64,000 bases of DNA from Alphaproteobacteria bacterium. Lineage in GTDB: Bacteria; Pseudomonadota; Alphaproteobacteria; Micavibrionales; Micavibrionaceae. The notes below the pieces were generated by a model, which saw only the letters and a program-made list of their open reading frames with translations, was not told the DNA's origin and did not search any database. Position numbers and translations under genes: made by a program. Location: contig JAJRSA010000009.1 in the NCBI GenBank assembly GCA_024279035.1, positions 1 to 64,000 of the forward strand. Direction: 5' to 3'. The first letter of the stretch is position 1, and every line of letters starts with the position of its first letter. Shown piece after piece: positions 1 through 64,000 of the stretch.

Positions 1-157
1 GAGTCTTCTCCCGAGCGGGCGGGCGCAGATCTGTTAGCTTCAACCAGCGATACAATGTATCCCTTGATACTTTAAATATTCGTGAGGCTTCTACCTTACT
101 TCCACCGTCTTTTATATAGGATATTACGGCTTGCCTATGGGATAATTGATATGTCAT
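1..157 (-). CDS. IS630-type transposase, N-terminal fragment cut by window edge
   Basis: Reading the minus strand from the ATG at 157 gives 52 codons that run off the window. The protein starts MTYQLSHRQAVISYIKDGGS and continues with a helix-turn-helix stretch containing KVEASRIFKVSRDTLYRW. That pattern, glycine pair then EASRIF and SRxTLYRW, is typical of the DNA-binding head of IS630/Tc1-mariner bacterial transposases. The DDE catalytic part lies outside the window, so I cannot say whether the element is intact. It lies about 315 bp from the 3' end of a tRNA gene, next to apparent gene debris, as expected for a mobile-element landing zone. Inverted repeats could not be assigned because only one end is visible. 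Confidence 0.72.
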   Translation of the reverse strand, partial: MTYQLSHRQAVISYIKDGGSKVEASRIFKVSRDTLYRWLKLTDLRPPAREKT

Positions 158-300
158 CAGACATTATAACATGTAATATAAATATTAAGAACTACTATAT
201 AACGTCAGTGAAGCCACAATTTCACGGATTGTTGCCGCTCACAGGCAATTATTATTTCAAGAGTGATCCTACACAACATTTGGTACCTTTATGGGATTAG

Positions 301-471
301 ACCCGTCATACACAGGTAGAAAAAGATGCTTCCCTTCAGGAGAACCATTTAATCCAAGAAGACATAAAATGGATGCAAGACCTTGGGGATGGAGAATTTG
401 GAATACAATTACGCCAAAGTATACAAGACAGACCAATGGTCACTAGCATAAAAAACCTCTTCTTAGGGTAA
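301..471 (+). pseudogene. Possible C-terminal gene remnant next to tRNA-Pro
   Basis: This stretch stays open for 56 codons and ends at TAA 469-471, two bases before the tRNA-Pro 3' end. It has no start codon at its beginning, because a TAG sits at 298-300 in the same frame. The encoded text is polar and plausible (it includes HLIQEDIKWMQDLGDGEF) but I recognise no family. The rest of 158-472 shows no other convincing gene. It could be the tail of a decayed gene carried by an integrated element, or chance. Confidence is low. Confidence 0.25.
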
Positions 472-472
472 A

Positions 473-549
<77 letters not shown>

Positions 550-596
550 TGACATTTGATAAAAATGACGATTTCAATGGTTTACATCATTCTCTT

Positions 597-1058
597 TTAA
601 GGGGCAAGATTTCTTTTTATTTTCTCGTGAAAAACGTGATCTCCGACTTGAATCCCAAGCTTAGAACTTAGCCCCCCATTAATTTCAAGAGCGTACATCG
701 CAGGGATGTGTGAGGGGACGGGGGTTAAGTCTTTGGGGAGCGCATGGTGATGAATATATCCTATACTCCCCTCTTCAGTGATAAAGAGAATATCCAGAGG
801 AATGAGCGTATTTTTCATCCAAAAGGAATGAAACCCTGCAACAGGAAAAATGAAGAGCATGCCTGCATTTTGAGGCAAGGACTCTCTGTTCATTAAACCT
901 TGGGTATGCTCTTCAGGCGTTTCAGCTTTCTCCACAAGAAAAGAAACTTCAGATCTATTTTCTAATTGAATGATGAGCGTAGTGCTCTTGTCCTCAGGCT
1001 GACAGCTCCAAAGAACAAAACAACTTAGAACAATGAGTAGAATACGAGAGTAATGCAT
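597..1058 (-). CDS. DUF192 family lipoprotein
   Basis: 153-aa protein with a short hydrophobic signal and a lipobox-like LWSC, so it is probably an exported lipoprotein anchored after that cysteine. The body matches DUF192: FLVEKAETPEEHTQGLMNR, then GMLFIF, FWMKNTLIPLDILF and YALEINGG. DUF192 is a small beta-barrel family of unknown biochemical role, common in Proteobacteria. I start at the ATG at 1058; a 12-codon longer reading would need TTG and would bury the signal peptide. It lies between tRNA-Pro and the ABC exporter gene, on the same strand as the exporter and 66 bp downstream of it. Confidence 0.85.
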   Translation of the reverse strand: MHYSRILLIVLSCFVLWSCQPEDKSTTLIIQLENRSEVSFLVEKAETPEEHTQGLMNRESLPQNAGMLFIFPVAGFHSFWMKNTLIPLDILFITEEGSIGYIHHHALPKDLTPVPSHIPAMYALEINGGLSSKLGIQVGDHVFHEKIKRNLAP

Positions 1059-1124
1059 CTTCTTGGCCTTACAAAGGATCCTCAAAAAATTCAAAGATAA
1101 AGTAATGATTATCAGTGTGTGCTT

Positions 1125-2906
1125 TTAAGTCTCATGGTTATATTGATTGTATAATTGATTGTAAATGCCTTTTTTTGTGATGAGATCACTATGTGCCCCC
1201 TGCTCTACAATTTGACCACGATCCAAAACAATAATTTGATCTGCATTTTGTATTGTTGAGAGACGATGTGCGATGATTAATATGGTTTTTCCCTGCCCAA
1301 ATATCTGGAGAGATTTTTGAATCAGAGCCTCAGAATGCGTATCAAGAGCAGAGGTAGCTTCATCGAGAAGCAAGATAGGAGCATCTCTTAAAATAGCGCG
1401 CGCAATCGAAATTCTTTGTTTTTGTCCTCCTGACAATTTTACCCCATTTTCTCCCAGACGTGTCTCATACCCCTCTGGCATCTCAGAAATAAAATCGTCC
1501 GCTGCTGCCATTTTAGCCGCCTTGATAATATCTGATTGTTTGGCCTTTGCCGTTCCATAAGCAATATTGGCTGACACACTCTCATCAAAAATAGTGATAT
1601 CTTGGGAGACAAGGGCAATATTTTGTCGGAGACTTTGGAGGGTGACCTCTCGAATATCTACGCCATCTATTTTAATAACTCCTGCACTCACATCATAAAA
1701 ACGTGGAATAAGGTTAAGGATTGTTGTTTTTCCACTCCCAGACACACCGACAAGTGCCGTTACTTTGCCTGCTTGAATGTTTAAACTGATATTATCAAGG
1801 GCTTTTTCTTGTTCTCCTCTCTCATATTCAAAAGAAACATTCTCTAAAGAGATAGAAGGAGATGTGATTTTGAGTGTTAGAGCTGTCTCTTTATTAACAA
1901 TAGACGGCTTCAAATCAAATAACTTTAAAACACGCTCTGCTGCCCCAACCCCCAACTGTAAAGTATTATTGAGCTTTGCCAATTTTTTCATCGGTTCATA
2001 GGCCAAGGAAAAGGCCGCAATAAAAGACATTAAACCTCCCGGTGTTTGATCTCCAGATGCGATTGTATAGGCGCCATAAAGAATAATGCCAAACAAAATG
2101 AGACCTACCATGGTTTCATTCATAGGCGTAGACAACGCCCCTATTCTCACCGCTTTGATATTTAGGCGCTTGACATTTTCAACCGCTTTGGAGGATCTTT
2201 CTTTTTCAAACTCTTCCATACCATAGGCTTGAACTTGGCGTATCCCCTGAAAAATAGAAATTAAAATGTCCATCAAATTGGCTGTTTCTGATTGAATAGA
2301 GTGCGACAATTTGCGCAATCGTCTTCCAATAAGGGCCACGAGTCCCCCCACCAAAGGAAAAATAGAAAGTGTCAAAAGCGCAAGCTTCCAATCTTGGTAA
2401 AACATGACTCCCATCAAAAGAATGAGGGTCAATAAACTTTTTCCAACCCCTGTTAAGCTATCAGAGACAGCTCCACGCATCACATTCACATCATTGGTAA
2501 TCCGAGAAACGAGTTGACCACTTGGATACGCATGGAAAAAGGCTAATTCCATCTTCATAAAATGTGCGAAAATATCTTTTTGGATATCAGCCACAATGGA
2601 TTGACTAATTTTATTCATCTTTATGGTGTGAAAATAGGTCGCAAATCCACTCAAGAAAAAACATAAGAATATATACCCCCCCAAACGCCACACCTTGGAT
2701 ATTTGATCAGGATTCTCTTGAACCCCGATCAAGACTTGATCCAAAACAGGCTGGAGGAGTTTAGCAAATCCAGCCGTAGCACTCGCCGCAATCACCATAA
2801 AAAACAAGGCAATAGAAAGTTGCCCCATATAAGGGCGCAGATAGGCTCTCATAAGACGAGTTATAATAGACAAAGATCGTTCTTTAGGAGGAGAAGACGC
2901 ACACAT
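1125..2906 (-). CDS. msbA: MsbA-like ABC exporter (fused permease/ATPase)
   Basis: 593 aa, the usual length for a half-transporter. Residues about 30-310 form a six-helix transmembrane domain. The C-terminal ATPase has Walker A GVSGSGKTT, the signature LSGGQ and Walker B ILLLDEATSALD followed by the H-loop IIAHRLSTI. Family knowledge points to flipping lipid A or another lipid across the inner membrane as a homodimer. Sequence alone does not separate MsbA from other lipid or drug exporters of this subfamily. The next gene upstream, the HAD hydrolase at 2922, is only 15 bp away on the same strand, so the two are probably co-transcribed. Confidence 0.85.
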   Translation of the reverse strand: MCASSPPKERSLSIITRLMRAYLRPYMGQLSIALFFMVIAASATAGFAKLLQPVLDQVLIGVQENPDQISKVWRLGGYIFLCFFLSGFATYFHTIKMNKISQSIVADIQKDIFAHFMKMELAFFHAYPSGQLVSRITNDVNVMRGAVSDSLTGVGKSLLTLILLMGVMFYQDWKLALLTLSIFPLVGGLVALIGRRLRKLSHSIQSETANLMDILISIFQGIRQVQAYGMEEFEKERSSKAVENVKRLNIKAVRIGALSTPMNETMVGLILFGIILYGAYTIASGDQTPGGLMSFIAAFSLAYEPMKKLAKLNNTLQLGVGAAERVLKLFDLKPSIVNKETALTLKITSPSISLENVSFEYERGEQEKALDNISLNIQAGKVTALVGVSGSGKTTILNLIPRFYDVSAGVIKIDGVDIREVTLQSLRQNIALVSQDITIFDESVSANIAYGTAKAKQSDIIKAAKMAAADDFISEMPEGYETRLGENGVKLSGGQKQRISIARAILRDAPILLLDEATSALDTHSEALIQKSLQIFGQGKTILIIAHRLSTIQNADQIIVLDRGQIVEQGAHSDLITKKGIYNQLYNQYNHET

Positions 2907-2921
2907 AGCCTTCTCAATAAA

Positions 2922-3890
2922 CTAAAGCTTACGTTTGCGCAAACGTCTTTTTGGAGCTTCTCCCGGTTGGAGGCGTCGCCTATGTTTACGATCAGGCAAG
3001 ACTCGTCCCCATGCAACGCATGGAATCATATAATCAGGTTGCGTATTGTACTGAGAAATTAAAATATTAAGAGCACGATCTATTTCTGCAGGGTTTTTTG
3101 CTTTTTTAAAGGCTCCATAATGCATCCCTTTTTGAACCAGACAGGTGTCAATTTCGGCCATGTTTGCTCCGATCATGTCATGTGCCATGGTGTCTCCAAC
3201 CATCACTGCCTGCCCTGGAAAAACTCCTTTTTCTTGTAAAAGATCAATACATTTCTGAAAAACAGGCTTATAAGGCTTCCCAATAGAATGAATAACCCCG
3301 CCATATTGACGCAATTTCCGATTCAAAAGCCCAATACCCATCAAATAATTCGCAGACAAAAGGCCTCGACTATCAGGCACAGCAAAAATTGTCTTTGTGC
3401 CATATTTCACAATTTCCTTAAGATTATCATCAAGATCTATAACAGGACGATCCAATCGATCCCATCCCGTCATCAAAATAAAATCGGCCTCTTTCACAGT
3501 GTGAACACGCTCAATCTTAAGCCCTGTCATAAAACAGTGAGGCTCGCCTGCGTGAAAACTGTAATATTTTTGTCCAAGATCTTTGAAAACACCCTCTTCC
3601 GATTGGTTTTCAATTCCTTCTGCAATCGTTTCTCCCACGGTAATAATCTTGTCGTAGAGACTCGGTCCAATCCCTGCCTTCTTGAGTAATTCTTTATTCT
3701 CTTTTGCCCGCAAATCAGAATTAGACAAAAGAATAATATATTTTTTCCGACTCCGAAGCTCTTTCAAACAGTCAACAACCCCATCAAATGCTTTCTTTCC
3801 ATCATGGAGCACCCCCCACTGATCAAGAATAATCCCCATATAGCTATCTGAAATATCAGAGAGACCTTCACAGAATTTAGTTTTTGTCAT
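2922..3890 (-). CDS. HAD-superfamily class IIA-type hydrolase (TIGR01459-like)
   Basis: 322-aa predicted phosphatase of the HAD superfamily. The nucleophile motif is ILDQWGVLHDG (DxWG), followed by LLSNS and, near the C terminus, VMVGDTMAHDMIGANMAEI for the metal-binding aspartates. This matches a subfamily mostly seen in Alphaproteobacteria; its substrate is unknown to me. The last 30 or so residues after the HAD core form an unusually basic tail (PDRKHRRRLQPGEAPKRRLR) that the catalytic fold does not need. The gene reads into the msbA-like gene. Confidence 0.85.
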   Translation of the reverse strand: MTKTKFCEGLSDISDSYMGIILDQWGVLHDGKKAFDGVVDCLKELRSRKKYIILLSNSDLRAKENKELLKKAGIGPSLYDKIITVGETIAEGIENQSEEGVFKDLGQKYYSFHAGEPHCFMTGLKIERVHTVKEADFILMTGWDRLDRPVIDLDDNLKEIVKYGTKTIFAVPDSRGLLSANYLMGIGLLNRKLRQYGGVIHSIGKPYKPVFQKCIDLLQEKGVFPGQAVMVGDTMAHDMIGANMAEIDTCLVQKGMHYGAFKKAKNPAEIDRALNILISQYNTQPDYMIPCVAWGRVLPDRKHRRRLQPGEAPKRRLRKRKL

Positions 3891-4005
3891 AACAAACTTT
3901 ACTTTAATCTTAAGACAATTGATTCTCTAACCAGAGGCTAGAATACCCCAGAGATATTATCATTCTCTTAAGATTTGTCATCCTCTTAAATGAAAAAACA
4001 TTTGA

Positions 4006-4028
4006 TTGACATAGAACTTTATTTATAG
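4006..4028 (+). promoter_or_regulatory. Possible sigma-70 promoter for the 4065 gene
   Basis: A perfect -35 hexamer TTGACA lies at 4006-4011, followed by an AT-rich stretch with a weak -10 candidate TACCTT 17 bp later, inside the 3891-4064 gap. The -35 is good and the -10 is poor. Confidence 0.3.
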
Positions 4029-4064
4029 TACCTTTTTTTGAATTCAAATATGAAAGAAAGCTAA

Positions 4065-4466
4065 ATGAGCCCCACTTCTTCCCTTAAAGCGCATTTTTTT
4101 GAAACTGACCAAGGATCAGATTTTGCCACAAACTTACTTTTAAATGTTTTAAAAGAGGTTAAATCAGGCTTAACCTTCTCAACTAGCAGAATTGAAATGG
4201 CAGGCCTTGAACGTAGCCATGTGCGGTATACTTTAGGCTATTTGCAAAAAGAAGGGGAAGTAGAACTAATCAATAATGATCATTGGGTGGCGAACCTCCG
4301 TGTTTATCAAGACATACACGTTATAACCTCAAAAGGAGTGGCTCTCTTAGGCGCCCTTCAAAGTGGTGATTTCTCTCAAGGGATTCATTTTTCAACTTAC
4401 ATGGCCCAACAAATTGATTTTGAAGACATGCTACAAGTAATCAAAAGCGATCAAAGATATCACTAG
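4065..4466 (+). CDS. Hypothetical protein, possible winged-helix fold
   Basis: 133-aa soluble protein with no signal peptide or membrane segment. I do not recognise the family. Residues about 30-75 (LKEVKSGLTFSTSRIEMAGL, then VRYTLGYLQKEGEVELINND) have the spacing of a small winged-helix module: helix, helix, then a 'level of effect' strand pair. A DNA-binding role is therefore possible but unproven. It stands alone on the plus strand, and its stop codon overlaps the relic encoded on the opposite strand at 4463. Confidence 0.6.
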   Translation: MSPTSSLKAHFFETDQGSDFATNLLLNVLKEVKSGLTFSTSRIEMAGLERSHVRYTLGYLQKEGEVELINNDHWVANLRVYQDIHVITSKGVALLGALQSGDFSQGIHFSTYMAQQIDFEDMLQVIKSDQRYH

Positions 4467-4531
4467 ACCTCCCTCAAATCAGAAATATAAACCTTAAGAC
4501 CCTTCTTAATTTCTGGCTCTAAAATATACAT
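4463..4531 (-). pseudogene. Relic of a duplicated alanine-symporter 3' end
   Basis: On the minus strand this encodes MYILEPEIKKGLKVYISDL followed by four more codons and TAG. The last 20 residues of the symporter at 6396-7850 read MYLLAPEIKKDLKAYISDLG. At DNA level 4476-4531 matches 6406-6461 at 48 of 56 bases, and most differences fall in codon third positions. This is therefore a diverged copy of the symporter's 3' end without the rest of the gene. Just upstream, SDILDGYMG resembles SDISDSYMG at the start of the HAD hydrolase (2922-3890); that part may be coincidence. Confidence 0.6.
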
Positions 4532-4553
4532 TCCCATATAGCCGTCTAAAATA

Positions 4554-6392
4554 TCACTCATGCATTCTATAATGGAAACCTGTTTGGACATCGGGGAGAG
4601 ACTCATCACGAATAAAATAGATATAACTTGTTTCTGGATTCCAGCTAAATGGCTTCTCTGTAAATGGATTGTAGAGACTTTCTGAAGAACTGGATAAAAA
4701 ATCGGGCATATTTTCTGGAGAGATTTTCTGCTCCTTTGCATTCATCCACAAAATGAGAATACGTTGGCGTGCCGTCATCTCGTGTCCATTTTGGAGGAGC
4801 TCTCCTCCTTTTAAAAAGCCAGAAAAAAGAAGTCTCCCGATAAGATTATACCCAAAATTTGAGGTCGGCTTTGAATAGTCTTCATATCTTTTTTCTATCA
4901 AATTAAGGGCTTTTTTTAGATTTTGAGGGTGTTCATGCGACAATAAGAGCATGTCTTGAGCAAACTCAAAAAACTTGTTTTTTGTCGCATTGGGTTTCAA
5001 AAAAAGACTATTAGGCATATCGTCCAACCCTACCATACGCATTACATTATATTCTGCACGTAATGTTTCTTCTATGTTCCAAATATCATGAAGAAAGCTC
5101 TTGTCTAATAAGTTTTTAATCTTGTCTTTGTATGAAAAAATAAGAATTTTTTCTTCATCAAGAAGAAGAGGTAGAATTTTAAGGTTAGAAGAGTACATAA
5201 CCATAAATATTGCATTTTCAATAAGAGATCCTTTTCCTCCCAGCATTTTTTGAAGAAAGAGAGTATCCTCTATCCACCCTTGGATTGCCTCTTCTCCTTC
5301 TCCTTTTTTTGTCATTTCAAGCCAATAAACAGTGAGTAACTTATGAATCGAGATAAGAGTTTGTCCACTTCCTTTTCCTAGAGAATTCCCTACGCCATGA
5401 TTTTCATATTGATACAACCCAACATAACGATCTATTAGTTCTTTATTCTCCTTAAAATATTCTCTAATGACCTGAGATGAGGCACATTCTACTTTTTCTA
5501 AAATTTCATCATATGATCCACAAAAATTATAAGTCTCTCCTTTGAATTTTAAAGGGTCTACTTCTTCTACCTTATGGTCCCAAACTTTTAGCCCATATTT
5601 GTAGGTATTTTTTTCTCCTTGGGGGGCCGTTAGTCCAGCCCACGAAACATAGACATTATTTTCTGTCTTAAAGGGATCATCATAGAAGAACGTATCAACG
5701 TTTGAGTTCAGTTCCTTATCTGGGATATGATAGGCTATAAAGGTGATACATAAGAGCGAAGAAATATATGACAGAAACAAACCAACGCGTTTTATTTTTG
5801 TTTTGGACGGATAATCATCATTTGATATATAGACAAGCCTTACCTTGGAAATCAAATCATACAAAGATGTCTTTTCTTTTGTGAATATAATAGCTAAAAA
5901 ACAAAGTAAGTGGAGTAAATATGCCACACAAATAATTGTTATAAAAACAACATTTCCTAGCCCTAGATAGGAAAGACAAAACCCTAGACTAAAAGCTCCT
6001 TCTCCTAACTCATTTTTACACAGAGTGTACTTTTCTAGATTTTCTTGATAGACATCGGAAAGAAGATACGTAACAAAAGACAGTAAAATCAAGAGAACAG
6101 GCAGGGAGGATATCGTAGCATGATATATTTTCTGTTTTTTAGAGGCTATATTTCCTTGTAGATCTACAAGATGAACTCTCTCTTCTTTCTGACTCCATAT
6201 TCTATGTTTTTTAAGAGAAAATATATTCCTTTGTAAGGAAGCCGTGCATCCCAAAAATATTAAAAGACCCCCTAACCATAGCCATGTTCCTCCTAAAAAG
6301 AGGCAAATAAATCCAAACAAAAAATAAGAAAAATAAGAAACATAGATGTTTCCTGTTGCAAGAGTGCGATCTAAAAAAGAAACATATTTCAT
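4554..6392 (-). CDS. Hypothetical multi-pass membrane protein, 612 aa
   Basis: I do not recognise this protein. The first 220 residues hold about five hydrophobic segments (roughly 17-33, 35-52, 92-112, 144-170 and 203-222). After these comes a long hydrophilic domain of some 390 residues, probably outside the membrane, with no motif I can name. The ATG at 6392 lies three bases after the symporter stop codon and uses ribosome-binding sequence inside the symporter's last codons (GGGAAGA), so the two are probably translated together. The gene is flanked by the true 3' end of the symporter gene and a diverged copy of that end (4476-4531). This suggests it was inserted behind the symporter by a recombination event. 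Confidence 0.7.
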   Translation of the reverse strand: MKYVSFLDRTLATGNIYVSYFSYFLFGFICLFLGGTWLWLGGLLIFLGCTASLQRNIFSLKKHRIWSQKEERVHLVDLQGNIASKKQKIYHATISSLPVLLILLSFVTYLLSDVYQENLEKYTLCKNELGEGAFSLGFCLSYLGLGNVVFITIICVAYLLHLLCFLAIIFTKEKTSLYDLISKVRLVYISNDDYPSKTKIKRVGLFLSYISSLLCITFIAYHIPDKELNSNVDTFFYDDPFKTENNVYVSWAGLTAPQGEKNTYKYGLKVWDHKVEEVDPLKFKGETYNFCGSYDEILEKVECASSQVIREYFKENKELIDRYVGLYQYENHGVGNSLGKGSGQTLISIHKLLTVYWLEMTKKGEGEEAIQGWIEDTLFLQKMLGGKGSLIENAIFMVMYSSNLKILPLLLDEEKILIFSYKDKIKNLLDKSFLHDIWNIEETLRAEYNVMRMVGLDDMPNSLFLKPNATKNKFFEFAQDMLLLSHEHPQNLKKALNLIEKRYEDYSKPTSNFGYNLIGRLLFSGFLKGGELLQNGHEMTARQRILILWMNAKEQKISPENMPDFLSSSSESLYNPFTEKPFSWNPETSYIYFIRDESLPDVQTGFHYRMHE

Positions 6393-6395
6393 GTT

Positions 6396-7850
6396 CTATC
6401 TTCCCAAATCAGAAATATAAGCTTTCAAATCCTTCTTAATCTCTGGCGCTAAAAGATACATCGCTAAAATGTTTGGAATGGCCATAGACAGAATTAACAT
6501 ATCTGAAATTCGAATAATATTTTTGAAGTCAGACACACAGCCGAGAATGACGGATAGCAAGAAAATAATGTGAAACCCAATGATGACAGGTTTTTTATGT
6601 CCGAATAAAAAGATCACGCATTTTTCCGCATAGTAAGAAAAGGTGATAAGACAAGAATAGGCAAAGAGAAAGACAGCCAGCGTTAACACGTAAGGAAACC
6701 ATGGAATGCCGTGTGCAAAGGCACGCGATGTAAGCTCTACGCCCGCTAATCCTTCTGTATTTTGATATTCACCTGTCACTACAATCACAAGCGCCGTCGT
6801 GGTGCAAATAATAACTGTATCAATAAAAGGCCCAAGCATACTCGCAAATCCTTGCTGAATAGGAGAATCTGTCTTTGCAGACGCATACATAATACCCGCT
6901 GTTCCTAACCCCGCTTCATTCGAGAAAGAGGCACGCCTAATTCCTTGAATCAAAGCTCCTATAAAGCCCCCTACTCCTGCAGCGGGAGTAAACGCTTCCA
7001 TAAAGATGGTGGCGATACCACTGGGCACAGACGATATATTCATGAGCAACACAATAAGACCTGCCAAAAGATAAAGACCTCCCATAAAAGGAACAAGTTT
7101 TGATGTTACTTTTCCTATAGATTGAACACCTCCAAGCGTGACTATTCCTGTGAGGACAGCAAGGATAAGGCCAAAGAGCCAGCCATAGCCTTGTAAGAAA
7201 CTCTCTTCTCCTCCTGTGACTTCTACAAATTGGATGTAAGCTTGGTTAGATTGAAACATCCCTCCTGCGCCGATAGCTCCACCAATACAGGAAATCGCAA
7301 ATAAAACCGCAACAAAAGAGCCTACATAAGGCATTTTTAACTGTTGAAAAGCCTCCTTAATGTAAAACATTGGCCCTCCGAATATTTCTCCTGTCACTTC
7401 GGATTCTTGTCGATATTTGACACCTAATGTCACCTCAAGAAATTTAGAGGACATCCCCAAAAGCCCCATGATAATCATCCAAAAGGCAGCCCCTGGGCCC
7501 CCAATAGAAATCGCAATCGCCACACCTGCAATATTTCCAAGCCCGACCGTCCCTGATAAAGAGGCCGTTAAGGCTTGAAAACTGGTGATTTCTCCCTTCT
7601 GAGAGGGGTCATCGTATTTTCCGCGAACAATATCAATTCCATGCTTAAAAAAACGAAAATTGATGAATTTAAAGTAAAGCGTAAACAAAATAGAGGCCAT
7701 CGCCAGCCAAATAATAAGAAGAGGAACGGAATGTTCCGTTACGGTCTCTGTCCCCATCTCAAATTTAACAGCATAAAAAATAGTACTTTCAAGAAAAGTT
7801 GCTATTTCTCCAACATAATAATCAAGATTTTCTATTAGGGGTGTGGACAT
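6396..7850 (-). CDS. Alanine or glycine:Na+ symporter (AGCS family)
   Basis: 484-aa inner-membrane transporter, the normal length for AGCS carriers, which import small neutral amino acids with sodium. Characteristic stretches include SLSGTVGLGNIAGVAIAISI near residues 90-115, the GGPGAAFWM segment, and RRASFSNEAGLGTAGIMYAS near the middle. Roughly ten hydrophobic segments follow one another. The start ATG at 7850 precedes MSTPLIENLDYYVGEIATFL. It is the upstream member of a pair with the 612-aa membrane protein. Its final 20 codons are duplicated at 4463-4531. Confidence 0.92.
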   Translation of the reverse strand: MSTPLIENLDYYVGEIATFLESTIFYAVKFEMGTETVTEHSVPLLIIWLAMASILFTLYFKFINFRFFKHGIDIVRGKYDDPSQKGEITSFQALTASLSGTVGLGNIAGVAIAISIGGPGAAFWMIIMGLLGMSSKFLEVTLGVKYRQESEVTGEIFGGPMFYIKEAFQQLKMPYVGSFVAVLFAISCIGGAIGAGGMFQSNQAYIQFVEVTGGEESFLQGYGWLFGLILAVLTGIVTLGGVQSIGKVTSKLVPFMGGLYLLAGLIVLLMNISSVPSGIATIFMEAFTPAAGVGGFIGALIQGIRRASFSNEAGLGTAGIMYASAKTDSPIQQGFASMLGPFIDTVIICTTTALVIVVTGEYQNTEGLAGVELTSRAFAHGIPWFPYVLTLAVFLFAYSCLITFSYYAEKCVIFLFGHKKPVIIGFHIIFLLSVILGCVSDFKNIIRISDMLILSMAIPNILAMYLLAPEIKKDLKAYISDLGR

Positions 7851-7985
7851 GCCATTCTCCTTTATTTACAGGGTTATCCCAGAAAATTTGGGATTTTCTA
7901 ATTCAGCACCCGAAGAAAGATTCTAACCTTTGCTGGAATGGCATTGAGAGTGTTGTCCTCATTGTAAGCATTTTGCGCACTATGA

Positions 7986-8501
7986 TCAAGGTGAAGAAAT
8001 ATAGATTTTCTTGCGCTTATTACACAAAGGCTTTGAGATGGGATGGGACTCAAAGAAAGTCTGTGCCCATTTTCTTATTTTTTCTTCTGACAGGGCAGAG
8101 GCTTTTTCGATACGAGGGGCATATTTCTGACAAAACAGATCTGGGCGGGTTTTTGCTGCATCATTTGAAATACGGTTTGCAACGGCGGTTCTTATCTCAT
8201 TGAGTGTTGCCTCTGCTTGCGTGTTTGTCTGTCCTTGTCTCTTAAAAAACCGAAGAAGGGTTGAGTCATAGCCAGAGAAAAGATTAGCGTGCGCGGCTGT
8301 AAATAAACGATATTGTTGAAATAAGCTCTGTCCGTCTTTTTGAGGCCACATATGTTGACAATTGAGGCTGATCACCATCAATTCACTATGAATACGAATG
8401 CCTTGCTCGGCTTCGGCTTCACTCAGTGTGTAACACATATTTTTTGCATATGCTGTGCTCGTCATCAGGAGAGGTAAAACAATAAAACAAAGTAAACGCA
8501 T
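7986..8501 (-). CDS. Hypothetical secreted protein
   Basis: 171 aa beginning with a clear signal peptide (MRLLCFIVLPLLMTSTAYA, then KN), so it is predicted to be periplasmic. I start at ATG 8501; nine more codons could be read from a TTG but would spoil the signal. The mature part has four cysteines (CYTLSEAEAEQG, LNCQ, LFCQKY, PLCNK) that could form two disulfides, and is otherwise helical and polar. I recognise no family. It is divergent from miaB, with about 100 bp between the two starts. Confidence 0.7.
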   Translation of the reverse strand: MRLLCFIVLPLLMTSTAYAKNMCYTLSEAEAEQGIRIHSELMVISLNCQHMWPQKDGQSLFQQYRLFTAAHANLFSGYDSTLLRFFKRQGQTNTQAEATLNEIRTAVANRISNDAAKTRPDLFCQKYAPRIEKASALSEEKIRKWAQTFFESHPISKPLCNKRKKIYISSP

Positions 8502-8600
8502 TAAACCGACACCCTTTATCGTGAACAAAACTTGATTTTTATATGATGACGTGGTTTAAAGCACGCCTGAGACATAAGGTCAAAAGGAATTTAGGGCAGA

Positions 8601-10016
8601 ATGACAGACAAACCACAACAAAATCAAAAAAAACTCTATATCAAGACATGGGGCTGTCAGATGAATGTCTATGACTCTCATCGTATTTCTGATGTTTTAA
8701 AGCCTTTAGGCTATGCCCTCTCTGATACACCTGAGAATGCAGACATGATTGTCCTCAACACCTGCCATATCCGAGAAAAAGCCACTGAAAAAGTTTTCTC
8801 AGAGCTCGGACGCCTGAAGCCCCACAAAGAAAAACGCCAAGCAGAAACAGGAGAGCGAACACTCCTAGCGGTGGCTGGATGTGTAGCCCAAGCGGAAGGT
8901 GACATTATTACACAACGCGCGCCCTATGTAGACCTTGTTTTTGGGCCACAAACCTATCACCGTTTGCCAGAGATGGTCGCCAAGCTCACAGGTGCACGTC
9001 AAAAAAAACGACTTATTGATACTGATTTTCCTGTCGAAAGTAAATTTGACCACCTCCCTGAAGAACATAATAGCCAAGGGGCTGCTGCCTTTTTGTCCAT
9101 CCAAGAAGGCTGTGACAAATTCTGTACTTTTTGCGTTGTGCCTTATACACGAGGCGCTGAATATTCTCGCTCTGTCCAATCCATTTTGGATGAAGCTCAT
9201 AAGCTTGTAGATCATGGCGCTAAAGAAATCAATGTACTGGGGCAAAACGTCAATGCCTATCATGGTGATGGCTTAGACGGAAAAGCAGCCGATCTTCCCG
9301 ATCTTCTCTCTGCCCTCTCAGAGATCAATGGATTAGAGCGTCTCCGCTATACGACTTCTCACCCAAGAGACATGGATGATCGTTTGATTCAAGCGCATGG
9401 GGATTTGGGTAAACTCATGCCCTTTCTTCATCTGCCTATTCAAAGCGGATCAGATAAAATTCTCGATGAAATGAACCGCAAGCATACAAGTGATCATTAC
9501 AGAGAGATCATTCAAAAACTTAAGAAAGTACGCCCTGATCTTGCGATGTCTTCTGACATTATCGTCGGATTCCCCGGAGAATCTGACCAAGATTTTGAAG
9601 ACACCATGACCCTTATCCGAGACATCACTTTCGTGTCATGCTATTCTTTTAAATATTCTGCACGCCCCGGCACACCTGCCGCATCCATGCAAAACTTGAT
9701 CCGAGAAGATGTCAAATCAGAGCGCCTCTCTCGCCTTCAAACACTCCTCAGCGAACAACAATACACCTACAATAAAACTTTTATGGGACAAACCATCCCT
9801 GTTCTCTTTGATCGCAAAGGAAAAGAAGGACATAAATCTGCAGGCTTTATCCAAGGGCGTTCAGAATACAACCACGCCATCCACGTCAAAGGCAACGAAC
9901 GCCTCATTGGACAAATCATTGATATCCACGTCACAGAAACGCGCCCTAGTTCTTTGACGGGAGATGTAGTAACATCCGAGTATGACTCATCTCATTTAAA
10001 AGTCGCTCAGCTCTAA
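8601..10016 (+). CDS. miaB: tRNA-2-methylthio-N6-dimethylallyladenosine synthase MiaB
   Basis: 471-aa radical-SAM methylthiotransferase that adds the methylthio group to i6A37 in tRNAs reading U-starting codons. The N-terminal UPF0004 domain supplies three cysteines (TWGCQMN, NTCHIREKA, AGCVAQAEG) for the auxiliary cluster. The radical-SAM CxxxCxxC is GCDKFCTFCVVPYTRG near residue 170. A C-terminal TRAM region is present. The start ATG follows an AGGGCAG ribosome site. The gene leads the conserved miaB-phoH-ybeY-corC-lnt cluster; phoH starts only 17 bp after its stop. Confidence 0.97.
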   Translation: MTDKPQQNQKKLYIKTWGCQMNVYDSHRISDVLKPLGYALSDTPENADMIVLNTCHIREKATEKVFSELGRLKPHKEKRQAETGERTLLAVAGCVAQAEGDIITQRAPYVDLVFGPQTYHRLPEMVAKLTGARQKKRLIDTDFPVESKFDHLPEEHNSQGAAAFLSIQEGCDKFCTFCVVPYTRGAEYSRSVQSILDEAHKLVDHGAKEINVLGQNVNAYHGDGLDGKAADLPDLLSALSEINGLERLRYTTSHPRDMDDRLIQAHGDLGKLMPFLHLPIQSGSDKILDEMNRKHTSDHYREIIQKLKKVRPDLAMSSDIIVGFPGESDQDFEDTMTLIRDITFVSCYSFKYSARPGTPAASMQNLIREDVKSERLSRLQTLLSEQQYTYNKTFMGQTIPVLFDRKGKEGHKSAGFIQGRSEYNHAIHVKGNERLIGQIIDIHVTETRPSSLTGDVVTSEYDSSHLKVAQL

Positions 10017-10033
10017 ATTTAAAGGTCACAGCT

Positions 10034-10978
10034 ATTTCTAAAATCACCATAGAACTTCCCGACACCCAAACCGCCATCGCTCTTTTTGGTGAGTGTAATG
10101 CCAATCTTAAGCATATTGAGCAAAGCTTAGAGACGACGATCTCTGATAGAGGCCTTGTTTTAACTCTAAGAGCTCCTCATGCTAAGAAAGCAGAGACACT
10201 CATTCACGCCCTCCTCCTCAAGCTTAAAGAGGGAAAAGAGTATATTTCAATTGCAGATATTGATGCCGAACTTCGGTTTTTAAATAAGGAGTCCCCAAAA
10301 ATGAACACCCCACGTAAATCTATTAAAGTAAAGAAAAAAAGCATTGATGCGCGTAGCCCTCGCCAAGCCACTTATATTGATGCGCTTGAAGATAAAGATA
10401 TGATCTTTGGCATTGGCCCTGCGGGAACAGGAAAAACGTATTTAGCGGTGGCAAAGGCCGTGGCTCTGTATGAAACAAAGATGGTGGAACGGATGGTCTT
10501 TTGTCGTCCAGCGGTCGAAGCAGGCGAAAAATTAGGCTTTCTTCCAGGAGACATGCAAGATAAAATTGACCCGTATTTGAGCCCTATCTATGACGCTCTT
10601 TATGACTTTTTAGGCAAAGAGATTGCCGAAAAACTTCTAGAGAATGGGGATATAGAGATTGCCCCTCTTGCTTTTATGCGCGGGCGTACTTTATCAGATG
10701 CATGCGTCATTCTAGATGAGGCGCAAAACACAACTTCGGCGCAAATGAAGATGTTTCTCAGTCGTATGGGAGACCGTACAAAGATGATTATCACAGGAGA
10801 CCCAGATCAAACCGACCTCCCAATGGGTCAAATATCAGGTCTAAGTGAAGCCATCACTATTTTAAAAGATATGGAAGATGTCGCCTTTACTGAGTTCACA
10901 ATCGACGATGTTGTGCGTCATCATCTTGTGGCTAAGATTCTGCGTGCCTATGATAAACAAAAATCAAAATCTTCATGA
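10034..10978 (+). CDS. phoH: PhoH-family ATPase, probable ATT start
   Basis: PhoH/YbeZ proteins pair an N-terminal KH-like domain with an ATPase and partner YbeY in ribosome or RNA quality control. The ATPase is clear: Walker A GPAGTGKTYLA, Walker B CVILDEAQNTT and the GDPDQTDLP loop. An ATG at 10301 with AAGGAG ahead would give only 225 aa. The same frame is open upstream to 9986, however, and encodes the expected N-terminal domain (KITIELPDTQTAIALFGECN, then NLKHIEQSL). That stretch has no ATG, GTG or TTG. ATT at 10034 sits 8 bases after AAAGG, exactly where homologues begin, giving 314 aa. Both initiation sites may be used. The stop overlaps ybeY (ATGA). Confidence 0.8.
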   Translation: MSKITIELPDTQTAIALFGECNANLKHIEQSLETTISDRGLVLTLRAPHAKKAETLIHALLLKLKEGKEYISIADIDAELRFLNKESPKMNTPRKSIKVKKKSIDARSPRQATYIDALEDKDMIFGIGPAGTGKTYLAVAKAVALYETKMVERMVFCRPAVEAGEKLGFLPGDMQDKIDPYLSPIYDALYDFLGKEIAEKLLENGDIEIAPLAFMRGRTLSDACVILDEAQNTTSAQMKMFLSRMGDRTKMIITGDPDQTDLPMGQISGLSEAITILKDMEDVAFTEFTIDDVVRHHLVAKILRAYDKQKSKSS

Positions 10979-11415
10979 GCACTGTAGATATTATTATCAA
11001 TGATTGTGCGTGGAATGTTATCCAAATTGAGAGTGCCTCCATCACAAAAGCAATCATTCAGCATCTTAAGCTTGATACAGAAACCAACTTTTCCCTTCTC
11101 CTCACCAATGATGAAGAAATAACAGTTTTCAACACAACTTACCGTCAAAAAGAAAACCCAACAAACGTTCTTTCCTTTCCGTGTGAAGGTATAGAAGGCT
11201 ATATAGGAGATATTATTCTCTCCTATGACACCATAAAAAAAGAATCTGAGGATCAAAACAAATCATTTACGGATCATTTGACCCATATGATTGTCCACGG
11301 CGTTTTACACCTCTTGGGGTATGACCATCGTGAAGACGAGGACGCAAACATCATGGAGTCTCATGAACGTGCAATTCTCTCTAGCCTAAAGATAAAAAAT
11401 CCTTATGATGCGTGA
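10975..11415 (+). CDS. ybeY: Endoribonuclease YbeY
   Basis: 146-aa metal-dependent RNase of the UPF0054 family, used in 16S rRNA 3' maturation and 70S ribosome quality control. The zinc motif is complete: HMIVHGVLHLLGYDH near residue 110, giving the HxxxHxxxxxH ligand pattern. The substrate-side region FNTTYRQKENPTNVLSFP, typical of the family, is also present. Translation is coupled to phoH through an ATGA overlap, matching the known YbeY-YbeZ partnership. Confidence 0.96.
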   Translation: MSTVDIIINDCAWNVIQIESASITKAIIQHLKLDTETNFSLLLTNDEEITVFNTTYRQKENPTNVLSFPCEGIEGYIGDIILSYDTIKKESEDQNKSFTDHLTHMIVHGVLHLLGYDHREDEDANIMESHERAILSSLKIKNPYDA

Positions 11416-11418
11416 AGA

Positions 11419-12321
11419 ATGAAACCAGAAACAAAACATGATGCCTGTGAAAAAGGAGAGACGGGTTTTTTTTCCTTTCTCAATCCTTTTAAAAAGGACA
11501 AAAGCACCAACCCGTCTGAATCTCTCAAAGAAGCTGTAGATGCTTATTTAGAAGATTCAGCGACAGAGGATATAAATGGAGAAGAAGGAGAGTCACTTCT
11601 TCTTTCAAATGTTTTGGCTCTGAAAGATTTAGACGTTACAGATATCATGATCCCTCGCGCGGACATTGTGGCCATTGAAGTCTCTTCAACAAACGAAGAG
11701 TTATTAGAGCTTTTAACAGAAAAACAATTTAGTCGCCTTCCTGTCTACAAAGAAACACTCGATGAAATTCTAGGCACAATTCATATCAAGGACATTCTGG
11801 CGAAGATGACCAAAAACGAGCCTTTTGATATTCAATCCCTCACACGTGACGCCCCTATCGTCTCTCCTGCCATGCCTATCCTTGATCTTGTCCATCTTAT
11901 GAGACAAAGACGACGCCACTTAGTCATGGTTGTGGATGAGTATGGAGGCATTGATGGATTGGTCACCATTGGAGATGTCATTGAAGAAGTCCTCGGAGAG
12001 ATTGATGATGAATATAATGTAGAAGATGATTCTAATATTACAAAAAAGCCAGATGGAACCTATATCCTTGATGCACGTATTCTCTTGGACGATCTAGAAA
12101 AAGAAATTGAACAGACACTTCAAATTGTAGAAGATGACGATGTTGACACGCTTGGAGGTCTCATTTCTTTTTTGGCGGGACGTCTTCCTGCCCGAGGAGA
12201 AATTATTGAAGATCCTAAAACAGGGGCATGTTTTGAGATTCTAGACGCAGACCCTCGTAAGATCAAACAAGTACATCTAACCCTTCATGCTCCTAAGCTA
12301 TCTGATAAGAGCGATGAATAA
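11419..12321 (+). CDS. corC: CorC/HlyC-type CBS-domain protein (YbeX-like)
   Basis: 300 aa. Two CBS domains lie in the middle: VTDIMIPRADIVAIEV begins the first, and IVSPAMPILDLVHLMRQRR with VDEYGGIDGLVTIGDVIEEV forms the second. A C-terminal CorC_HlyC/transporter-associated domain ends near DPRKIKQVHLTLH. The family is linked to magnesium/cobalt homeostasis and, through synteny with ybeY, to ribosome metabolism. No membrane domain is present, so it is the short cytosolic form. It starts three bases after the ybeY stop and overlaps lnt at its end. Confidence 0.93.
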   Translation: MKPETKHDACEKGETGFFSFLNPFKKDKSTNPSESLKEAVDAYLEDSATEDINGEEGESLLLSNVLALKDLDVTDIMIPRADIVAIEVSSTNEELLELLTEKQFSRLPVYKETLDEILGTIHIKDILAKMTKNEPFDIQSLTRDAPIVSPAMPILDLVHLMRQRRRHLVMVVDEYGGIDGLVTIGDVIEEVLGEIDDEYNVEDDSNITKKPDGTYILDARILLDDLEKEIEQTLQIVEDDDVDTLGGLISFLAGRLPARGEIIEDPKTGACFEILDADPRKIKQVHLTLHAPKLSDKSDE

Positions 12322-13750
12322 AAATGTTTGTATACTATTTTTAGCTCTTTTTTTCGGAGCTATCGGCGCACTTGCCTTTCCACCCTATAATTATACAATT
12401 TTAGGTCTTGTAAGCTACGGCTCTCTTTTTCTTCTTATTCATAAAAGTACAAGCCTTAAAGAAACGGCTCTCTATAGCTTTTTGTGGGGCACAGGATTTC
12501 ATGTCTCCGGACTTTGGTGGATTGCTCAAGCTCTTTTGGTCGAGGGGAACCCTTATAAATGGGCGTACCCTTTAGCTGTTTTGGGGTTGCCTATTTTACT
12601 TAGTTTATTTTATGTCTGTTTTTGTATTTTCTACAAAAAAATTATATTCCAAAAAAAGATCCCTCTTCTCCTCTCTGCGCTTCTTTTTGCCCTCTTCTTT
12701 TCTCTCTTTGAATGGATGCGTGGCGTTATATTTACAGGATTTCCATGGAATCTGCCTGCCTATATATGGTCACAACAGATTGAAATTTTACAATCTCTCA
12801 GTTTTTTAGGGGCATACGGCTTAAGTGCCCTCACACTTCTTTTCTCTATTATTCTAAGTACTCTCATCATAGATCACTCTAAAACCTCCATTACAGGCGC
12901 TTTTCTTATTTTAACCTTGTTCTCGTGTTTTTATGTTTGGGGAGACAACAGACTTCAAAACGCACCTCCCTATACGCCCCCAGAGGGTCTTATGATCCGT
13001 ATCATTCAACCTAATATTAGTCAGGTCGAAAAATGGAATCCTAATTACTATACCAAACATTTAAATACTCTTATGAGTTTATCGATTTCTGACATCCCTG
13101 ATAATGGGGACACAAAAGCGTTTCTTATTTTTCCAGAAACAGCGCTCAACGATGTCATGATGAGCACGGCAAAAGCCAAAGAGGTGTTTCAAAAAATATC
13201 CGAGGCCTACAAAGCAAAAGGGAAAGATGTTTTTATTCTGACAGGTGCTCTGCGGACGCATGTTCTCAATGACACTCAAAAAGAATATTATAACAGCGCG
13301 CTCCTTTATAATTCTGAGGGCTATATTATTGATGACTATAATAAAAGCCATCTTGTCCCCTTTGGAGAATATATGCCCTTGTCCAATATTATTGATATTT
13401 CTCCCATAGTGCAATTCACAGGGTTTACAGCGGGTGAAGGCGTGAAAACGATCTATCACAAAGACCTTCCTTCTTTTGGAGTGGCGCTGTGTTACGAGAT
13501 TATCTTTCCTCATAAGCTCATTGATCAAAATGACCGCCCAGACATCCTCATCACACTCACCAATGATGCATGGTATGGACAAACACCGGGACCCTATCAA
13601 CATTATATGATGGCGCGATATCGTGCCATTGAAGAACATCTCCCTGTCCTACGCTCTGCCAATACAGGGGTTTCTGGCGCATTCGATTCCTATGGGCGAG
13701 AGATAAAGAGCCTCCCTCTCGATAAAAGAGGATTTATAGACCTATACTAA
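12314..13750 (+). CDS. lnt: Apolipoprotein N-acyltransferase Lnt
   Basis: 478-aa inner-membrane enzyme that adds the third acyl chain to lipoproteins. Several membrane helices occupy the first 200 residues. A nitrilase-fold domain follows, with the catalytic triad visible as Glu in FPETALND, Lys in YNKSHLVPFGEYMP and Cys in VALCYEIIFP. I take the ATG at 12314, whose first bases overlap the corC stop; an ATG nine codons upstream has no clear ribosome site. The gene supports a cell envelope with triacylated lipoproteins, consistent with the DUF192 lipoprotein here. Confidence 0.95.
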   Translation: MNKNVCILFLALFFGAIGALAFPPYNYTILGLVSYGSLFLLIHKSTSLKETALYSFLWGTGFHVSGLWWIAQALLVEGNPYKWAYPLAVLGLPILLSLFYVCFCIFYKKIIFQKKIPLLLSALLFALFFSLFEWMRGVIFTGFPWNLPAYIWSQQIEILQSLSFLGAYGLSALTLLFSIILSTLIIDHSKTSITGAFLILTLFSCFYVWGDNRLQNAPPYTPPEGLMIRIIQPNISQVEKWNPNYYTKHLNTLMSLSISDIPDNGDTKAFLIFPETALNDVMMSTAKAKEVFQKISEAYKAKGKDVFILTGALRTHVLNDTQKEYYNSALLYNSEGYIIDDYNKSHLVPFGEYMPLSNIIDISPIVQFTGFTAGEGVKTIYHKDLPSFGVALCYEIIFPHKLIDQNDRPDILITLTNDAWYGQTPGPYQHYMMARYRAIEEHLPVLRSANTGVSGAFDSYGREIKSLPLDKRGFIDLY

Positions 13751-13793
13751 AGAATAGGATCTATAGGCCTATATTGACTTATCATGAATACAA

Positions 13794-14237
13794 ATGTATG
13801 TATTTCCTATGTTAAAGACTCCTGCTATAGCTCATGATGAGCATGTGACACGTCAACTTGATCTCCATATAGGGTCTCTCATCAAACGGCTGAGGCTTAA
13901 ATCTGGAATTACACAAACGGCATTGAGTCAGGGCACAGGTGTTTCTTTACAGCAAATTCAAAAATATGAATCCGCCATCAACCGCGTAAGTGCCAGTCGT
14001 CTCTACTGGTTTGCGCGTGTTCTCCGCACCTCGCCCAATTACTTTTTTGATAGCTTTGTGTCGCAAAATAATGAGAAAACAGGATTGTGTGATAATGAAC
14101 AAGACGGGTTTATCTCTCAACATACAGAGCTTGAACGTGAAAAAGAAGCTTTACTCACCTCCTATTTTGCAATTAAAGATCCAACCAAGAGAAAATGGCA
14201 TTTAGATCATATCCTCCAAGATTCTCTTTCTGAATAA
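13794..14237 (+). CDS. XRE-family helix-turn-helix regulator
   Basis: 147 aa with a Cro/CI-type HTH at residues about 25-80: IGSLIKRLRLKSGITQTALS, VSLQQIQKYE, then SASRLYWFARVLRTSPNYFF. This spacing and the trailing LYxFARVL are common in small alphaproteobacterial regulators found upstream of metK. No effector or peptidase domain follows. It reads toward metK with an 81-bp gap. I found no operator that I could assign to it. Confidence 0.87.
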   Translation: MYVFPMLKTPAIAHDEHVTRQLDLHIGSLIKRLRLKSGITQTALSQGTGVSLQQIQKYESAINRVSASRLYWFARVLRTSPNYFFDSFVSQNNEKTGLCDNEQDGFISQHTELEREKEALLTSYFAIKDPTKRKWHLDHILQDSLSE

Positions 14238-14318
14238 TATAGATCCTCTCCCTTGAAACACAGATAAATACAACGTAGTCTGGGACTCTTACTCTATTCA
14301 TTCCAAAGGATTTACTCC

Positions 14319-15500
14319 ATGCTCCAAAATTCAAAAGACTTTATTTTCACTAGCGAATCCGTCTCCGAGGGTCATCCAGATAAAATTTGCGACCGCATTT
14401 CTGACGCCGTCTTGGATCATTTTATAACGAGTGACCCTCAAGCGCGCGTCGCCTGTGAAACAGCGGTTACAACGGATTTTGTTTGCTTATTGGGAGAAAT
14501 TCGTTCTAAAGAGAAAATCTCTAAGAATGTTATTCGAGACATTACTCGTCAATGCATCAAAGATATTGGATATGATCAGGAAGGCTTTAGTTGGAAAGAT
14601 CTTAATATCGATGTCCGCCTCCATGCACAATCTCTGGATATTGCACAAGGTGTTGATTCTGGTACAGGGGTTGACGAAGAAGAAGGCGCAGGAGATCAGG
14701 GGATTATGTTTGGATATGCCTGCAAGGAAACCCCAAGCCTTATGCCCGCCCCTATTTATTACTCTCATGCTATTTTAAAATCTTTATCTGATGCACGACG
14801 CTCTGGTGCTATTCCAGAGCTTGAGCCCGATGCAAAATCACAAGTCACCCTTCAATATAAAGACGGGCAACCTGTCAGTGCTCAATCTATCGTTGTGTCA
14901 ACACAACATGTTGAAGACACAACGCAAGACTACATTCGAGAGATCGTCCGTACTCATGTCCAAAAAGTTCTTCCCGAGGGATGGATGTGCTCTGAAGACG
15001 AATTTTATGTGAACCCAACAGGGAGATTCGTCATTGGAGGCCCCGTCGGAGATGCCGGTCTCACAGGACGCAAGATTATTGTCGACACCTATGGAGGATC
15101 TGCCCCTCATGGTGGAGGTGCTTTTTCCGGGAAAGACCCCACAAAAGTTGATCGCTCTGCGGCGTACGCTGCGCGCTATATTGCCAAAAATATGGTTGCC
15201 GCTGACTATGCAGAAAAATGTACTATTCAGCTCTCCTATGCCATAGGGATCTCAAAACCTATTTCTCTGTACGTCAATACACATGGGACAGGCACTGTCC
15301 CTGAAACTGTCCTTAGTGACGCCATTTCAAAAGTCATCGATTTAAGCCCCCGTGGCATTCGAACCCACCTCAAACTCAACCGCCCTATTTATGCCCGCAC
15401 CGCAGCCTATGGACATTTTGGGCGTGATCCTGAAGCCGATGGTGGGTTTTCATGGGAAAAACTGGATCTCGTTGAGAAGCTCCAAAAAGAAATTGGCTAA
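14319..15500 (+). CDS. metK: S-adenosylmethionine synthetase MetK
   Basis: 393-aa enzyme making SAM from methionine and ATP. All three repeat domains are present: [20 protein letters not shown] at the N terminus, [12 protein letters not shown], then [20 protein letters not shown] and [20 protein letters not shown]. Length and motifs are normal. No SAM riboswitch was recognised in the 81-bp leader. It is followed by trmB and, a little further, by radical-SAM and methyltransferase users of its product (MiaB, UbiG and others). Confidence 0.97.
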
Positions 15501-15515
15501 AGATATCCCTTTTTA

Positions 15516-16208
15516 ATGCAGAAAGAACGGATCAGAAAAGTGTATGGGCGTCGTCAAGGACGTCCCTTACGGGGAGATCGTCAAAAGGCGCTAGATACCC
15601 TCTACCCTAAGCTCTCAATTTCCATGGAGTGTCTTGGAAAAGAAGGCACGCTTGCCCCCTCCTCTCTCTTTGAAGAAAAAACCACTTTTATTTTTGAAAT
15701 TGGCTTTGGAAGCGGGGAATTCTTGCACAATAATATGCGCACTCATCCTGACATAGGCTTTATAGGCGCAGAGCCTTTTGTTAACGGGATGTCTTCATTC
15801 TTAAAAGAGATTAAAGACGAAGATCACAGTAATATCCGCGTTTTGATGGATGACGCGCTTATTCTCGCACACAGCCTAACCTCCGACTCTCTTGATCATA
15901 TCTATGTTTTAAACCCAGACCCATGGCCAAAAACACGCCATCATAAAAGACGTATGATCAGCCAAAGGAACCTCACTGAGTTTGCTCGCCTTCTTAAATC
16001 TGGAGGCACATTAACAATGACCACAGATGTAGACTCTCTTGCCGAATGGATGTGCACTCAAGCCAGTATCCACCCCGATTTTGAATGGACAGCCCAAAAA
16101 GGAGATGATTGGCGTACAATGCCTCAAGGCTGGTACCAAACGCGCTACGAACTGAAAGGAAAAGAAGCAGGGCGACAGCAGAGCTATCTTATTTTTGAGA
16201 GAAGATAA
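15516..16208 (+). CDS. trmB: tRNA (guanine-N7-)-methyltransferase TrmB
   Basis: 230-aa SAM-dependent methyltransferase forming m7G46 in tRNA. SAM-binding motif I is FEIGFGSGEFLHNN, and the family signature HIYVLNPDPWPKTRHHKRRM is complete. The C-terminal DxxxYxxW-like region WYQTRYELKGKEAGR is also present. It starts 16 bp after metK and is probably co-transcribed with it, a pairing usual in Alphaproteobacteria. Confidence 0.96.
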   Translation: MQKERIRKVYGRRQGRPLRGDRQKALDTLYPKLSISMECLGKEGTLAPSSLFEEKTTFIFEIGFGSGEFLHNNMRTHPDIGFIGAEPFVNGMSSFLKEIKDEDHSNIRVLMDDALILAHSLTSDSLDHIYVLNPDPWPKTRHHKRRMISQRNLTEFARLLKSGGTLTMTTDVDSLAEWMCTQASIHPDFEWTAQKGDDWRTMPQGWYQTRYELKGKEAGRQQSYLIFERR

Positions 16209-16242
16209 AAATGATGCCTTATTCGAAACTCAAAAAGAATAC

Positions 16243-16271
16243 TTGCCTTTATTCTCCAAAGCATATATAAA
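16243..16271 (+). promoter_or_regulatory. Predicted promoter of the rimP-nusA-infB operon
   Basis: TTGCCT (16243-16248) and TATAAA (16266-16271) are separated by 17 bp in the 141-bp gap between trmB and rimP. The transcript would begin near 16278 with a leader of about 70 nt. The leader contains a GC-rich stretch (GGTGGGCTCGCGAGGGACC) followed by a T-run, which could form a regulatory structure. Confidence 0.45.
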
Positions 16272-16349
16272 TTCCTTACATTATTGCTCTTATATAAGGG
16301 TGGGCTCGCGAGGGACCTGCCTTTTTTGTTAGATTTTTTTGAGATAGAC

Positions 16350-16871
16350 ATGAATGATACGCAGTTAGAACAGACTATAAGTAAAGCCATTACCCCTGTG
16401 ATTGAAGAAACAGGGCAAAGGCTTGTGTGTGTTGAAATGGGACAGGATGGAAATATGCCTGTGTTACGGGTCATGTGTGAGAACCCTAAAACAAAGCGTA
16501 TTAATATTGATGAATGTGCCACGATTAGCCGTGAGGTCTCTGCAATTTTAGATGTTGAGGATTTCATTTCTTATCGCTATCGCTTGGAAGTGAGTTCTCC
16601 TGGTATTGATCGTCCTTTGGTCACGGCACAAGATTTTGAAAATTATAAAGGCCATGAGGCGCGTATATGGCTTTCGATTCCCTTAGGCAATGGACAAAAG
16701 AAAATGCGTGGAATTATAAAAACTGTCGAAGAGACGCGTGTCACTCTTGTCTCTGATGAGACCGTCTTTGAGGTGGATTTGAATCAAATTTCAAAAGCCA
16801 AACTAATTTTAACAGACGCTCTGATCAAGGAAACTGCAAAATCATTTGAAGTTTCTGATAAATCAGAGTAG
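16350..16871 (+). CDS. rimP: Ribosome maturation factor RimP
   Basis: 173-aa protein needed for 30S assembly, acting on the S12-16S rRNA interaction. Recognisable parts are VIEETGQRLVCVEMGQDGNM at the start, then RINIDECATISREVSAILD and YRLEVSSPGIDRPLV, the family hallmark. I start at ATG 16350, where the conserved domain begins; a further 22 codons upstream are open but unlike RimP. It heads the rimP-nusA operon. Confidence 0.94.
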   Translation: MNDTQLEQTISKAITPVIEETGQRLVCVEMGQDGNMPVLRVMCENPKTKRINIDECATISREVSAILDVEDFISYRYRLEVSSPGIDRPLVTAQDFENYKGHEARIWLSIPLGNGQKKMRGIIKTVEETRVTLVSDETVFEVDLNQISKAKLILTDALIKETAKSFEVSDKSE

Positions 16872-16907
16872 AACCTAAACCCTAGAATAAAATGTAAAGA
16901 GGAAAAT

Positions 16908-18494
16908 ATGGAACTTTTACAGGTCGCAGATGCTCTCGCAAGAGAAAAAAACATTGAAAAAAACATTGTGATTGAAGCCCTTGAGGAAGCTATTCAGAAA
17001 GCTGGACGCTCTAAATACGGCCACGACCAAGATATTCGCGCTAAAATCGACCGCAAAAGCGGTGTTCTTGAACTTACACGCTATCAAACAGTGACAGAAG
17101 AAGAAGAAATTGAGAATGAAACAGCTCAAATCACATTAAAACAAGCCAAACGGATCAAGCCTGATGCCGTTCTGGGTGATGTTTTAATTGATGAACTTCC
17201 CCCTCTTGATTATGGACGCATTGCCGCACAAACGGCTCGTCAGGTGATTTTACAAAAAGTGCGGGAAGCCGAACGCGCCAATCAATATGAAGAATTCAAA
17301 GACCGTGTTGGAGAAATGATCTCTGGAATTGTCAAACGAGTTGAATTCGGAAATGTGACGATTGACCTTGGAAAAGCCGAGGCCGTTATTCGTCGTGATG
17401 AGTCTATTCCACGCGAAAACCTTAAAAATGGAGATCGTGTCCGTGCTTACATTTATGATGTCCGTGAAGAGCCACGTGGTCCTCAAATTTTCTTGTCTCG
17501 TTCTCATCCTCAATTTATGGCTGAACTCTTTAGACAAGAAGTCCCTGAAATTTATGAAGGTATCATTGAAATTAGAAATGTTGCCCGTGACCCTGGAAGT
17601 CGTGCAAAAATTACAGTTTATTCTCGTGATACAGGGATTGACCCTGTTGGAGCATGTGTTGGAATGCGTGGGTCTCGTGTTCAAGCGGTCGTGGGAGAGC
17701 TCCAAGGCGAAAAAATTGACATTATCAGTTGGACAGAAGACTTTCCTACACTCGTAATTAATGCTCTCTCTCCGGCTCAAGTCTCTCGTGTTGTGGTGGA
17801 TGAAGATGCCAATCGTATTGATGTGGCTGTCCCAGAAGATCAACTCAGTCTTGCCATTGGTCGTCGGGGACAAAATGTACGTTTAGCTTCCATCCTCCTT
17901 GGATGGGACATTGACATTATGTCTGAAGCAGAAGAGTCAGAACGCCGTGCCGAAGAATTTAAATCTCGCACCTCGATCTTCATGGAAGGTCTTGATGTGG
18001 ATGACGTGATTGCGCATTTGCTTGTGGCAGAAGGATTTACCTCCATTGAAGAAATTATTGACACACCTCTTGATGAACTCGCGCGGATTGAAGGGTTTTC
18101 TGAAGAGGTTGGCGCGGAGCTTCAAAACCGAGCTCAATCCTTCCTTGATCTCAAAGCACAAGAGCTTAAAAAGAAACAAAAAGAGCTGGGACTTCAAGAT
18201 GATCTTATTGAGCTCTCTCTTGTTCCTTCAAGTCTTGCCATAAAATTGGGGGAAAAAGAGATAAAAACGCGTGATGACCTTGCTGATTTGGCTGCTGATG
18301 AGCTTGTTGAGCTTCTCGGAGAAGATCAGATGAACACCAAAGATGCCAATGATATTATTATGGAGGCGCGCGCCCACTGGTTCCCTGAAGAGGAAACAGA
18401 AGAAGAAGCGAGCGTAGCAGACAATGAGACAACAGAGCAAGACAACGACACTCAGGAGAGCGCGGATAAAAACGACTCTTCTGATGCAGCCTAA
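16908..18494 (+). CDS. nusA: Transcription termination/antitermination factor NusA
   Basis: 528-aa RNA-polymerase-associated factor. In order: N-terminal polymerase-binding domain, S1 domain (GMISGIVKRVEFGNVTIDLG), two KH domains (GACVGMRGSRVQAVVGELQG; LAIGRRGQNVRLASILLGWD), and a C-terminal acidic-repeat region with helix-hairpin-helix-like segments, ending in a strongly acidic tail. It follows rimP at 36 bp with an AGAGG ribosome site. The ylxR gene usually found next is missing here. Confidence 0.97.
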   Translation: MELLQVADALAREKNIEKNIVIEALEEAIQKAGRSKYGHDQDIRAKIDRKSGVLELTRYQTVTEEEEIENETAQITLKQAKRIKPDAVLGDVLIDELPPLDYGRIAAQTARQVILQKVREAERANQYEEFKDRVGEMISGIVKRVEFGNVTIDLGKAEAVIRRDESIPRENLKNGDRVRAYIYDVREEPRGPQIFLSRSHPQFMAELFRQEVPEIYEGIIEIRNVARDPGSRAKITVYSRDTGIDPVGACVGMRGSRVQAVVGELQGEKIDIISWTEDFPTLVINALSPAQVSRVVVDEDANRIDVAVPEDQLSLAIGRRGQNVRLASILLGWDIDIMSEAEESERRAEEFKSRTSIFMEGLDVDDVIAHLLVAEGFTSIEEIIDTPLDELARIEGFSEEVGAELQNRAQSFLDLKAQELKKKQKELGLQDDLIELSLVPSSLAIKLGEKEIKTRDDLADLAADELVELLGEDQMNTKDANDIIMEARAHWFPEEETEEEASVADNETTEQDNDTQESADKNDSSDAA

Positions 18495-18521
18495 ACCCGT
18501 GAGAAAGGAAAAGGTACATTT

Positions 18522-18704
18522 ATGGATTTATGTGCATTGTGCAACATACTTCACACATCTTTTTATAAGGTTAGAGAGCATACGCTCTTTCTAATCCTCT
18601 TTTTCACGCCCTTTTTTCATCTATTTACGGTTCAGATCATACCTACGCATATTGGGTATAATCTCCCTATGGCACTTCTTATTTTACAGAAAGACAACTT
18701 ATGA
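18522..18704 (+). CDS. Candidate 60-aa small membrane ORF ending on the infB start codon
   Basis: Sixty codons starting from ATG 18522, seven bases after AAGG in a GAGAAAGGAAAAGG ribosome-site region. The reading frame ends at TGA 18702-18704, sharing bases with the infB ATG (ATGA). The protein has one hydrophobic segment ([20 protein letters not shown]) and a CALC motif near the start. It resembles nothing I know. In many bacteria this position holds ylxR, but YlxR residues are not recognisable. It may be a real small protein, a translational-coupling leader for infB, or chance. An internal hairpin lies at 18569-18597. Confidence 0.35.
18569..18604 (+). terminator. Hairpin with T-run between nusA and infB (possible attenuator)
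   Basis: GGTTAGAGAGC pairs with GCTCTTTCTAATCC across a 4-nt loop (seven continuous pairs, a small bulge, then four more), and is followed by CTCTTTTT. This fits a weak intrinsic terminator or attenuator upstream of infB. NusA, encoded just before it, acts on such structures, so feedback is conceivable but is inference only. Confidence 0.4.
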
Positions 18705-21202
18705 CGGATACTAAAACAACTGACGCGGACAAAGAAGCGCCTAAAAAGAAACTTAGCCTAGGAGGAGGAACACTTAGCCTCGGAAGTGCTGCATCTGCAA
18801 AGGCCAAACAAAACATGGGCGGAAATGGTGGCGTGGCTGTTGAAATTCGCAGAAGCCGTAAAGCCCCTGCTCCAATTACAGTCTCTACTGAGTCCATGAC
18901 CACGCCAAAGCCGTCCAAAGAACTTAAACAGCATGACGATCGGATCAAAGCCCTTCAACAGGCCATCGAAGACGAACAAAAACGTCAAGTAAAAATAGCG
19001 GAAGAAAAGAAAACTGTTTCAAAACAAGAAAAGGACTCTCCTCCTCCTCAAAAATCTGCCCGTGAGATTGAGCTAGAAGAGTTAAAACGTATAGAAGAAC
19101 TTGAATTGGCTAAGGCTGAAGAAGAAAGCAAAAAACGGGCAGCACAAGTTGATAAATTCAAAAATGCCACTGTGCTTCCAACGAGAAGAACACCCACCGC
19201 TCCTATTTTTACAGACAATGCAACAAGCTACCGTGAGCGTGCAAAAAAAGCGCCACCTCGCCGTTCTTCTGGAGGAGAGGTCAAACGCCGTGGAGGACGA
19301 TTAACCGTTACGCAAGTTCTAAACGAGGATTATACACGCGGAGAACGAGGGCAATCCATGGCTGCGCTTAAGCGCGCACGCGCACGCGCCAAAGCCGCTT
19401 TAGGACCTCAAGAAGCTGCCAAGAAAGTCTCTCGTGAAGTCATTCTTCCTGAATTTATTACAGTTCAAGAATTGGCCAACCGCATGACTGAAAAAGGAGG
19501 AGACATTATTAAGGCCCTCATGAAAATGGATGTCATGGCTACCATTACTCAAACCATTGATGCCGATACAGCAGAGCTCCTCATTGAAGAATTTGGACAT
19601 ACGATGAAACGTGTGACCGAGGCCGACGTGGAAATGGGCCTTCATACCCCAGATGAAGACGATTCCACAGATCTTGTGCCTCGCCCTCCTGTGGTAACAA
19701 TTATGGGTCATGTGGATCATGGAAAGACCTCATTGCTCGATGCTATGCGTCAAACAGATGTCGTCGCCGGAGAGGCTGGAGGTATTACACAGCATATTGG
19801 AGCCTACCAAATTACAAGTTCAACGGGTCAAAAGATTACTTTTCTTGACACCCCTGGTCATGAGGCCTTCACCGAGATGCGCTCTCGGGGGGCAAATGTA
19901 ACAGACGTGGTTATTATTGTGATTGCTGCCAATGATTCTATCATGCCACAAACAATTGAGGCCATTAATCATGCAAAAGCAGCCGACGTTCCTATGATTA
20001 TTGCCATCAACAAGATTGATTTACCTGACGCCAATGTTAATAAAGCCAAACAAGACCTCCTCCAGCATGAAGTCGTTATTGAGGACATGGGCGGCGATGT
20101 TTTATGTGTTGAAGTCTCGGCGAAACAAAAAACAAATCTTGATAAATTAGAGGAAGCTATTTTCCTCCAAACAGAAATTCTTGATCTTAAAGCCAACCCT
20201 AACCGTAAAGCCTATGGAACAGTTGTTGAAGCCAAGTTAGAACAAGGACGAGGCTCTGTCGCAACCATTCTTATGCAAAATGGGACATTGAATATTGGAG
20301 ATATATTTGTTGTTGGATCTGAATGGGGACGTGTTCGCGCACTCCTCAACGATAAAGGCGAGCCAATTAAAAAGGCTATCCCTGGAGAACCCGTTGAAGT
20401 CTTGGGTCTCAATGGGACACCAGAGGCGGGAGACTCTTTTGCCGTTGTTAAGAATGAAGCACGTGCGCGCGAAATCGTGGACTATCGTCTCCGTAAAAAA
20501 CTGGAAAAGAAATCAGCCTCAGCGAATACAGCAACCTCTCTTGAGAGCATGATGGCTGTTGTGAAAGATGGAGAAAAGAAAACACTCCCTGTTCTTATCA
20601 AAGGAGATGTACATGGCTCTGTCGAAGCTCTTCTTGGCTCTTTAGAAAAATTGACCCAAGATCATCATGATGAGCTCGCCGTTCGTGCCCTTCATACAGG
20701 CGTTGGAGGCATCAATGAGTCAGATATTAGTCTCGCCAAAGCTTCAAATGCCGTGGTCATTGGCTTTAATGTCCGTGCCAATGCCCAAGCCCGAGAGCTT
20801 GCGAAACAAGAAGGCGTAGATATTCGATACTACAATATCATCTATAACGTCATTGACGACATGAAAGCAATCCTCTCAGGTATGCTCTCCCCTATTCAAC
20901 GCGAAGAATATCTGGGGCAAGCTGAAATCCGTGAAGTCTTCAATATTACTAAAGTCGGAAAAATTGCAGGCTGTATGATGGTTGCAGGTATGGTCAAGCG
21001 GGGCGCAGGCGTACGCCTTCTCCGTGATGATGTTGTCATCCATGAAGGCATGCTCAAAACCCTTAAACGCTTCAAAGACGAAGTCAAAGAGGTCAAAGAA
21101 GGTATGGAATGTGGAATGGCTTTTGCAAATTACGATGATATCAAACAAGGCGATATGATTGAGTGCTTTGAAGTCATTGAAGAGCAACGAGAGTTGGATT
21201 AA
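18701..21202 (+). CDS. infB: Translation initiation factor IF-2
   Basis: 833-aa GTPase that places initiator tRNA on the 30S subunit. A charged, low-complexity N-terminal region of about 250 residues comes first, then the IF2_N segment. The G domain has G1 [13 protein letters not shown]3 DTPGHEAF and G4 NKID. Two beta-barrel domains and the C-terminal fMet-tRNA binding region follow, including [12 protein letters not shown] and [10 protein letters not shown]. The start ATG 18701 has only a weak ribosome site (CAGAAAG) and overlaps the stop of the 60-aa ORF ahead. Confidence 0.97.
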
Positions 21203-21215
21203 GAAAAATAAAAAC

Positions 21216-21245
21216 TTGACAAAAAAGAGACTAATTATTCATACT
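21216..21245 (+). promoter_or_regulatory. Predicted promoter ahead of the 37-aa ORF and rbfA
   Basis: A consensus TTGACA (21216-21221) is followed 18 bp later by CATACT (4 of 6 matches to TATAAT), just after the infB stop. Transcription would start near 21252, about 23 nt before the short ORF. This would allow rbfA-truB-rpsO expression independent of infB. Confidence 0.45.
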
Positions 21246-21274
21246 TCAAAAAAATACAAATAAAGGAGCTATCT

Positions 21275-21388
21275 ATGACTGAATTAACACAAGCCTTTGA
21301 TGATATCCCATATGATGATGGTAAAAACCGTGAGCCAATGGATTCTAAACCTAGAGACCGAGACAACAGTATTTCTCTAAAACTCTAA
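21275..21388 (+). CDS. 37-aa small ORF abutting rbfA
   Basis: ATG 21275 is preceded by a strong AAAGGAG ribosome site. The peptide (MTELTQAFDDIPYDDGKNRE, then PMDSKPRDRDNSISLKL) is hydrophilic and acidic in its first half. Its TAA is immediately followed by the rbfA ATG (TAAATG), and rbfA has no Shine-Dalgarno of its own there. The simplest reading is a real small ORF whose translation delivers ribosomes to rbfA by termination-reinitiation. No family is recognised and the peptide's own function is unknown. Confidence 0.5.
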   Translation: MTELTQAFDDIPYDDGKNREPMDSKPRDRDNSISLKL

Positions 21389-21766
21389 ATGCAACAACGC
21401 TCTCAGAGACAGCTTCGTGTGGGTGAACAAATTCGGCATGTGATTGTTGAATGTTTGTTGCATGGGAATTTTACAGATGAAGTTCTCTATCACAACACAC
21501 AAAACGTGACGGTCTCTGAGGTACGCATTAGTCCTGATTTAAAGAATGCAACAGCTTTTGTTTATGCCCTTCAAGGCGAAAATTTTGAAGCTATTTTAAA
21601 ATCCATGAATAATGAGGCCAGAATATTCCAACGCTTCATCGGCAAAAACCTCACTCTCAAATTCACCCCTAAAATCCGCTTCAAAGAAGATACCAGCTTT
21701 GAAAATGCTAATAATATTGAACGTGTTTTCTATGAGATTCATAAAGAAGGTGACTCCTCACAATAA
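21389..21766 (+). CDS. rbfA: Ribosome-binding factor A
   Basis: 125-aa KH-fold protein that helps mature the 5' end of 16S rRNA and is needed in the cold. The family core is visible: RVGEQIRHVIVECLLHG, VTVSEVRISPDLKNATAFVY, and the C-terminal LKFTPKIRFKEDTSFENANN. Start and length are standard. It sits between the 37-aa ORF and truB (three-base gap). Confidence 0.95.
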   Translation: MQQRSQRQLRVGEQIRHVIVECLLHGNFTDEVLYHNTQNVTVSEVRISPDLKNATAFVYALQGENFEAILKSMNNEARIFQRFIGKNLTLKFTPKIRFKEDTSFENANNIERVFYEIHKEGDSSQ

Positions 21767-21769
21767 ATC

Positions 21770-22717
21770 ATGGCGCGACGTAAAAAAGGACTCAAAATTA
21801 ATGGCTGGATCAATCTGAACAAGCCTAAGAATGTAAATTCAACGCATGCTGTAAATTGTGTTAGGCGCACTCTCAATGCTCAAAAAGCAGGGCATGCAGG
21901 GACATTAGACCCTCTGGCCTCTGGTGTTCTTCCGATTGCCCTCGGTGAAGCGACAAAAACCATTCCCTTTATACAAGATTCTCTTAAAACCTACGTTTTC
22001 ACAGTTCAATGGGGTATACAGACCTCTACAGATGACCAAGAGGGAGAGGCTATTTCCTCCAGTGATCTCACGCCCAATAAAGAAGATATAATTTCTCTTC
22101 TTCCGCGTTATACAGGCAACATTGAACAAATACCGCCCCAATTTTCTGCCATTAAGATTAATGGAGAACGTGCCTATGATATCGCGCGCGACGGAAAACA
22201 TGTAGACCTCCCCCCTCGCCCTGTCACCATAGAAACGCTTGAAATAACAGAGCATAACGAACAAACACGTCAAACCTCCTTTCAGATGCTCTGTGGAAAA
22301 GGCACATATGTACGCTCTTTAGCCCGTGATATGGGGCAAGATTTAGAGTGCTATGGGCATATCTGCGCCCTTAGCCGTACAAACGTTGGTTGTTTTTCCT
22401 TGGACAGCACGATTTCACTGGACTTTTTTGAAGAAATGGACGATAAGAGCGCCACTGACGATTTTTTGTTACCTGTTGAGAGTGTGCTAGACGACATCCC
22501 GGCTCTCTCATTAACACAGCAGGAAGCATCACAGTTGAAGAATGGACAGAGACTAACCTTTGTTTCCAGACCTGATACCGAGAGATTAACCTCCATCGGT
22601 ATTGATCTGAAATCTAAAGATTTCACCCCTGCCCTCGCCCTCTTTGAAGACACAGCCTTAGGCCTTGTCACCATCAAAGGAGTCACTATTCAGCCTAGTC
22701 GTTTGTTTAATTTGTAA
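21770..22717 (+). CDS. truB: tRNA pseudouridine(55) synthase TruB
   Basis: 315-aa enzyme forming pseudouridine 55 in the tRNA T arm. The N-terminal motif GWINLNKPKNVNSTHAVN is followed by the catalytic-aspartate motif HAGTLDPLASGVLPIALGEA. QIPPQFSAIKINGERAYDIAR and CGKGTYVRSLARDMGQDL are also conserved. It continues the infB-rbfA-truB-rpsO order and is followed 21 bp later by rpsO. Confidence 0.96.
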   Translation: MARRKKGLKINGWINLNKPKNVNSTHAVNCVRRTLNAQKAGHAGTLDPLASGVLPIALGEATKTIPFIQDSLKTYVFTVQWGIQTSTDDQEGEAISSSDLTPNKEDIISLLPRYTGNIEQIPPQFSAIKINGERAYDIARDGKHVDLPPRPVTIETLEITEHNEQTRQTSFQMLCGKGTYVRSLARDMGQDLECYGHICALSRTNVGCFSLDSTISLDFFEEMDDKSATDDFLLPVESVLDDIPALSLTQQEASQLKNGQRLTFVSRPDTERLTSIGIDLKSKDFTPALALFEDTALGLVTIKGVTIQPSRLFNL

Positions 22718-22738
22718 CCATTTAAAAAGGAGAAAACG

Positions 22739-23008
22739 ATGTCGATTACGGCTAATAAAAAACAAGACCTCATTAAAGATAACAAAACAACAAAAGATGA
22801 TACAGGCTCACCAGAAGTCCAAGTCGCCATCTTAACAGAGCGGATCACAAACCTATCCGATCACATGAAAACCCACAAAAAAGATCTCAGCACACGCCGT
22901 GGTCTTCTCGCTATGGTCGCCCGTCGTCGTAAGCTTTTGGACTATCTCCGCGGAAAAAGCGAAGAGCGTTACCAAACCCTTATTAAGAAAATGGGTATCC
23001 GTAAATAA
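22739..23008 (+). CDS. rpsO: 30S ribosomal protein S15
   Basis: 89-aa primary 16S rRNA-binding protein. Hallmarks are [16 protein letters not shown], HxKDxxSRRGL-like [20 protein letters not shown], and [24 protein letters not shown] at the C terminus. A strong AAAAGGAG ribosome site precedes ATG 22739. A terminator at 23033-23058 ends the operon. Confidence 0.97.
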
Positions 23009-23032
23009 ATCCTTCGGATTTTTGCTTTAAGA

Positions 23033-23058
23033 AAGTGGTCTTTGGATCGCTTTTTTTT
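23033..23058 (+). terminator. Intrinsic terminator after rpsO
   Basis: AAGTGGTC and GATCGCTT form an eight-pair stem (two G-T pairs) around a TTTG loop, directly followed by a run of T residues. A smaller hairpin, AAATCC-TTC-GGATTT, sits at 23007-23021 immediately before. Confidence 0.75.
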
Positions 23059-23064
23059 ATTGTC

Positions 23065-23093
23065 TTGATATCCCTCTCTTTATTTTATATATT
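23065..23093 (+). promoter_or_regulatory. Promoter of the FMN-riboswitch/ribH transcript
   Basis: TTGATA at 23065-23070 and TATATT at 23088-23093 are spaced by exactly 17 bp. The predicted transcription start near 23100 coincides with the first base of the riboswitch. Confidence 0.7.
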
Positions 23094-23099
23094 CACTCT

Positions 23100-23243
23100 A
23101 GTTCTCAGGGCAGGGTGAAAGTCCCTACCGGCGGTAAATGTTTGTACAACAAAGCCCGCGAGCGCTTTTCTCTTCGGAGAAAAGGTCAAGCAGATCTGGT
23201 GTAACTCCAGAGCCGACGGTCATAGTCCGGATGAAAGAGAGCA
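23100..23243 (+). promoter_or_regulatory. FMN riboswitch (RFN element)
   Basis: The leader carries the conserved RFN segments in order: TCAGGGCAGGGTGAAA, CCCTACCGGCGGT, AGCCCGCGAGC, then GATCTGGTGTAACTCCAGAG, GCCGACGGT and AGTCCGGATGAAAGAGAG. It should bind flavin mononucleotide and shut down ribH expression when FMN is abundant. A hairpin (CGTCTCTAA with TTAGAGGCG, about 23254-23274) follows without a T-run, so control may act on translation initiation rather than termination. Confidence 0.95.
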
Positions 23244-23331
23244 ATAGATAGGAACGTCTCTAACTATTTAGAGGCGCTCTACCTGTTACATGCCCTGATT
23301 CTTGTAAACTTAATTCTCATAGGAGAAACAC

Positions 23332-23811
23332 ATGAATCAGTACTTACCCTCCACCCAAAAAATCGCCTTTATCCAAGCTGGCTGGAATACCAATATTGTG
23401 GCACAAGGACGTAAATCCTTTGTCGCAGATATGAAAAAATCTGGAATTTCAAGTAACGAAATCGAGATTTTTGATGTCTCAGGCTCACTCGAAATCCCTC
23501 TCCAAGCTCAATATCTCGCCAAAACAGGACATTATGCCATCATCGTGGCGTGTGGTCTCATTACGAACGGGGGTATTTATCACCACGAGTTTGTTGCCTC
23601 CACCGTTATTGATGGCATTATGCGCGTTCAGCTAGACACAGGAGTCCCTATTCTCTCCGTCGTCCTCTCTCCTCAAAATTTTCATGAAAGCGAAGAACAC
23701 CAAGAGTTTTTCTATAACCATTTCACGATTAAAGGACAGGAAGCAGCGGTAGCGTGCCTGAAAACGTTAGAGAATATGAGTGCATTTACATCACTTAAAC
23801 AGGCGGCGTAG
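23332..23811 (+). CDS. ribH: 6,7-dimethyl-8-ribityllumazine synthase, type II (RibH2-like)
   Basis: 159-aa enzyme of the penultimate riboflavin step. The sequence follows the type II form known from Rhizobiales and Brucella rather than the classical type: IAFIQAGWNTNIVAQGRKSF, EIFDVSGSLEIPLQAQ, GGIYHHEFVASTVI and SVVLSPQNFHESEEHQEFF. Type II enzymes are decameric. It stands alone downstream of an FMN riboswitch, with no ribD, ribE or ribBA near, so it is an FMN-regulated single gene. It converges on gpmI with only three bases between the stops. Confidence 0.93.
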   Translation: MNQYLPSTQKIAFIQAGWNTNIVAQGRKSFVADMKKSGISSNEIEIFDVSGSLEIPLQAQYLAKTGHYAIIVACGLITNGGIYHHEFVASTVIDGIMRVQLDTGVPILSVVLSPQNFHESEEHQEFFYNHFTIKGQEAAVACLKTLENMSAFTSLKQAA

Positions 23812-23814
23812 CCC

Positions 23815-25338
23815 CTACCCCTCTCCCTCGGAGATGGGTTTTATTAAGCTCTCACTCGTCATTTCTTCAGGCGCATCAATCCCCATTAACTCCAAAATTG
23901 TAGGGGCAATATTGGATAATGTTCCATCAAACAATTTTATCTTTTTCGAGCCTACATAAATGCAAGGCACGGGATTGGTGCTGTGTGTGGTACAGGGTTC
24001 TCCATTAACGAGCATTTCTTCGACATTGCCATGATCCGCAATGATTAGGGCTTGGCCGTTCACTTCTTTGAGGGCGTGGGTAATTTTGCCCAGAGCCTCA
24101 TCAATATGCTCAACAGCTTTGACCGCCGCCTCGAACTGTCCAGAGTGCCCAACCATATCCCCATTAGCAATATTGAGGGCTATAAAATCATATGTGCCTG
24201 ATCGAATAGCTTTGACAAGCTTCTCTGTCACTTCTGGAAGCGCCATTTCAGGTTTAAGATCGTAGGATTTAACATCTTTAGGGGACTCTACTAATATTCT
24301 ATCTTCATGGGGATAAGACTCTTCCCGTCCACCATTCAAGTAATAGGTTACGTGCGGATATTTCTCCGTTTCGGCAATCCGCAGTTGAGTCATACCCTTC
24401 TCTTCTATGATCTCTCCCAATGTGCCTTTTAAATCTTTATCTGGATACATCACATGGATTTTTCCTTCAAACTGAGAATCATAGGCCGTCATCGACGCTA
24501 ACGCTTTAAGTTTTGGCGCTTTAAATTTTTCTAACCCAAGGAAACAGCGTGTCAGTTGACGCATTCTGTCCGCTCTAAAATTAAACAAAAATACAGAGTC
24601 ATTTTCTTGGATAGAGGATTCTTTAGACCCTAAAACACTCGGAGGGATATATTCATCGTATTCTCCATTCGCATAAGCTGTTTCAAAAACATCAGAGACA
24701 GTTTTAAATTTTTGTCCTTCTAAAGCAGTAAATAAGTTCCAGCCTTCCTCAACACGCTCCCATCTATTGTCTCGATCCATTGGATAAAAACGTCCAATAA
24801 GAGTAGAGAGATGAACATTCTCCAAAGACTCAATTTTATCTTCAAAAGCGCCCATATAGGCTTGGCCTGATTTCATTCCCACATCTCGCCCATCACTGAT
24901 GGCATGAATAAAGACAGGCTTGCCCAAATTATTGAGAAGCTGAGACAGCCCCACAAGATGTTCTCCATGGCTATGCACGCCTCCTTCTGAGACAAGCCCC
25001 ACAAGATGAATGGCGCGAGAGTCCTGAGACTCTTTCAAAAAGCACTCATAGGCTGGAATTTGAGAAAACACATCTTGGACAAGATCGTCTGAAATACGCT
25101 GTAAGGATTGACGGATCAAACGCCCTGACCCAATCGTCATATGCCCAACTTCCGAGTTTCCCATTTGCCCCTCTGGCAACCCCACATATTCTCCATCTGT
25201 CCGAATTTGACTCTGTGGGGAGTGTGCGCGTAATTCATCCAAATGTGGTGTCTTCGCTATCGCCACAGCATCCCCCTCACGCTCAGACGCACAGCCAAAG
25301 CCATCAAGGATACAAAGAAGGAAAGGTGATTTAGTCAT
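23815..25338 (-). CDS. gpmI: 2,3-bisphosphoglycerate-independent phosphoglycerate mutase
   Basis: 507-aa manganese-dependent glycolytic mutase of the alkaline phosphatase superfamily. The first metal site is in LCILDGFGCASEREGDAV and the catalytic serine in GQMGNSEVGHMTIGSGR. HAISDGRDV, FNFRADRMRQLTR, NIANGDMVGHSG and IIADHGNVEEM complete the active site. Normal length. It is a single-gene unit on the minus strand. Confidence 0.96.
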   Translation of the reverse strand: MTKSPFLLCILDGFGCASEREGDAVAIAKTPHLDELRAHSPQSQIRTDGEYVGLPEGQMGNSEVGHMTIGSGRLIRQSLQRISDDLVQDVFSQIPAYECFLKESQDSRAIHLVGLVSEGGVHSHGEHLVGLSQLLNNLGKPVFIHAISDGRDVGMKSGQAYMGAFEDKIESLENVHLSTLIGRFYPMDRDNRWERVEEGWNLFTALEGQKFKTVSDVFETAYANGEYDEYIPPSVLGSKESSIQENDSVFLFNFRADRMRQLTRCFLGLEKFKAPKLKALASMTAYDSQFEGKIHVMYPDKDLKGTLGEIIEEKGMTQLRIAETEKYPHVTYYLNGGREESYPHEDRILVESPKDVKSYDLKPEMALPEVTEKLVKAIRSGTYDFIALNIANGDMVGHSGQFEAAVKAVEHIDEALGKITHALKEVNGQALIIADHGNVEEMLVNGEPCTTHSTNPVPCIYVGSKKIKLFDGTLSNIAPTILELMGIDAPEEMTSESLIKPISEGEG

Positions 25339-25383
25339 GATAAGCCCACTTCCCCTCTTCGTGTTATCTCAGCCCCTCCCCAT

Positions 25384-25452
25384 GTCATCCCAGCGAAAGC
25401 TTGGATTCTATTCTTGGATCGTAGACAAGATCCCAGCTTTCGCGGGGATGAT
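25384..25452. repeat. Double-hairpin palindromic repeat, GCGAAAGC family, solo copy
   Basis: Two inverted arms, GTCATCCCAGCGAAAGCTTG and (reversed) ATCATCCCCGCGAAAGCTGG, face each other across about 25 bp. Each arm can also fold on itself around AGCGAAAGCT. The outer ends GTCATCC and GGATGAT match those of the repeats flanking the GIY-YIG genes at 37.7 and 41.3 kb. No coding region is inside. Confidence 0.7.
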
Positions 25453-25510
25453 ATGGTGGGGAAAAGGGCGCGCCTCTGTTTCATTCTCGTTCTATCCTAT
25501 ATTTTTTTTA

Positions 25511-25597
25511 TATTTACCACGGATGAACACAGATGAACACGGATATAAACGACAAGAAGAACAATCCGTGTCTATCTGTGTTCATCCGTGGTAAATA
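25511..25597. repeat. Long inverted repeat of the TTTACCACGGATGAACAC type
   Basis: TATTTACCACGGATGAACAC and its reverse complement bound an 87-bp palindrome. Each arm contains internal repeats of GATGAACAC-like units. A half copy recurs at 53517-53548. It is a dispersed repeat in the gpmI-pnp gap; no gene is inside it. Confidence 0.7.
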
Positions 25598-25604
25598 AAG
25601 AAAC

Positions 25605-25971
25605 TTACTCTTCAGGTCTATGATGCTCAACGAAAAGTGGAAAATTATCATAGGTCGCATTTAAAGTCTTCTATGGCAGATTCGCGCTGTCCTCCCCAAA
25701 ACACGCCACAGCAAGCTCTATGACCTCCTCAATTTGATCTTCTGAGGATAATTTAAAAATAAAATTATCTTCTTCTTAAAGTCATTTTTATCCATCTTTC
25801 ATATTCCGTTTGACATTCAAGAGATATAATGGCATGACTATGGCGTATTGCAAGGGGCTTGTCTTGAGCATCCTTCGGTTGACTGCCGACAACAGGGTTG
25901 ATCCCTCCCACATTTTTTGGCTCTGTTGTCCGCTGTCCACCTGTTGGATAGGATAGATTTTCCCTTTGCAT
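25605..25971 (-). pseudogene. Probable decayed small gene upstream of pnp
   Basis: From ATG 25971 the minus strand encodes 68 residues ending ...CQTEYERWIKMTLRRR and a stop at 25765. A shift of frame at the GAAGAAGA run there opens a continuing text, EEDNFIFKLSSEDQIEEVIE, then LAVACFGEDSANLP, TAG, and TLNATYDNFPLFVEHHRPEE to a final TAA at 25605. The protein-like composition on both sides of the frameshift and nonsense codon suggests one gene of about 120 codons that has decayed. No family is recognised. It is divergent from pnp. Confidence 0.4.
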
Positions 25972-26008
25972 GTTTAATTTACTTATGAACAAACTAAAGG
26001 AAAAAACT

Positions 26009-28141
26009 ATGTTTAAAGTCTTTCGGAAAGAAATTGAATTTGCAGGACGAACACTTGTCCTCGAAACTGGAAAAGTTGCCCGCCAAGCGGATGCATGTGT
26101 AATCGCCACATATGGAGAAACCACTGTTCTTTGTGCAGTAACAGCAGCTAAATCCGTTGCGGAAGGACAAGATTTCTTCCCTCTTACTGTGCACTATCAG
26201 GAAAAAACGTATGCTGCTGGTAAAATCCCTGGTGGATTTTTTAAGCGTGAAGCGCGGCCCAGCGAGAAAGAAACACTCACATCGCGGCTTATCGATCGCC
26301 CTATTCGTCCATTATTTCCAGATGGCTTTAAAAATGAAATTCAGGTCATTGCAACTGTTGTTGCACATGACATGGAAAATGACCCTGATATGGTTGCTCT
26401 GATTGCTGCTTCTGCGGCTTTGACACTCTCTGGTGTTCCTTTCATGGGTCCTATTGCTGGCGCACGGGTCATCTATAAGGATGGAAGCTATATTGTCCAA
26501 CCGAGTTTGGATCAAATGGAAGGCACAGAGCTTGATCTTGTTGTGGCGGGAACGCACGAAGGTGTGTTGATGGTTGAATCCGAAGCGCAAGAGCTTTCAG
26601 AAAAAATCATGCTCGGCGCTGTTGAGGCGGGTCAAAAAGAATTTGCTAAAGTGATAGATGGGATCATTGATCTGGCGGAAATGGCTGCGAAAGAGCCTTG
26701 GGATGTTACGAAGGAATCCCCTGAAGTCACCAAGCTTGGAAAAAGTTTAGACAAAGCTTTCTCCAAAGACATAGCAAAAGCCTACGCAATCCAAGAAAAA
26801 ACGGAGCGCCAAACAGCACTCTCTGATATCAAGGACAAGGCGCTTGAACAGTTTGCCTCTGAAGAAAGTGAATTTGATACAGCAACAGTTCTTGGTAAAT
26901 TTAAAAAGCTAGAAGCCGCTGTTGTGCGTGGAGATATCCTTAAAACTGGGAAACGGATTGACGGACGGGACACAAAAACTGTACGTAACATTGTGTCTGA
27001 GGTTGGAATTCTTCCTCGTGTTCACGGGTCTGCTTTGTTCACACGAGGAGAAACACAAGCGCTTGTTGTGACTACTCTTGGAACGGGTCAGGATGAGCAA
27101 ATCATTGATGCCCTAGAAGGAGAATACAAACAAAAATTCCTTCTTCATTATAACTTCCCCTCTTATTCTGTTGGGGAATGCCGTCGCTTAGGACCTCCAG
27201 GTCGCCGTGAAATTGGTCATGGAAAGCTCGCATGGCGTGCTATTAACCCAGTCTTGCCAGATCCAGAAGATTTCCCGTATACAATGCGTGTTGTCTCTGA
27301 AATCACAGAATCCAATGGTTCTTCTTCCATGGCAACGGTGTGCGGAACATCTCTTGCGCTCATGGATGCAGGTGTGCCTTTGAAAAATCCTGTGGCTGGA
27401 ATTGCCATGGGCTTGATTAAAGAAGGCAAAGATTTTGCCGTTCTCTCTGATATTTTGGGCGATGAAGATCACCTCGGAGACATGGACTTTAAAGTTGCAG
27501 GAACAGAAAATGGAATTACGTCTTTACAGATGGATATTAAAATCACATCTATTACCACTGAGATCATGACGATTGCCCTCGACCAAGCGAAAGAAGGACG
27601 TCTTCATATTCTTGATGAAATGGCCAAAGCCTTGACTCAAGCGCGTTCTGGTGTCCGTGAAGGCGCCCCTCAAATGGTGCAAATTTCTATCCCCGTTGAC
27701 AAAATTCGTGACGTCATTGGAACAGGTGGAAAAATCATCCGTGAGATTACGGAAACGACAGGTGCTAAAATGGATGTCGAAGATGACGGAACAATCCGCG
27801 TCTCCGCCACAGAGCAATCCGCCATTGATGCGTGCGTCAAATGGATCAAAGACCTCACAGATGAACCTGAAAAAGGGGTTATCTATGATGGGAAAGTTGT
27901 TAAAACCGTTGATTTTGGAGCCTTTGTAAACTTCATGGGTGCCAAAGATGGTTTGGTTCATATCTCTGAACTCCAAGAAGCGCGCACCGCCAAAACAACT
28001 GATGTGATCAATGAAGGTGATACCGTCAAAGTCATGGTCATTGGCTTTGATGACCGCGGAAAAATTAAGCTTTCAATGAAGCGTGTTGATCAAGACACTG
28101 GCTTAGAGAAAACTCGCGATGATGAGAGAGAAGCTGGGTAA
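26009..28141 (+). CDS. pnp: Polyribonucleotide nucleotidyltransferase (PNPase)
   Basis: 710-aa 3'-5' phosphorolytic exoribonuclease, part of the RNA degradosome. Two RNase PH domains are present: the first with [20 protein letters not shown] and [20 protein letters not shown], the second with [30 protein letters not shown] and [22 protein letters not shown] ([20 protein letters not shown]) and S1 ([19 protein letters not shown]) domains close the protein. I start at ATG 26009 after AAGGA, not the earlier ATG at 25970. A strong terminator follows. Confidence 0.97.
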
Positions 28142-28160
28142 CACTTTGAATATATAACAA

Positions 28161-28187
28161 AACCTCCCTTTCCAGGGGAGGTTTTTA
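28161..28187 (+). terminator. Intrinsic terminator after pnp
   Basis: AACCTCCC and GGGGAGGTT form a stem around a short loop and are followed by TTTTTAT, 20 bp after the pnp stop. Confidence 0.85.
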
Positions 28188-28201
28188 TAGGATAATATTG
28201 T

Positions 28202-29119
28202 ATGCCACTGCCTCTTCCAAAAATAATTGGTCATAGATGCTCTCGTGGTGAAGGTCTTTACGAGAATACAGAAGAATCCCTTCGAGAAACAATTCAACAT
28301 GCAGATGGTATTGAAATTGATGTAGTTCGTTCTAAAGATGGTGCCCTTTTTTTTATTCATGATACCTATTTTTGGGGAAATCATATTGAATATGAACTCA
28401 ATTCTCGATTGTCAGAAGAATCTATCGCGCAGGTTCATGATCGTCGTATTTCTAAAATGATGTCTGAGGAAATTAAGACATTAGAACTCATCGATGGACA
28501 ACCTCTTCTTGATCTTGAAAATTTTATATTTCTTATTCAAACAATAAAGTCTGATTTTATCGTGAATATAGAACTTAAAAGTATGAATACCTATATTCCA
28601 ATGGCACAGGCCATTAAAGAATTGATAGAAAAAACACCCCTCCGCCCCCATCAATTTATTTTTTCTTCTTTTAATTACGTTGAACTTAAAAAAGGGCAGG
28701 AACGCTATCCTGAATTTCCTCTCGGCATTTTATTCGAACCAAGCAATACACAAAGAACAGAAATGTATCCTTGGAGAAATGAGAATGTTGAAAACTATGG
28801 AACATATACACCTTACCGCCATGAGAATCTACAAGACTTAAACGTGCAAGCTCTTACACCACAGTATATTTGTCTCAATGAGTTTGATTTGAGACCAACG
28901 GTGATAGATAAAATTCATGAGACCTTCCCGTCTCTACCGATTCTGGTGTGGTGGTACTATAAAGAAGCCATTCCCAAAGAGAACTACCAACTGATAAACA
29001 CCTTAAAACTCTTACACAAAAAAGACCAACTCTCTTATATTACAGGTATTATCACAGATTATCCAAAAGCAATGAAGCAAGAGCTCAATAAACTCTGGAA
29101 AGAAAATAAATGGGATTAA
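28202..29119 (+). CDS. Glycerophosphodiester phosphodiesterase-like protein
   Basis: 305 aa with the GDPD TIM-barrel signature in modified form: IIGHRCSRGEGLYENTEESL, ADGIEIDVVRSKDGALFFIH and VNIELKS. The usual HRG is HRC here and HD is retained (FFIHDTYFWG), while the later part diverges from standard GDPD enzymes. It could hydrolyse phosphodiester head groups or have drifted to another substrate. It overlaps the next, canonical GDPD gene by 10 bp, so the two form a tandem pair. No signal peptide, so probably cytoplasmic. Confidence 0.75.
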   Translation: MPLPLPKIIGHRCSRGEGLYENTEESLRETIQHADGIEIDVVRSKDGALFFIHDTYFWGNHIEYELNSRLSEESIAQVHDRRISKMMSEEIKTLELIDGQPLLDLENFIFLIQTIKSDFIVNIELKSMNTYIPMAQAIKELIEKTPLRPHQFIFSSFNYVELKKGQERYPEFPLGILFEPSNTQRTEMYPWRNENVENYGTYTPYRHENLQDLNVQALTPQYICLNEFDLRPTVIDKIHETFPSLPILVWWYYKEAIPKENYQLINTLKLLHKKDQLSYITGIITDYPKAMKQELNKLWKENKWD

Positions 29120-29856
29120 AGCTCCCTCAAATCATCGGACATCGCGGGGCGTGTGCCTATGCACCTGAAAACACGCTGGAAAGCATTCAAGTTGCTGCCG
29201 ACATGGATACACGGTGGGTTCATCTTGATGTCAAACTGACAAAAGATGACATTCCTATTATCTTCCATGATGAGACCTTAGAGCGTCTTACAAATGGGTC
29301 TGGGCCTATTGCAGAGAAAACGCTCAAAGAGATTAAAGAACTTGATGCAGGGTATCATTTTGGAGATAGCTTCTTTGGTGTGACCATTCCCACGTTAGAA
29401 GAAGCCGTAGATGTTCTGTTAGAGTATAAGATGGGATTAAATCTAGAAATCAAGCCCTGCCCTACCCGTGAACGAGACACAGCAGAGATTGCTTTAGATC
29501 TTTTGTCTCAGATTTGGGACAACCATGACAAGCTTCTTATCTCCAGTTTTAAAGCAAGTAGCTTAGAAGTCGCGCTCGAAATTGCCGAAGATTGGGCGCG
29601 CGGATTATTATTCGAGTCAGAGATTGATGAAAATTGGGTAGAAATAGCCGAAACACTCCATGTCTCTACCCTGAATGTGAACGGCAACACCATCACACAA
29701 GAACAAGTCGATCACATGCTTGATCTTGAAAAACCACTGATTGCCTATACCATCAATGACCCCTTACGCGCTCAACAACTCCAACGCTGGGGGGTGGACA
29801 CACTTATCACGGATACCCCTGATGTTATTGCAGAAAATATTTTAACGATACACTGA
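29110..29856 (+). CDS. Glycerophosphodiester phosphodiesterase (UgpQ-like)
   Basis: 248-aa cytoplasmic enzyme cleaving glycerophosphodiesters to glycerol-3-phosphate and an alcohol. Catalytic and metal residues are present: IIGHRGACAYAPENTLES (HRG...EN), HLDVKLTKDDIPIIFHDETL (normally ExD, here HLD) and NLEIKPCP. The C-terminal LITDTPDVI motif is typical. The LDVK in place of EVDVK is a small deviation from the family rule. It overlaps the GDPD-like gene upstream. Confidence 0.88.
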   Translation: MGLKLPQIIGHRGACAYAPENTLESIQVAADMDTRWVHLDVKLTKDDIPIIFHDETLERLTNGSGPIAEKTLKEIKELDAGYHFGDSFFGVTIPTLEEAVDVLLEYKMGLNLEIKPCPTRERDTAEIALDLLSQIWDNHDKLLISSFKASSLEVALEIAEDWARGLLFESEIDENWVEIAETLHVSTLNVNGNTITQEQVDHMLDLEKPLIAYTINDPLRAQQLQRWGVDTLITDTPDVIAENILTIH

Positions 29857-29865
29857 GGGGGCTTT

Positions 29866-30462
29866 ATGTTTTTAATTGGACTTCTTTCTTGTACACTCAA
29901 TGTGTTGCTTATCATTTTTGTAATAAGCAATGAGTATTACAGTCGAAAATTAGGAGTCCCTGCCGCTCCTACTCTGCCATGGGTTAGAAAAGAGCTTATT
30001 ACCCTCCTCAAAAAACATAAAAAAGAAGGAGAACACATTCACCTTGCTGAGCTAGGATGCGGCTGGGGTGGTTTAATGCTCAAAATCAATCAAAATATAC
30101 CAAATATCCAGATTACAGGATTTGAAAAAGCACCTATGCCTTATATCTTTTCTTGGATACGTTGTCTTTTTTATAAAAATATAGAGTGTCTCTACGCTGA
30201 TTTTTTTAAAGAAGACCTTACAAAATACGACATCCTTGTCTGCTATTTAACATCTCAGTTGATGAAAGATCTTTATGATAAACATCTTAAAGACTCCTCT
30301 TCAGATTTTCTTATTTTTTCTCTAAGCTTCCAAATAGAGGGTCTTATTCCCGCTGAAGCTATTAAAGTTTCAGGTCCTGTTCCTATTTTTATTTATGTAT
30401 ACAAAATAGGAGCTATACAAGAGAGTTCCAATCTTCCCCAGGACACATCCCTATCACATTAA
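29866..30462 (+). CDS. Membrane-anchored class I methyltransferase-like protein
   Basis: 198 aa with an N-terminal hydrophobic anchor (FLIGLLSCTLNVLLIIFVIS) and a cytosolic SAM-binding fold: LAELGCGWGGLMLKINQ is motif I, followed by ITGFEKAP (motif II acidic residue) and YDILVCYLTSQ. The substrate is unknown; similar small anchored methyltransferase-like proteins sit with lipid genes in Alphaproteobacteria. Its last 50 bases overlap the 3' end of fabI on the other strand. It follows the GDPD pair by nine bases. Confidence 0.75.
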   Translation: MFLIGLLSCTLNVLLIIFVISNEYYSRKLGVPAAPTLPWVRKELITLLKKHKKEGEHIHLAELGCGWGGLMLKINQNIPNIQITGFEKAPMPYIFSWIRCLFYKNIECLYADFFKEDLTKYDILVCYLTSQLMKDLYDKHLKDSSSDFLIFSLSFQIEGLIPAEAIKVSGPVPIFIYVYKIGAIQESSNLPQDTSLSH

Positions 30463-31213
30463 ATCCACAATCTACATGATGGTTCTCTCCTGTAACGGCA
30501 GAGGACATGTCTGAGAGAAGATAAAGTCCTGTTTGCCCAAGCTCATCTAATCCAACGGGACGACGCAAGGGGGCAGTGATGGCGTTATATTTAAAGGTTT
30601 TGCGGGCAGCACCTATCGCTGAACCTGCGAGGGTCCGCATAGGGCCAGCAGAAAGGCTATTCACACGGATACCATCAGGACCAAGATCTGCCGCGAGATA
30701 GCGGACTGAGGCTTCTAAAGCGGCTTTGGCGACGCCCATGACATTATAATTCGGCATTACTTTTTCTGCGCCGTAGTAGCTCAGCGTGATGGCAGACCCT
30801 CCTTCTTTCATCAAAGGCACAGCACGACGCATCACAGAGGTGAAAGAGTAACAAGAAATCGTCATTGAATTAACAAAATTATCAAGACTTGTATCTACAT
30901 AGCGCCCTGTGAGCTCATTTTTATCTGAGTAGGCTAAGGAATGTACAATAAAATCAAGCTGTCCCCATTTCTGAGACAACGCCTCAAAGACAGAATCTAT
31001 ATCCTCTTCATTGCTCACATCACATTCCAACAGAGTATCTGCGCCAAGTGTTTCTATAAGAGGGGCAACACGCTTTTTAAATGCATCCCCTTGATAGGTA
31101 AAGGCCATTTCTGCGCCTTGCGCATGGAGCGCTTTTGCAATGCCCCATGCAATTGAATGATCATTGGCCACGCCCATAATCAATCCTTTTTTACCGTCCA
31201 TCATACCCATCAT
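30413..31213 (-). CDS. fabI: Enoyl-[acyl-carrier-protein] reductase (NADH), FabI
   Basis: 266-aa short-chain reductase completing each fatty-acid elongation cycle. The FabI signatures are present: GKKGLIMGVANDHSIAWGIA at the start (altered Rossmann glycine motif), the active-site YYGAEKVMPNYNVMGVAKAA (Y-x6-Y-x6-K), and GIRVNSLSAGPMRTLAGSAI. It is the last gene of fabA-fabB-fabI, two bases after fabB, with an AAGGA ribosome site. Its 3' end overlaps the methyltransferase gene. Confidence 0.96.
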   Translation of the reverse strand: MMGMMDGKKGLIMGVANDHSIAWGIAKALHAQGAEMAFTYQGDAFKKRVAPLIETLGADTLLECDVSNEEDIDSVFEALSQKWGQLDFIVHSLAYSDKNELTGRYVDTSLDNFVNSMTISCYSFTSVMRRAVPLMKEGGSAITLSYYGAEKVMPNYNVMGVAKAALEASVRYLAADLGPDGIRVNSLSAGPMRTLAGSAIGAARKTFKYNAITAPLRRPVGLDELGQTGLYLLSDMSSAVTGENHHVDCGFNVIGMCPGEDWNSLV

Positions 31214-31215
31214 TA

Positions 31216-32463
31216 TTATCCTTTATATTTAGAAATCGCCAATGTGCAGTTTGTGCCTCCAAAGCCAAAACTATTGGACAAAATTGTGTCGTGTTCAATA
31301 TTATCAACGCGCTCACGTGGTACAGGAATCTCTCCAAGCGCTTCATCCGCTGTTTCAATATTGATACTCGGCGCTACAAAATTGTGCTCCATCATCAGTA
31401 ATCCATAAATGGTTTCTTGTACGCCTGTGGCGCCCAAAGAATGCCCCGTCATGGATTTCGTTGATCCTATGTAAGGAAGATCTTTATCAGGGCAGTCAAA
31501 CACTTCACGAATGGCGGCGGCTTCTGTCATGTCTCCGACGGGGGTACTTGTCCCGTGACTATTGATGTATGTGACTGTTCCTTCTACGGTTGAAAGGGCT
31601 TGCTGCATACAACGCACAGCCCCTTCTCCACTGGGGGCGACCATATTATCTCCGTCAGATGTTGCCCCATAGCCTGTGAGTTCTGCATAAATTTTAGCAC
31701 CTCTGGCTTTGGCACGTTCTAGCTCTTCCAAGACAATAACGCCTCCTCCGCCTGCAATCACAAATCCATCCCGATTGGCATCATAGGCCCGAGAGGCTTT
31801 TTCTGGTGTGTCATTATATTTAGAGGACATCGCCCCCATCGCATCAAAGAGCGCAGACAATGTCCAGCTCAGTTCTTCTGCCCCTCCTGCAAACATCACG
31901 TCTTGCTTGCCCCATGCAATCATCTCTGCCGCATTTCCAATACAATGTGCAGAGGTTGAGCACGCCGAGGAGATGGTATAATTAATCCCTTTAATTTTAA
32001 AATTTGTGGCAATTGTAGCAGACGTTGTGCTGCTCATACATTTAGGCACAGCATAAGGCCCTACACGTTTTGGACTCCCCTTTTCTCTGGTAATATCGGC
32101 GGCCTCCACTTGCGTTTTTGTTGAAGGCCCTCCAGACCCCATCACAATTCCCGTCATAGGGTTAACAACATCTTTTTCTTCTAATCCAGAATCAGAAATC
32201 GCTTGATCCATTGCAATATGGTTATACGCCGCCGCATCTCCCATAAAACGACGAATCTTACGATCAATAAGAGATTCAATATCAATCTCTGGCTTGCCAT
32301 GCACTTGAGAACGAAAACCCAAATCTGCATATTCCTGAGAAAAGGTAATTCCCGATTTTCCCGCTTTCAGAGAGTCCAAGACCTCTTCTTTGCTATTCCC
32401 AATACAAGAGACAATTCCTATCCCTGTTACCACAACACGGCGAGATCCATTTGAAAGTGTCAT
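31216..32463 (-). CDS. fabB: 3-oxoacyl-[acyl-carrier-protein] synthase I, FabB
   Basis: 415-aa condensing enzyme needed for unsaturated fatty-acid elongation. The active-site triad is visible: Cys in [15 protein letters not shown], His in [12 protein letters not shown] and His in [15 protein letters not shown] start at ATG 32463, six bases after AAGGAG; one codon upstream would be GTG. Located between fabA and fabI, as expected for the FabA/FabB pathway. Confidence 0.96.
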
Positions 32464-32494
32464 CACAGACTCCTTGTTTTATTTCTATTGAGGG

Positions 32495-33049
32495 TTACAT
32501 CGCCGCAGGATTAGCAAATAATCCCACTTTTAAATCTTTGGCTTCATAAATTGTTTCTCCATCCGCCTCCACACGTCCATCGGCAATGCCGAGAACAAGA
32601 CGACGGTTAATGACCCGTTTGATATCCAACACATAACGCACAATTTTTGTTGTAGGAAGAATCTGTCCTGTAAATTTCAATTCTCCAAGTCCAAGTGCCC
32701 GTCCAGAGCCTTGTGCGCCTGTCCACCCAAGATAAAAGCCAAGCAATTGCCACAACGCATCAAGTCCTAAACATCCTGGCATCACAGGATCATCTTTAAA
32801 GTGACATTTGAAAAACCAAAGATCTTCTTTGATATCAAACTCAGCCACAAGTTTACCTTTCTCATACGCTCCTCCCTCAGTTGTAACCTCAGGAATACGA
32901 TCCACCATCAGCATGGGAGGCAACGGAAGCTTTGCATTCCCCTCTCCAAAGAGAGTTCCTTCCGCACATAAAATAAGGTCATCGTAAGCATAGCTCGATT
33001 TCGGTTCAAAAGTCATCATTACGTCTTCTTTGTGTTGGTGAACTGTCAT
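32495..33049 (-). CDS. fabA: 3-hydroxydecanoyl-ACP dehydratase/isomerase FabA
   Basis: 184-aa hot-dog-fold enzyme that introduces the cis double bond. The catalytic His lies in [20 protein letters not shown] and the Asp in the same helix (LGLDALWQ). An internal ATG pair at residues 11-12 would give the classic 172-aa length, so the exact start is uncertain. It begins the fabA-fabB-fabI operon. Confidence 0.95.
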
Positions 33050-33152
33050 AGGGCATATTTATAAAAGGGATTGAGCCAAAGGGCAAATACTTTGTAACAT
33101 TTTGTAATAAAGTGTAGGAATGAGGTGTATTAGCTCTTTAAGAATCTAGAAT

Positions 33153-34151
33153 CTAATCCAAAAACACACTCTCAGGCAAGCTTTCCACACTTGGATACAT
33201 CGCCTTCAACCCTCTATAGCTTTCCACAAGAGCCGCCATGGCCAAAGGTTTAGCTATAGCATGGGGCATATTAGGGGTGTCCCCTGTTGCAACGACACCG
33301 AGCATTCTCCCTGCTGCTTTGGCGCAGGCGACGGCTTGTTCTTCGATGGTCATGATGGAAAGCGCTTTAAAGAATAAATCACACATAGGTTTGATTGAGT
33401 TGATGAGCTCCGTGGGAGGATCTGCAGGGCAATCATTGGCGACAATTCCAAGTTGCCAACTGCTCCCTGCGGGCACGCCCATACGTGCGGCCTCTTGGGT
33501 CATCACAGAAAGGATGGTTTGGAATTGATCATCCGCATTCACAAAAAAACATTGCACATCCTTATCCGAACAATGCCCAAAACTATGCCCTGCATAGGCA
33601 CTCAGAGCACAGACTCCATCGGCCAAAGACCATTCATTTGTTGAAATTTTAAGCTCAATCACCAAATCACACAGCTCTTGCGCCGAGATTTCATAGGCCA
33701 TACAACGCGTTGAGAACTCCATAAAGAGGCGCAAGCTCTCTTCTCGTGGAATATCATCATTTTCCCATGCTGTTAAATAGCTTTGCAATACCCACAAGAC
33801 AAAGTCAAAATAGGAAAACTCACACTCCTCCCATTCATCCAAAACAAAGCGAGACAAAGCGCGTCCTTGCTCAGACACTTGATCAATGAATTGAGAATGA
33901 GGGAGAGTCCAAGAGGATATCCCTCCTCCATACGCCTCCGCTCGGAGTATTTCAGAGAGTTTTTGAAATCCAGCTTCCATTGTCTCATCAGGCTTTTCAA
34001 ACAAAAAGCACGCCTCCACATAAAATCCTGACAAGGTCAAGATATAGTCTGTAATTTTGGGAGTCTCATAGCCTGCCGTCACGGACAATGTTTTATCCAT
34101 ATGAGAATGGATAAAGGCCACCAAATCTGATTTTTCGGGCGTTAACCGCAT
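33153..34151 (-). CDS. Hypothetical soluble protein, 332 aa
   Basis: I do not recognise this protein. It begins MRLTPEKSDLVAFIHSHMDK from ATG 34151 (25 more codons are open only from a TTG). It is rich in helices and cysteines, without signal peptide or membrane segments. Repeated acidic-aromatic stretches (WEECEFSYFDFVLWVLQSYL) suggest an all-helical fold. It lies upstream of fabA on the same strand, separated by about 100 bp. Confidence 0.7.
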   Translation of the reverse strand: MRLTPEKSDLVAFIHSHMDKTLSVTAGYETPKITDYILTLSGFYVEACFLFEKPDETMEAGFQKLSEILRAEAYGGGISSWTLPHSQFIDQVSEQGRALSRFVLDEWEECEFSYFDFVLWVLQSYLTAWENDDIPREESLRLFMEFSTRCMAYEISAQELCDLVIELKISTNEWSLADGVCALSAYAGHSFGHCSDKDVQCFFVNADDQFQTILSVMTQEAARMGVPAGSSWQLGIVANDCPADPPTELINSIKPMCDLFFKALSIMTIEEQAVACAKAAGRMLGVVATGDTPNMPHAIAKPLAMAALVESYRGLKAMYPSVESLPESVFLD

Positions 34152-34277
34152 AAAAGAACCTACAATAAAAGACACACACGCGAAAAGAGGCTCGTGCGCA
34201 CAAAAGCTTGTGTTATAAAAAGGCAAACTGACGACCAGAACACTCGTCAGGAGAATTACTATAGTCAGGGTATCAAA

Positions 34278-34775
34278 TTATTTCGTTTGGACAATGCCCC
34301 AAAGTGATTTTTTTTCTAAATAGCCCTTATAACTAGAAATACTGACCTTACAAAACATGTTCTTACACTCATGAACACGCACCAGAGCCCCCTCCTCTAT
34401 GCGCAAAGTCGCCCGCGAGTCTTTTTTTGTACTTTTTTTAAGGAGAACATAAGGCTTTTCTCCTTGAGAGCGCACAAGAGCATAAGAGCGCGTTGAGAGT
34501 AAGCTTTGATGTACCCACCCCTCTTCTCCACTCATATCTCGTATTTTAGCCCATTGATCAAAATCAGCAAGAATCTGAACAGGCCACCCTTTTTGCCTAT
34601 AGACCCACTTAATAGGATGGTCTGTGGAAGGGCCATAGCGCATATAGGTTTCATCTGAACGCAAAGACATAAATTGTTGAGTCTCCCCTCCATACGCTAA
34701 AGAAGCCCAACACAAGGAAAACAAAAGAAGGAAAGGTAATCTGAATATATTTTTCATCTGCATAACTTTAAACAT
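34278..34775 (-). CDS. Exported bacterial SH3-domain protein
   Basis: 165 aa with a signal peptide (FRLPFLLLFSLCWASLAYG) and two SH3-like beta domains: MSLRSDETYMRYGPSTDHPI then W-VYRQKGWPVQILADFDQWA with GEEGWVHQSLL, and a second with VLLKKSTKKDSRATLRIEEG to CKVSISSYKGYLEKKSLWG. This is the DUF1058-type architecture common in Alphaproteobacteria, thought to bind cell-wall material. The ATG at 34775 has AGGAG close by. Divergent from dusA. Confidence 0.85.
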   Translation of the reverse strand: MFKVMQMKNIFRLPFLLLFSLCWASLAYGGETQQFMSLRSDETYMRYGPSTDHPIKWVYRQKGWPVQILADFDQWAKIRDMSGEEGWVHQSLLSTRSYALVRSQGEKPYVLLKKSTKKDSRATLRIEEGALVRVHECKNMFCKVSISSYKGYLEKKSLWGIVQTK

Positions 34776-34823
34776 AGCGCTCCTATAGACTTTTCTCTAT
34801 GAGTTAAATATATCATTCACACT

Positions 34824-35786
34824 ATGACTCAAAAAATCAATGATTTTAAAAACTCGCGCCTCTCTATTGCCCCTATGATGGCATGGACAGATCGGCATTG
34901 TCGTTTTTTTCATCGCTTAATTAGTCCGCACAGTCTCCTTTATACAGAGATGGTCACAACGGGCGCGCTTACCTATGGAGATCAAGACAAACATCTTTCT
35001 TACAACACACAAGAGCATCCTATTGCCCTTCAGCTTGGAGGTAACAGCCCTAAAGATCTCGCGTTTAGTGCAAAATTAGGCGAAGATTATGGATATGATG
35101 AAATTAATCTTAACTGCGGATGCCCCAGCGATCGTGTCCAAAGTGGGGCATTTGGAGCGTCCCTTATGAACGTACCAGACCTTGTTGCAGAGTGTGTAGA
35201 TTCCATGCAACATGCAGTCAAAATCCCTATCACTATAAAATGTCGTATTGGCATTGATGAAAGCGATGATTATAATTTTCTTGAACAATTTGTTTCTACA
35301 ATTGTGCAAACAGGCGCGTCTCACTTCATTATCCACGCCAGAAAAGCATGGCTCAAAGGGTTAAGCCCGAAAGAAAACCGAGAGATTCCACCTCTACGCT
35401 ATGATATTGTTCAACGACTCAAAAAAGAACATCCTCATCTAACTCTGATTCTAAATGGAGGCATTCAAACTATTGAGGATATCAAACAGCATCTCACTCT
35501 TTTTGATGGCGTGATGCTTGGGCGAGAAGCCTATAAAAACCCATGGATACTCTCCGCCATTGAAAAAGAAATTTTTAATGCGCCCTCTCCCTCAAGAGAA
35601 GAGATTGTGCACAGCATGCAAGACTACATCAATACAAGCTACGCGCCCTCTCAATCCATCGTCCGTCATATGATGGGGCTTTTTAAGGGAGAAATCGGTG
35701 GAAAAATTTGGCGTCAGACTCTCTCTGATCACGGCAACAGTAAAAATATTCTTCTCACTGCCCTTGAAAAAGTGAAAAAGACCTGA
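34824..35786 (+). CDS. dusA: tRNA-dihydrouridine synthase A
   Basis: 320-aa FMN enzyme reducing uridines 20/20a in the tRNA D-loop. The barrel start RLSIAPMMAWTDRHCRFFHR, the catalytic-cysteine motif EINLNCGCPSDRVQSGAFGA, and FIIHARKAWLKGLSPKENRE are as in DusA. GVMLGREAYKNPWIL supplies phosphate binding to FMN. The enzyme uses FMN, whose supply is governed by the ribH riboswitch in this window. Confidence 0.95.
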   Translation: MTQKINDFKNSRLSIAPMMAWTDRHCRFFHRLISPHSLLYTEMVTTGALTYGDQDKHLSYNTQEHPIALQLGGNSPKDLAFSAKLGEDYGYDEINLNCGCPSDRVQSGAFGASLMNVPDLVAECVDSMQHAVKIPITIKCRIGIDESDDYNFLEQFVSTIVQTGASHFIIHARKAWLKGLSPKENREIPPLRYDIVQRLKKEHPHLTLILNGGIQTIEDIKQHLTLFDGVMLGREAYKNPWILSAIEKEIFNAPSPSREEIVHSMQDYINTSYAPSQSIVRHMMGLFKGEIGGKIWRQTLSDHGNSKNILLTALEKVKKT

Positions 35787-35908
35787 CATGCTTTTACGCG
35801 TGTGTTTTCACACATCCTTTCGATTAGAATTCCCTATTCAGCCAAAAGTTGCTATACTGGGGAGCTTTGTGAGGGTATAACTTTTATATACGGGGACGTA
35901 CACAACCA

Positions 35909-36511
35909 ATGAGCTGGCATAGACTCGATCCAGAAAAAACACACAAACTCCTTGATACCGTCAGATCAAGCGGAGAAGATTTGTTGTTTTCTCAAAAAAA
36001 CAATGAAGCAAAATGCATGCGCTTGCCGTTTTACACTGATTTTCTGCTCTATCGCATTGAAAACACAGCGTCCCTCCCTATATTTTCCATGGATTTTCTC
36101 GGACATGACGAGGATTTTTTCTATTTAGATGGTACAGATTCAGCCCTTCATGTCGCACAAAAAAACAAACAGCTCTCTCTGAGAGACGATAATATTGACG
36201 CGTACATTCAATTTTATTTTTTAAATGTCATACAAGAAGAGGGCGAGATTTACGCCCTTTTTGACTCCCCCCCCCTCCCAGACCTTATCAATCAGAACGT
36301 TCACGCGGTACAAAAAAATATCCCTGCAGGGACTCCAGAATTTCACGCGACCAAAGACTCCGATGGATTTACCGTCTCCACCCCACTTTTTTACGACAGC
36401 GCGCTTATGAATGGACACTTAAAGGTCTCACTAGATGGAAACGTAACAATTACAGCCCTAAAACCGCTCCTTGGACAAACAATGGGAGACTCTTTTGGCG
36501 ATAGAGTATAA
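35909..36511 (+). CDS. Hypothetical protein, first gene of a three-gene unit
   Basis: 200-aa soluble protein, not recognised. It starts MSWHRLDPEKTHKLLDTVRS. The middle contains FYLDGTDSALHVAQKNKQLS, and the C-terminal part reads like alternating beta strands (GHLKVSLDGNVTITALKPL). There is no signal peptide. It is followed at 25 bp by another unknown protein and then a 33-aa ORF, ending at a strong terminator. A -10-like TATACT lies at 35853 upstream, with a poor -35. Confidence 0.65.
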   Translation: MSWHRLDPEKTHKLLDTVRSSGEDLLFSQKNNEAKCMRLPFYTDFLLYRIENTASLPIFSMDFLGHDEDFFYLDGTDSALHVAQKNKQLSLRDDNIDAYIQFYFLNVIQEEGEIYALFDSPPLPDLINQNVHAVQKNIPAGTPEFHATKDSDGFTVSTPLFYDSALMNGHLKVSLDGNVTITALKPLLGQTMGDSFGDRV

Positions 36512-36536
36512 TTAAGATAAACAGGATAAACTAAGA

Positions 36537-37133
36537 ATGAGCACAGAAGAAAACACAGGTCTAAACATAAACCCTCTCAGTGGGGCATTTGGGGCATTGG
36601 GGAATAAACCTCATGTTAATACGTATGCGCATGACGAATCGGATAAGATATTAGTGTCCCTCAGGGAGATTCTGTCTCAAATACCTGCAGGTCAACGTCT
36701 TCTTGAAATTCTGGACCAATTTAAAATTCCTGTAAAAATTATAAAAAGTAGAGACATTCAATACACCACTCCAGACGAACAGAGCATATACCTCTTTACC
36801 GCCCCCCATTATAAAAAAGATATTGATGTCCTTGCTGTCACACTCGCATGCGGAATTCGTGATATAGAACAAAGCATTAAAGGATTCACAAAGCCTGACC
36901 CTCAACTTGATCCTGTTGAATTTGCCTCTATAACCTTTTCTCGCTCTCTGGATATAATCGTAACTATGTGTGAAATTTCAGATCAACTGAAGGAAAAGTT
37001 TGGATATGAAAAACCTCTTGACATCATCGAAGAAATCGGCCATGGTGATATATATAGAGCGTACAAATCTCAAGTAGACCGCGATAGCATGGTTGATATG
37101 TTAATTGGGAATGTACATAACGAGAGTGAGTAA
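36537..37133 (+). CDS. Hypothetical protein, second gene of the unit
   Basis: 198 aa, not firmly recognised. Residues from about 60 (GQRLLEILDQFKIPVKIIKS, later DVLAVTLACGIRDIEQSI and EFASITFSRSLDIIVTMCE) are predominantly helical with one short beta region. The layout vaguely recalls putative metallopeptidase-like DUF families but lacks an HExxH, so I assign no function. An AGGA ribosome site precedes ATG 36537. Co-transcription with 35909 is likely. Confidence 0.65.
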   Translation: MSTEENTGLNINPLSGAFGALGNKPHVNTYAHDESDKILVSLREILSQIPAGQRLLEILDQFKIPVKIIKSRDIQYTTPDEQSIYLFTAPHYKKDIDVLAVTLACGIRDIEQSIKGFTKPDPQLDPVEFASITFSRSLDIIVTMCEISDQLKEKFGYEKPLDIIEEIGHGDIYRAYKSQVDRDSMVDMLIGNVHNESE

Positions 37134-37149
37134 AAAGGAGAGTACTATT

Positions 37150-37251
37150 ATGAGAGCAATGAGTTTAAATAACCTAAAAAGAGTTATAACAAATCAATCA
37201 TCTATGCACACGCCAGTCGTAACAGCGTCAATGAGCTTAGATAATAAATAG
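37150..37251 (+). CDS. 33-aa small ORF ending the unit
   Basis: ATG 37150 follows AAAAAGGAGAG, a strong ribosome site. The peptide is MRAMSLNNLKRVITNQSSMH, then TPVVTASMSLDNK: basic-amphipathic at first and Ser/Thr-rich at the end. A terminator follows 36 bp later, so the ORF belongs to the same transcript as the two unknown genes. It resembles no known family. The arrangement (unknown, unknown, short peptide, terminator) would suit a peptide product or a small regulator. Confidence 0.5.
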   Translation: MRAMSLNNLKRVITNQSSMHTPVVTASMSLDNK

Positions 37252-37286
37252 ACAAAAATAAATAGTACCCCTTCATTGAAGGTTTA

Positions 37287-37320
37287 AAACCCTGCTTGAT
37301 TCAAGCGGGGTTTTGTTTTT
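37287..37320 (+). terminator. Strong intrinsic terminator of the 35909-37251 unit
   Basis: AAAACCCTGCTTG and CAAGCGGGGTTTT form a 13-bp stem with one G-T pair around a three-base loop, followed by GTTTTT. On the other strand it may also terminate the suf operon after sufA. Confidence 0.88.
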
Positions 37321-37329
37321 CCCGAAAGC

Positions 37330-37680
37330 TCAGAAACTAACAGACTCTCCACACCCACAGCGTGCTGTTTCATTTGGATTTGAGATTGAAATACGGCGAG
37401 AGCCTAAAGAATCCATAATATAATCAATGTCCACCCCAAAAAAGCGCAAAACATCTTTCTTAGGAATATAAAGCGTTAATCCATTCTCCACCTCAAGAAC
37501 TTCATCGTCCTCAGAGACCTCTTCTTTCATCACAGGCTTAATATCATACTCATTCCCTCCACAGCCTTTCCCTGTCAGAATCATAAAGCGAATCCCTGCC
37601 ATCCCCTCGCTTAACTGCGCCTTGAGATAGCTCCGCGCCTCTTGCGTCACCTTAACTTCTTCTGTCGTTAATCCAAACAT
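37330..37680 (-). CDS. sufA: Iron-sulfur assembly scaffold/carrier SufA (IscA/HesB family)
   Basis: 116-aa A-type carrier that delivers Fe-S clusters to apoproteins. The three conserved cysteines are present: GKGCGGNEYDIKP and the C-terminal CGCGESVSF. It is the last gene of the suf operon. A GIY-YIG cassette separates it from sufT. Placing it as SufA rather than ErpA rests on this context. Confidence 0.92.
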   Translation of the reverse strand: MFGLTTEEVKVTQEARSYLKAQLSEGMAGIRFMILTGKGCGGNEYDIKPVMKEEVSEDDEVLEVENGLTLYIPKKDVLRFFGVDIDYIMDSLGSRRISISNPNETARCGCGESVSF

Positions 37681-37700
37681 TGTATACTCTCTTCCTTTTC

Positions 37701-37789
37701 CCAGATCCTGAAATAAAGTCAGGATGACTAAATTTTTAGTTTTGCACCCCAGTTATTGTCATCCTGAACTTGTTTCAGGATCTCCTAGA
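37701..37789. repeat. Double-hairpin repeat, TCCTGAA family, copy L
   Basis: Hairpin one spans 37703-37728 (ATCCTGAA...TCAGGAT), hairpin two 37758-37783 (GTCATCCTGAA...TTCAGGATC), with 29 bp between. The nuclease stop codon (complement of 37785-37787) lies within the conserved TCTCCTAGA end of this copy. Confidence 0.8.
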
Positions 37790-38063
37790 ACAAGTCCTCA
37801 TACAAATCATTCCATTCTGGGTTATCCGCTTCAATTAAATTAATCTTCCAATCTCTATGCCAGTTTTTTAGCTGCTTTTCTCTTAATATAGCATGCTCTG
37901 GGGCATCAAATATCTCATAATAAACAAGTAAGTCTGCGTTATATTTTGCCGTAAACCCTTTATAAATTTTCTCTTTATGCTCCCAAATACGCTTTTGTAA
38001 TTCAGATGTTACGCCAATATATAAAACACCTTTTTTCTTATTTGTCAGCATATACACGTACAT
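37785..38063 (-). CDS. GIY-YIG nuclease-domain protein, intact
   Basis: 92-aa single-domain GIY-YIG protein: MYVYMLTNKKKGVLYIGVTS supplies the YVY-YIG core, KRIWEHK the conserved Arg and His, then LVYYEIFDAPEHAILREKQL with the metal-binding Glu. The tail NPEWNDLYEDLF is typical of short UvrC-N/YhbQ-like members. I start at ATG 38063 after a GGGGA site that lies directly beside the flanking hairpin; eight more codons are open only from a TTG inside the repeat. Such proteins nick or cut DNA. The placement between identical repeats suggests it acts on them. Confidence 0.88.
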   Translation of the reverse strand: MYVYMLTNKKKGVLYIGVTSELQKRIWEHKEKIYKGFTAKYNADLLVYYEIFDAPEHAILREKQLKNWHRDWKINLIEADNPEWNDLYEDLF

Positions 38064-38071
38064 TTCATTCC

Positions 38072-38157
38072 CCAGATCCTGAAACAAGTTCAGGATGACA
38101 ACTTTTAGGTTTATACCTCACTCCCGTCATCCTGAATTTATTTCAGGATCTCCTAGA
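38072..38157. repeat. Double-hairpin repeat, TCCTGAA family, copy R
   Basis: Hairpins span 38074-38099 and 38126-38151, with 26 bp between. The copy ends in TCTCCTAGA exactly like copy L and in the same orientation, seven bases before the sufT stop codon. It also supplies the sequence just upstream of the GIY-YIG start. Confidence 0.8.
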
Positions 38158-38163
38158 CAAACC

Positions 38164-38592
38164 TCACGTAAACATATTCAACTGCAACTTCGCTGTTTCC
38201 GCCATCATAGAAGGATCCCATGTTGGATCCCAGACAATTTCAACATCGACATGACGGACACCCTCAACAGGGAAAATAGCGCCTTGCACCATCCCAGGCA
38301 TCTCTTGTGCCACAGGGCACGCAGGCGAGGTCAGAGACATTTCTACATACACATCCCATTCCTCACTGCCCTCAACTTTCGTCACCACAATCTTATAAAT
38401 CAAGCCCAATTCATAGATATTGACAGGAATCTCAGGATCATACACCTCTCTAAGCCCCGCCACAGCTTTCCGTACAATCTCATTGTCCATATCCACTTCA
38501 ACATAAGGCGGGATGGCCAGAGCATCATACTCATCCTCACCTCCTACTGCATTTTTAACCATTTCTTTATCCGCAACCGCTTCCATTTTCAT
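38164..38592 (-). CDS. sufT: SUF system Fe-S assembly protein SufT (DUF59/MIP18)
   Basis: 142-aa MIP18-family protein helping to mature Fe-S proteins. The DUF59 core is clear: GLREVYDPEIPVNIYELGLI and the reactive cysteine region SLTSPACPVAQEMPGMV, then VEIVWDPTWDPSMM. It overlaps sufS by ATGA, so translation is coupled. Confidence 0.93.
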   Translation of the reverse strand: MKMEAVADKEMVKNAVGGEDEYDALAIPPYVEVDMDNEIVRKAVAGLREVYDPEIPVNIYELGLIYKIVVTKVEGSEEWDVYVEMSLTSPACPVAQEMPGMVQGAIFPVEGVRHVDVEIVWDPTWDPSMMAETAKLQLNMFT

Positions 38593-39794
38593 CCTAACAT
38601 CTCCTGTGCCTTGTGCAGAGCGCCTACAAGACGATCTATATCTTCATAGTCGGTATAAATCCCCAATGAGGCTCTCATTGTTCCCTCTACCTTAAATCTT
38701 TTCATCAAGGGCATGCAACAATGGTGACCTGTCCGCACATAAACACCCATTTGATCGAGGATCATAGCCACATCACTTGTATGCGCCCCCTCCATTGTAA
38801 ACGAAAATATCCCTATTTTATCCGCCGTGTCCCCATAAAACGTCAAATGAGGCACATCTTTAAGCTTTTTGTGCGCGTATTGCGCCATTTCAGCCTCTTT
38901 GAGGGCAATCTGATCAAATCCTGCGTCTGTGATGTATTTTATAGCCCTACCAAGCCCCAGCACCTCTAAAATCGCAGGAGTCCCTACTTCAAAGCGTGCA
39001 GGAGCATCCTGATAGGTCGTTTTTTCAAAACTCACCGTCTCTATCATGTCGCCTCCCCCTTGGTAGGGTGGCATTGCATTCAATATCTCTTCCTTCCCCC
39101 ACAAAACCCCAACGCCCGTTGGTCCATAGAGCTTATGCCCCGTAAACACAAAAAAATCGCACTTCAGTGCAGGAATATTGACAGATCTATGGACAATTGA
39201 CTGGGATCCATCCACTAAAACTTTAATATCATCATCATAAGACTTAGCTATACTGGCGATCAGAGCCACATCATTCACCACTCCAAGAGCATTCGAAATA
39301 TGTACAATGGAGACAAATTTTGTGCGTTTTGAGATCAATTTTTTGTACGTGTCTATATCCAGAGACCCATCCTCAAGAACAGGAATGATTTTAAGCACAA
39401 TACCGATCTGATCCCTTAGAATCTGCCATGGAACGATGTTTGCGTGATGTTCCATCTCTGAGATTATAATCTCATCCCCTGTACGTAAAAACGTCCGTCC
39501 CCAGCTTTGCGCCACCAAATTTATGCCTTCTGTAGCGTTGCGTGTGAAAATAACTTCATTTTGAGAACTTACACCCAGAAAATCCGCCACTTGTGCCCGT
39601 ACATCCTCATAGGCCTGCGTAATGTCCTGTGACCACCCATAAAGCCCCCGATGGATATTGGCATATCCATTTCTCATAAAATCATTCATGTGCTCAATCA
39701 CACAGTCCGGTTTTTGGGCACTGGCTGCAGAATCCAGATAGGCAATTTTATTATCTCTCAAAGAAGGAAAATCTTGTTTAAATGTCGACATCAT
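38589..39794 (-). CDS. sufS: Cysteine desulfurase SufS
   Basis: About 401-aa PLP-dependent enzyme mobilising sulfur from cysteine. The PLP lysine is in FVFTGHKLYGPTGVGVLWG and the catalytic cysteine in VRTGHHCCMPLMKRF. YLDSAASAQKP near the start is typical. I start at ATG 39794 (or 39791) after GAGGGGG, rather than the TTG three bases earlier. It overlaps sufD by 17 bp. Confidence 0.95.
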   Translation of the reverse strand: MMSTFKQDFPSLRDNKIAYLDSAASAQKPDCVIEHMNDFMRNGYANIHRGLYGWSQDITQAYEDVRAQVADFLGVSSQNEVIFTRNATEGINLVAQSWGRTFLRTGDEIIISEMEHHANIVPWQILRDQIGIVLKIIPVLEDGSLDIDTYKKLISKRTKFVSIVHISNALGVVNDVALIASIAKSYDDDIKVLVDGSQSIVHRSVNIPALKCDFFVFTGHKLYGPTGVGVLWGKEEILNAMPPYQGGGDMIETVSFEKTTYQDAPARFEVGTPAILEVLGLGRAIKYITDAGFDQIALKEAEMAQYAHKKLKDVPHLTFYGDTADKIGIFSFTMEGAHTSDVAMILDQMGVYVRTGHHCCMPLMKRFKVEGTMRASLGIYTDYEDIDRLVGALHKAQEMLG

Positions 39795-40608
39795 CAACCC
39801 CCTCTAAAATTTCTGCCAGAAAAGAATCAATCAAAAGGTCTTTGGCCTTTGACTCTGGAATCCCTCGAGAGCGCAGATAAAAAATTTGATCCTCATCTAA
39901 TTGTCCCGTTGTCGCTCCATGCGCACATTCCACATCATCGGCATAAATTTCCAGATCCGGTTGCGTGATCATCGTCGCCGTTGGAGAAAGAAGAAGCGCA
40001 TTTGACATTTGACGCGCATTTGTTTTTTGCGCCTCCTTCGAGACGTACGACTTACTCTCAAAAGTACATACTGACCAGTCTCTCAAAACCGAGCGATAAA
40101 ATTGCTCAGACGTACAATTTGGAGCATGATGTTCCACACATATTTTTGTGCTCAGCTTTTGTTTTGCCGAGAGAATATTAACTCCCTTAAAAGAACACTC
40201 TGCATGCCCCCCCTGTAGGGTTGCGCGCATCGCCTGATTAGTTTTATTTCCACCTTTATTAATTAATAAATGACTATAATAAGATCCTTTATCCTGCTGT
40301 ATTAAAATATTAAAATTATTATTAGATTCCTTAGATTCTTCTTGAAGTGTAACCTGCTCAAGACGCGCATTCTTATGAAGAATAATGTCCACTTGCACCT
40401 CTCTTTCATACCCTCCCTCGCCTCGATATTCATCCCTCAAAGATAGGATTCCATTCTCCTCAATAATGATTTTCAGAGCAAGATTTTGGGTATGCGTGAA
40501 AGATAAAATCTCCGTCAAAGACTCTCCTTTCTTGACATGAATAAGGGTACATTTATCCAAGACATCTTCTTCAGAGACAAGAGGGCTATCCAAAGGATGC
40601 ATAACCAT
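39778..40608 (-). CDS. sufD: Fe-S cluster assembly protein SufD
   Basis: 276-aa SufB/SufD-family scaffold component, shorter than E. coli SufD (423 aa), as is common in this class. The C-terminal UPF0051 core is intact: IYADDVECAHGATTGQLDED and FYLRSRGIPESKAKDLLIDS. The second ATG, at 40602, has a better-spaced GAGGAG site than the ATG at 40608. It sits between sufC and sufS with overlaps on both sides. Confidence 0.92.
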   Translation of the reverse strand: MVMHPLDSPLVSEEDVLDKCTLIHVKKGESLTEILSFTHTQNLALKIIIEENGILSLRDEYRGEGGYEREVQVDIILHKNARLEQVTLQEESKESNNNFNILIQQDKGSYYSHLLINKGGNKTNQAMRATLQGGHAECSFKGVNILSAKQKLSTKICVEHHAPNCTSEQFYRSVLRDWSVCTFESKSYVSKEAQKTNARQMSNALLLSPTATMITQPDLEIYADDVECAHGATTGQLDEDQIFYLRSRGIPESKAKDLLIDSFLAEILEGVDDVDI

Positions 40609-41323
40609 TCTCCTCTAACATGAGTGCAAGCTCTGCCCCACCCGTCTTCACAATACGTCCATGAGCAAGGACATGCACAACATCGGGTTTAATATACTCC
40701 AACAAACGCTGGTAATGCGTAATCACAAGAAAGGAGCGCTCAGGCGTACGCAACGCATTCACCCCCTCAGAGACAATCTTTAGCGCATCAATATCAAGGC
40801 CACTATCCGTCTCATCCAAAACAGAAAAGAGAGGCTCTAGCATGGCCATTTGCAACACTTCGTTTCTCTTTTTTTCTCCGCCAGAAAATCCAACATTAAC
40901 GGCACGTTTTAGCTTATCATCAGAAATATGAAGTAATTTCTGCTTTTCTTTCATGAGCTTTAGAAGAGCAAGAGAATCTAGCTCTTCCTCTCCTCGTGCC
41001 TTACGCACTGCATTCAAGGCTGTTTTTAGGAATGTGGTCATCTGTACGCCTGGAATTTCAATGGGGTACTGAAACGCTAAAAACAGCCCTGCGACAGCGC
41101 GCTCTTCTGGCATCAAGGCCAAAAGATCAACCCCATTAAGTTCAACAGATCCATTTGTTACCTCATACCCCTCACGCCCCGCAAGCACATAGGACAACGT
41201 CGATTTACCTGATCCATTCGGCCCCATAATCGCATGCACCTGCCCAGACTCAATCTCAAGATTAAGCCCATTGAGAATTTGCTTCCCAGCAACTTTTACG
41301 GTTAAATTTTTAATTTTTATCAT
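40586..41323 (-). CDS. sufC: Fe-S assembly ATPase SufC
   Basis: 245-aa ABC-type ATPase of the SufBCD scaffold. Walker A is GPNGSGKSTLSYVLAGREGY, the signature GFSGGEKKRNEVLQ and Walker B FSVLDETDSGLDIDA. I start at ATG 41323, nine bases after AGAAAGGGG. An in-frame ATG at 41347 lies inside the neighbouring palindromic repeat, so the repeat could append eight residues. The GIY-YIG cassette 2 separates it from sufB. Confidence 0.95.
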   Translation of the reverse strand: MIKIKNLTVKVAGKQILNGLNLEIESGQVHAIMGPNGSGKSTLSYVLAGREGYEVTNGSVELNGVDLLALMPEERAVAGLFLAFQYPIEIPGVQMTTFLKTALNAVRKARGEEELDSLALLKLMKEKQKLLHISDDKLKRAVNVGFSGGEKKRNEVLQMAMLEPLFSVLDETDSGLDIDALKIVSEGVNALRTPERSFLVITHYQRLLEYIKPDVVHVLAHGRIVKTGGAELALMLEENGYASFG

Positions 41324-41342
41324 TTTAGCCCCTTTCTCCATT

Positions 41343-41436
41343 GTCATTCCCTGAATTTTCTAAAGAAAATTCTAGGGGAATCCATTCTAAGACACTGGAT
41401 CGCCCTAGAATTTGTTTTACAAATTCAGGCGATGAC
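41343..41436. repeat. Double-hairpin repeat, CCTGAAT/ATTCTAGG family, copy L
   Basis: Runs from GTCATTCCCTGAATT to AATTCAGGCGATGAC. Hairpin one has TC opposite GA at the co-varying position; hairpin two has CG opposite CG. One strand of each stem is CCTGAAT and the other ATTCTAGG, leaving a conserved bulged T. Confidence 0.82.
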
Positions 41437-41445
41437 AGAGAGACT

Positions 41446-41743
41446 TTATGCGCAAATTTTATCATGTAAATCTTTCCAGTCTTTATTATCTTTTTCTATC
41501 AGTTTTATTTTGGCTTCTCGCCTGTACTTCTTTAGTCTTTAGTCTTTTTTCTCTTTTTATAGCCTGCTCTATATTCTCATGCACTTCATACCACACCAAT
41601 GTACCCACATTATATTTTTGGCTAAAACCCTCTGTTTCTTTACTCTTATGTTCCCACACTCTCTTTGGCAAGTTAGAGGTCACGCCAACATACAGTGTTC
41701 CATTCTTTTTACTTGCCAACATGTAAACACAATATTTGTTCAT
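41446..41743 (-). pseudogene. GIY-YIG nuclease gene, frameshifted by a 7-bp tandem duplication
   Basis: The reading from ATG 41743 (after GGGGGAGG) gives MNKYCVYMLASKKNGTLYVG, RVWEHKSKETEGFSQKYN and IEQAIKREKRLK, a normal GIY-YIG protein, then goes out of frame and stops at 41486. On the plus strand CTTTAGT occurs twice in tandem (41530-41543). Removing one copy restores KKYRREAKIKLIEKDNKDWK and DLHDKICA with a stop at 41446, matching the tail of the intact copy in cassette 1. The nuclease core is complete, so a truncated product might still bind DNA, but the gene is best called broken. Confidence 0.82.
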
Positions 41744-41771
41744 TCTAATGGCCTCCCCCATACAAAACATT

Positions 41772-41862
41772 GTCATCGCCTGAATTTGCTCTTCAAATTC
41801 TAGGGCGATCTATAAATTTAACTCTGGATTGCCCTAGAATGTAAAAACATTCAGGCAATGAC
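41772..41862. repeat. Double-hairpin repeat, CCTGAAT/ATTCTAGG family, copy R
   Basis: Runs from GTCATCGCCTGAATT to ATTCAGGCAATGAC. Hairpin one has CG/CG and hairpin two TG/CA at the co-varying position; the loops TTG...CAA and GT...AC are self-complementary. It ends 10 bp before the sufB stop codon. Confidence 0.82.
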
Positions 41863-41872
41863 AATAGAGAGA

Positions 41873-43342
41873 CTAGCCAACACTCCCTTCCAAACTAATC
41901 CCCACCAACTTCTGTGCCTCGACAGCAAATTCCATGGGGAGGTGTTGCATCACCTCCCGACAAAAACCGTTCACGATCAAAGCCAGAGCCTCTTCCGAGC
42001 CAATACCCCGTTGACGACAATAAAAGAGTTGATCCTCTGAGATTTTACTGGTTGTCGCCTCGTGTTCACAGATCGCTGTGGGGTTTTTAGCTTCAATGGT
42101 GGGGAATGTATGGGCACCACATGTGCCTCCAATCAACAAGCTATCGCATTGGGTAAAGTTCCGCGCCCCTTCGGCGCCCGCTAAAATCTTCACCTGCCCC
42201 CGATACGTACTATCACTATGTCCAGCAGAAATGCCTTTGGCGATGATACGGCTTTTTGTGTTTTTACCGATATGGATCGTTTTTGTGCCTGTATCGGCTT
42301 GTTGGTAATGATTGGTGATCGCCACAGAGTAAAATTCTCCTTGAGACCCATCTCCCTTGAGAATACAGGAGGGATATTTCCATGTAATCGCTGATCCCGT
42401 TTCCACCTGTGTCCATGAGATTTTAGAATTACGTCCTTCACACAATCCTCTTTTGGTTACAAAATTATAAATCCCGCCCTTCCCATTCTCATCTCCCGGA
42501 TACCAATTTTGAACGGTTGAATATTTAATTTCCGCCTCTTCATGCGCCACCAACTCAACAATAGCCGCATGGAGTTGATTTTCATCGCGCATGGGCGCGG
42601 TGCATCCCTCCAGATAAGACACATACGATCCTTCATCGGCAATAATAAGCGTACGCTCAAATTGCCCCGTATTCATTTCATTAATCCGAAAATAGGTAGA
42701 CAGCTCCATCGGACATCGGACACCTTTAGGAATATATACAAAGGATCCATCCGTGAACACCGCACTATTCAAACAGGCATGCTTATTATCATGATAGGGC
42801 ACGACAGAGCCCATATACTGACGCACCAGATCAGGGTAATCTTGTATAGCTTCACTTATAGAACAAAAGATTACTCCTTTTTCTTTAAGTTTTTTCTTAA
42901 ATGTTGTTGCCACTGAGACAGAGTCAAAAATAACATCCACGGCAACAGGGGGTTTAACCCCTGCTAGCATTTCCTGTTCCCGAAGAGGTATTCCAAGTTT
43001 TTTATATGTTTCTAGTATCTTAGGGTCTATATCTTCAAGTGATTTCGGAGCATCATCGAGTGATTTTGGGGCTGCATAATAATACATATCTTGATAATCA
43101 ATCTCTGGGAATTTTACCTTCGCCCATTGAGGCTCTGGCATTTTCAACCAATGGCGATAGGCTTTTAAACGCATCTCCAAAAGCCACTCTGGTTCCTTCT
43201 TTTTGGCCGAGATAAAACGTACAGTCTCTTCACTTAGCCCCTTCGGCGCTTTCTCGCTTTCAATATCTGTGACAAAGCCCGCCTCGTATTGCTCAAGGTT
43301 TTTGACTTGGTCTATTGTCTCTTGAGCCATGCGCGCATTCAT
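41873..43342 (-). CDS. sufB: Fe-S cluster assembly protein SufB
   Basis: 489-aa main scaffold subunit of SufBCD. Typical stretches are [60 protein letters not shown] and the C-terminal [22 protein letters not shown] segment with the conserved Cys and Glu. Start ATG 43342 overlaps the sufR stop (ATGA) and has AAGGA eight bases ahead. Confidence 0.96.
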
Positions 43343-43737
43343 GCGTTTAAATCCTTTAAGGTAATATTTTGGAGCGCCAATTTAACTGCTCCATTAATTT
43401 TATGAAGCCGTCCCGTCGCAGGGGAAGAGTGAATGAGCACGCACTCTTGTGCCCCCTCTTCCGTACACGCTGTCAAAGAACGTGCTCCATCAATGGCCGT
43501 GATAATATCTTGCGCAGATATGTCATGCGGAGAAAGGCTCAGCGTATATCCGCCTCGTACGCCGCGAAGAGAGCTCACAATCTCGGCCTTCACAAACAAG
43601 CGCATCAATTTCGCCACCGTTGGCTCAGAAAGATGTGTCTTCTCTGCCAGTTGAGACACTGACAAAAGAGCACCCTCCTTACTCATCTCCGAGAGCAAGA
43701 CAAGCCCATAATCCGACATTTTCGAGAGCTTAAACAT
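43339..43737 (-). CDS. sufR: Rrf2-family regulator of the suf operon (SufR/IscR type)
   Basis: 132-aa winged-helix repressor that leads the operon and presumably senses Fe-S status. The HTH lies in [20 protein letters not shown], with wing [13 protein letters not shown]. Members of the family hold a cluster with three Cys (and often a His). Here only C91 and C99 are present ([20 protein letters not shown]); the third position, near residue 105, is Ser/Ala. His102 or His112 could substitute, or sensing may be altered. It overlaps sufB. Confidence 0.9.
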
Positions 43738-43750
43738 CTCTTTTCCTAAT

Positions 43751-43769
43751 CCATACTAATTTTGTACGG
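43751..43769. promoter_or_regulatory. Inverted repeat upstream of sufR, candidate SufR operator
   Basis: CCATACTAATTTTGTACGG is 14/19 symmetric about its centre (CC-TAC-N7-GTA-GG type). It lies 14 bp upstream of the sufR start and about 90 bp from the divergent 36-aa ORF. Autoregulation from such a site is usual for Rrf2 suf regulators. Confidence 0.5.
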
Positions 43770-43857
43770 TATATACCCCCCCCTCCCCAAGAATGCAACA
43801 TATATTAACCAAAAATTAACCTTTGGAGCCTACAATGAAGGTAACAGGAGAAAAGAA

Positions 43858-43968
43858 ATGCTTAAAAGAAACTTTAATGCCGTAAACACCGCTCAAACAA
43901 CTTTAAAGCTCGGCGCTCTTAGCCGAAATATTCCACAACTTAATCATCCTAAAGCTGGTTTGAAGTAA
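43858..43968 (+). CDS. 36-aa small basic ORF divergent from the suf operon
   Basis: ATG 43858 follows AGGAGAAAAGAA, a strong ribosome site; TACAAT at 43831 could be a -10. The peptide MLKRNFNAVNTAQTTLKLGA, then LSRNIPQLNHPKAGLK is basic and lacks acidic residues and a membrane segment. It shares its upstream region with sufR, so both could be governed by the same operator. No family recognised. Confidence 0.45.
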   Translation: MLKRNFNAVNTAQTTLKLGALSRNIPQLNHPKAGLK

Positions 43969-44048
43969 TAACTTTTACTGTAGCACCATCAAGTGCGAGA
44001 GCAGGTTGTGAATACAATTCATTTATATAACAATATTTTTCACTCTCA

Positions 44049-45971
44049 TCAAACTTCCTTCTTTTCTACATCTTTAATATCCACCAATAATTTTTGAGCC
44101 TTAAAAAAATACCCCAAATTACTAAAAATACTGTACGCCTCTTTCCAATCTTTTATGCCACCCTTGACAAGAACTTTTGTCATTTTGTTAGCATTCACGG
44201 CCTTATGATTGAGTTTTACAAAACCACTTGTTTGTAAGCACATAGAGAGAAGGTGATTATCTTTATTTTCTCTTGCGAGCGCCACAGCATCCTGCGCAAA
44301 TTTAACAGAATCTGTAAAATGTTGCCCGTGAAAGAGTAAAATAGACATCGTATTTAGGGCTTGAATAGCCCCTTCTTTATCCTCCAACTCTTCACTAACT
44401 CTCAAACACTCCCATAAGTTTTTTTGAGATTTATTAAAAAAATTTGGATCTGCATTTCCAGCATTTTGACTTCTTACTAGAAGATTTTTGTAGAGAATAG
44501 CTAGACTCAACAGACATGACGCATAATCCCGTAAGCTACCAAGATTTTTGAAAGACTCAAGAGCCTCCAAAAGAGTAGGTTCAGAGACAGAGTAATCCTG
44601 TGTAAGCTCATACGATATTCCCATAGAAAATGTTGCTCTTGCAACACCGTACAAATCCTTATTTTTTTCAAAAAGGTTCTTAGCCATTTCATAAAAACTA
44701 AGCGCCTTTTTGAAATCCTCGAGAGCACCCATATTTCTAACTGCATCACCTTTACTCATCAAGTGATCTGCCTGAGATAACTCTTGCTTATTGTGCGGAA
44801 ACACTCTTGATCTATATCTATCAAGCATAAAGCCATCTATACGTTTTTTAGAATCTTCAAGCGCACGCTTTTTTATTTTCAGATCATAACAACCATCAGC
44901 CATACTAGTTAAGGTAATCCATGGCTTACATTTACTGTCTATGTATATATATCTGTTGGCAATTTCCTGATAATCTTTACCTAATACATGGTACAGATTT
45001 ATAGAATAACATCCTCTTTTCTTTTCAGCCAAAGGGAATATTGAGGGTACTATGCTTTCAACTTTATATCGTTGCAAATTTACAATATGCCCCTCTGGAG
45101 TTTTGTCTAATCTATTATTTTTATAACGATTCAGAACAAGACCTTTCTCCGTGTAAGAATTCTCATAGAAGTAGAAAATATTTTCTTTTCCTTCTTTTTC
45201 ATTACGTGGTGCATGACCAAAGAAAAATTGATAGTACGGCTTCTCTGTATACTCAATACACCAGAAAAGGAGTTTAACTCCATCAATATATTTAAAAGTT
45301 TTTTCTTCAAGATTAAAATAACAACACTCTACCATTCCTCCATAAAACAGATTCAAATTTAATTCATCCGAGTTATTAACGCACTCATTAAACATGATAT
45401 TATAGGCAAGACTAAGAGCTCTATATTCTGATCTCTGACTTAGCGAGGGCAAATTATCATCAATACAAATAAAATTTTCAGGCCAAGAAAGCTGATCTAC
45501 CTGATCTTCGAGATATGACGATCCAGATCCCGCATAATAGGTAGAACCAATGCGGGGGAAATCCTTATTTTTGACATCAGAACTATGGATAAATCTAAAA
45601 GAATTTTCTTTTTGACAGTAGACAGAAAGAATAACATCTAGGTTTCTATATGTGTCCTCATTCAACATTACACCAACACTATGAATAAAATCTTCATCTG
45701 GAGAAGAGGTCTCCTTAAGTAATTCAGACACACTATTTAAGAAGCTTTTCGCTTCAATACGAGTCCCTGCCCAACAGACTGCTACATGAGGGTGAAGAAT
45801 ATATAGTTTCTTAACGAGCTTGTTTACAATACATCCTTCTGGAGCTTCCTCATTACGAGCACTGGGCAGATCAATGTTTTCATCTCCACCGCCAACCAAG
45901 TTAGAAATAAGGCAATCAGCCACCATGAAAGGTGAAGAATCCGGAGGATGGCTTGCAAAAATTATGGTCAT
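44049..45971 (-). CDS. Ntn-hydrolase-like domain fused to TPR repeats
   Basis: 640 aa. The N-terminal 230 residues start MTIIFASHPPDSSPFMVADC and carry VNKLVKKLYILHPHVAVCWA GT and YYAGSGSSYLEDQV. This pattern of a short strand after an N-terminal Thr, then a gated GSG loop, resembles proteasome/HslV-type Ntn proteins, with Thr2 as a possible nucleophile. The C-terminal 250 residues are helix pairs of TPR type: ALSFYEMAKNLFEKNKDLYG, ATFSMGISYELTQDYSVSEP and QALNTMSILLFHGQHFTDSV. No signal or membrane segments. The function is unknown; a peptidase or sensor with a protein-binding arm is conceivable. Single-gene unit. Confidence 0.55.
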   Translation of the reverse strand: MTIIFASHPPDSSPFMVADCLISNLVGGGDENIDLPSARNEEAPEGCIVNKLVKKLYILHPHVAVCWAGTRIEAKSFLNSVSELLKETSSPDEDFIHSVGVMLNEDTYRNLDVILSVYCQKENSFRFIHSSDVKNKDFPRIGSTYYAGSGSSYLEDQVDQLSWPENFICIDDNLPSLSQRSEYRALSLAYNIMFNECVNNSDELNLNLFYGGMVECCYFNLEEKTFKYIDGVKLLFWCIEYTEKPYYQFFFGHAPRNEKEGKENIFYFYENSYTEKGLVLNRYKNNRLDKTPEGHIVNLQRYKVESIVPSIFPLAEKKRGCYSINLYHVLGKDYQEIANRYIYIDSKCKPWITLTSMADGCYDLKIKKRALEDSKKRIDGFMLDRYRSRVFPHNKQELSQADHLMSKGDAVRNMGALEDFKKALSFYEMAKNLFEKNKDLYGVARATFSMGISYELTQDYSVSEPTLLEALESFKNLGSLRDYASCLLSLAILYKNLLVRSQNAGNADPNFFNKSQKNLWECLRVSEELEDKEGAIQALNTMSILLFHGQHFTDSVKFAQDAVALARENKDNHLLSMCLQTSGFVKLNHKAVNANKMTKVLVKGGIKDWKEAYSIFSNLGYFFKAQKLLVDIKDVEKKEV

Positions 45972-46102
45972 GATTCATGTAGCTTATATGAATCTCTTTC
46001 CATGAGTCAATTTACATTTACTTATTATAACCCTACCTTATAGTCAACAACATTTATATACAGAAAATTCATAGGCCAAAATAGTGATTGACTAGACAAG
46101 AG

Positions 46103-46891
46103 CTATCTCAGCCCTTTTATTGCCCCTCCATCGAGAGCAATAGAAGATCCTGTAATATAGGACGCCTGTTCACTACATAAGAAACACGCTGTTGCTCCAA
46201 ACTCTTTCATTGTCCCATAGCGCGCAAGAGGAATATCTTGTGCATCTTTTTGAACCTGCTCTTCGTATGTTATACCTTCACTATTAGCCCAGCCTTGAAC
46301 AACCTCTTGAAGACGCTCTGTTTCAATGCGAGCAGGCATTATACAATTAACCGTTACCCCGTCTTTTCCAACTTCAGAAGATAATGTTTTTGCAAAAGCC
46401 TGTAAGCCCGAACGTGCCACGTTAGACAGAACAAGATCAGGGACAGGCTGGACAGCCCCTTGAGTTGTCACAAACAAAATCCGTCCCCATTTTTGGGATT
46501 GCATGGCAGGTAAAACGGTGTGCGCACAGGCAATCATAGAGAGAAGATTATTTTCCAACGCAAAACGATACGCCTCTCCCCCTAAATCCGTGGCTTTTCC
46601 CATTTTGGGGCCTCCCGAGCTACACACAAGAATATCTATCTCGCCAAAATTCTGATGCACATTTTTAAAAAATGAACTCCGTTGAGCTTCATTATTATAA
46701 TCAGATATCTGTGTAAAATATGCGCCTCCTATTTCTTGAAAAAGAGTCTCTGCCTGATCCAAATGATCTTGATGGCGAGAAGAAATTGCAACTTTACATC
46801 CTTCCCGCAAAAGCGCCTCAGCCGTTGCCAACCCCAGCCCTTTACTGCCTCCAATAATTAGCGCCACACGGTCTTTAATTCCTAAATCCAT
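46103..46891 (-). CDS. Short-chain dehydrogenase-fold protein with altered active site
   Basis: 262 aa with the NAD(P) motif LIIGGSKGLGLATAEALLRE and the NNLLSMIACAHTVLPAMQ helix. The catalytic YxxxK of classical SDRs is replaced: LVLSNVARSGLQAFAKTLSS puts Ser and Arg at those positions. The rest (VNCIMPARIETERLQE; ASYITGSSIALDGGAIKG) is typical. A known SDR clade shows the SN..R pattern, so it may be an active reductase of an unusual type or a non-catalytic binder. It follows prfC by nine bases. Confidence 0.85.
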   Translation of the reverse strand: MDLGIKDRVALIIGGSKGLGLATAEALLREGCKVAISSRHQDHLDQAETLFQEIGGAYFTQISDYNNEAQRSSFFKNVHQNFGEIDILVCSSGGPKMGKATDLGGEAYRFALENNLLSMIACAHTVLPAMQSQKWGRILFVTTQGAVQPVPDLVLSNVARSGLQAFAKTLSSEVGKDGVTVNCIMPARIETERLQEVVQGWANSEGITYEEQVQKDAQDIPLARYGTMKEFGATACFLCSEQASYITGSSIALDGGAIKGLR

Positions 46892-46900
46892 TTATTTTTT

Positions 46901-48475
46901 CTACCTCGTCGCCAAGAACTGAATCTCTTTGTTCTTCTCTTCTGCATCGCCTAAATGCCATGCATTACGCGCCAAAAAGACAGGGTCTTCGTCGTGGTCG
47001 TTGGCGATGGCAGAACGGTTAGCGTCCATGAAGGATTTGAGCGCTTGAGGTTCTCCTTCGATCCATCGCGCTGTATAGAGGGCCGCTTGTTCGAAATGGA
47101 CGGGGATGTTGTATTCTGTACGGATACGGTCGGCGAGGACTTCGAATTGAAGCTGTCCGACGACCCCTACAATCCAATGAGAGTCTAAGAGAGGCTTAAA
47201 AACACGCGCCACGCCCTCTTCGGCTAATTGTTGAAGAGCCTTGCCCAGATGCTTGGCTTTCATCGGATCATCGGGCATAACACGTTGCATATATTCAGGG
47301 GCAAAAGAGGGAATGCCTGTAAAGGTCAAACTCTCCCCTTCTGTCAGGACGTCTCCAATGTGGAGATTCCCATGATTGGGGATGCCTATAATATCCCCCG
47401 GAAAAGCTTCTTCTGCCATTTCACGATCTTGAGCCAGAAAGAGTTGAGGCGAATGGATAGGGATCATCTTGCCAGATCGGCTGTGCTTTAACTTCATTCC
47501 TCGCTTGAAAGTTCCAGAACAAATCCTTGTAAATGCTATTCTATCTCTGTGTTTAGGATCCATATTGGCTTGGATCTTAAAAATAAAGGCTGTGACTTTA
47601 TTCTCAGTAGGATCAACTGTACGTTCTTGTGCTTTTTGAGGGCGCGGAGACGGCGCCCATCGCCCTAGTCCCTCTAAAAGCTCTTTGACGCCAAACGTAC
47701 TAATGGCACTTCCGAAAAAGACAGGAGTCATGTGGCCTTCTCTGTACGCCTCTTGATCAAAAGCAGGACAAAATTCCTTGACCATCTCTATCTCCTCTCG
47801 GAGCTTAGAGGCTGTGTACTCATCTAAGATTTTATCAATTTGAGGGTCATTCACGCCACTACATATTATCCCCTCTTTAATCTTATTGCCTTTGCCTTTT
47901 TCAAAGAGATGGATGGTATCATCATAGAGGCTATAACAGCCTTTAAAGTCTCGCCCCATACCAATTGGCCATGTGGCAGGGGTCACTTCTAAAGCCAGTT
48001 TTTGTTCAATTTCGTCCATCAAATCAATAGGGTCTTGCCCATCTCGATCCATTTTGTTGATAAAGGTAATAATGGGAATATTACGGAGACGACAGACTTC
48101 AAAGAGTTTTAGGGTTTGCTTTTCAATCCCCTTGGCACAATCAAGAACCATTACAGCACTATCCACAGCCGTTAGAGTTCTATAAGTGTCCTCACTAAAA
48201 TCTTCATGCCCAGGTGTATCGAGAAGGTTGTACGTCTTTCCTTCATAGTCAAAGGTCATCACCGACGAGGAGACAGAAATCCCCCGCTCTTGCTCCACTT
48301 TCATCCAGTCTGAGCGCGCACGGCGGCGGTTTCCTTTGGCTTTAACTTCCCCTGCAAGCTGAATAGCGCCTCCAAAAAGCAATAATTTCTCAGTCAATGT
48401 GGTTTTCCCTGCATCAGGATGAGAAATAATGGCAAATGTCCGTCGTTTTTTGACGATGTCTTCTAACTTACTCAA
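46901..48475 (-). CDS. prfC: Peptide chain release factor 3
   Basis: 524-aa GTPase that recycles RF1/RF2 from the ribosome. Motifs: G1 ISHPDAGKTTLTEKLLLFGG, RARSDWMKVEQERGISVSSS, G3 DTPGHEDFSEDTYR and G4 NKMD. No ATG lies near the start. The best start is TTG 48475, six bases after GGAGGAG, giving MSKLEDIVKKRRTFAIISHP, which matches other RF3 proteins. This start overlaps the stop of the DUF1491 gene by eight bases. Confidence 0.95.
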   Translation of the reverse strand: MSKLEDIVKKRRTFAIISHPDAGKTTLTEKLLLFGGAIQLAGEVKAKGNRRRARSDWMKVEQERGISVSSSVMTFDYEGKTYNLLDTPGHEDFSEDTYRTLTAVDSAVMVLDCAKGIEKQTLKLFEVCRLRNIPIITFINKMDRDGQDPIDLMDEIEQKLALEVTPATWPIGMGRDFKGCYSLYDDTIHLFEKGKGNKIKEGIICSGVNDPQIDKILDEYTASKLREEIEMVKEFCPAFDQEAYREGHMTPVFFGSAISTFGVKELLEGLGRWAPSPRPQKAQERTVDPTENKVTAFIFKIQANMDPKHRDRIAFTRICSGTFKRGMKLKHSRSGKMIPIHSPQLFLAQDREMAEEAFPGDIIGIPNHGNLHIGDVLTEGESLTFTGIPSFAPEYMQRVMPDDPMKAKHLGKALQQLAEEGVARVFKPLLDSHWIVGVVGQLQFEVLADRIRTEYNIPVHFEQAALYTARWIEGEPQALKSFMDANRSAIANDHDEDPVFLARNAWHLGDAEEKNKEIQFLATR

Positions 48476-48821
48476 GTATGTCTCCTCCAAAAGGATTTTT
48501 CATCTCTTTATCTTCTATTTCAATCGCCCACACATCAGGATCACGTTCAATAGAACGGCGAATATAGGCATCTATCTCCGATTCCGCAATCTCTTCTTTG
48601 CCCAGAGAATTTCCAAGCGCATGCATCCAGCATAGATTGTTCTCACTATTTCTAACTTGCGTTAAAATATGACACCCATTCCCAAGCCCATTAATTTTAA
48701 GAAGAACAGTTGCGCCTGAATGCGCGCCCTTATTAATAACATAGACAGGAATACAGGCAGACTGACATTGTGCAATGTGGCTTTCCACCCACAAAGCCGT
48801 TGGGAGGAAATCGTCTGTCAT
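48468..48821 (-). CDS. DUF1491 family protein
   Basis: 117-aa small cytosolic protein found mainly in Alphaproteobacteria; biochemical role unknown. It begins MTDDFLPTALWVESHIAQCQ. The family-typical AIEIEDKEMKNPFGG lies near the end. It is translationally coupled to prfC (stop within the prfC start region) and overlaps the Fur-family gene upstream by four bases, suggesting one operon of regulator, DUF1491 and RF3. Confidence 0.82.
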   Translation of the reverse strand: MTDDFLPTALWVESHIAQCQSACIPVYVINKGAHSGATVLLKINGLGNGCHILTQVRNSENNLCWMHALGNSLGKEEIAESEIDAYIRRSIERDPDVWAIEIEDKEMKNPFGGDILE

Positions 48822-49222
48822 TTTCGTTTTTTCGCGTACAGCTCAAGACGGTGATCCATCAAATCATAGCCCATATCGTGCGCTATTTTTTCTTTAAGGG
48901 CTTCCAGTTTTTCATTATGAAATTCAACAATCTCTCCACTATCAATATCAATGAGATGGTCATGATGCTCATCATTTAATTCATAGCGAGAAAAGCTTTC
49001 GTTAAAATCATGACGAATAAGAATGTCCATTTCATGAAGCAAAGACACCGTGCGATACACTGTCGCCATACTAATGGAAGAATCAACATCAGAAGCGCGT
49101 TTATAGAGCTCTTCAACAGAAGGATGATCCTGAGACTCTTCTAAAATCTTTAAAATAACCTTCCGAGGTGTCGTTAATTTAACACCCGCCTCCACACATA
49201 TTTTTTCAAGATTTAAAGGCAT
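48818..49222 (-). CDS. Fur-family regulator, Irr-like
   Basis: 134-aa winged-helix protein. DNA-binding part: GVKLTTPRKVILKILEESQD HPSVEELYKRA and MATVYRTVSLLHEMDIL. The dimer/metal part has DEHHDHLIDIDSGEIVEFHN. Structural CxxC zinc motifs of classical Fur are absent, as in Irr, the alphaproteobacterial haem-responsive iron regulator. It is not beside fabA, where irr often lies. It may govern iron-related genes here, including the suf operon, but no operator was identified. Confidence 0.85.
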   Translation of the reverse strand: MPLNLEKICVEAGVKLTTPRKVILKILEESQDHPSVEELYKRASDVDSSISMATVYRTVSLLHEMDILIRHDFNESFSRYELNDEHHDHLIDIDSGEIVEFHNEKLEALKEKIAHDMGYDLMDHRLELYAKKRK

Positions 49223-49225
49223 AAT

Positions 49226-50737
49226 CTACTCCGTCTTTTCTTTAAAAATAACACGTCGAGAGGGAAGTGTAACGGTTACAAGTGTTCCTTTACCAATATC
49301 AGAATCTAAATCTAATGTCCCCCCATGCAATTCCAACATCGCACGTGCCAGAGGAAGACCCAACCCTGTCCCCTGTTGGTCTTGTGCATGTTGGGAATCC
49401 ATGATCTGTCCAAAAGGTTCGAGCGCATCTTTAATTTTGTCTTTGGGAATACCTATTCCTTGGTCTTTGACAGAAATTAATATATCTCCAATATCATCGA
49501 GATAGGCACTTATCTTAATTTCTTGTCCTTTTTTAGAAAATTTAACGGCATTACTGACCAAATTGATTAAAACCTGACGGATAAGACGCATATCTGCCAA
49601 CAGAAAGGGAAGAGTCTCTTCGATATCGAGAAGAAGTTTAATTTCACTTTTAAAGGCTCTGGACTCCATAATACGCGCCACTGAAATGATCAAAGCGCCA
49701 ATATCAACCTCTTGCTCATCCAAATCAACTTTCCCAGATTCAATTTTAGACATATCCAAAACTTCATTGATGATTTCCAGAAGATGCTTAGCGCTCAAAT
49801 GGATATCTCCAAGATATTCCTTATATTTATCACTGCCCAAAGCCCCAAAGGTTTCATTCATCATGATTTCTGAAAAGCCTATGACGGCATTCAAAGGTGT
49901 ACGTAACTCATGGCTCATATTCGCAAGAAAGCTAGATTTTGCATTATTGGCTGCATCCGCGCGTTCTTTCGCCATCCGTAAAGACATTTCCATTTGCTTT
50001 CTCAAGGTAATATCCATCATGGTTTTAACCTGAAAATTACGCCCCTGACTTAAGGCCAACGTTGCCGTTGTATAGAGGACATTTGCAATAGAGCCATCTT
50101 TTCTCAGAAGGCGTCCCTCTCCTGAGCTTCTAATACCGCTATCCATCATAGAATCATAGCGCTCTATTTCTTCTTTTTTTTCTTCATGAGGCAAGAGAAC
50201 AGAAAAATCTTCTCCGATAATATCAGCTCTTTTCCAGCCATATGTCCGCAGAAAACTATCATTCACACGCACAACACGACGATGATGATCTGTCACAAAA
50301 ATACCAACTTCACTCACATCAAAGATAGACGTTAAGAGAGAAATCGCATCATCTCGCTCTCTTTGAAGAATAGAATCATCTGTTGTGTCGGGCTGTGCCA
50401 TCACATCCATAAGAATAGTTTTTCCATCTGACATGGAGACAGGATTAATCCAAAACCCATACACACGCACAGCGCCAGGTAAACTGGGGAGGGCTTGAAT
50501 AGTCACAGGTACATTTTGCTTGAGACAGACTTCGAATGCTTGCTCAAAATGGCGTACATTTTCACTATCTATAAAGTCCGACATTTCACGATTTATAATT
50601 TGCGATCTCTGTCTCTGAAAATACTCGACAGCCTTTTGATTGGCTTCAACTACGCGGTAATCCCCCTGTTTTGTAACCTGAACTAAAAACCTCGGGACAG
50701 GCATAGAATCAAAAAAAAGCTTGTGGTCTAAATTCAT
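49226..50737 (-). CDS. PAS-domain sensor histidine kinase
   Basis: 503-aa cytosolic kinase without membrane segments. Two PAS domains come first: residues about 10-130 and 140-260 (GIFVTDHHRRVVRVNDSFLR, IIGEDFSVLLPHEEKKEEI). The phosphoacceptor box is FLANMSHELRTPLNAVIGFS, and the ATP-binding boxes are N QVLINLVSNAVKFSK, DQGIGIPKDKI and GTGLGLPLARAMLELHGG. No response regulator is adjacent. The next gene upstream is a degenerate GGDEF-like protein 14 bp away, suggesting the two act together. Confidence 0.93.
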   Translation of the reverse strand: MNLDHKLFFDSMPVPRFLVQVTKQGDYRVVEANQKAVEYFQRQRSQIINREMSDFIDSENVRHFEQAFEVCLKQNVPVTIQALPSLPGAVRVYGFWINPVSMSDGKTILMDVMAQPDTTDDSILQRERDDAISLLTSIFDVSEVGIFVTDHHRRVVRVNDSFLRTYGWKRADIIGEDFSVLLPHEEKKEEIERYDSMMDSGIRSSGEGRLLRKDGSIANVLYTTATLALSQGRNFQVKTMMDITLRKQMEMSLRMAKERADAANNAKSSFLANMSHELRTPLNAVIGFSEIMMNETFGALGSDKYKEYLGDIHLSAKHLLEIINEVLDMSKIESGKVDLDEQEVDIGALIISVARIMESRAFKSEIKLLLDIEETLPFLLADMRLIRQVLINLVSNAVKFSKKGQEIKISAYLDDIGDILISVKDQGIGIPKDKIKDALEPFGQIMDSQHAQDQQGTGLGLPLARAMLELHGGTLDLDSDIGKGTLVTVTLPSRRVIFKEKTE

Positions 50738-50751
50738 TTCTCTCTTAAACC

Positions 50752-51615
50752 TTACTCATCAGTTTCTAAAAACTTCTGTAAATGTGTTGACTCCTGCATA
50801 ATGATATAATCATTGCGCATTGTAGCACAATTTCTCTCAAGATCTTTTTTCATATCCTGAAGAATATCTTTTAAACTTTGCCCTGAAACTGGTTCTGTAA
50901 TACATCCTGTAATACTTAAAGATACACCGTTAATTTTCTCCATACTTTCAAAATGACGGCGGACTCTTTCATAAAATTTTACAGCGCCAACAGATCTTGC
51001 GTACTTTAATGAGACAAGGATATAGACATCATCAACCCTGTATGCATCATCAAATACCCTTAAATTAGATAAAACGATCTCTGAAATTGGCTTTAAGAGA
51101 CTGAGAGTATCCTCCTCTTCCTTATTCCAAAGAGCATCAGAGCGCAACAAACAGAGACAAAAGCTATTATTTTCCCGTTCAAAACGCTTTAGCTCTTTTC
51201 GATAATCTTCTAGCAAAAAAGAACTTAATCTTAAACCTGTCTCAGAATCTCTCTCAGAAGAAGCGCCCGTCTCTTCCAAACAAGATCTTAGATGAAGGGC
51301 AAAACGCTCATGTGAGTCTATAAAAGAGTGTACAGCTCCTTTTTTGTCCGTCTCATGAAGAGTTTGAAAGAGAGAGAGAACAGTCATATTTTGATTTAAC
51401 CCCTCAAAATCTTTTAACAGAACTTTAACGCGTTCCGCTTGTTCTTCTTGCTCCAAATAATTTAAAAGAACATCAAGATGTTTGCTCTGTAAAAGAGAGA
51501 GACTAAGCCCCTTCCCTTCTTCAAAAACAAGAGAGAATATAATTATCTCATACCACCGCCTACAGTCCGAAAGAACAGACTCAACATAACGTTTTAAAAG
51601 CAAGCTTTTGTCCAT
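50752..51615 (-). CDS. Degenerate GGDEF-like protein
   Basis: 287 aa. The C-terminal 120 residues follow the GGDEF fold order: FCLCLLRSDAL, LSNLRVFDDAYRVDDVYILV SL, then FYERVRRHFESM and SLSITGCITEP with the SLKDILQDMKKDLE helix. The catalytic GG[D/E]EF is replaced by RVDDV, so diguanylate cyclase activity is not expected. The helical N-terminal part is unrecognised. It is encoded just before the PAS kinase and may be a non-catalytic partner or sensor in that pathway. Confidence 0.6.
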   Translation of the reverse strand: MDKSLLLKRYVESVLSDCRRWYEIIIFSLVFEEGKGLSLSLLQSKHLDVLLNYLEQEEQAERVKVLLKDFEGLNQNMTVLSLFQTLHETDKKGAVHSFIDSHERFALHLRSCLEETGASSERDSETGLRLSSFLLEDYRKELKRFERENNSFCLCLLRSDALWNKEEEDTLSLLKPISEIVLSNLRVFDDAYRVDDVYILVSLKYARSVGAVKFYERVRRHFESMEKINGVSLSITGCITEPVSGQSLKDILQDMKKDLERNCATMRNDYIIMQESTHLQKFLETDE

Positions 51616-51692
51616 AAAATATTTCCTCTTTTATTACCCATCCTTAGATATAACACAGAAAACATTAAATAATTACTCTATTCCTTGAATTT

Positions 51693-52919
51693 TCAGTCAG
51701 GAATCCATTCTTTTTGTAGCGCATCGAGAGTTCCCTCTTTAATAGCCTGCCGAATTTCTTTCATTAAGAGACTCATCACAGCCACATTATGCTGCGCCAG
51801 AATTTGTCCAGCGAGCTGTTCTTTGGCTTTAAAGAGGTGGTGAATATACGCTTTAGAGTATAAAGAGGAGGACTCACTCCCTAACTCAGGCCAAAGAGGG
51901 TCTTGATCTTCTTTATATTTCGCGTTTAAGAGATTTAAACGCTCATTCGGTGCTCCCTTCATCAACGCCCACCCATGACGGGCAATGCGTGTCGGAGAGA
52001 CACAATCAAATGTATCTATCCCAAGGCGCACACATTCAAAGATATCCCGAAAGGTTCCTATTCCTAAAAGATGGACGGGGCGCTCTGGCGCAATATGAGG
52101 CATACACCAAGAGACAATTTCAAAAAACTGATCAAAATTTCCACCGAATGTCCCCCCAAGGGCCGTTCCAAAGAAAGGGCGTGAGGCACAAAAGGCCGAG
52201 CTTTCTTCTCGTAGGTTTTTAAAGATCCCACCTTGGACAACACCATAGATGGCTTGTCGCCCATCATGTTTTTCATCAAAGGCCTTGAGAGAACGATCTC
52301 CCCATCTATGGCTCATATGCATGGAGTCTTCGGTATATTTCTCTGTCACATGCATGGCTGTGCACTCATCCAACTGGACAACAAAGTCAGCACCAATCTT
52401 GCGTTGGAGGTCCATCGCGCTCTCGGGAGAGAGAAACAATTTACGTCCATCCTTATAAGAACGGAAAGCTGCGCCTTCTTCTGTGATTTTTGTTAATGAT
52501 TTTTTCCGAGTGGGCTTATTATTGCGACATTTAATCTCATCAGCATTCACCCCTTCTCCCATAGAGTAAATCTGAAACCCTCCACTATCCGTTAATATTG
52601 GGCCGTCCCAGCCCATAAACTTGTGGAGACCTCCCATTTTTTCAACAATATCCGCTCCCGGCTGGATCATAAGATGGTAGGTATTCGCCAGAATAAAATC
52701 AGCCCCTGCCTCTTTCACCTGAGACGGGTGCAAGCCTTTAATATTGGCCTTTGTGCCACAAAAAATAAAATTGGGGGTATCCAATCCGCCATGAGGCGTT
52801 TCCAAACGCCCTAAACGCGCGCGCGAGCTTGGATCTATATGTGTGATATCAAAAGAAAAATTGGGATACTCAATGCCCCCAGCCCGACTCAAAAACTCTG
52901 TGTTAGGCTGGACACTCAT
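51693..52919 (-). CDS. tgt: Queuine tRNA-ribosyltransferase Tgt, zinc site missing
   Basis: 408-aa enzyme exchanging guanine 34 for preQ1. The active-site aspartates are in ILTDSGGFQIYSMGEG and IDTFDCVSPTRIARHG. The usual zinc ligands CxCxxC then His lie near residues 345-377. Here the cysteine positions read PELGSESSSLYSKAYIHHLF: all three Cys are gone, although the following YSKAYIHHL and His377 (AQHN) are kept. The fold may be stabilised without metal, or the gene may be impaired. It is downstream of rpmB by 15 bp. Confidence 0.93.
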   Translation of the reverse strand: MSVQPNTEFLSRAGGIEYPNFSFDITHIDPSSRARLGRLETPHGGLDTPNFIFCGTKANIKGLHPSQVKEAGADFILANTYHLMIQPGADIVEKMGGLHKFMGWDGPILTDSGGFQIYSMGEGVNADEIKCRNNKPTRKKSLTKITEEGAAFRSYKDGRKLFLSPESAMDLQRKIGADFVVQLDECTAMHVTEKYTEDSMHMSHRWGDRSLKAFDEKHDGRQAIYGVVQGGIFKNLREESSAFCASRPFFGTALGGTFGGNFDQFFEIVSWCMPHIAPERPVHLLGIGTFRDIFECVRLGIDTFDCVSPTRIARHGWALMKGAPNERLNLLNAKYKEDQDPLWPELGSESSSLYSKAYIHHLFKAKEQLAGQILAQHNVAVMSLLMKEIRQAIKEGTLDALQKEWIPD

Positions 52920-52934
52920 ACCTTATAGAATAAA

Positions 52935-53228
52935 TCAGGCTTTTTTAGCTGCAACAGCTTGCTCGACCTGAGCTTTAATAGGACGCAAAGACACATCAAG
53001 TTTTGTCTTAGCCGTGCCCATCACATACGCATCCAACCCACCTTTATGGTCAATTGTCCGTAACCCCGCGGCACTGAGTTTAATCCGCACAGAGCGTTTT
53101 AAAACTTCGCTATAGACTTTTGTTTCTTTAATATTAGGCAAAAAACGTCTCCGCGTTCTATTCAACGCATGAGAAACATTATTTCCAGATTGGGGCGTTT
53201 TCCCAGTAACAACACAACGACGGCTCAT
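52935..53228 (-). CDS. rpmB: 50S ribosomal protein L28
   Basis: 97-aa protein of the large subunit. Typical MSRRCVVTGKTPQSGNNVSH, RTRRRFLPNIKETKVYSEVL and VRIKLSAAGLRTIDHKGGLD AYV. The CxxC zinc pair seen in some forms is absent, as in the longer alphaproteobacterial L28. Followed by tgt. Confidence 0.96.
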   Translation of the reverse strand: MSRRCVVTGKTPQSGNNVSHALNRTRRRFLPNIKETKVYSEVLKRSVRIKLSAAGLRTIDHKGGLDAYVMGTAKTKLDVSLRPIKAQVEQAVAAKKA

Positions 53229-53367
53229 CTTCTTATTCCTTAATTAAACATTCGAATGCGGATAAATACACTTGAATAGCGCTCAAAGTCAAGCCTATAT
53301 TTTAGCTCTCTTAAAGATATAGCACCACCTTCACCTTTCTTACTGTAGAAGAACACAAGAAAAAACT

Positions 53368-53452
53368 GTCGTCGCCTGAATGTGTGCGCACATTCTAGGG
53401 CGATCCAGAATAGATTCCCCTAGAATTGCCTCACGACAATTCAGGGAATGAC
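53368..53452. repeat. Double-hairpin repeat, CCTGAAT/ATTCTAGG family, solo copy
   Basis: GTCGTCGCCTGAATG to AATTCAGGGAATGAC. Hairpin one CG/CG with loop stem GTG(T)/(G)CAC; hairpin two TC/GA with TTG/CAA. Same layout as the cassette 2 repeats, but no GIY-YIG gene is inside. It lies in the rpmB-ygjP gap (53229-53557), which holds no gene. Confidence 0.8.
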
Positions 53453-53516
53453 AATGTATTCTCTTCAAATCCAGAGTTTTAAGAAAGTAAGACTAGCATG
53501 GATCAAACTAAAAAAA

Positions 53517-53548
53517 CATCCGTGTTCATCCGTGTTCATCCGTGGTAA
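53517..53548. repeat. Half copy of the GATGAACACGGAT repeat
   Basis: ACATCCGTGTTCATCCGTGT then TCATCCGTGGTAAA: three tandem TCATCCGTG units, reverse complement of the arms at 25511-25597. It ends directly before the ATG of the ygjP-like gene. Confidence 0.65.
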
Positions 53549-53557
53549 AAAACATGA

Positions 53558-54255
53558 ATGAGCCTTTTGAAACACACAGACCTCCCTCTTGATATAGATC
53601 AAAGAGTAAGTGAGCGCGCCAAGCATTTAGCTCTGCGCCTTAACTATACGACAGGACGCATTGAGCTTGTCATCCCTAAAAAATGTCCTCACGGTTGATC
53701 AAACGCTTTCTTCTTCAGCATCAAGACTGGATTACAGAGAAACAAAAAACAATTCCACCTTCAATTCCCTTTGAAGACGGCGCTCTCATTCCTATTTTTG
53801 GAAACGAGACACGCATTCAAATAACACATAACACAGACTTAAAAAGAACAACGCTAGCCCTCAAAGACAACATCTTAAATGTCAAAACTTACCTCGATGA
53901 CCCCACTTCCCGCATCCAAAGATTTTTAAAGAAGGAGGCCTCCCTGCGATATCACGCCCTTGCCCTTCACAAAGCCAAAAACAGTAGGAAAAAGTTAACA
54001 TCACTCACGGTCAGAGACACAAAAAGCCGGTGGGGGAGCTGTTCCACAGATGGGCGCCTCTCCCTCTCCTCGCGCCTGATTTTTGCGCCTGTAGAGGCCA
54101 TGGACTACGTTATCGCCCACGAAATCGCCCACCTTACTCATATGAATCACTCTCCTGCTTTTTGGCGATTATGTAAGTCCTTGTGTGAAAATTACACAGA
54201 AGGGAAATCATGGATGAAAGCACATGGACATACATTGATGCGCTATGGGCGATAA
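53558..54255 (+). pseudogene. YgjP-like metallopeptidase (DUF45), frameshift in an A-run
   Basis: The catalytic part is intact: VIAHEIAHLTHMNHSPAFW gives HExxH plus a third His, as in YgjP/SprT-like proteases. From ATG 53558 the leader encodes MSLLKHTDLPLDIDQRVSER, then AKHLALRLNYTTGRIELVIP, the usual family N terminus, but stops at CPHG. The frame then shifts at the A6 run 53678-53683, and the next frame continues with LIKRFLLQHQDWITEK. A seventh A would join the two. Either the gene is newly broken, rescued by slippage, or it is a sequencing slip. The part from ATG 53683 (190 aa) could still be made alone. Confidence 0.7.
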
Positions 54256-54313
54256 AAAGCATTATCCCTTCGGAGGAGGGCTGAGAGAGGATTTAAGAAT
54301 AGAATAACCTCAC

Positions 54314-54358
54314 CTCACCATTGTCATCCTGAACTTGTTTCAGGATGACAATGGTGAG
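54314..54358. repeat. Perfect 20-bp-arm palindrome of the TCCTGAA family
   Basis: CTCACCATTGTCATCCTGAA and its exact reverse complement enclose a five-base CTTGT loop. It sits between the convergent ygjP-like and ruvX genes. It is the core hairpin of cassette 1 repeats, extended by matching flanks. It may also act as a bidirectional terminator, although it lacks T-runs. Confidence 0.75.
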
Positions 54359-54374
54359 AGAAGATCACAGGCCT

Positions 54375-54836
54375 TTAAACGCTATCCATAAACCCCTGCA
54401 AGATCACCTGTGCAGCGAGCTGATCTGTGAGCCCCTTCTCTTTCGCTTTGCGCTTATTCACAGACTTATCCAGTAAGTTATCCACAGAGGCTGTGGATAA
54501 CCGTTCATCGTGGTAAATATATGGCATATCTTTGATATGGTTTTGAAGCTCTGCCATAAAATCTCTGACAGATTGACAACGCCTCCCTTCTTTTCCACTC
54601 ATCTCGAAAGGGTATCCCACGACCAAACCATCTATAGTATAGTCTGTTATAATGCCTTTGAGCGCCTCCATATCCCGTTTAAATTTTGTGCGTTTAAGTG
54701 TTTCAACGGGGCTTGCCACACCGATCATCAAAGACCCGACAGCCACACCAATTGTCTTTGCCCCAACATCCAGTCCTAAGAGGCGCGCCTCAGATCCTAT
54801 CTTTTTTCTAAAATTGTGTGCGTCTATGCTAGACAT
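54375..54836 (-). CDS. ruvX: Putative Holliday-junction resolvase / pre-16S rRNA nuclease YqgF (RuvX)
   Basis: 153-aa RNase H-fold nuclease that trims pre-16S rRNA. LLGLDVGAKTIGVAVGSLMI supplies the first acidic residue, DGLVVGYPFEMSGKEGRR the middle motif and YHDERLSTASVDNLL the last. KEKGLTDQLAAQVILQGFMD ends it, in the usual way. Divergent from gatC with about 75 bp between. Confidence 0.94.
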   Translation of the reverse strand: MSSIDAHNFRKKIGSEARLLGLDVGAKTIGVAVGSLMIGVASPVETLKRTKFKRDMEALKGIITDYTIDGLVVGYPFEMSGKEGRRCQSVRDFMAELQNHIKDMPYIYHDERLSTASVDNLLDKSVNKRKAKEKGLTDQLAAQVILQGFMDSV

Positions 54837-54911
54837 TTTGCTCTAATCCCTCTATTTCAAGTATACTAAAGTAATGCACACAATCAAAACAGAGTAAAAG
54901 AGAATATCAGT

Positions 54912-55193
54912 ATGGATCAACAAACAGTCGCCCGTGTCGCCGCACTTGCCCGCCTAGACCTCCATGACGCGCAAAAGAAAATGCTGGAAACACAGTTAAC
55001 CGATATCATTGGGTTCGTCGAGCAACTCTCTGAAATTAACACTGACAATATTACTCCCCTTTCCAGTGTGGTTGATTCGGAACTCCCTTTGCGCAAAGAT
55101 GAAGTTACAGATGGCCAAAAGAAAGAAGATGTTCTCGCTAACAATCCTGAAGAGAACGAAGATTTTTACGTTGTTACAAAAATTATAGAATAG
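54912..55193 (+). CDS. gatC: Glutamyl-tRNA(Gln) amidotransferase subunit C
   Basis: 93-aa bridging subunit of the GatCAB complex that converts Glu-tRNA(Gln) or Asp-tRNA(Asn). VARVAALARLDLHDAQKKML, INTDNITPLSSV and LRKDEV are all family-typical. Seven bases upstream of gatA. Confidence 0.94.
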   Translation: MDQQTVARVAALARLDLHDAQKKMLETQLTDIIGFVEQLSEINTDNITPLSSVVDSELPLRKDEVTDGQKKEDVLANNPEENEDFYVVTKIIE

Positions 55194-55199
55194 ACCCAC

Positions 55200-56675
55200 A
55201 TGACAGATTTAACACATTTAACCATTGCCGATGCGCTCAAAAGCCTTACAGCCAAAGAGATTACAGCCACAGAGCTCACCCAAGCGCATATCGACAAGCC
55301 AGACATTTATAATGCCTACATCACGAAGACCTCAGAGCAAGCCCTTGAGCAAGCCAAAGAGTCAGATGCGCGCTATCAAAACGGTACAGCAAAAGCCCTT
55401 GATGGAATCCCTCTAGGGATTAAAGATCTCTTCTGTACCAAAGGTGTAAGAACAACCGCCGCAAGTAAAATACTAGAAAACTTTGTCCCTCCCTATGAAT
55501 CCACAGTGACTCAAAAACTCCTTGAGAGCGGAAGTGTCTTTCTGGGGAAAACAAATTTAGATGAATTTGGAATGGGATCCTCTAATACAAACAGTGCCTA
55601 TGGGAAGGTCATTAATCCATGGAGATCTTCTACCACTCCTAACATTGAGTATGTCCCCGGAGGATCATCAGGAGGCTCTGCCACGATTGTAGCCTCTGGA
55701 CTTGCCATGGGCGCAACAGGCACAGACACAGGAGGATCCATCCGTCAACCTGCAGGATTTTGTGGAATTGTTGGGATTAAGCCAACATATGGACGGTGCT
55801 CTCGTTACGGCGTGATTGCCTATGCCTCCTCTTTGGATCAAGCAGGAGTCTTTGCGCGTACCGTTGAAGATTCAGCCCTTCTGCTTCACGCCATTGCAGG
55901 GCACGATCCAAAAGACAGCACCTCCGCCACTCAGCCTCTCCCTGATTTCACCAAATCTCTGACAGGGGATATTCGAGGATTGAAAGTTGGCATTCCAAAA
56001 GAGTATCGCCTTAAAGACATGCCCGAAGAGATTCAAAAAATATGGGATCAAGGGGCAGAGTGGCTCAAAAGCGCAGGCGCAGAGATTATTGATATTTCTT
56101 TGCCCCACACAAAATCTGCCCTCGCGGCTTACTATATTATAGCCCCTGCCGAAGCCTCCTCAAATCTTGCGCGCTATGACGGTGTCCGTTATGGGCTACG
56201 TGTTGAGGGCAAAGATTTAGATGATACTTATGCAAAGACACGAGGCGCAGGCTTTGGAGACGAGGTCAAACGTCGTATTATGACAGGCACATATGTCCTC
56301 TCTGCAGGCTATTATGATGCCTATTATAAAAAAGCCCAGAAAGTCCGCCGTTTGATCCGTGATGATTTTGTGAGCGCCTACGAGCAATGTGATGTTATTT
56401 TAACGCCAACCTCTCCTTCGGGTGCATTTCCCATCGGCGAGAAAGAAGATGATCCTATTAAGATGTATCTCAATGATGTTTTTACAGTCCCTATCAATAT
56501 TGCAGGCCTCCCAGGAATTTCCGTGCCTGCGGGATTAGATACAAAGGGTCTCCCTCTGGGACTACAACTCATTGGAAAAGCATGGGACGAAGAAACACTT
56601 TTTAGAACCGCAGATATCATCGAAAAAGCCGCAGACTTTAAAGGATTAACCCTCAATATAAGGCAGGCAGCATAA
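55200..56675 (+). CDS. gatA: Glutamyl-tRNA(Gln) amidotransferase subunit A
   Basis: 491-aa amidase-signature subunit that releases ammonia from glutamine. The Ser-Ser-Lys triad is visible: Lys in [14 protein letters not shown], Ser in [16 protein letters not shown] and Ser in [16 protein letters not shown]. Its TAA shares a base with the next start (TAATG), so the Cys-rich protein gene is translationally coupled. Confidence 0.97.
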
Positions 56676-57286
56676 TGTTAAAGATATTTTCTATTGTTAT
56701 TCTTTTTTTCTGTTTTACCTCCTTCCAAACTGTTCTGGCACAGACTGCAAAAGCCGTGGAGGAAAGCACGCCTGAAATTGTTTCAATTGACCGTGCTAAC
56801 CTTTACCTCCAAAAATGCCTCAATACATTTCCTGAGAAATTTACCCCCAAAGCCCATAAACGATTCTGTCATTGTTCTGCAGCAAATGTCCGTTTGAATA
56901 TTACCAATTCAGAACTCAATAGCCTCGAGAGGAAATTGATTACAGAAGCAGGAAATGAGGTTTTTGAAAAATATATTCAACAGGTTATATCTCCGTGCAT
57001 GGAGATTGCCGTCGAAGATATTGCCTATGTTGGATGCCTTGAAGAACGAGGACACAGCCCCTACATCATAAACATACTTGATTATTGCCGTTGCACAGGA
57101 CAACAAATGGCTAAATTTGTAAAATATAAGGGGGCAAGTAGCATCATTATCAACATGACAAATAACCCTCAATTTTATAAAGATCCTCTCAAAACTTTGC
57201 TCACCACCAATCAATACAATATTGCCTATTATCAAGCCTATAAAGCATGTCGCCCCTTTGGACTAGAAAAGAAGAACAGAATATGA
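56675..57286 (+). CDS. Secreted 8-Cys protein, paralogue 1, inside gatCAB
   Basis: 203 aa with a signal peptide ([23 protein letters not shown]). The mature part holds eight cysteines at about 48, 65, 67, 108, 121, 138, 140 and 192. The two CxC pairs are in KRFCHCSAAN and DYCRCTGQQ, and PCMEIAVED is shared with the next protein. The duplicated C...CxC layout suggests two similar halves that hold disulfides or metal. Family unknown. It is inserted between gatA and gatB and overlaps its paralogue by ATGA. Confidence 0.7.
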   Translation: MLKIFSIVILFFCFTSFQTVLAQTAKAVEESTPEIVSIDRANLYLQKCLNTFPEKFTPKAHKRFCHCSAANVRLNITNSELNSLERKLITEAGNEVFEKYIQQVISPCMEIAVEDIAYVGCLEERGHSPYIINILDYCRCTGQQMAKFVKYKGASSIIINMTNNPQFYKDPLKTLLTTNQYNIAYYQAYKACRPFGLEKKNRI

Positions 57287-57813
57287 AATATTTTATCCTC
57301 TCAACATTTATACTCTCTCTCACGCTGTCTGGTGCCTTTGCCCAAACGCCCGTCACAAACGCGCAAGCACAGAAATATTACGAAATTTGTGCCAAAAAAA
57401 GAGATGAGCGCATGAGTCCAAAGACACAAGATAGATTTTGTCAATGTGCGTCCATTGGGTATAAAACACATATCACACAAGAAGATTTACAAGACCTTGG
57501 CAAACAAGATCAAAATGCCCGCCGTGTGATGAATAAAATCCTCGTAAAATTATACGCCCCATGCATGGAATATCCTGTGCGCGACATGGTGCTTCAAAAA
57601 TGTAGCAAAGATGCGTTTCAGGCGGGGAAGCAAATTTGTGGATGTATGGCCTCTAAAATGGCCTCTTATATTTCAGAGCGTGCACAAAGTGATATTGAAT
57701 CTATCTTGAAAAAAGACCCTAATATTCACGACCCTTTGGAGGCCATTACAAGCTCTCCCTCATACGAACAACAAGAAAAAAACATTGTTTTACAATGTAT
57801 CAAAGGACAATAG
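57283..57813 (+). CDS. Secreted 8-Cys protein, paralogue 2, inside gatCAB
   Basis: 176 aa from ATG 57283 with signal peptide [20 protein letters not shown]. Cysteines fall at 36, 53, 55, 94, 107, 119, 121 and 172, the same order and nearly the same spacing as paralogue 1: [20 protein letters not shown] and [10 protein letters not shown]. The longer open frame upstream from 57247 only overlaps paralogue 1 and is not needed. Tandem duplication within the operon is the likely origin. gatB starts 13 bases after its stop. Confidence 0.7.
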
Positions 57814-57826
57814 GAGTACCTTAGCT

Positions 57827-59278
57827 ATGGCAGAAACGCTACAAGGAGACACAGGCGAGTGGGAAATAGTCATCGGACTGGAAATCCATGCCCAAATCAT
57901 TGCCCTGTCCAAACTCTTTTCTGGCGCCTCAACAGAATTTGGAGCACAACCCAACACGCAAGTCTCTCTCGTGGATGCTGGCATGCCTGGCATGCTCCCT
58001 GTCCTCAATGAAGTATGTGTTGAACAAGCCGTCCGCACGGGCTTAGGTCTCAACGCCAAAATTAATGAGCACTCTATCTTTGACCGCAAAAATTATTTTT
58101 ATCCTGATCTTCCCACAGGCTATCAGATTTCTCAATTCTCTGATCCAATTGTCGGCGAAGGCATTATTGAAATTGACATGGAAGATGGCACAACCAAAGA
58201 AATTAGAATCACGCGCCTTCACCTCGAGCAAGACGCAGGAAAATCCATCCACGACATGCACCCCTCTAAAAGCTATATCGACCTCAACCGATCTGGCTGC
58301 GCCCTCATGGAAATTGTGTCCGAGCCAGACATTCGAGGCGCAGATGAAGCCTGTGCCTATATCTCCAAAATCCGTATGATTCTACGCTACCTAGGAACAT
58401 GTGACGGAAACATGGATCAAGGCTCCATGCGGGCCGATGTGAATGTGTCTCTTCGTCGCAAAGGCGTCACAGAACTTGGAACACGCACCGAAATCAAAAA
58501 TGTCAATTCTCTCAAAGCCGTTCAACAGGCGATCGCTTACGAATCTCGTCGTCAGCTCGAAGTTTTAGAAGAGGGAGGAGAAATCAAACAAGAAACACGT
58601 CTCTGGGATTCTGACAAGATGGAGACACGCGCCATGCGCTCTAAAGAAGAAGCCCATGATTACCGCTATTTCCCTGATCCAGATTTACTCCCTCTTAATT
58701 TAGAAAGCGCATGGGTCAAAGAAATCAAAGAAACCCTCCCCGAGCTTCCCGATCAAAAGAAAAAACGCTTTGTAAAAGAATTTGGACTCAGCCTCTATGA
58801 TTCCTCCATCCTTATCACAGACCGTGCACGTGCGGACTATTTTGAAACAGTTGCCACAGGACATGATCCTAAAATAGCGGCCAACTGGGTAATTAACGAA
58901 CTCCTTGGCGCCCTCAACAAACAAGATCTTGATCTCACACAAACCCCTGTGAGTGCCCAACAACTCGCAGGCCTCCTCGCCCTCATACAAGACAACACAA
59001 TTTCAGGAAAAATTGCCAAAGATGTGTTTGCCGAAATGATGGACACCAGCAAAGATGCCTCCACTATCGTAGAAGACAAAGGCCTCAAACAAGTCACCGA
59101 CACAGGCACCATCGAAGCTCTCGTCGATGAAGTCATCGCCGAAAACCCCGACAATCTCGCCGCCTACAAAAGCGGCAAAGACCGCCTCTTCGGCTTCTTC
59201 GTCGGCCAAGTCATGAAAAAATCCCAAGGCAAGGCAAATCCTGCAGTGGTGAATGAGGTGCTAAAAGAAAAGCTATAA
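57827..59278 (+). CDS. gatB: Glutamyl-tRNA(Gln) amidotransferase subunit B
   Basis: 483-aa tRNA-binding and kinase-like subunit. [20 protein letters not shown] at the start, [40 protein letters not shown], and the C-terminal YqeY-like tail [20 protein letters not shown] are all present. I start at ATG 57827, not the in-frame ATG 14 codons earlier inside the preceding gene. Completes GatCAB, implying indirect Gln- and/or Asn-tRNA synthesis. Confidence 0.96.
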
Positions 59279-59346
59279 TCTATCCTTTACCTTGATCATC
59301 CACGTATATCGAAAGATTATGATTTTTCTTTTCTAAAAAAACATAC

Positions 59347-60225
59347 ATGACCAAAAAACAAGTCACAAAACGACAACATCACATTCCAAAGATGATACTC
59401 AAACGATTTGCGGACAACACAGATAAGGTATTTATGCTCGATGGTAAAACAGGAGATATACTACATCTCAAGCTAGATTCAGTGGCGATTAGAAAGCATT
59501 TATACAGCGTACATTTAAACGATTGCAAAGATGACACTCTCGAACAAAAATTTTCTTTAGTTGAAAGTGAGGCCGAAAATATTCTAACCCATGTTCTATC
59601 TAACCCCGATTATAATAACCCAGATGATCTTAAAAAATTAATAGAGTTTGTGATTATTCTCATGATTAGAACCCCTCGTGTTGTTAAAATAGCTGAAACA
59701 ACTGGAGCATCAGATAAAATGGCAAAAACCCTCAGAGAAAAAGCCACGGAAAAAGGATTTTCAGAAGAAAAGACGGAAAATTACATCACATTCATTCAAA
59801 ATAATAGAGGAGCCTCCTTTGCAGAAACTTTTCTCCACTCATTTAAAGAACGCTTTAGCCAAATTACCGAAAACTTTGACGCATACTTATGTAGAGCAGA
59901 AAAACCAAGATTAACTTTCGTTGTCAGTGACACTTATGCTGTTTTAGAAGCTATTGGTGATATAAATAAAAATAAATTTGGAACAGATTGGTGGAAAATG
60001 GCAGTTCAAATTTATTTTCCTCTATCTGCCAATCATTGTATCATCTTAACTCCAAAAAAAGATAAAAGTAAAATTGGAAAGAAAGTTTTTGAATTTGGAA
60101 AAATATCAGTTAATTCAAGATTCATTAGAAGAGTTAACACACTATCTTTTCTACAAAAAGAAAATTTCTTATATGGACCTTGCAAAAAAGAGCTAGAAAG
60201 ACTCGGTAGACTTGATCCACAATAA
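59347..60225 (+). CDS. DUF4238 family protein
   Basis: 292-aa soluble protein whose start, TKRQHHIPKMILKRFADNTD, matches the HHxPxxxLKxF signature of DUF4238. Later EFVIILMIRTPRV and LSANHCIILTPKK are also typical. The family is scattered, often near mobile or defence genes, with no defined activity. Its gene is more AT-rich than gatB, which may mean acquisition. Single-gene unit. Confidence 0.82.
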   Translation: MTKKQVTKRQHHIPKMILKRFADNTDKVFMLDGKTGDILHLKLDSVAIRKHLYSVHLNDCKDDTLEQKFSLVESEAENILTHVLSNPDYNNPDDLKKLIEFVIILMIRTPRVVKIAETTGASDKMAKTLREKATEKGFSEEKTENYITFIQNNRGASFAETFLHSFKERFSQITENFDAYLCRAEKPRLTFVVSDTYAVLEAIGDINKNKFGTDWWKMAVQIYFPLSANHCIILTPKKDKSKIGKKVFEFGKISVNSRFIRRVNTLSFLQKENFLYGPCKKELERLGRLDPQ

Positions 60226-60575
60226 ATTTTAGTTTTCAGGCATAACTACGGCATTTATAACAATAATATGCTTTGAACTAAGAATGAGACTTCATGACTA
60301 TATTAACTTGATAAACTAGGATTTTTCTCCTATATTATCTAAGTGAACAATAAGAGAATACAAGCAAGAGAAGAGAGCAGACAGAAAAAGAGATTTAATT
60401 TTAGGGGTTTTCTTCCCCCCTCCCTTAAAAATTGAGGAACGAACTGAATAACCCTAAAAAGAACAATTAAAACAAAAGGATACACCATCAAAAAGGCAAA
60501 AATGGTTCAAATATTATCCATATTACCAATCAAAAGACCTAGCCAGCTTTCAAAGAGGATGTTAAACTACTCTCC
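60226..60575. other. Gene-free stretch of about 350 bp
   Basis: No reading frame, tRNA, terminator hairpin or repeat of the families seen elsewhere was recognised. The sequence is AT-rich with a purine-rich run near 60360-60400 and a GGGGTTTTCTTCCCCCC stretch near 60408. A small RNA cannot be excluded by eye. Confidence 0.4.
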
Positions 60576-60801
60576 ATGAAACAAAAAGTTGAATATAAAA
60601 GTTGTCTTATATCGGGAAGGCATGTTGGGGTCTCTCTTCCTCGCAGGATCAAAAGTAGACCCCGTCCGCTTTTCAGAATTTTTGAATAAAAATGCCCAGC
60701 AAGGCTGGCGCGTTGTGACGATGGAGGGTGAAGTCCGTCGTATGCTCCTCTTCTTCAAACGAGAAGCCTTTATGGTCATCATGGAAAGGGAGATCACATG
60801 A
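60576..60801 (+). pseudogene. DUF4177 family protein, 1-base frameshift near the start
   Basis: The main frame (to TGA 60801) reads KVVLYREGMLGSLFLAGSKV, DPVRFSEFLNKNAQQGWRVV and MEREIT, a full DUF4177 domain. That frame has only a TTG (60589) as start. The natural ATG at 60576 encodes MKQKVEYK and would join perfectly if one A of the AAAA at 60597-60600 were absent (EYK-VVLYREG). So either a one-base insertion broke the gene or TTG is used. The next gene overlaps its end (ATGA), implying a former operon. Confidence 0.65.
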
Positions 60802-61028
60802 GCATTAACCCCCACCGCCTTTTACTCAAACTGATCTCTGGACTTGTCATCTTAGGAGGCATTCTCATCGTTTTCCAAATTTGGGGCATCGATATTATCA
60901 ACTGGTATATTTTCTTAAGAGCCATGGGCACATTAGCCGTCATCATCGTCATTCTCGGATTCCTCCTCGTTGTGAAAACAGATTTCGGCGAACATAAGAA
61001 AATGACAGATGAAAATTATTTGGATTAA
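60798..61028 (+). CDS. Small two-helix membrane protein
   Basis: 76 aa with two hydrophobic segments, LLKLISGLVILGGILIVFQI and FLRAMGTLAVIIVILGFLLV, then a charged tail. No family recognised; the pairing with a DUF4177 gene is common for small envelope proteins. ATGA overlap with the gene ahead. Confidence 0.7.
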   Translation: MSINPHRLLLKLISGLVILGGILIVFQIWGIDIINWYIFLRAMGTLAVIIVILGFLLVVKTDFGEHKKMTDENYLD

Positions 61029-61076
61029 GATTCAATATCTTTAAAAAATATTTACTTTTAATTATATGGAAAAAAA

Positions 61077-62192
61077 TCACCCTATAGATTTTACTTTTTC
61101 TTCCACCATCGCCACAACATGATCTACAATAGACTCATCGCCTTCTTTGAGACGGTGGGCGGTCTGCCCGCCGATATAGATTTGGTGAGTCCCTTTTCCC
61201 CCTCCTGTGAGTCCAATATCTGTCATCATCGCTTCCCCTGGACCATTGACGACACAGCCGATGATTGAGACGGTTAAGGGGGTAGATATATGCTCTAATC
61301 TTTTCTCAAGCTTTTCAACGGTTTCAATGACATTAAATTGCTGACGCGCACAAGAGGGACAAGAAACAACCGTGACACCTTTGTGTCTTAGTCCAAGCGC
61401 TTTGAGCATTTCAAACCCTACTTTGACCTCTTCCACAGGATCTGCGGATAAGGACACGCGGATAGTATCCCCAATGCCTGCCCAGAGGAGGTTTCCCATA
61501 CCAATAGAAGATTTAACAGTCCCTGTTCTTAATCCTCCCGCCTCTGTAACTCCTACATGCAAAGGATAATCACACACTTGGGCTAGTTGCGTATAGGCTG
61601 TTGTGGCCATAAAAACATCAGAGGCCTTACATGATATTTTAAAGTTGAAGAAATCATGATCTTCTAAAATTTGAATATGGCGCAGCGCAGACTCGACCAT
61701 CGCATCAGGACAAGGCTCTCCATATTTTTCAAGTAAATCTCGCTCAAGAGACCCTGCATTGACACCAATCCTGATCGAACAATTATAATCCTTAGCAGCT
61801 TGAATAAGCTCCTTCACCCGTGTTTCTGATCCAATATTCCCTGGATTAATCCGCAAGCACGCCGCTCCATTTTGAGCGGCTTCAATCCCGCGCTTATAGT
61901 GAAAATGAATATCGGCCACAATGGGGACAGAGACTTGTGCGCTAATCTCTTTCAGGGATCGACTTGACTCTTCATCAGGGCAAGATACACGCACAATATC
62001 TACACCAGCTTTTTCCAAATCCTGAATTTGAGCTACAGTCGCCTTCACATCCCGCGTATCCGTATTGGTCATTGATTGCACTGTAATTGGTGCATCACCT
62101 CCCACAGGTACATCCCCCACCATAATCTGACGAGAGGAACGTCGTTCAATCTGTCGCCAAGGGCGATGATGGGTATGATCTGTAGGGTTCAT
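61077..62192 (-). CDS. ispG: 4-hydroxy-3-methylbut-2-enyl diphosphate synthase IspG (GcpE)
   Basis: 371-aa Fe-S enzyme of the MEP isoprenoid pathway. [32 protein letters not shown], and the cluster cysteines in [14 protein letters not shown] and [17 protein letters not shown] are clear. I start at ATG 62192 ([20 protein letters not shown]); a further 24 codons are open only from GTG and lack homology. Depends on Fe-S clusters supplied by the SUF system encoded here. Confidence 0.95.
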
Positions 62193-62287
62193 AGCTTCTA
62201 CATGCACTTTTTTAGGAGGAATATCAATGTACTTTTTAAGTATATCGAATTGTAGGCACAACACGATTTAAGGCCTCTAGACATCAA

Positions 62288-63127
62288 TTAATTTTGAAGC
62301 AACGCTCCTCGCGTTAAACTGACATTTTTGCGCACCTGACTCACGCGCCCCAATGTCCCAACAGATTTTTCTCCCACAAAGATCTCCGTCCCTCCTGCGT
62401 TCCCTGTCATAAGGCGATAGCCTTCTCCGGTTGGTACATTATAGGTTCGCCCCATTTGGAGAATGCCTGAATAGACAGCCTTGCCTTCTTTATTTTTAAC
62501 TTCAATCCATGAATCATAAATGGCTTTGATCTTTATATTGTCTTCTTTTTTATCTTGCGGAGGAGAGACAAGCTTTTCAGAGATCATCGAAGGAAGTGCC
62601 TCGACAGATACAGGCTTATGCTCTTTAAATTCAACAATGGTCTTTTGTTCTAACTCTTTTCTCAGAGTGTCAGAGACAGCAGGAATTATTTTTTGTTCTG
62701 GGGAGAGAACAATCCCTTTTTGGGCCGTGCGCTCGCCAATCAACACCCCCAAAGTACCTAAAATAACCACACAAACACAGATAACCATCTTGGAAGGCCT
62801 TTGAGAAACAGTTACGACCTCTCCATGGGAAGACAAATCAACAGAGTCCGCATGACGCCCTATGGTTTTCATCTTAAATAATTTGACCATACGATTAGAA
62901 TCCAAGTTCATATACTCCGCATAGACTTTAACAAACCCAATCGCATAGACACGCGGGGGGAGTTCATCATGATCATCATATTCTATGGCTTCAATATGGC
63001 GCGCTTTGATTTTAAGAGCAGATTCAATGTCTTCAATAGACAGCCCGTGCTTTTCACGTGCCTCTTTCAAGAGGTCTCCTGCCGAGCGCCCTACAGTATT
63101 GGGAAAAAATTCTTCGTCTTTTGTCAT
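62288..63127 (-). CDS. RodZ-like HTH/DUF4115 membrane protein
   Basis: 279 aa. N-terminal HTH_25: GDLLKEAREKHGLSIEDIES, ALKIKARHIEAIEYDDHDEL and VYAIGFVKVYAEYM. A single membrane helix follows (MVICVCVVILGTLGVLIG, about 113-130). The C-terminal DUF4115 beta domain ends with DSWIEVKNKEGKAVYSGILQ, GYRLMTGNAGGTEIFVG. RodZ-type proteins link MreB to the cell wall. It lies next to ispG, the usual alphaproteobacterial arrangement. Confidence 0.9.
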   Translation of the reverse strand: MTKDEEFFPNTVGRSAGDLLKEAREKHGLSIEDIESALKIKARHIEAIEYDDHDELPPRVYAIGFVKVYAEYMNLDSNRMVKLFKMKTIGRHADSVDLSSHGEVVTVSQRPSKMVICVCVVILGTLGVLIGERTAQKGIVLSPEQKIIPAVSDTLRKELEQKTIVEFKEHKPVSVEALPSMISEKLVSPPQDKKEDNIKIKAIYDSWIEVKNKEGKAVYSGILQMGRTYNVPTGEGYRLMTGNAGGTEIFVGEKSVGTLGRVSQVRKNVSLTRGALLQN

Positions 63128-63176
63128 GGTGTTGTATAGTCCAGAAACAGGAAATTACATTAGGAATACTCAGAAT

Positions 63177-63923
63177 ATGACAGAGTTCTCAAAAAAGACA
63201 GTGAAAGACGCAGAAATTTTGCATTTTCAAAAAGACTCTGCCGAGTGGTGGGATGAAAAAGGCGCCTTTGCGCCTCTGCATAAACTCAATCCTGTCCGTA
63301 TAAAGTTTATGAGAGATGAAATGATCTCTCATTTTGATCTCGGAGCACCCACACGAGACATCCTGAAAGGGCTTGATATCCTTGATATTGGGTGTGGCGG
63401 AGGCCTCGTGTGCGAGCCTCTGACTCGTTTGGGCGGGCAGGTCACAGGCATCGACGCAGACTCTCAAGCCATCGATATCGCCACAACCCACGCCAAAACA
63501 CACAATTTAAACATTACATACACATGCACGACCTCAGAGGTGCTCTCCACCCAAAAGAAAAAATATGATGTTGTCTGTGCCCTTGAGATTTTAGAACATG
63601 TCGATGACCCTCAATTTTTTATCAAAACATGTCTCGCTTGCCTCAAGCCAAATGGACTCCTCCTCCTCTCAACCCTCAACCGTACCCCGAAATCGTTTCT
63701 TCAAGGTATTATCGCCGCTGAATATCTCCTCCGTTGGGTACCAAAAGGAACACATCACTGGTCACAGTTTCTTAAGCCAAGTGAGCTACGCCGATTTTTA
63801 AAGGAAGAAGGGTTTGATATTAATTCACTTAAGGGGATAAGCTATAATATATTAAAGAAAGATTTTCATATATCAGATAAAGACTTATCTACAAATTACA
63901 TCTTATCGGCCAGACATATATGA
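63177..63923 (+). CDS. ubiG: Ubiquinone biosynthesis O-methyltransferase UbiG
   Basis: 248-aa SAM-dependent methyltransferase doing both O-methylations of ubiquinone. AEWWDEKGAFAPLHKLNPVR is the UbiG signature, LDILDIGCGGGLVCEPLTRL motif I, and LEILEHVDDPQFF, TLNRTPKSFLQGIIAAEYLL follow. I start at ATG 63177, nine bases after AGGA, where the family begins; the frame is open 64 codons further upstream but overlaps the RodZ-like gene. Implies aerobic ubiquinone respiration. Confidence 0.96.
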   Translation: MTEFSKKTVKDAEILHFQKDSAEWWDEKGAFAPLHKLNPVRIKFMRDEMISHFDLGAPTRDILKGLDILDIGCGGGLVCEPLTRLGGQVTGIDADSQAIDIATTHAKTHNLNITYTCTTSEVLSTQKKKYDVVCALEILEHVDDPQFFIKTCLACLKPNGLLLLSTLNRTPKSFLQGIIAAEYLLRWVPKGTHHWSQFLKPSELRRFLKEEGFDINSLKGISYNILKKDFHISDKDLSTNYILSARHI

Positions 63924-64000
63924 TGGTGATTTAGTTGAAGTGGAGAGAGGTTATAGATTAGAAAGAAGTTTTACTCTCGCCTAAGCATATTGCCAATACG

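Follow-up and report, generated by a model that had tools for sequence, protein, structure and literature searches.

The window (the whole stretch of 64,000 nucleotides that was analysed) carries two conserved neighbours, an AGCS sodium:alanine/glycine symporter gene and a HAD-type hydrolase gene. Between them lie a 612-aa membrane gene, here called MEM612, a relic of the symporter 3' end and an orphan open reading frame, ORF133 (Table 1). MEM612 starts 3 nt past the AGCS stop. Its GC content is 34%, compared to about 41% for its neighbours, and its codon score is at the low end of the local genes. ORF133 is convergent with the relic ORF, and the stops of both are located within the palindrome CTAG at 4463-4466.

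Table 1. Features of the AGCS-HAD region and the MEM612-family loci (positions refer to the window; L numbers are loci in other genomes)
Feature	Position	Strand	Basis
HAD-type hydrolase gene (TIGR01459), intact, source of the 24-nt fragment	2922..3890	-	TIGR01459 3e-38
HAD promoter-like element ATGACA-N16-TAATAT	3954..3981	-	overlaps ancestral AGCS stop
Candidate third, strongly decayed AGCS-tail remnant	3990..4046	-	beside ancestral AGCS stop
ORF133, orphan ORF of 133 aa, flanked by relic and HAD	4065..4466	+	open reading frame, codon score
Putative 32-aa in-frame fusion ORF, MSDILDGYMG joined to MYILEPEIKKGLKVYISDLREV and a stop	4463..4561	-	read from sequence
Relic copy of AGCS 3' end	4475..4531	-	49/57 to functional copy
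HAD 5' coding fragment, directly at MEM612 stop	4533..4556	-	21/24 identical to 3835-3858
MEM612, putatively acquired 612-aa membrane gene, RDD-like family	4554..6392	-	missing at the AGCS-HAD junction of congeners
AGCS sodium:alanine/glycine symporter gene, intact, 484 aa	6396..7850	-	PF01235 4e-118; TIGR00835 6e-120
Functional copy of 57-nt repeat (AGCS 3' end)	6405..6461	-	repeat alignment, genome-wide search
MEM612-family loci	4554-6392; L105, L034, L110, L107, L037, L035, L036		RDD-like membrane part and soluble part

The direct repeat and the HAD-AGCS joint

The original prediction described direct repeats, both encoding EIKK.LK.YISDL on the minus strand, with the 612-aa gene exactly between them, and both statements were borne out. 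The repeat is 57 nt long with 49/57 identical positions (86%), and the MEM612 ORF is separated from the two copies by 12 and 22 nt. It was the longest direct repeat of more than 80% identity within the window. A search of the window's own genome (G000; 40 contigs, 1.82 Mb) with the relic gave the AGCS end as the single significant match (E 2.1e-12). Chance or convergent similarity of 57 nt is a negligible explanation at such an E value (2e-12) and with a best repeat score of 41, where shuffles reached 17 at most.

Eight nucleotide changes separate the relic from the functional copy, four of them replacing and four silent. Seven codons differ; four replace the residue (L/I, A/E, D/G, A/V) and three are silent (E, L, K), so that the differences are not mostly synonymous, as had been stated. 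The D/G change is at a position where almost every AGCS tail in the family has D. The relic shares 49/57 positions with the window's own AGCS and 35 and 42/57 with the AGCS of two congeners, whose tails share 41 and 43/57 with the functional copy. Since the relic is nearer to the window's AGCS than the congeners' tails are to either copy, the duplication is local and postdates the divergence of this lineage from the congeners sampled. Derivation of the relic from a functional homologue, as suggested earlier, is not supported, given this closeness and the replacements at conserved positions. From the alignments, the relic reads as a decaying local duplicate, for which such replacements are as expected, and it would be a non-functional stub.

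The description of the relic as an AGCS end was correct for 4475-4531 and missed a further 24 nt of HAD start joined to it. This fragment matches codons 12-19 of the neighbouring HAD gene. It is on the right strand and borders the MEM612 stop on one side and the AGCS scrap on the other, and the repeat copies consequently do not directly abut the insert. Against HAD and the region upstream of it, the score of the fragment was reached by 3/20,000 random window 33-mers (p ~1.5e-4) and by 0/2,000 dinucleotide shuffles. The fragment is only 24 nt and such matches are not rare genome-wide; its weight comes from position and strand. The HAD piece continues in frame into the AGCS piece, and the ATG of the putative fusion ORF overlaps the MEM612 stop (ATGAGTGA). 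The divergence from the source is 8/57 (14%) for the AGCS scrap and 3/24 (12.5%) for the HAD scrap, and this similarity is consistent with one event.

In head-to-tail tandem duplications, a novel joint can form at microhomology. The joint observed here is alike in that the start of HAD meets the end of AGCS at 2-3 nt common to both sides (HAD GGGGAT / AGCS GCGATG). Downstream sequence is thereby attached head to tail to upstream sequence, and this order, the reverse of the genomic AGCS-then-HAD order, is a signature of head-to-tail duplication. Unlike a simple tandem duplication, the first repeat unit is largely replaced by MEM612; it lacks the ancestral spacer and codons 1-11 of HAD, and has MEM612 in their place.

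The AGCS-HAD junction in related genomes

The search for genomes without the 612-aa gene at this site, as proposed in the original prediction, was successful. In the congeners G001 (deposited as Micavibrio sp. UBA1850) and G002 (deposited as Alphaproteobacteria isolate OFTM283), AGCS is followed by about 90 bp and then HAD, without MEM612 and without ORF133; the window HAD is 80% and 76% identical to those of the congeners. AGCS also adjoins HAD, without MEM612 or ORF133, in G005, G006 and G029. The empty AGCS-HAD site was seen in other species only, and its presence in the congeners indicates that this lineage has gained about 2.4 kb. The minus-strand C-terminus of the window AGCS reads MYLLAPEIKKDLKAYISDLGR followed by the stop. 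It ends YISDLGR, compared to YIS..RG in the congeners, and its final codons and stop, GGA AGA TAG, are unlike the congeners' RG and stop. Insertion of a gene behind the symporter with a replaced 3' end, which had been offered as one explanation, is supported by both observations. No second AGCS tail was found behind AGCS in 24 relatives, with L060 barely above the shuffles (16 vs 15).

In the majority of the other relatives examined, for example at L048 (G011), a protein of approximately 1,200-1,360 aa is encoded between AGCS and HAD. It has coiled-coil-like matches and is missing from the window's genus and from G005, G006 and G029.

The spacer beside HAD retains the ancestral last AGCS codons, and a promoter-like element was found there when the window was scanned. 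The same element with the same spacing was read from the sequences of G001 (ATGACA-N16-TAAAAT), G002 (ATGACA-N16-TACACT) and G005 (GTGACA-N16-TAAACT). The window element is probably the HAD promoter, untouched by the insertions.

The MEM612 family and ORF133

MEM612 is not an orphan as first supposed, since distant relatives of it exist; the profile of its family was matched in 27/142 genomes of the order. The family consists of proteins of about 600-700 aa, patchy in distribution and fast-evolving, with mostly 15-35% identity, and is without a named function. No Pfam, no PHROG and no convincing NCBIfam match was obtained for MEM612, and no match to it was observed on viral contigs, in a genome-contig collection or on plasmids. 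The family resembles the RDD family (PF06271) in its N-terminal membrane region, and one of eight members, not MEM612 itself, matches the RDD profile at 1e-10. It differs from RDD in the missing Pfam match of MEM612 and in the soluble part of about 350 residues which follows the membrane region. Modelled from single sequences with AlphaFold, MEM612 and ORF133 reached a mean pLDDT of about 40.

Three congeners carry MEM612-family genes at three loci: the AGCS-HAD junction in the window, near radC in G001 and beside cvpA in G002. The window's own genome lacks an insert at the two latter sites, where a SulP-like transporter gene is directly followed by radC and an acetyl-CoA-synthetase-like gene is directly followed by cvpA (both names as read from the sequence). 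The nearest sampled relative of MEM612 is found in G109, of another genus (35% identity, support 100/100), and the G001 and G002 members fall in other clades. Low GC, codon score, tree grouping and differing loci favour repeated horizontal gain. MEM612 would thus have arrived horizontally, and the family apparently reached the three congener loci by independent gains. The branch of the G001 member is long and its clade placement tentative, which makes the independence of that gain less certain. At 12 other MEM612-family loci, no convincing flanking repeats like those of the window were found; a 28-nt gapped flanking match at the G046 locus (p 0.017) is expected given that many tests.

No relative of ORF133 was found in 385 genomes of the class, nor on plasmids, phages or viral contigs. 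Its codon score is at the low end of the local genes, yet far above that of its own shadow frames. An origin of the ORF133 region from MEM612 or from congener DNA was rejected. A second MEM612 copy, sought as a start remnant behind the relic, was likewise rejected, since its alignment did not outscore shuffles (p 0.77 for the local and 0.04 for the anchored alignment).

Beyond ORF133, the candidate third tail was compared with AGCS tails in a fixed register, which gave p 0.001 against random window segments and 0.008 against shuffles. The similarity ends at about the same distance as that of the main repeat, and the identity is about 23/54 for this outer tail compared to 49/57 for the inner one. 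A third AGCS tail is suggested by these values only, and they are too thin for a claim. If the tail is real, ORF133 would also be bracketed by AGCS tails.

Origin of the arrangement

The most probable reading (probability of about 0.68) is that the locus is a scar left by a gene gain specific to this lineage, in which the AGCS-HAD junction was duplicated head to tail and an acquired MEM612 was inserted. The ancestor would have had AGCS, about 90 bp and HAD. A segment from the last ~19 AGCS codons to about HAD codon 19 would have been duplicated head to tail, and the joint, where the start of HAD runs in frame into the end of AGCS, would be the present relic. In the first copy, MEM612 would fill the space that begins just within the 3' end of AGCS and stops at the HAD fragment; in the second, ORF133 would lie between the relic and the promoter of HAD. 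The symporter gene would have remained in frame, its last two residues being new, and the HAD promoter would have been spared. Duplication and insertion may have been a single linked event, either an unequal or illegitimate crossover at the 2-3 nt microhomology or a Campbell-type integration of a circle (AGCS end-MEM612-HAD start); this order and mechanism we infer from the layout. What speaks against such a history is that the missing spacer and HAD codons 1-11 in the first copy need an extra deletion or replacement.

The main rival is insertion with long target duplication, in which MEM612 entered the AGCS 3' end, the 57-bp target was duplicated and the 24-nt HAD piece was added as templated filler, with no prior tandem duplication. 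The direct repeats do bracket MEM612, and Helicobacter pylori restriction-modification genes have been reported with this pattern (Nobusato, Uchiyama, Ohashi & Kobayashi 2000, Gene 259:99, as reported in PMC1643837 and PMC3031569). The extra filler step this requires, and a HAD piece which is found in the order and orientation of a tandem joint and in frame with the AGCS scrap, make it a rather unlikely account. A gene without a visible transposase, located between direct copies of a target which is single and uninterrupted in relatives, is common to both cases. Unlike the described cases, the cargo here is an RDD-like membrane protein and not a restriction-modification system, a fragment of the next gene is present at one junction, the copies are 14% diverged and the empty site is known from other species, not strains. 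The locus works like an insertion with long target duplication, but is not a clean member of that class.

It is far less probable that the AGCS 3' end served as attachment site of a site-specific integrative element, with the relic as the displaced 3' end. Direct repeats at a gene 3' end whose end has been replaced, and the possible third tail beyond ORF133, would fit such an element. However, no recombinase was found among the identified genes at 0.6-14 kb, where the identified neighbours are housekeeping genes, and only MEM612 and ORF133 would lie inside the element. The 24 relatives without a second tail and the 12 other family loci without comparable flanking repeats also argue against it. 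Furthermore, the insert was unmatched on plasmids and viral contigs, ORF133 was unmatched on phages, and the HAD piece would be left unexplained. Even harder to sustain is recombination between tandem full symporter genes, put forward in the original prediction, which would have left one gene and a 3' stub. A stub of the AGCS 3' end does exist, but no intact tandem AGCS pair was present in 57 genomes, HAD and not more AGCS lies upstream of the stub, and MEM612 would be left without explanation. The HAD joint refutes this proposal in the main.

A more speculative and quite improbable extension is that genes have landed repeatedly at the 3' end of AGCS. First ORF133 and afterwards MEM612 would each have brought a fresh AGCS tail, pushing older, more decayed tails outward, by an unrecognised recombinase-free mechanism which spreads RDD-like membrane genes between loci.

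As a whole, the locus is a neat and fairly ordinary record of gene gain and offers little as a new mechanism. Its value is that of a readable case, in which a gene has been added between two conserved genes of a bacterium with neither of them broken; the symporter has received a replacement end, the hydrolase retains its own promoter, and the junction scrap can be dated relative to the congener split. The patchy, fast-evolving membrane family, found at differing sites in sister species, merits a name and a function.

Two other repeats were observed in the DNA. A 23-nt palindrome-like repeat, TCATCCTGAACTTGTTTCAGGAT, is found at 37705-38149 and 54324-54346, with 70 copies genome-wide at up to two mismatches (control 0). 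It very often forms inverted pairs with starts 43-44 nt apart, resembling a REP/BIME-like doublet. A 42-nt repeat containing TGTTCATCCGTGGTAAA is present twice in the window, at 25557-25598 and 53511-53552, with 83% identity over 42 nt.
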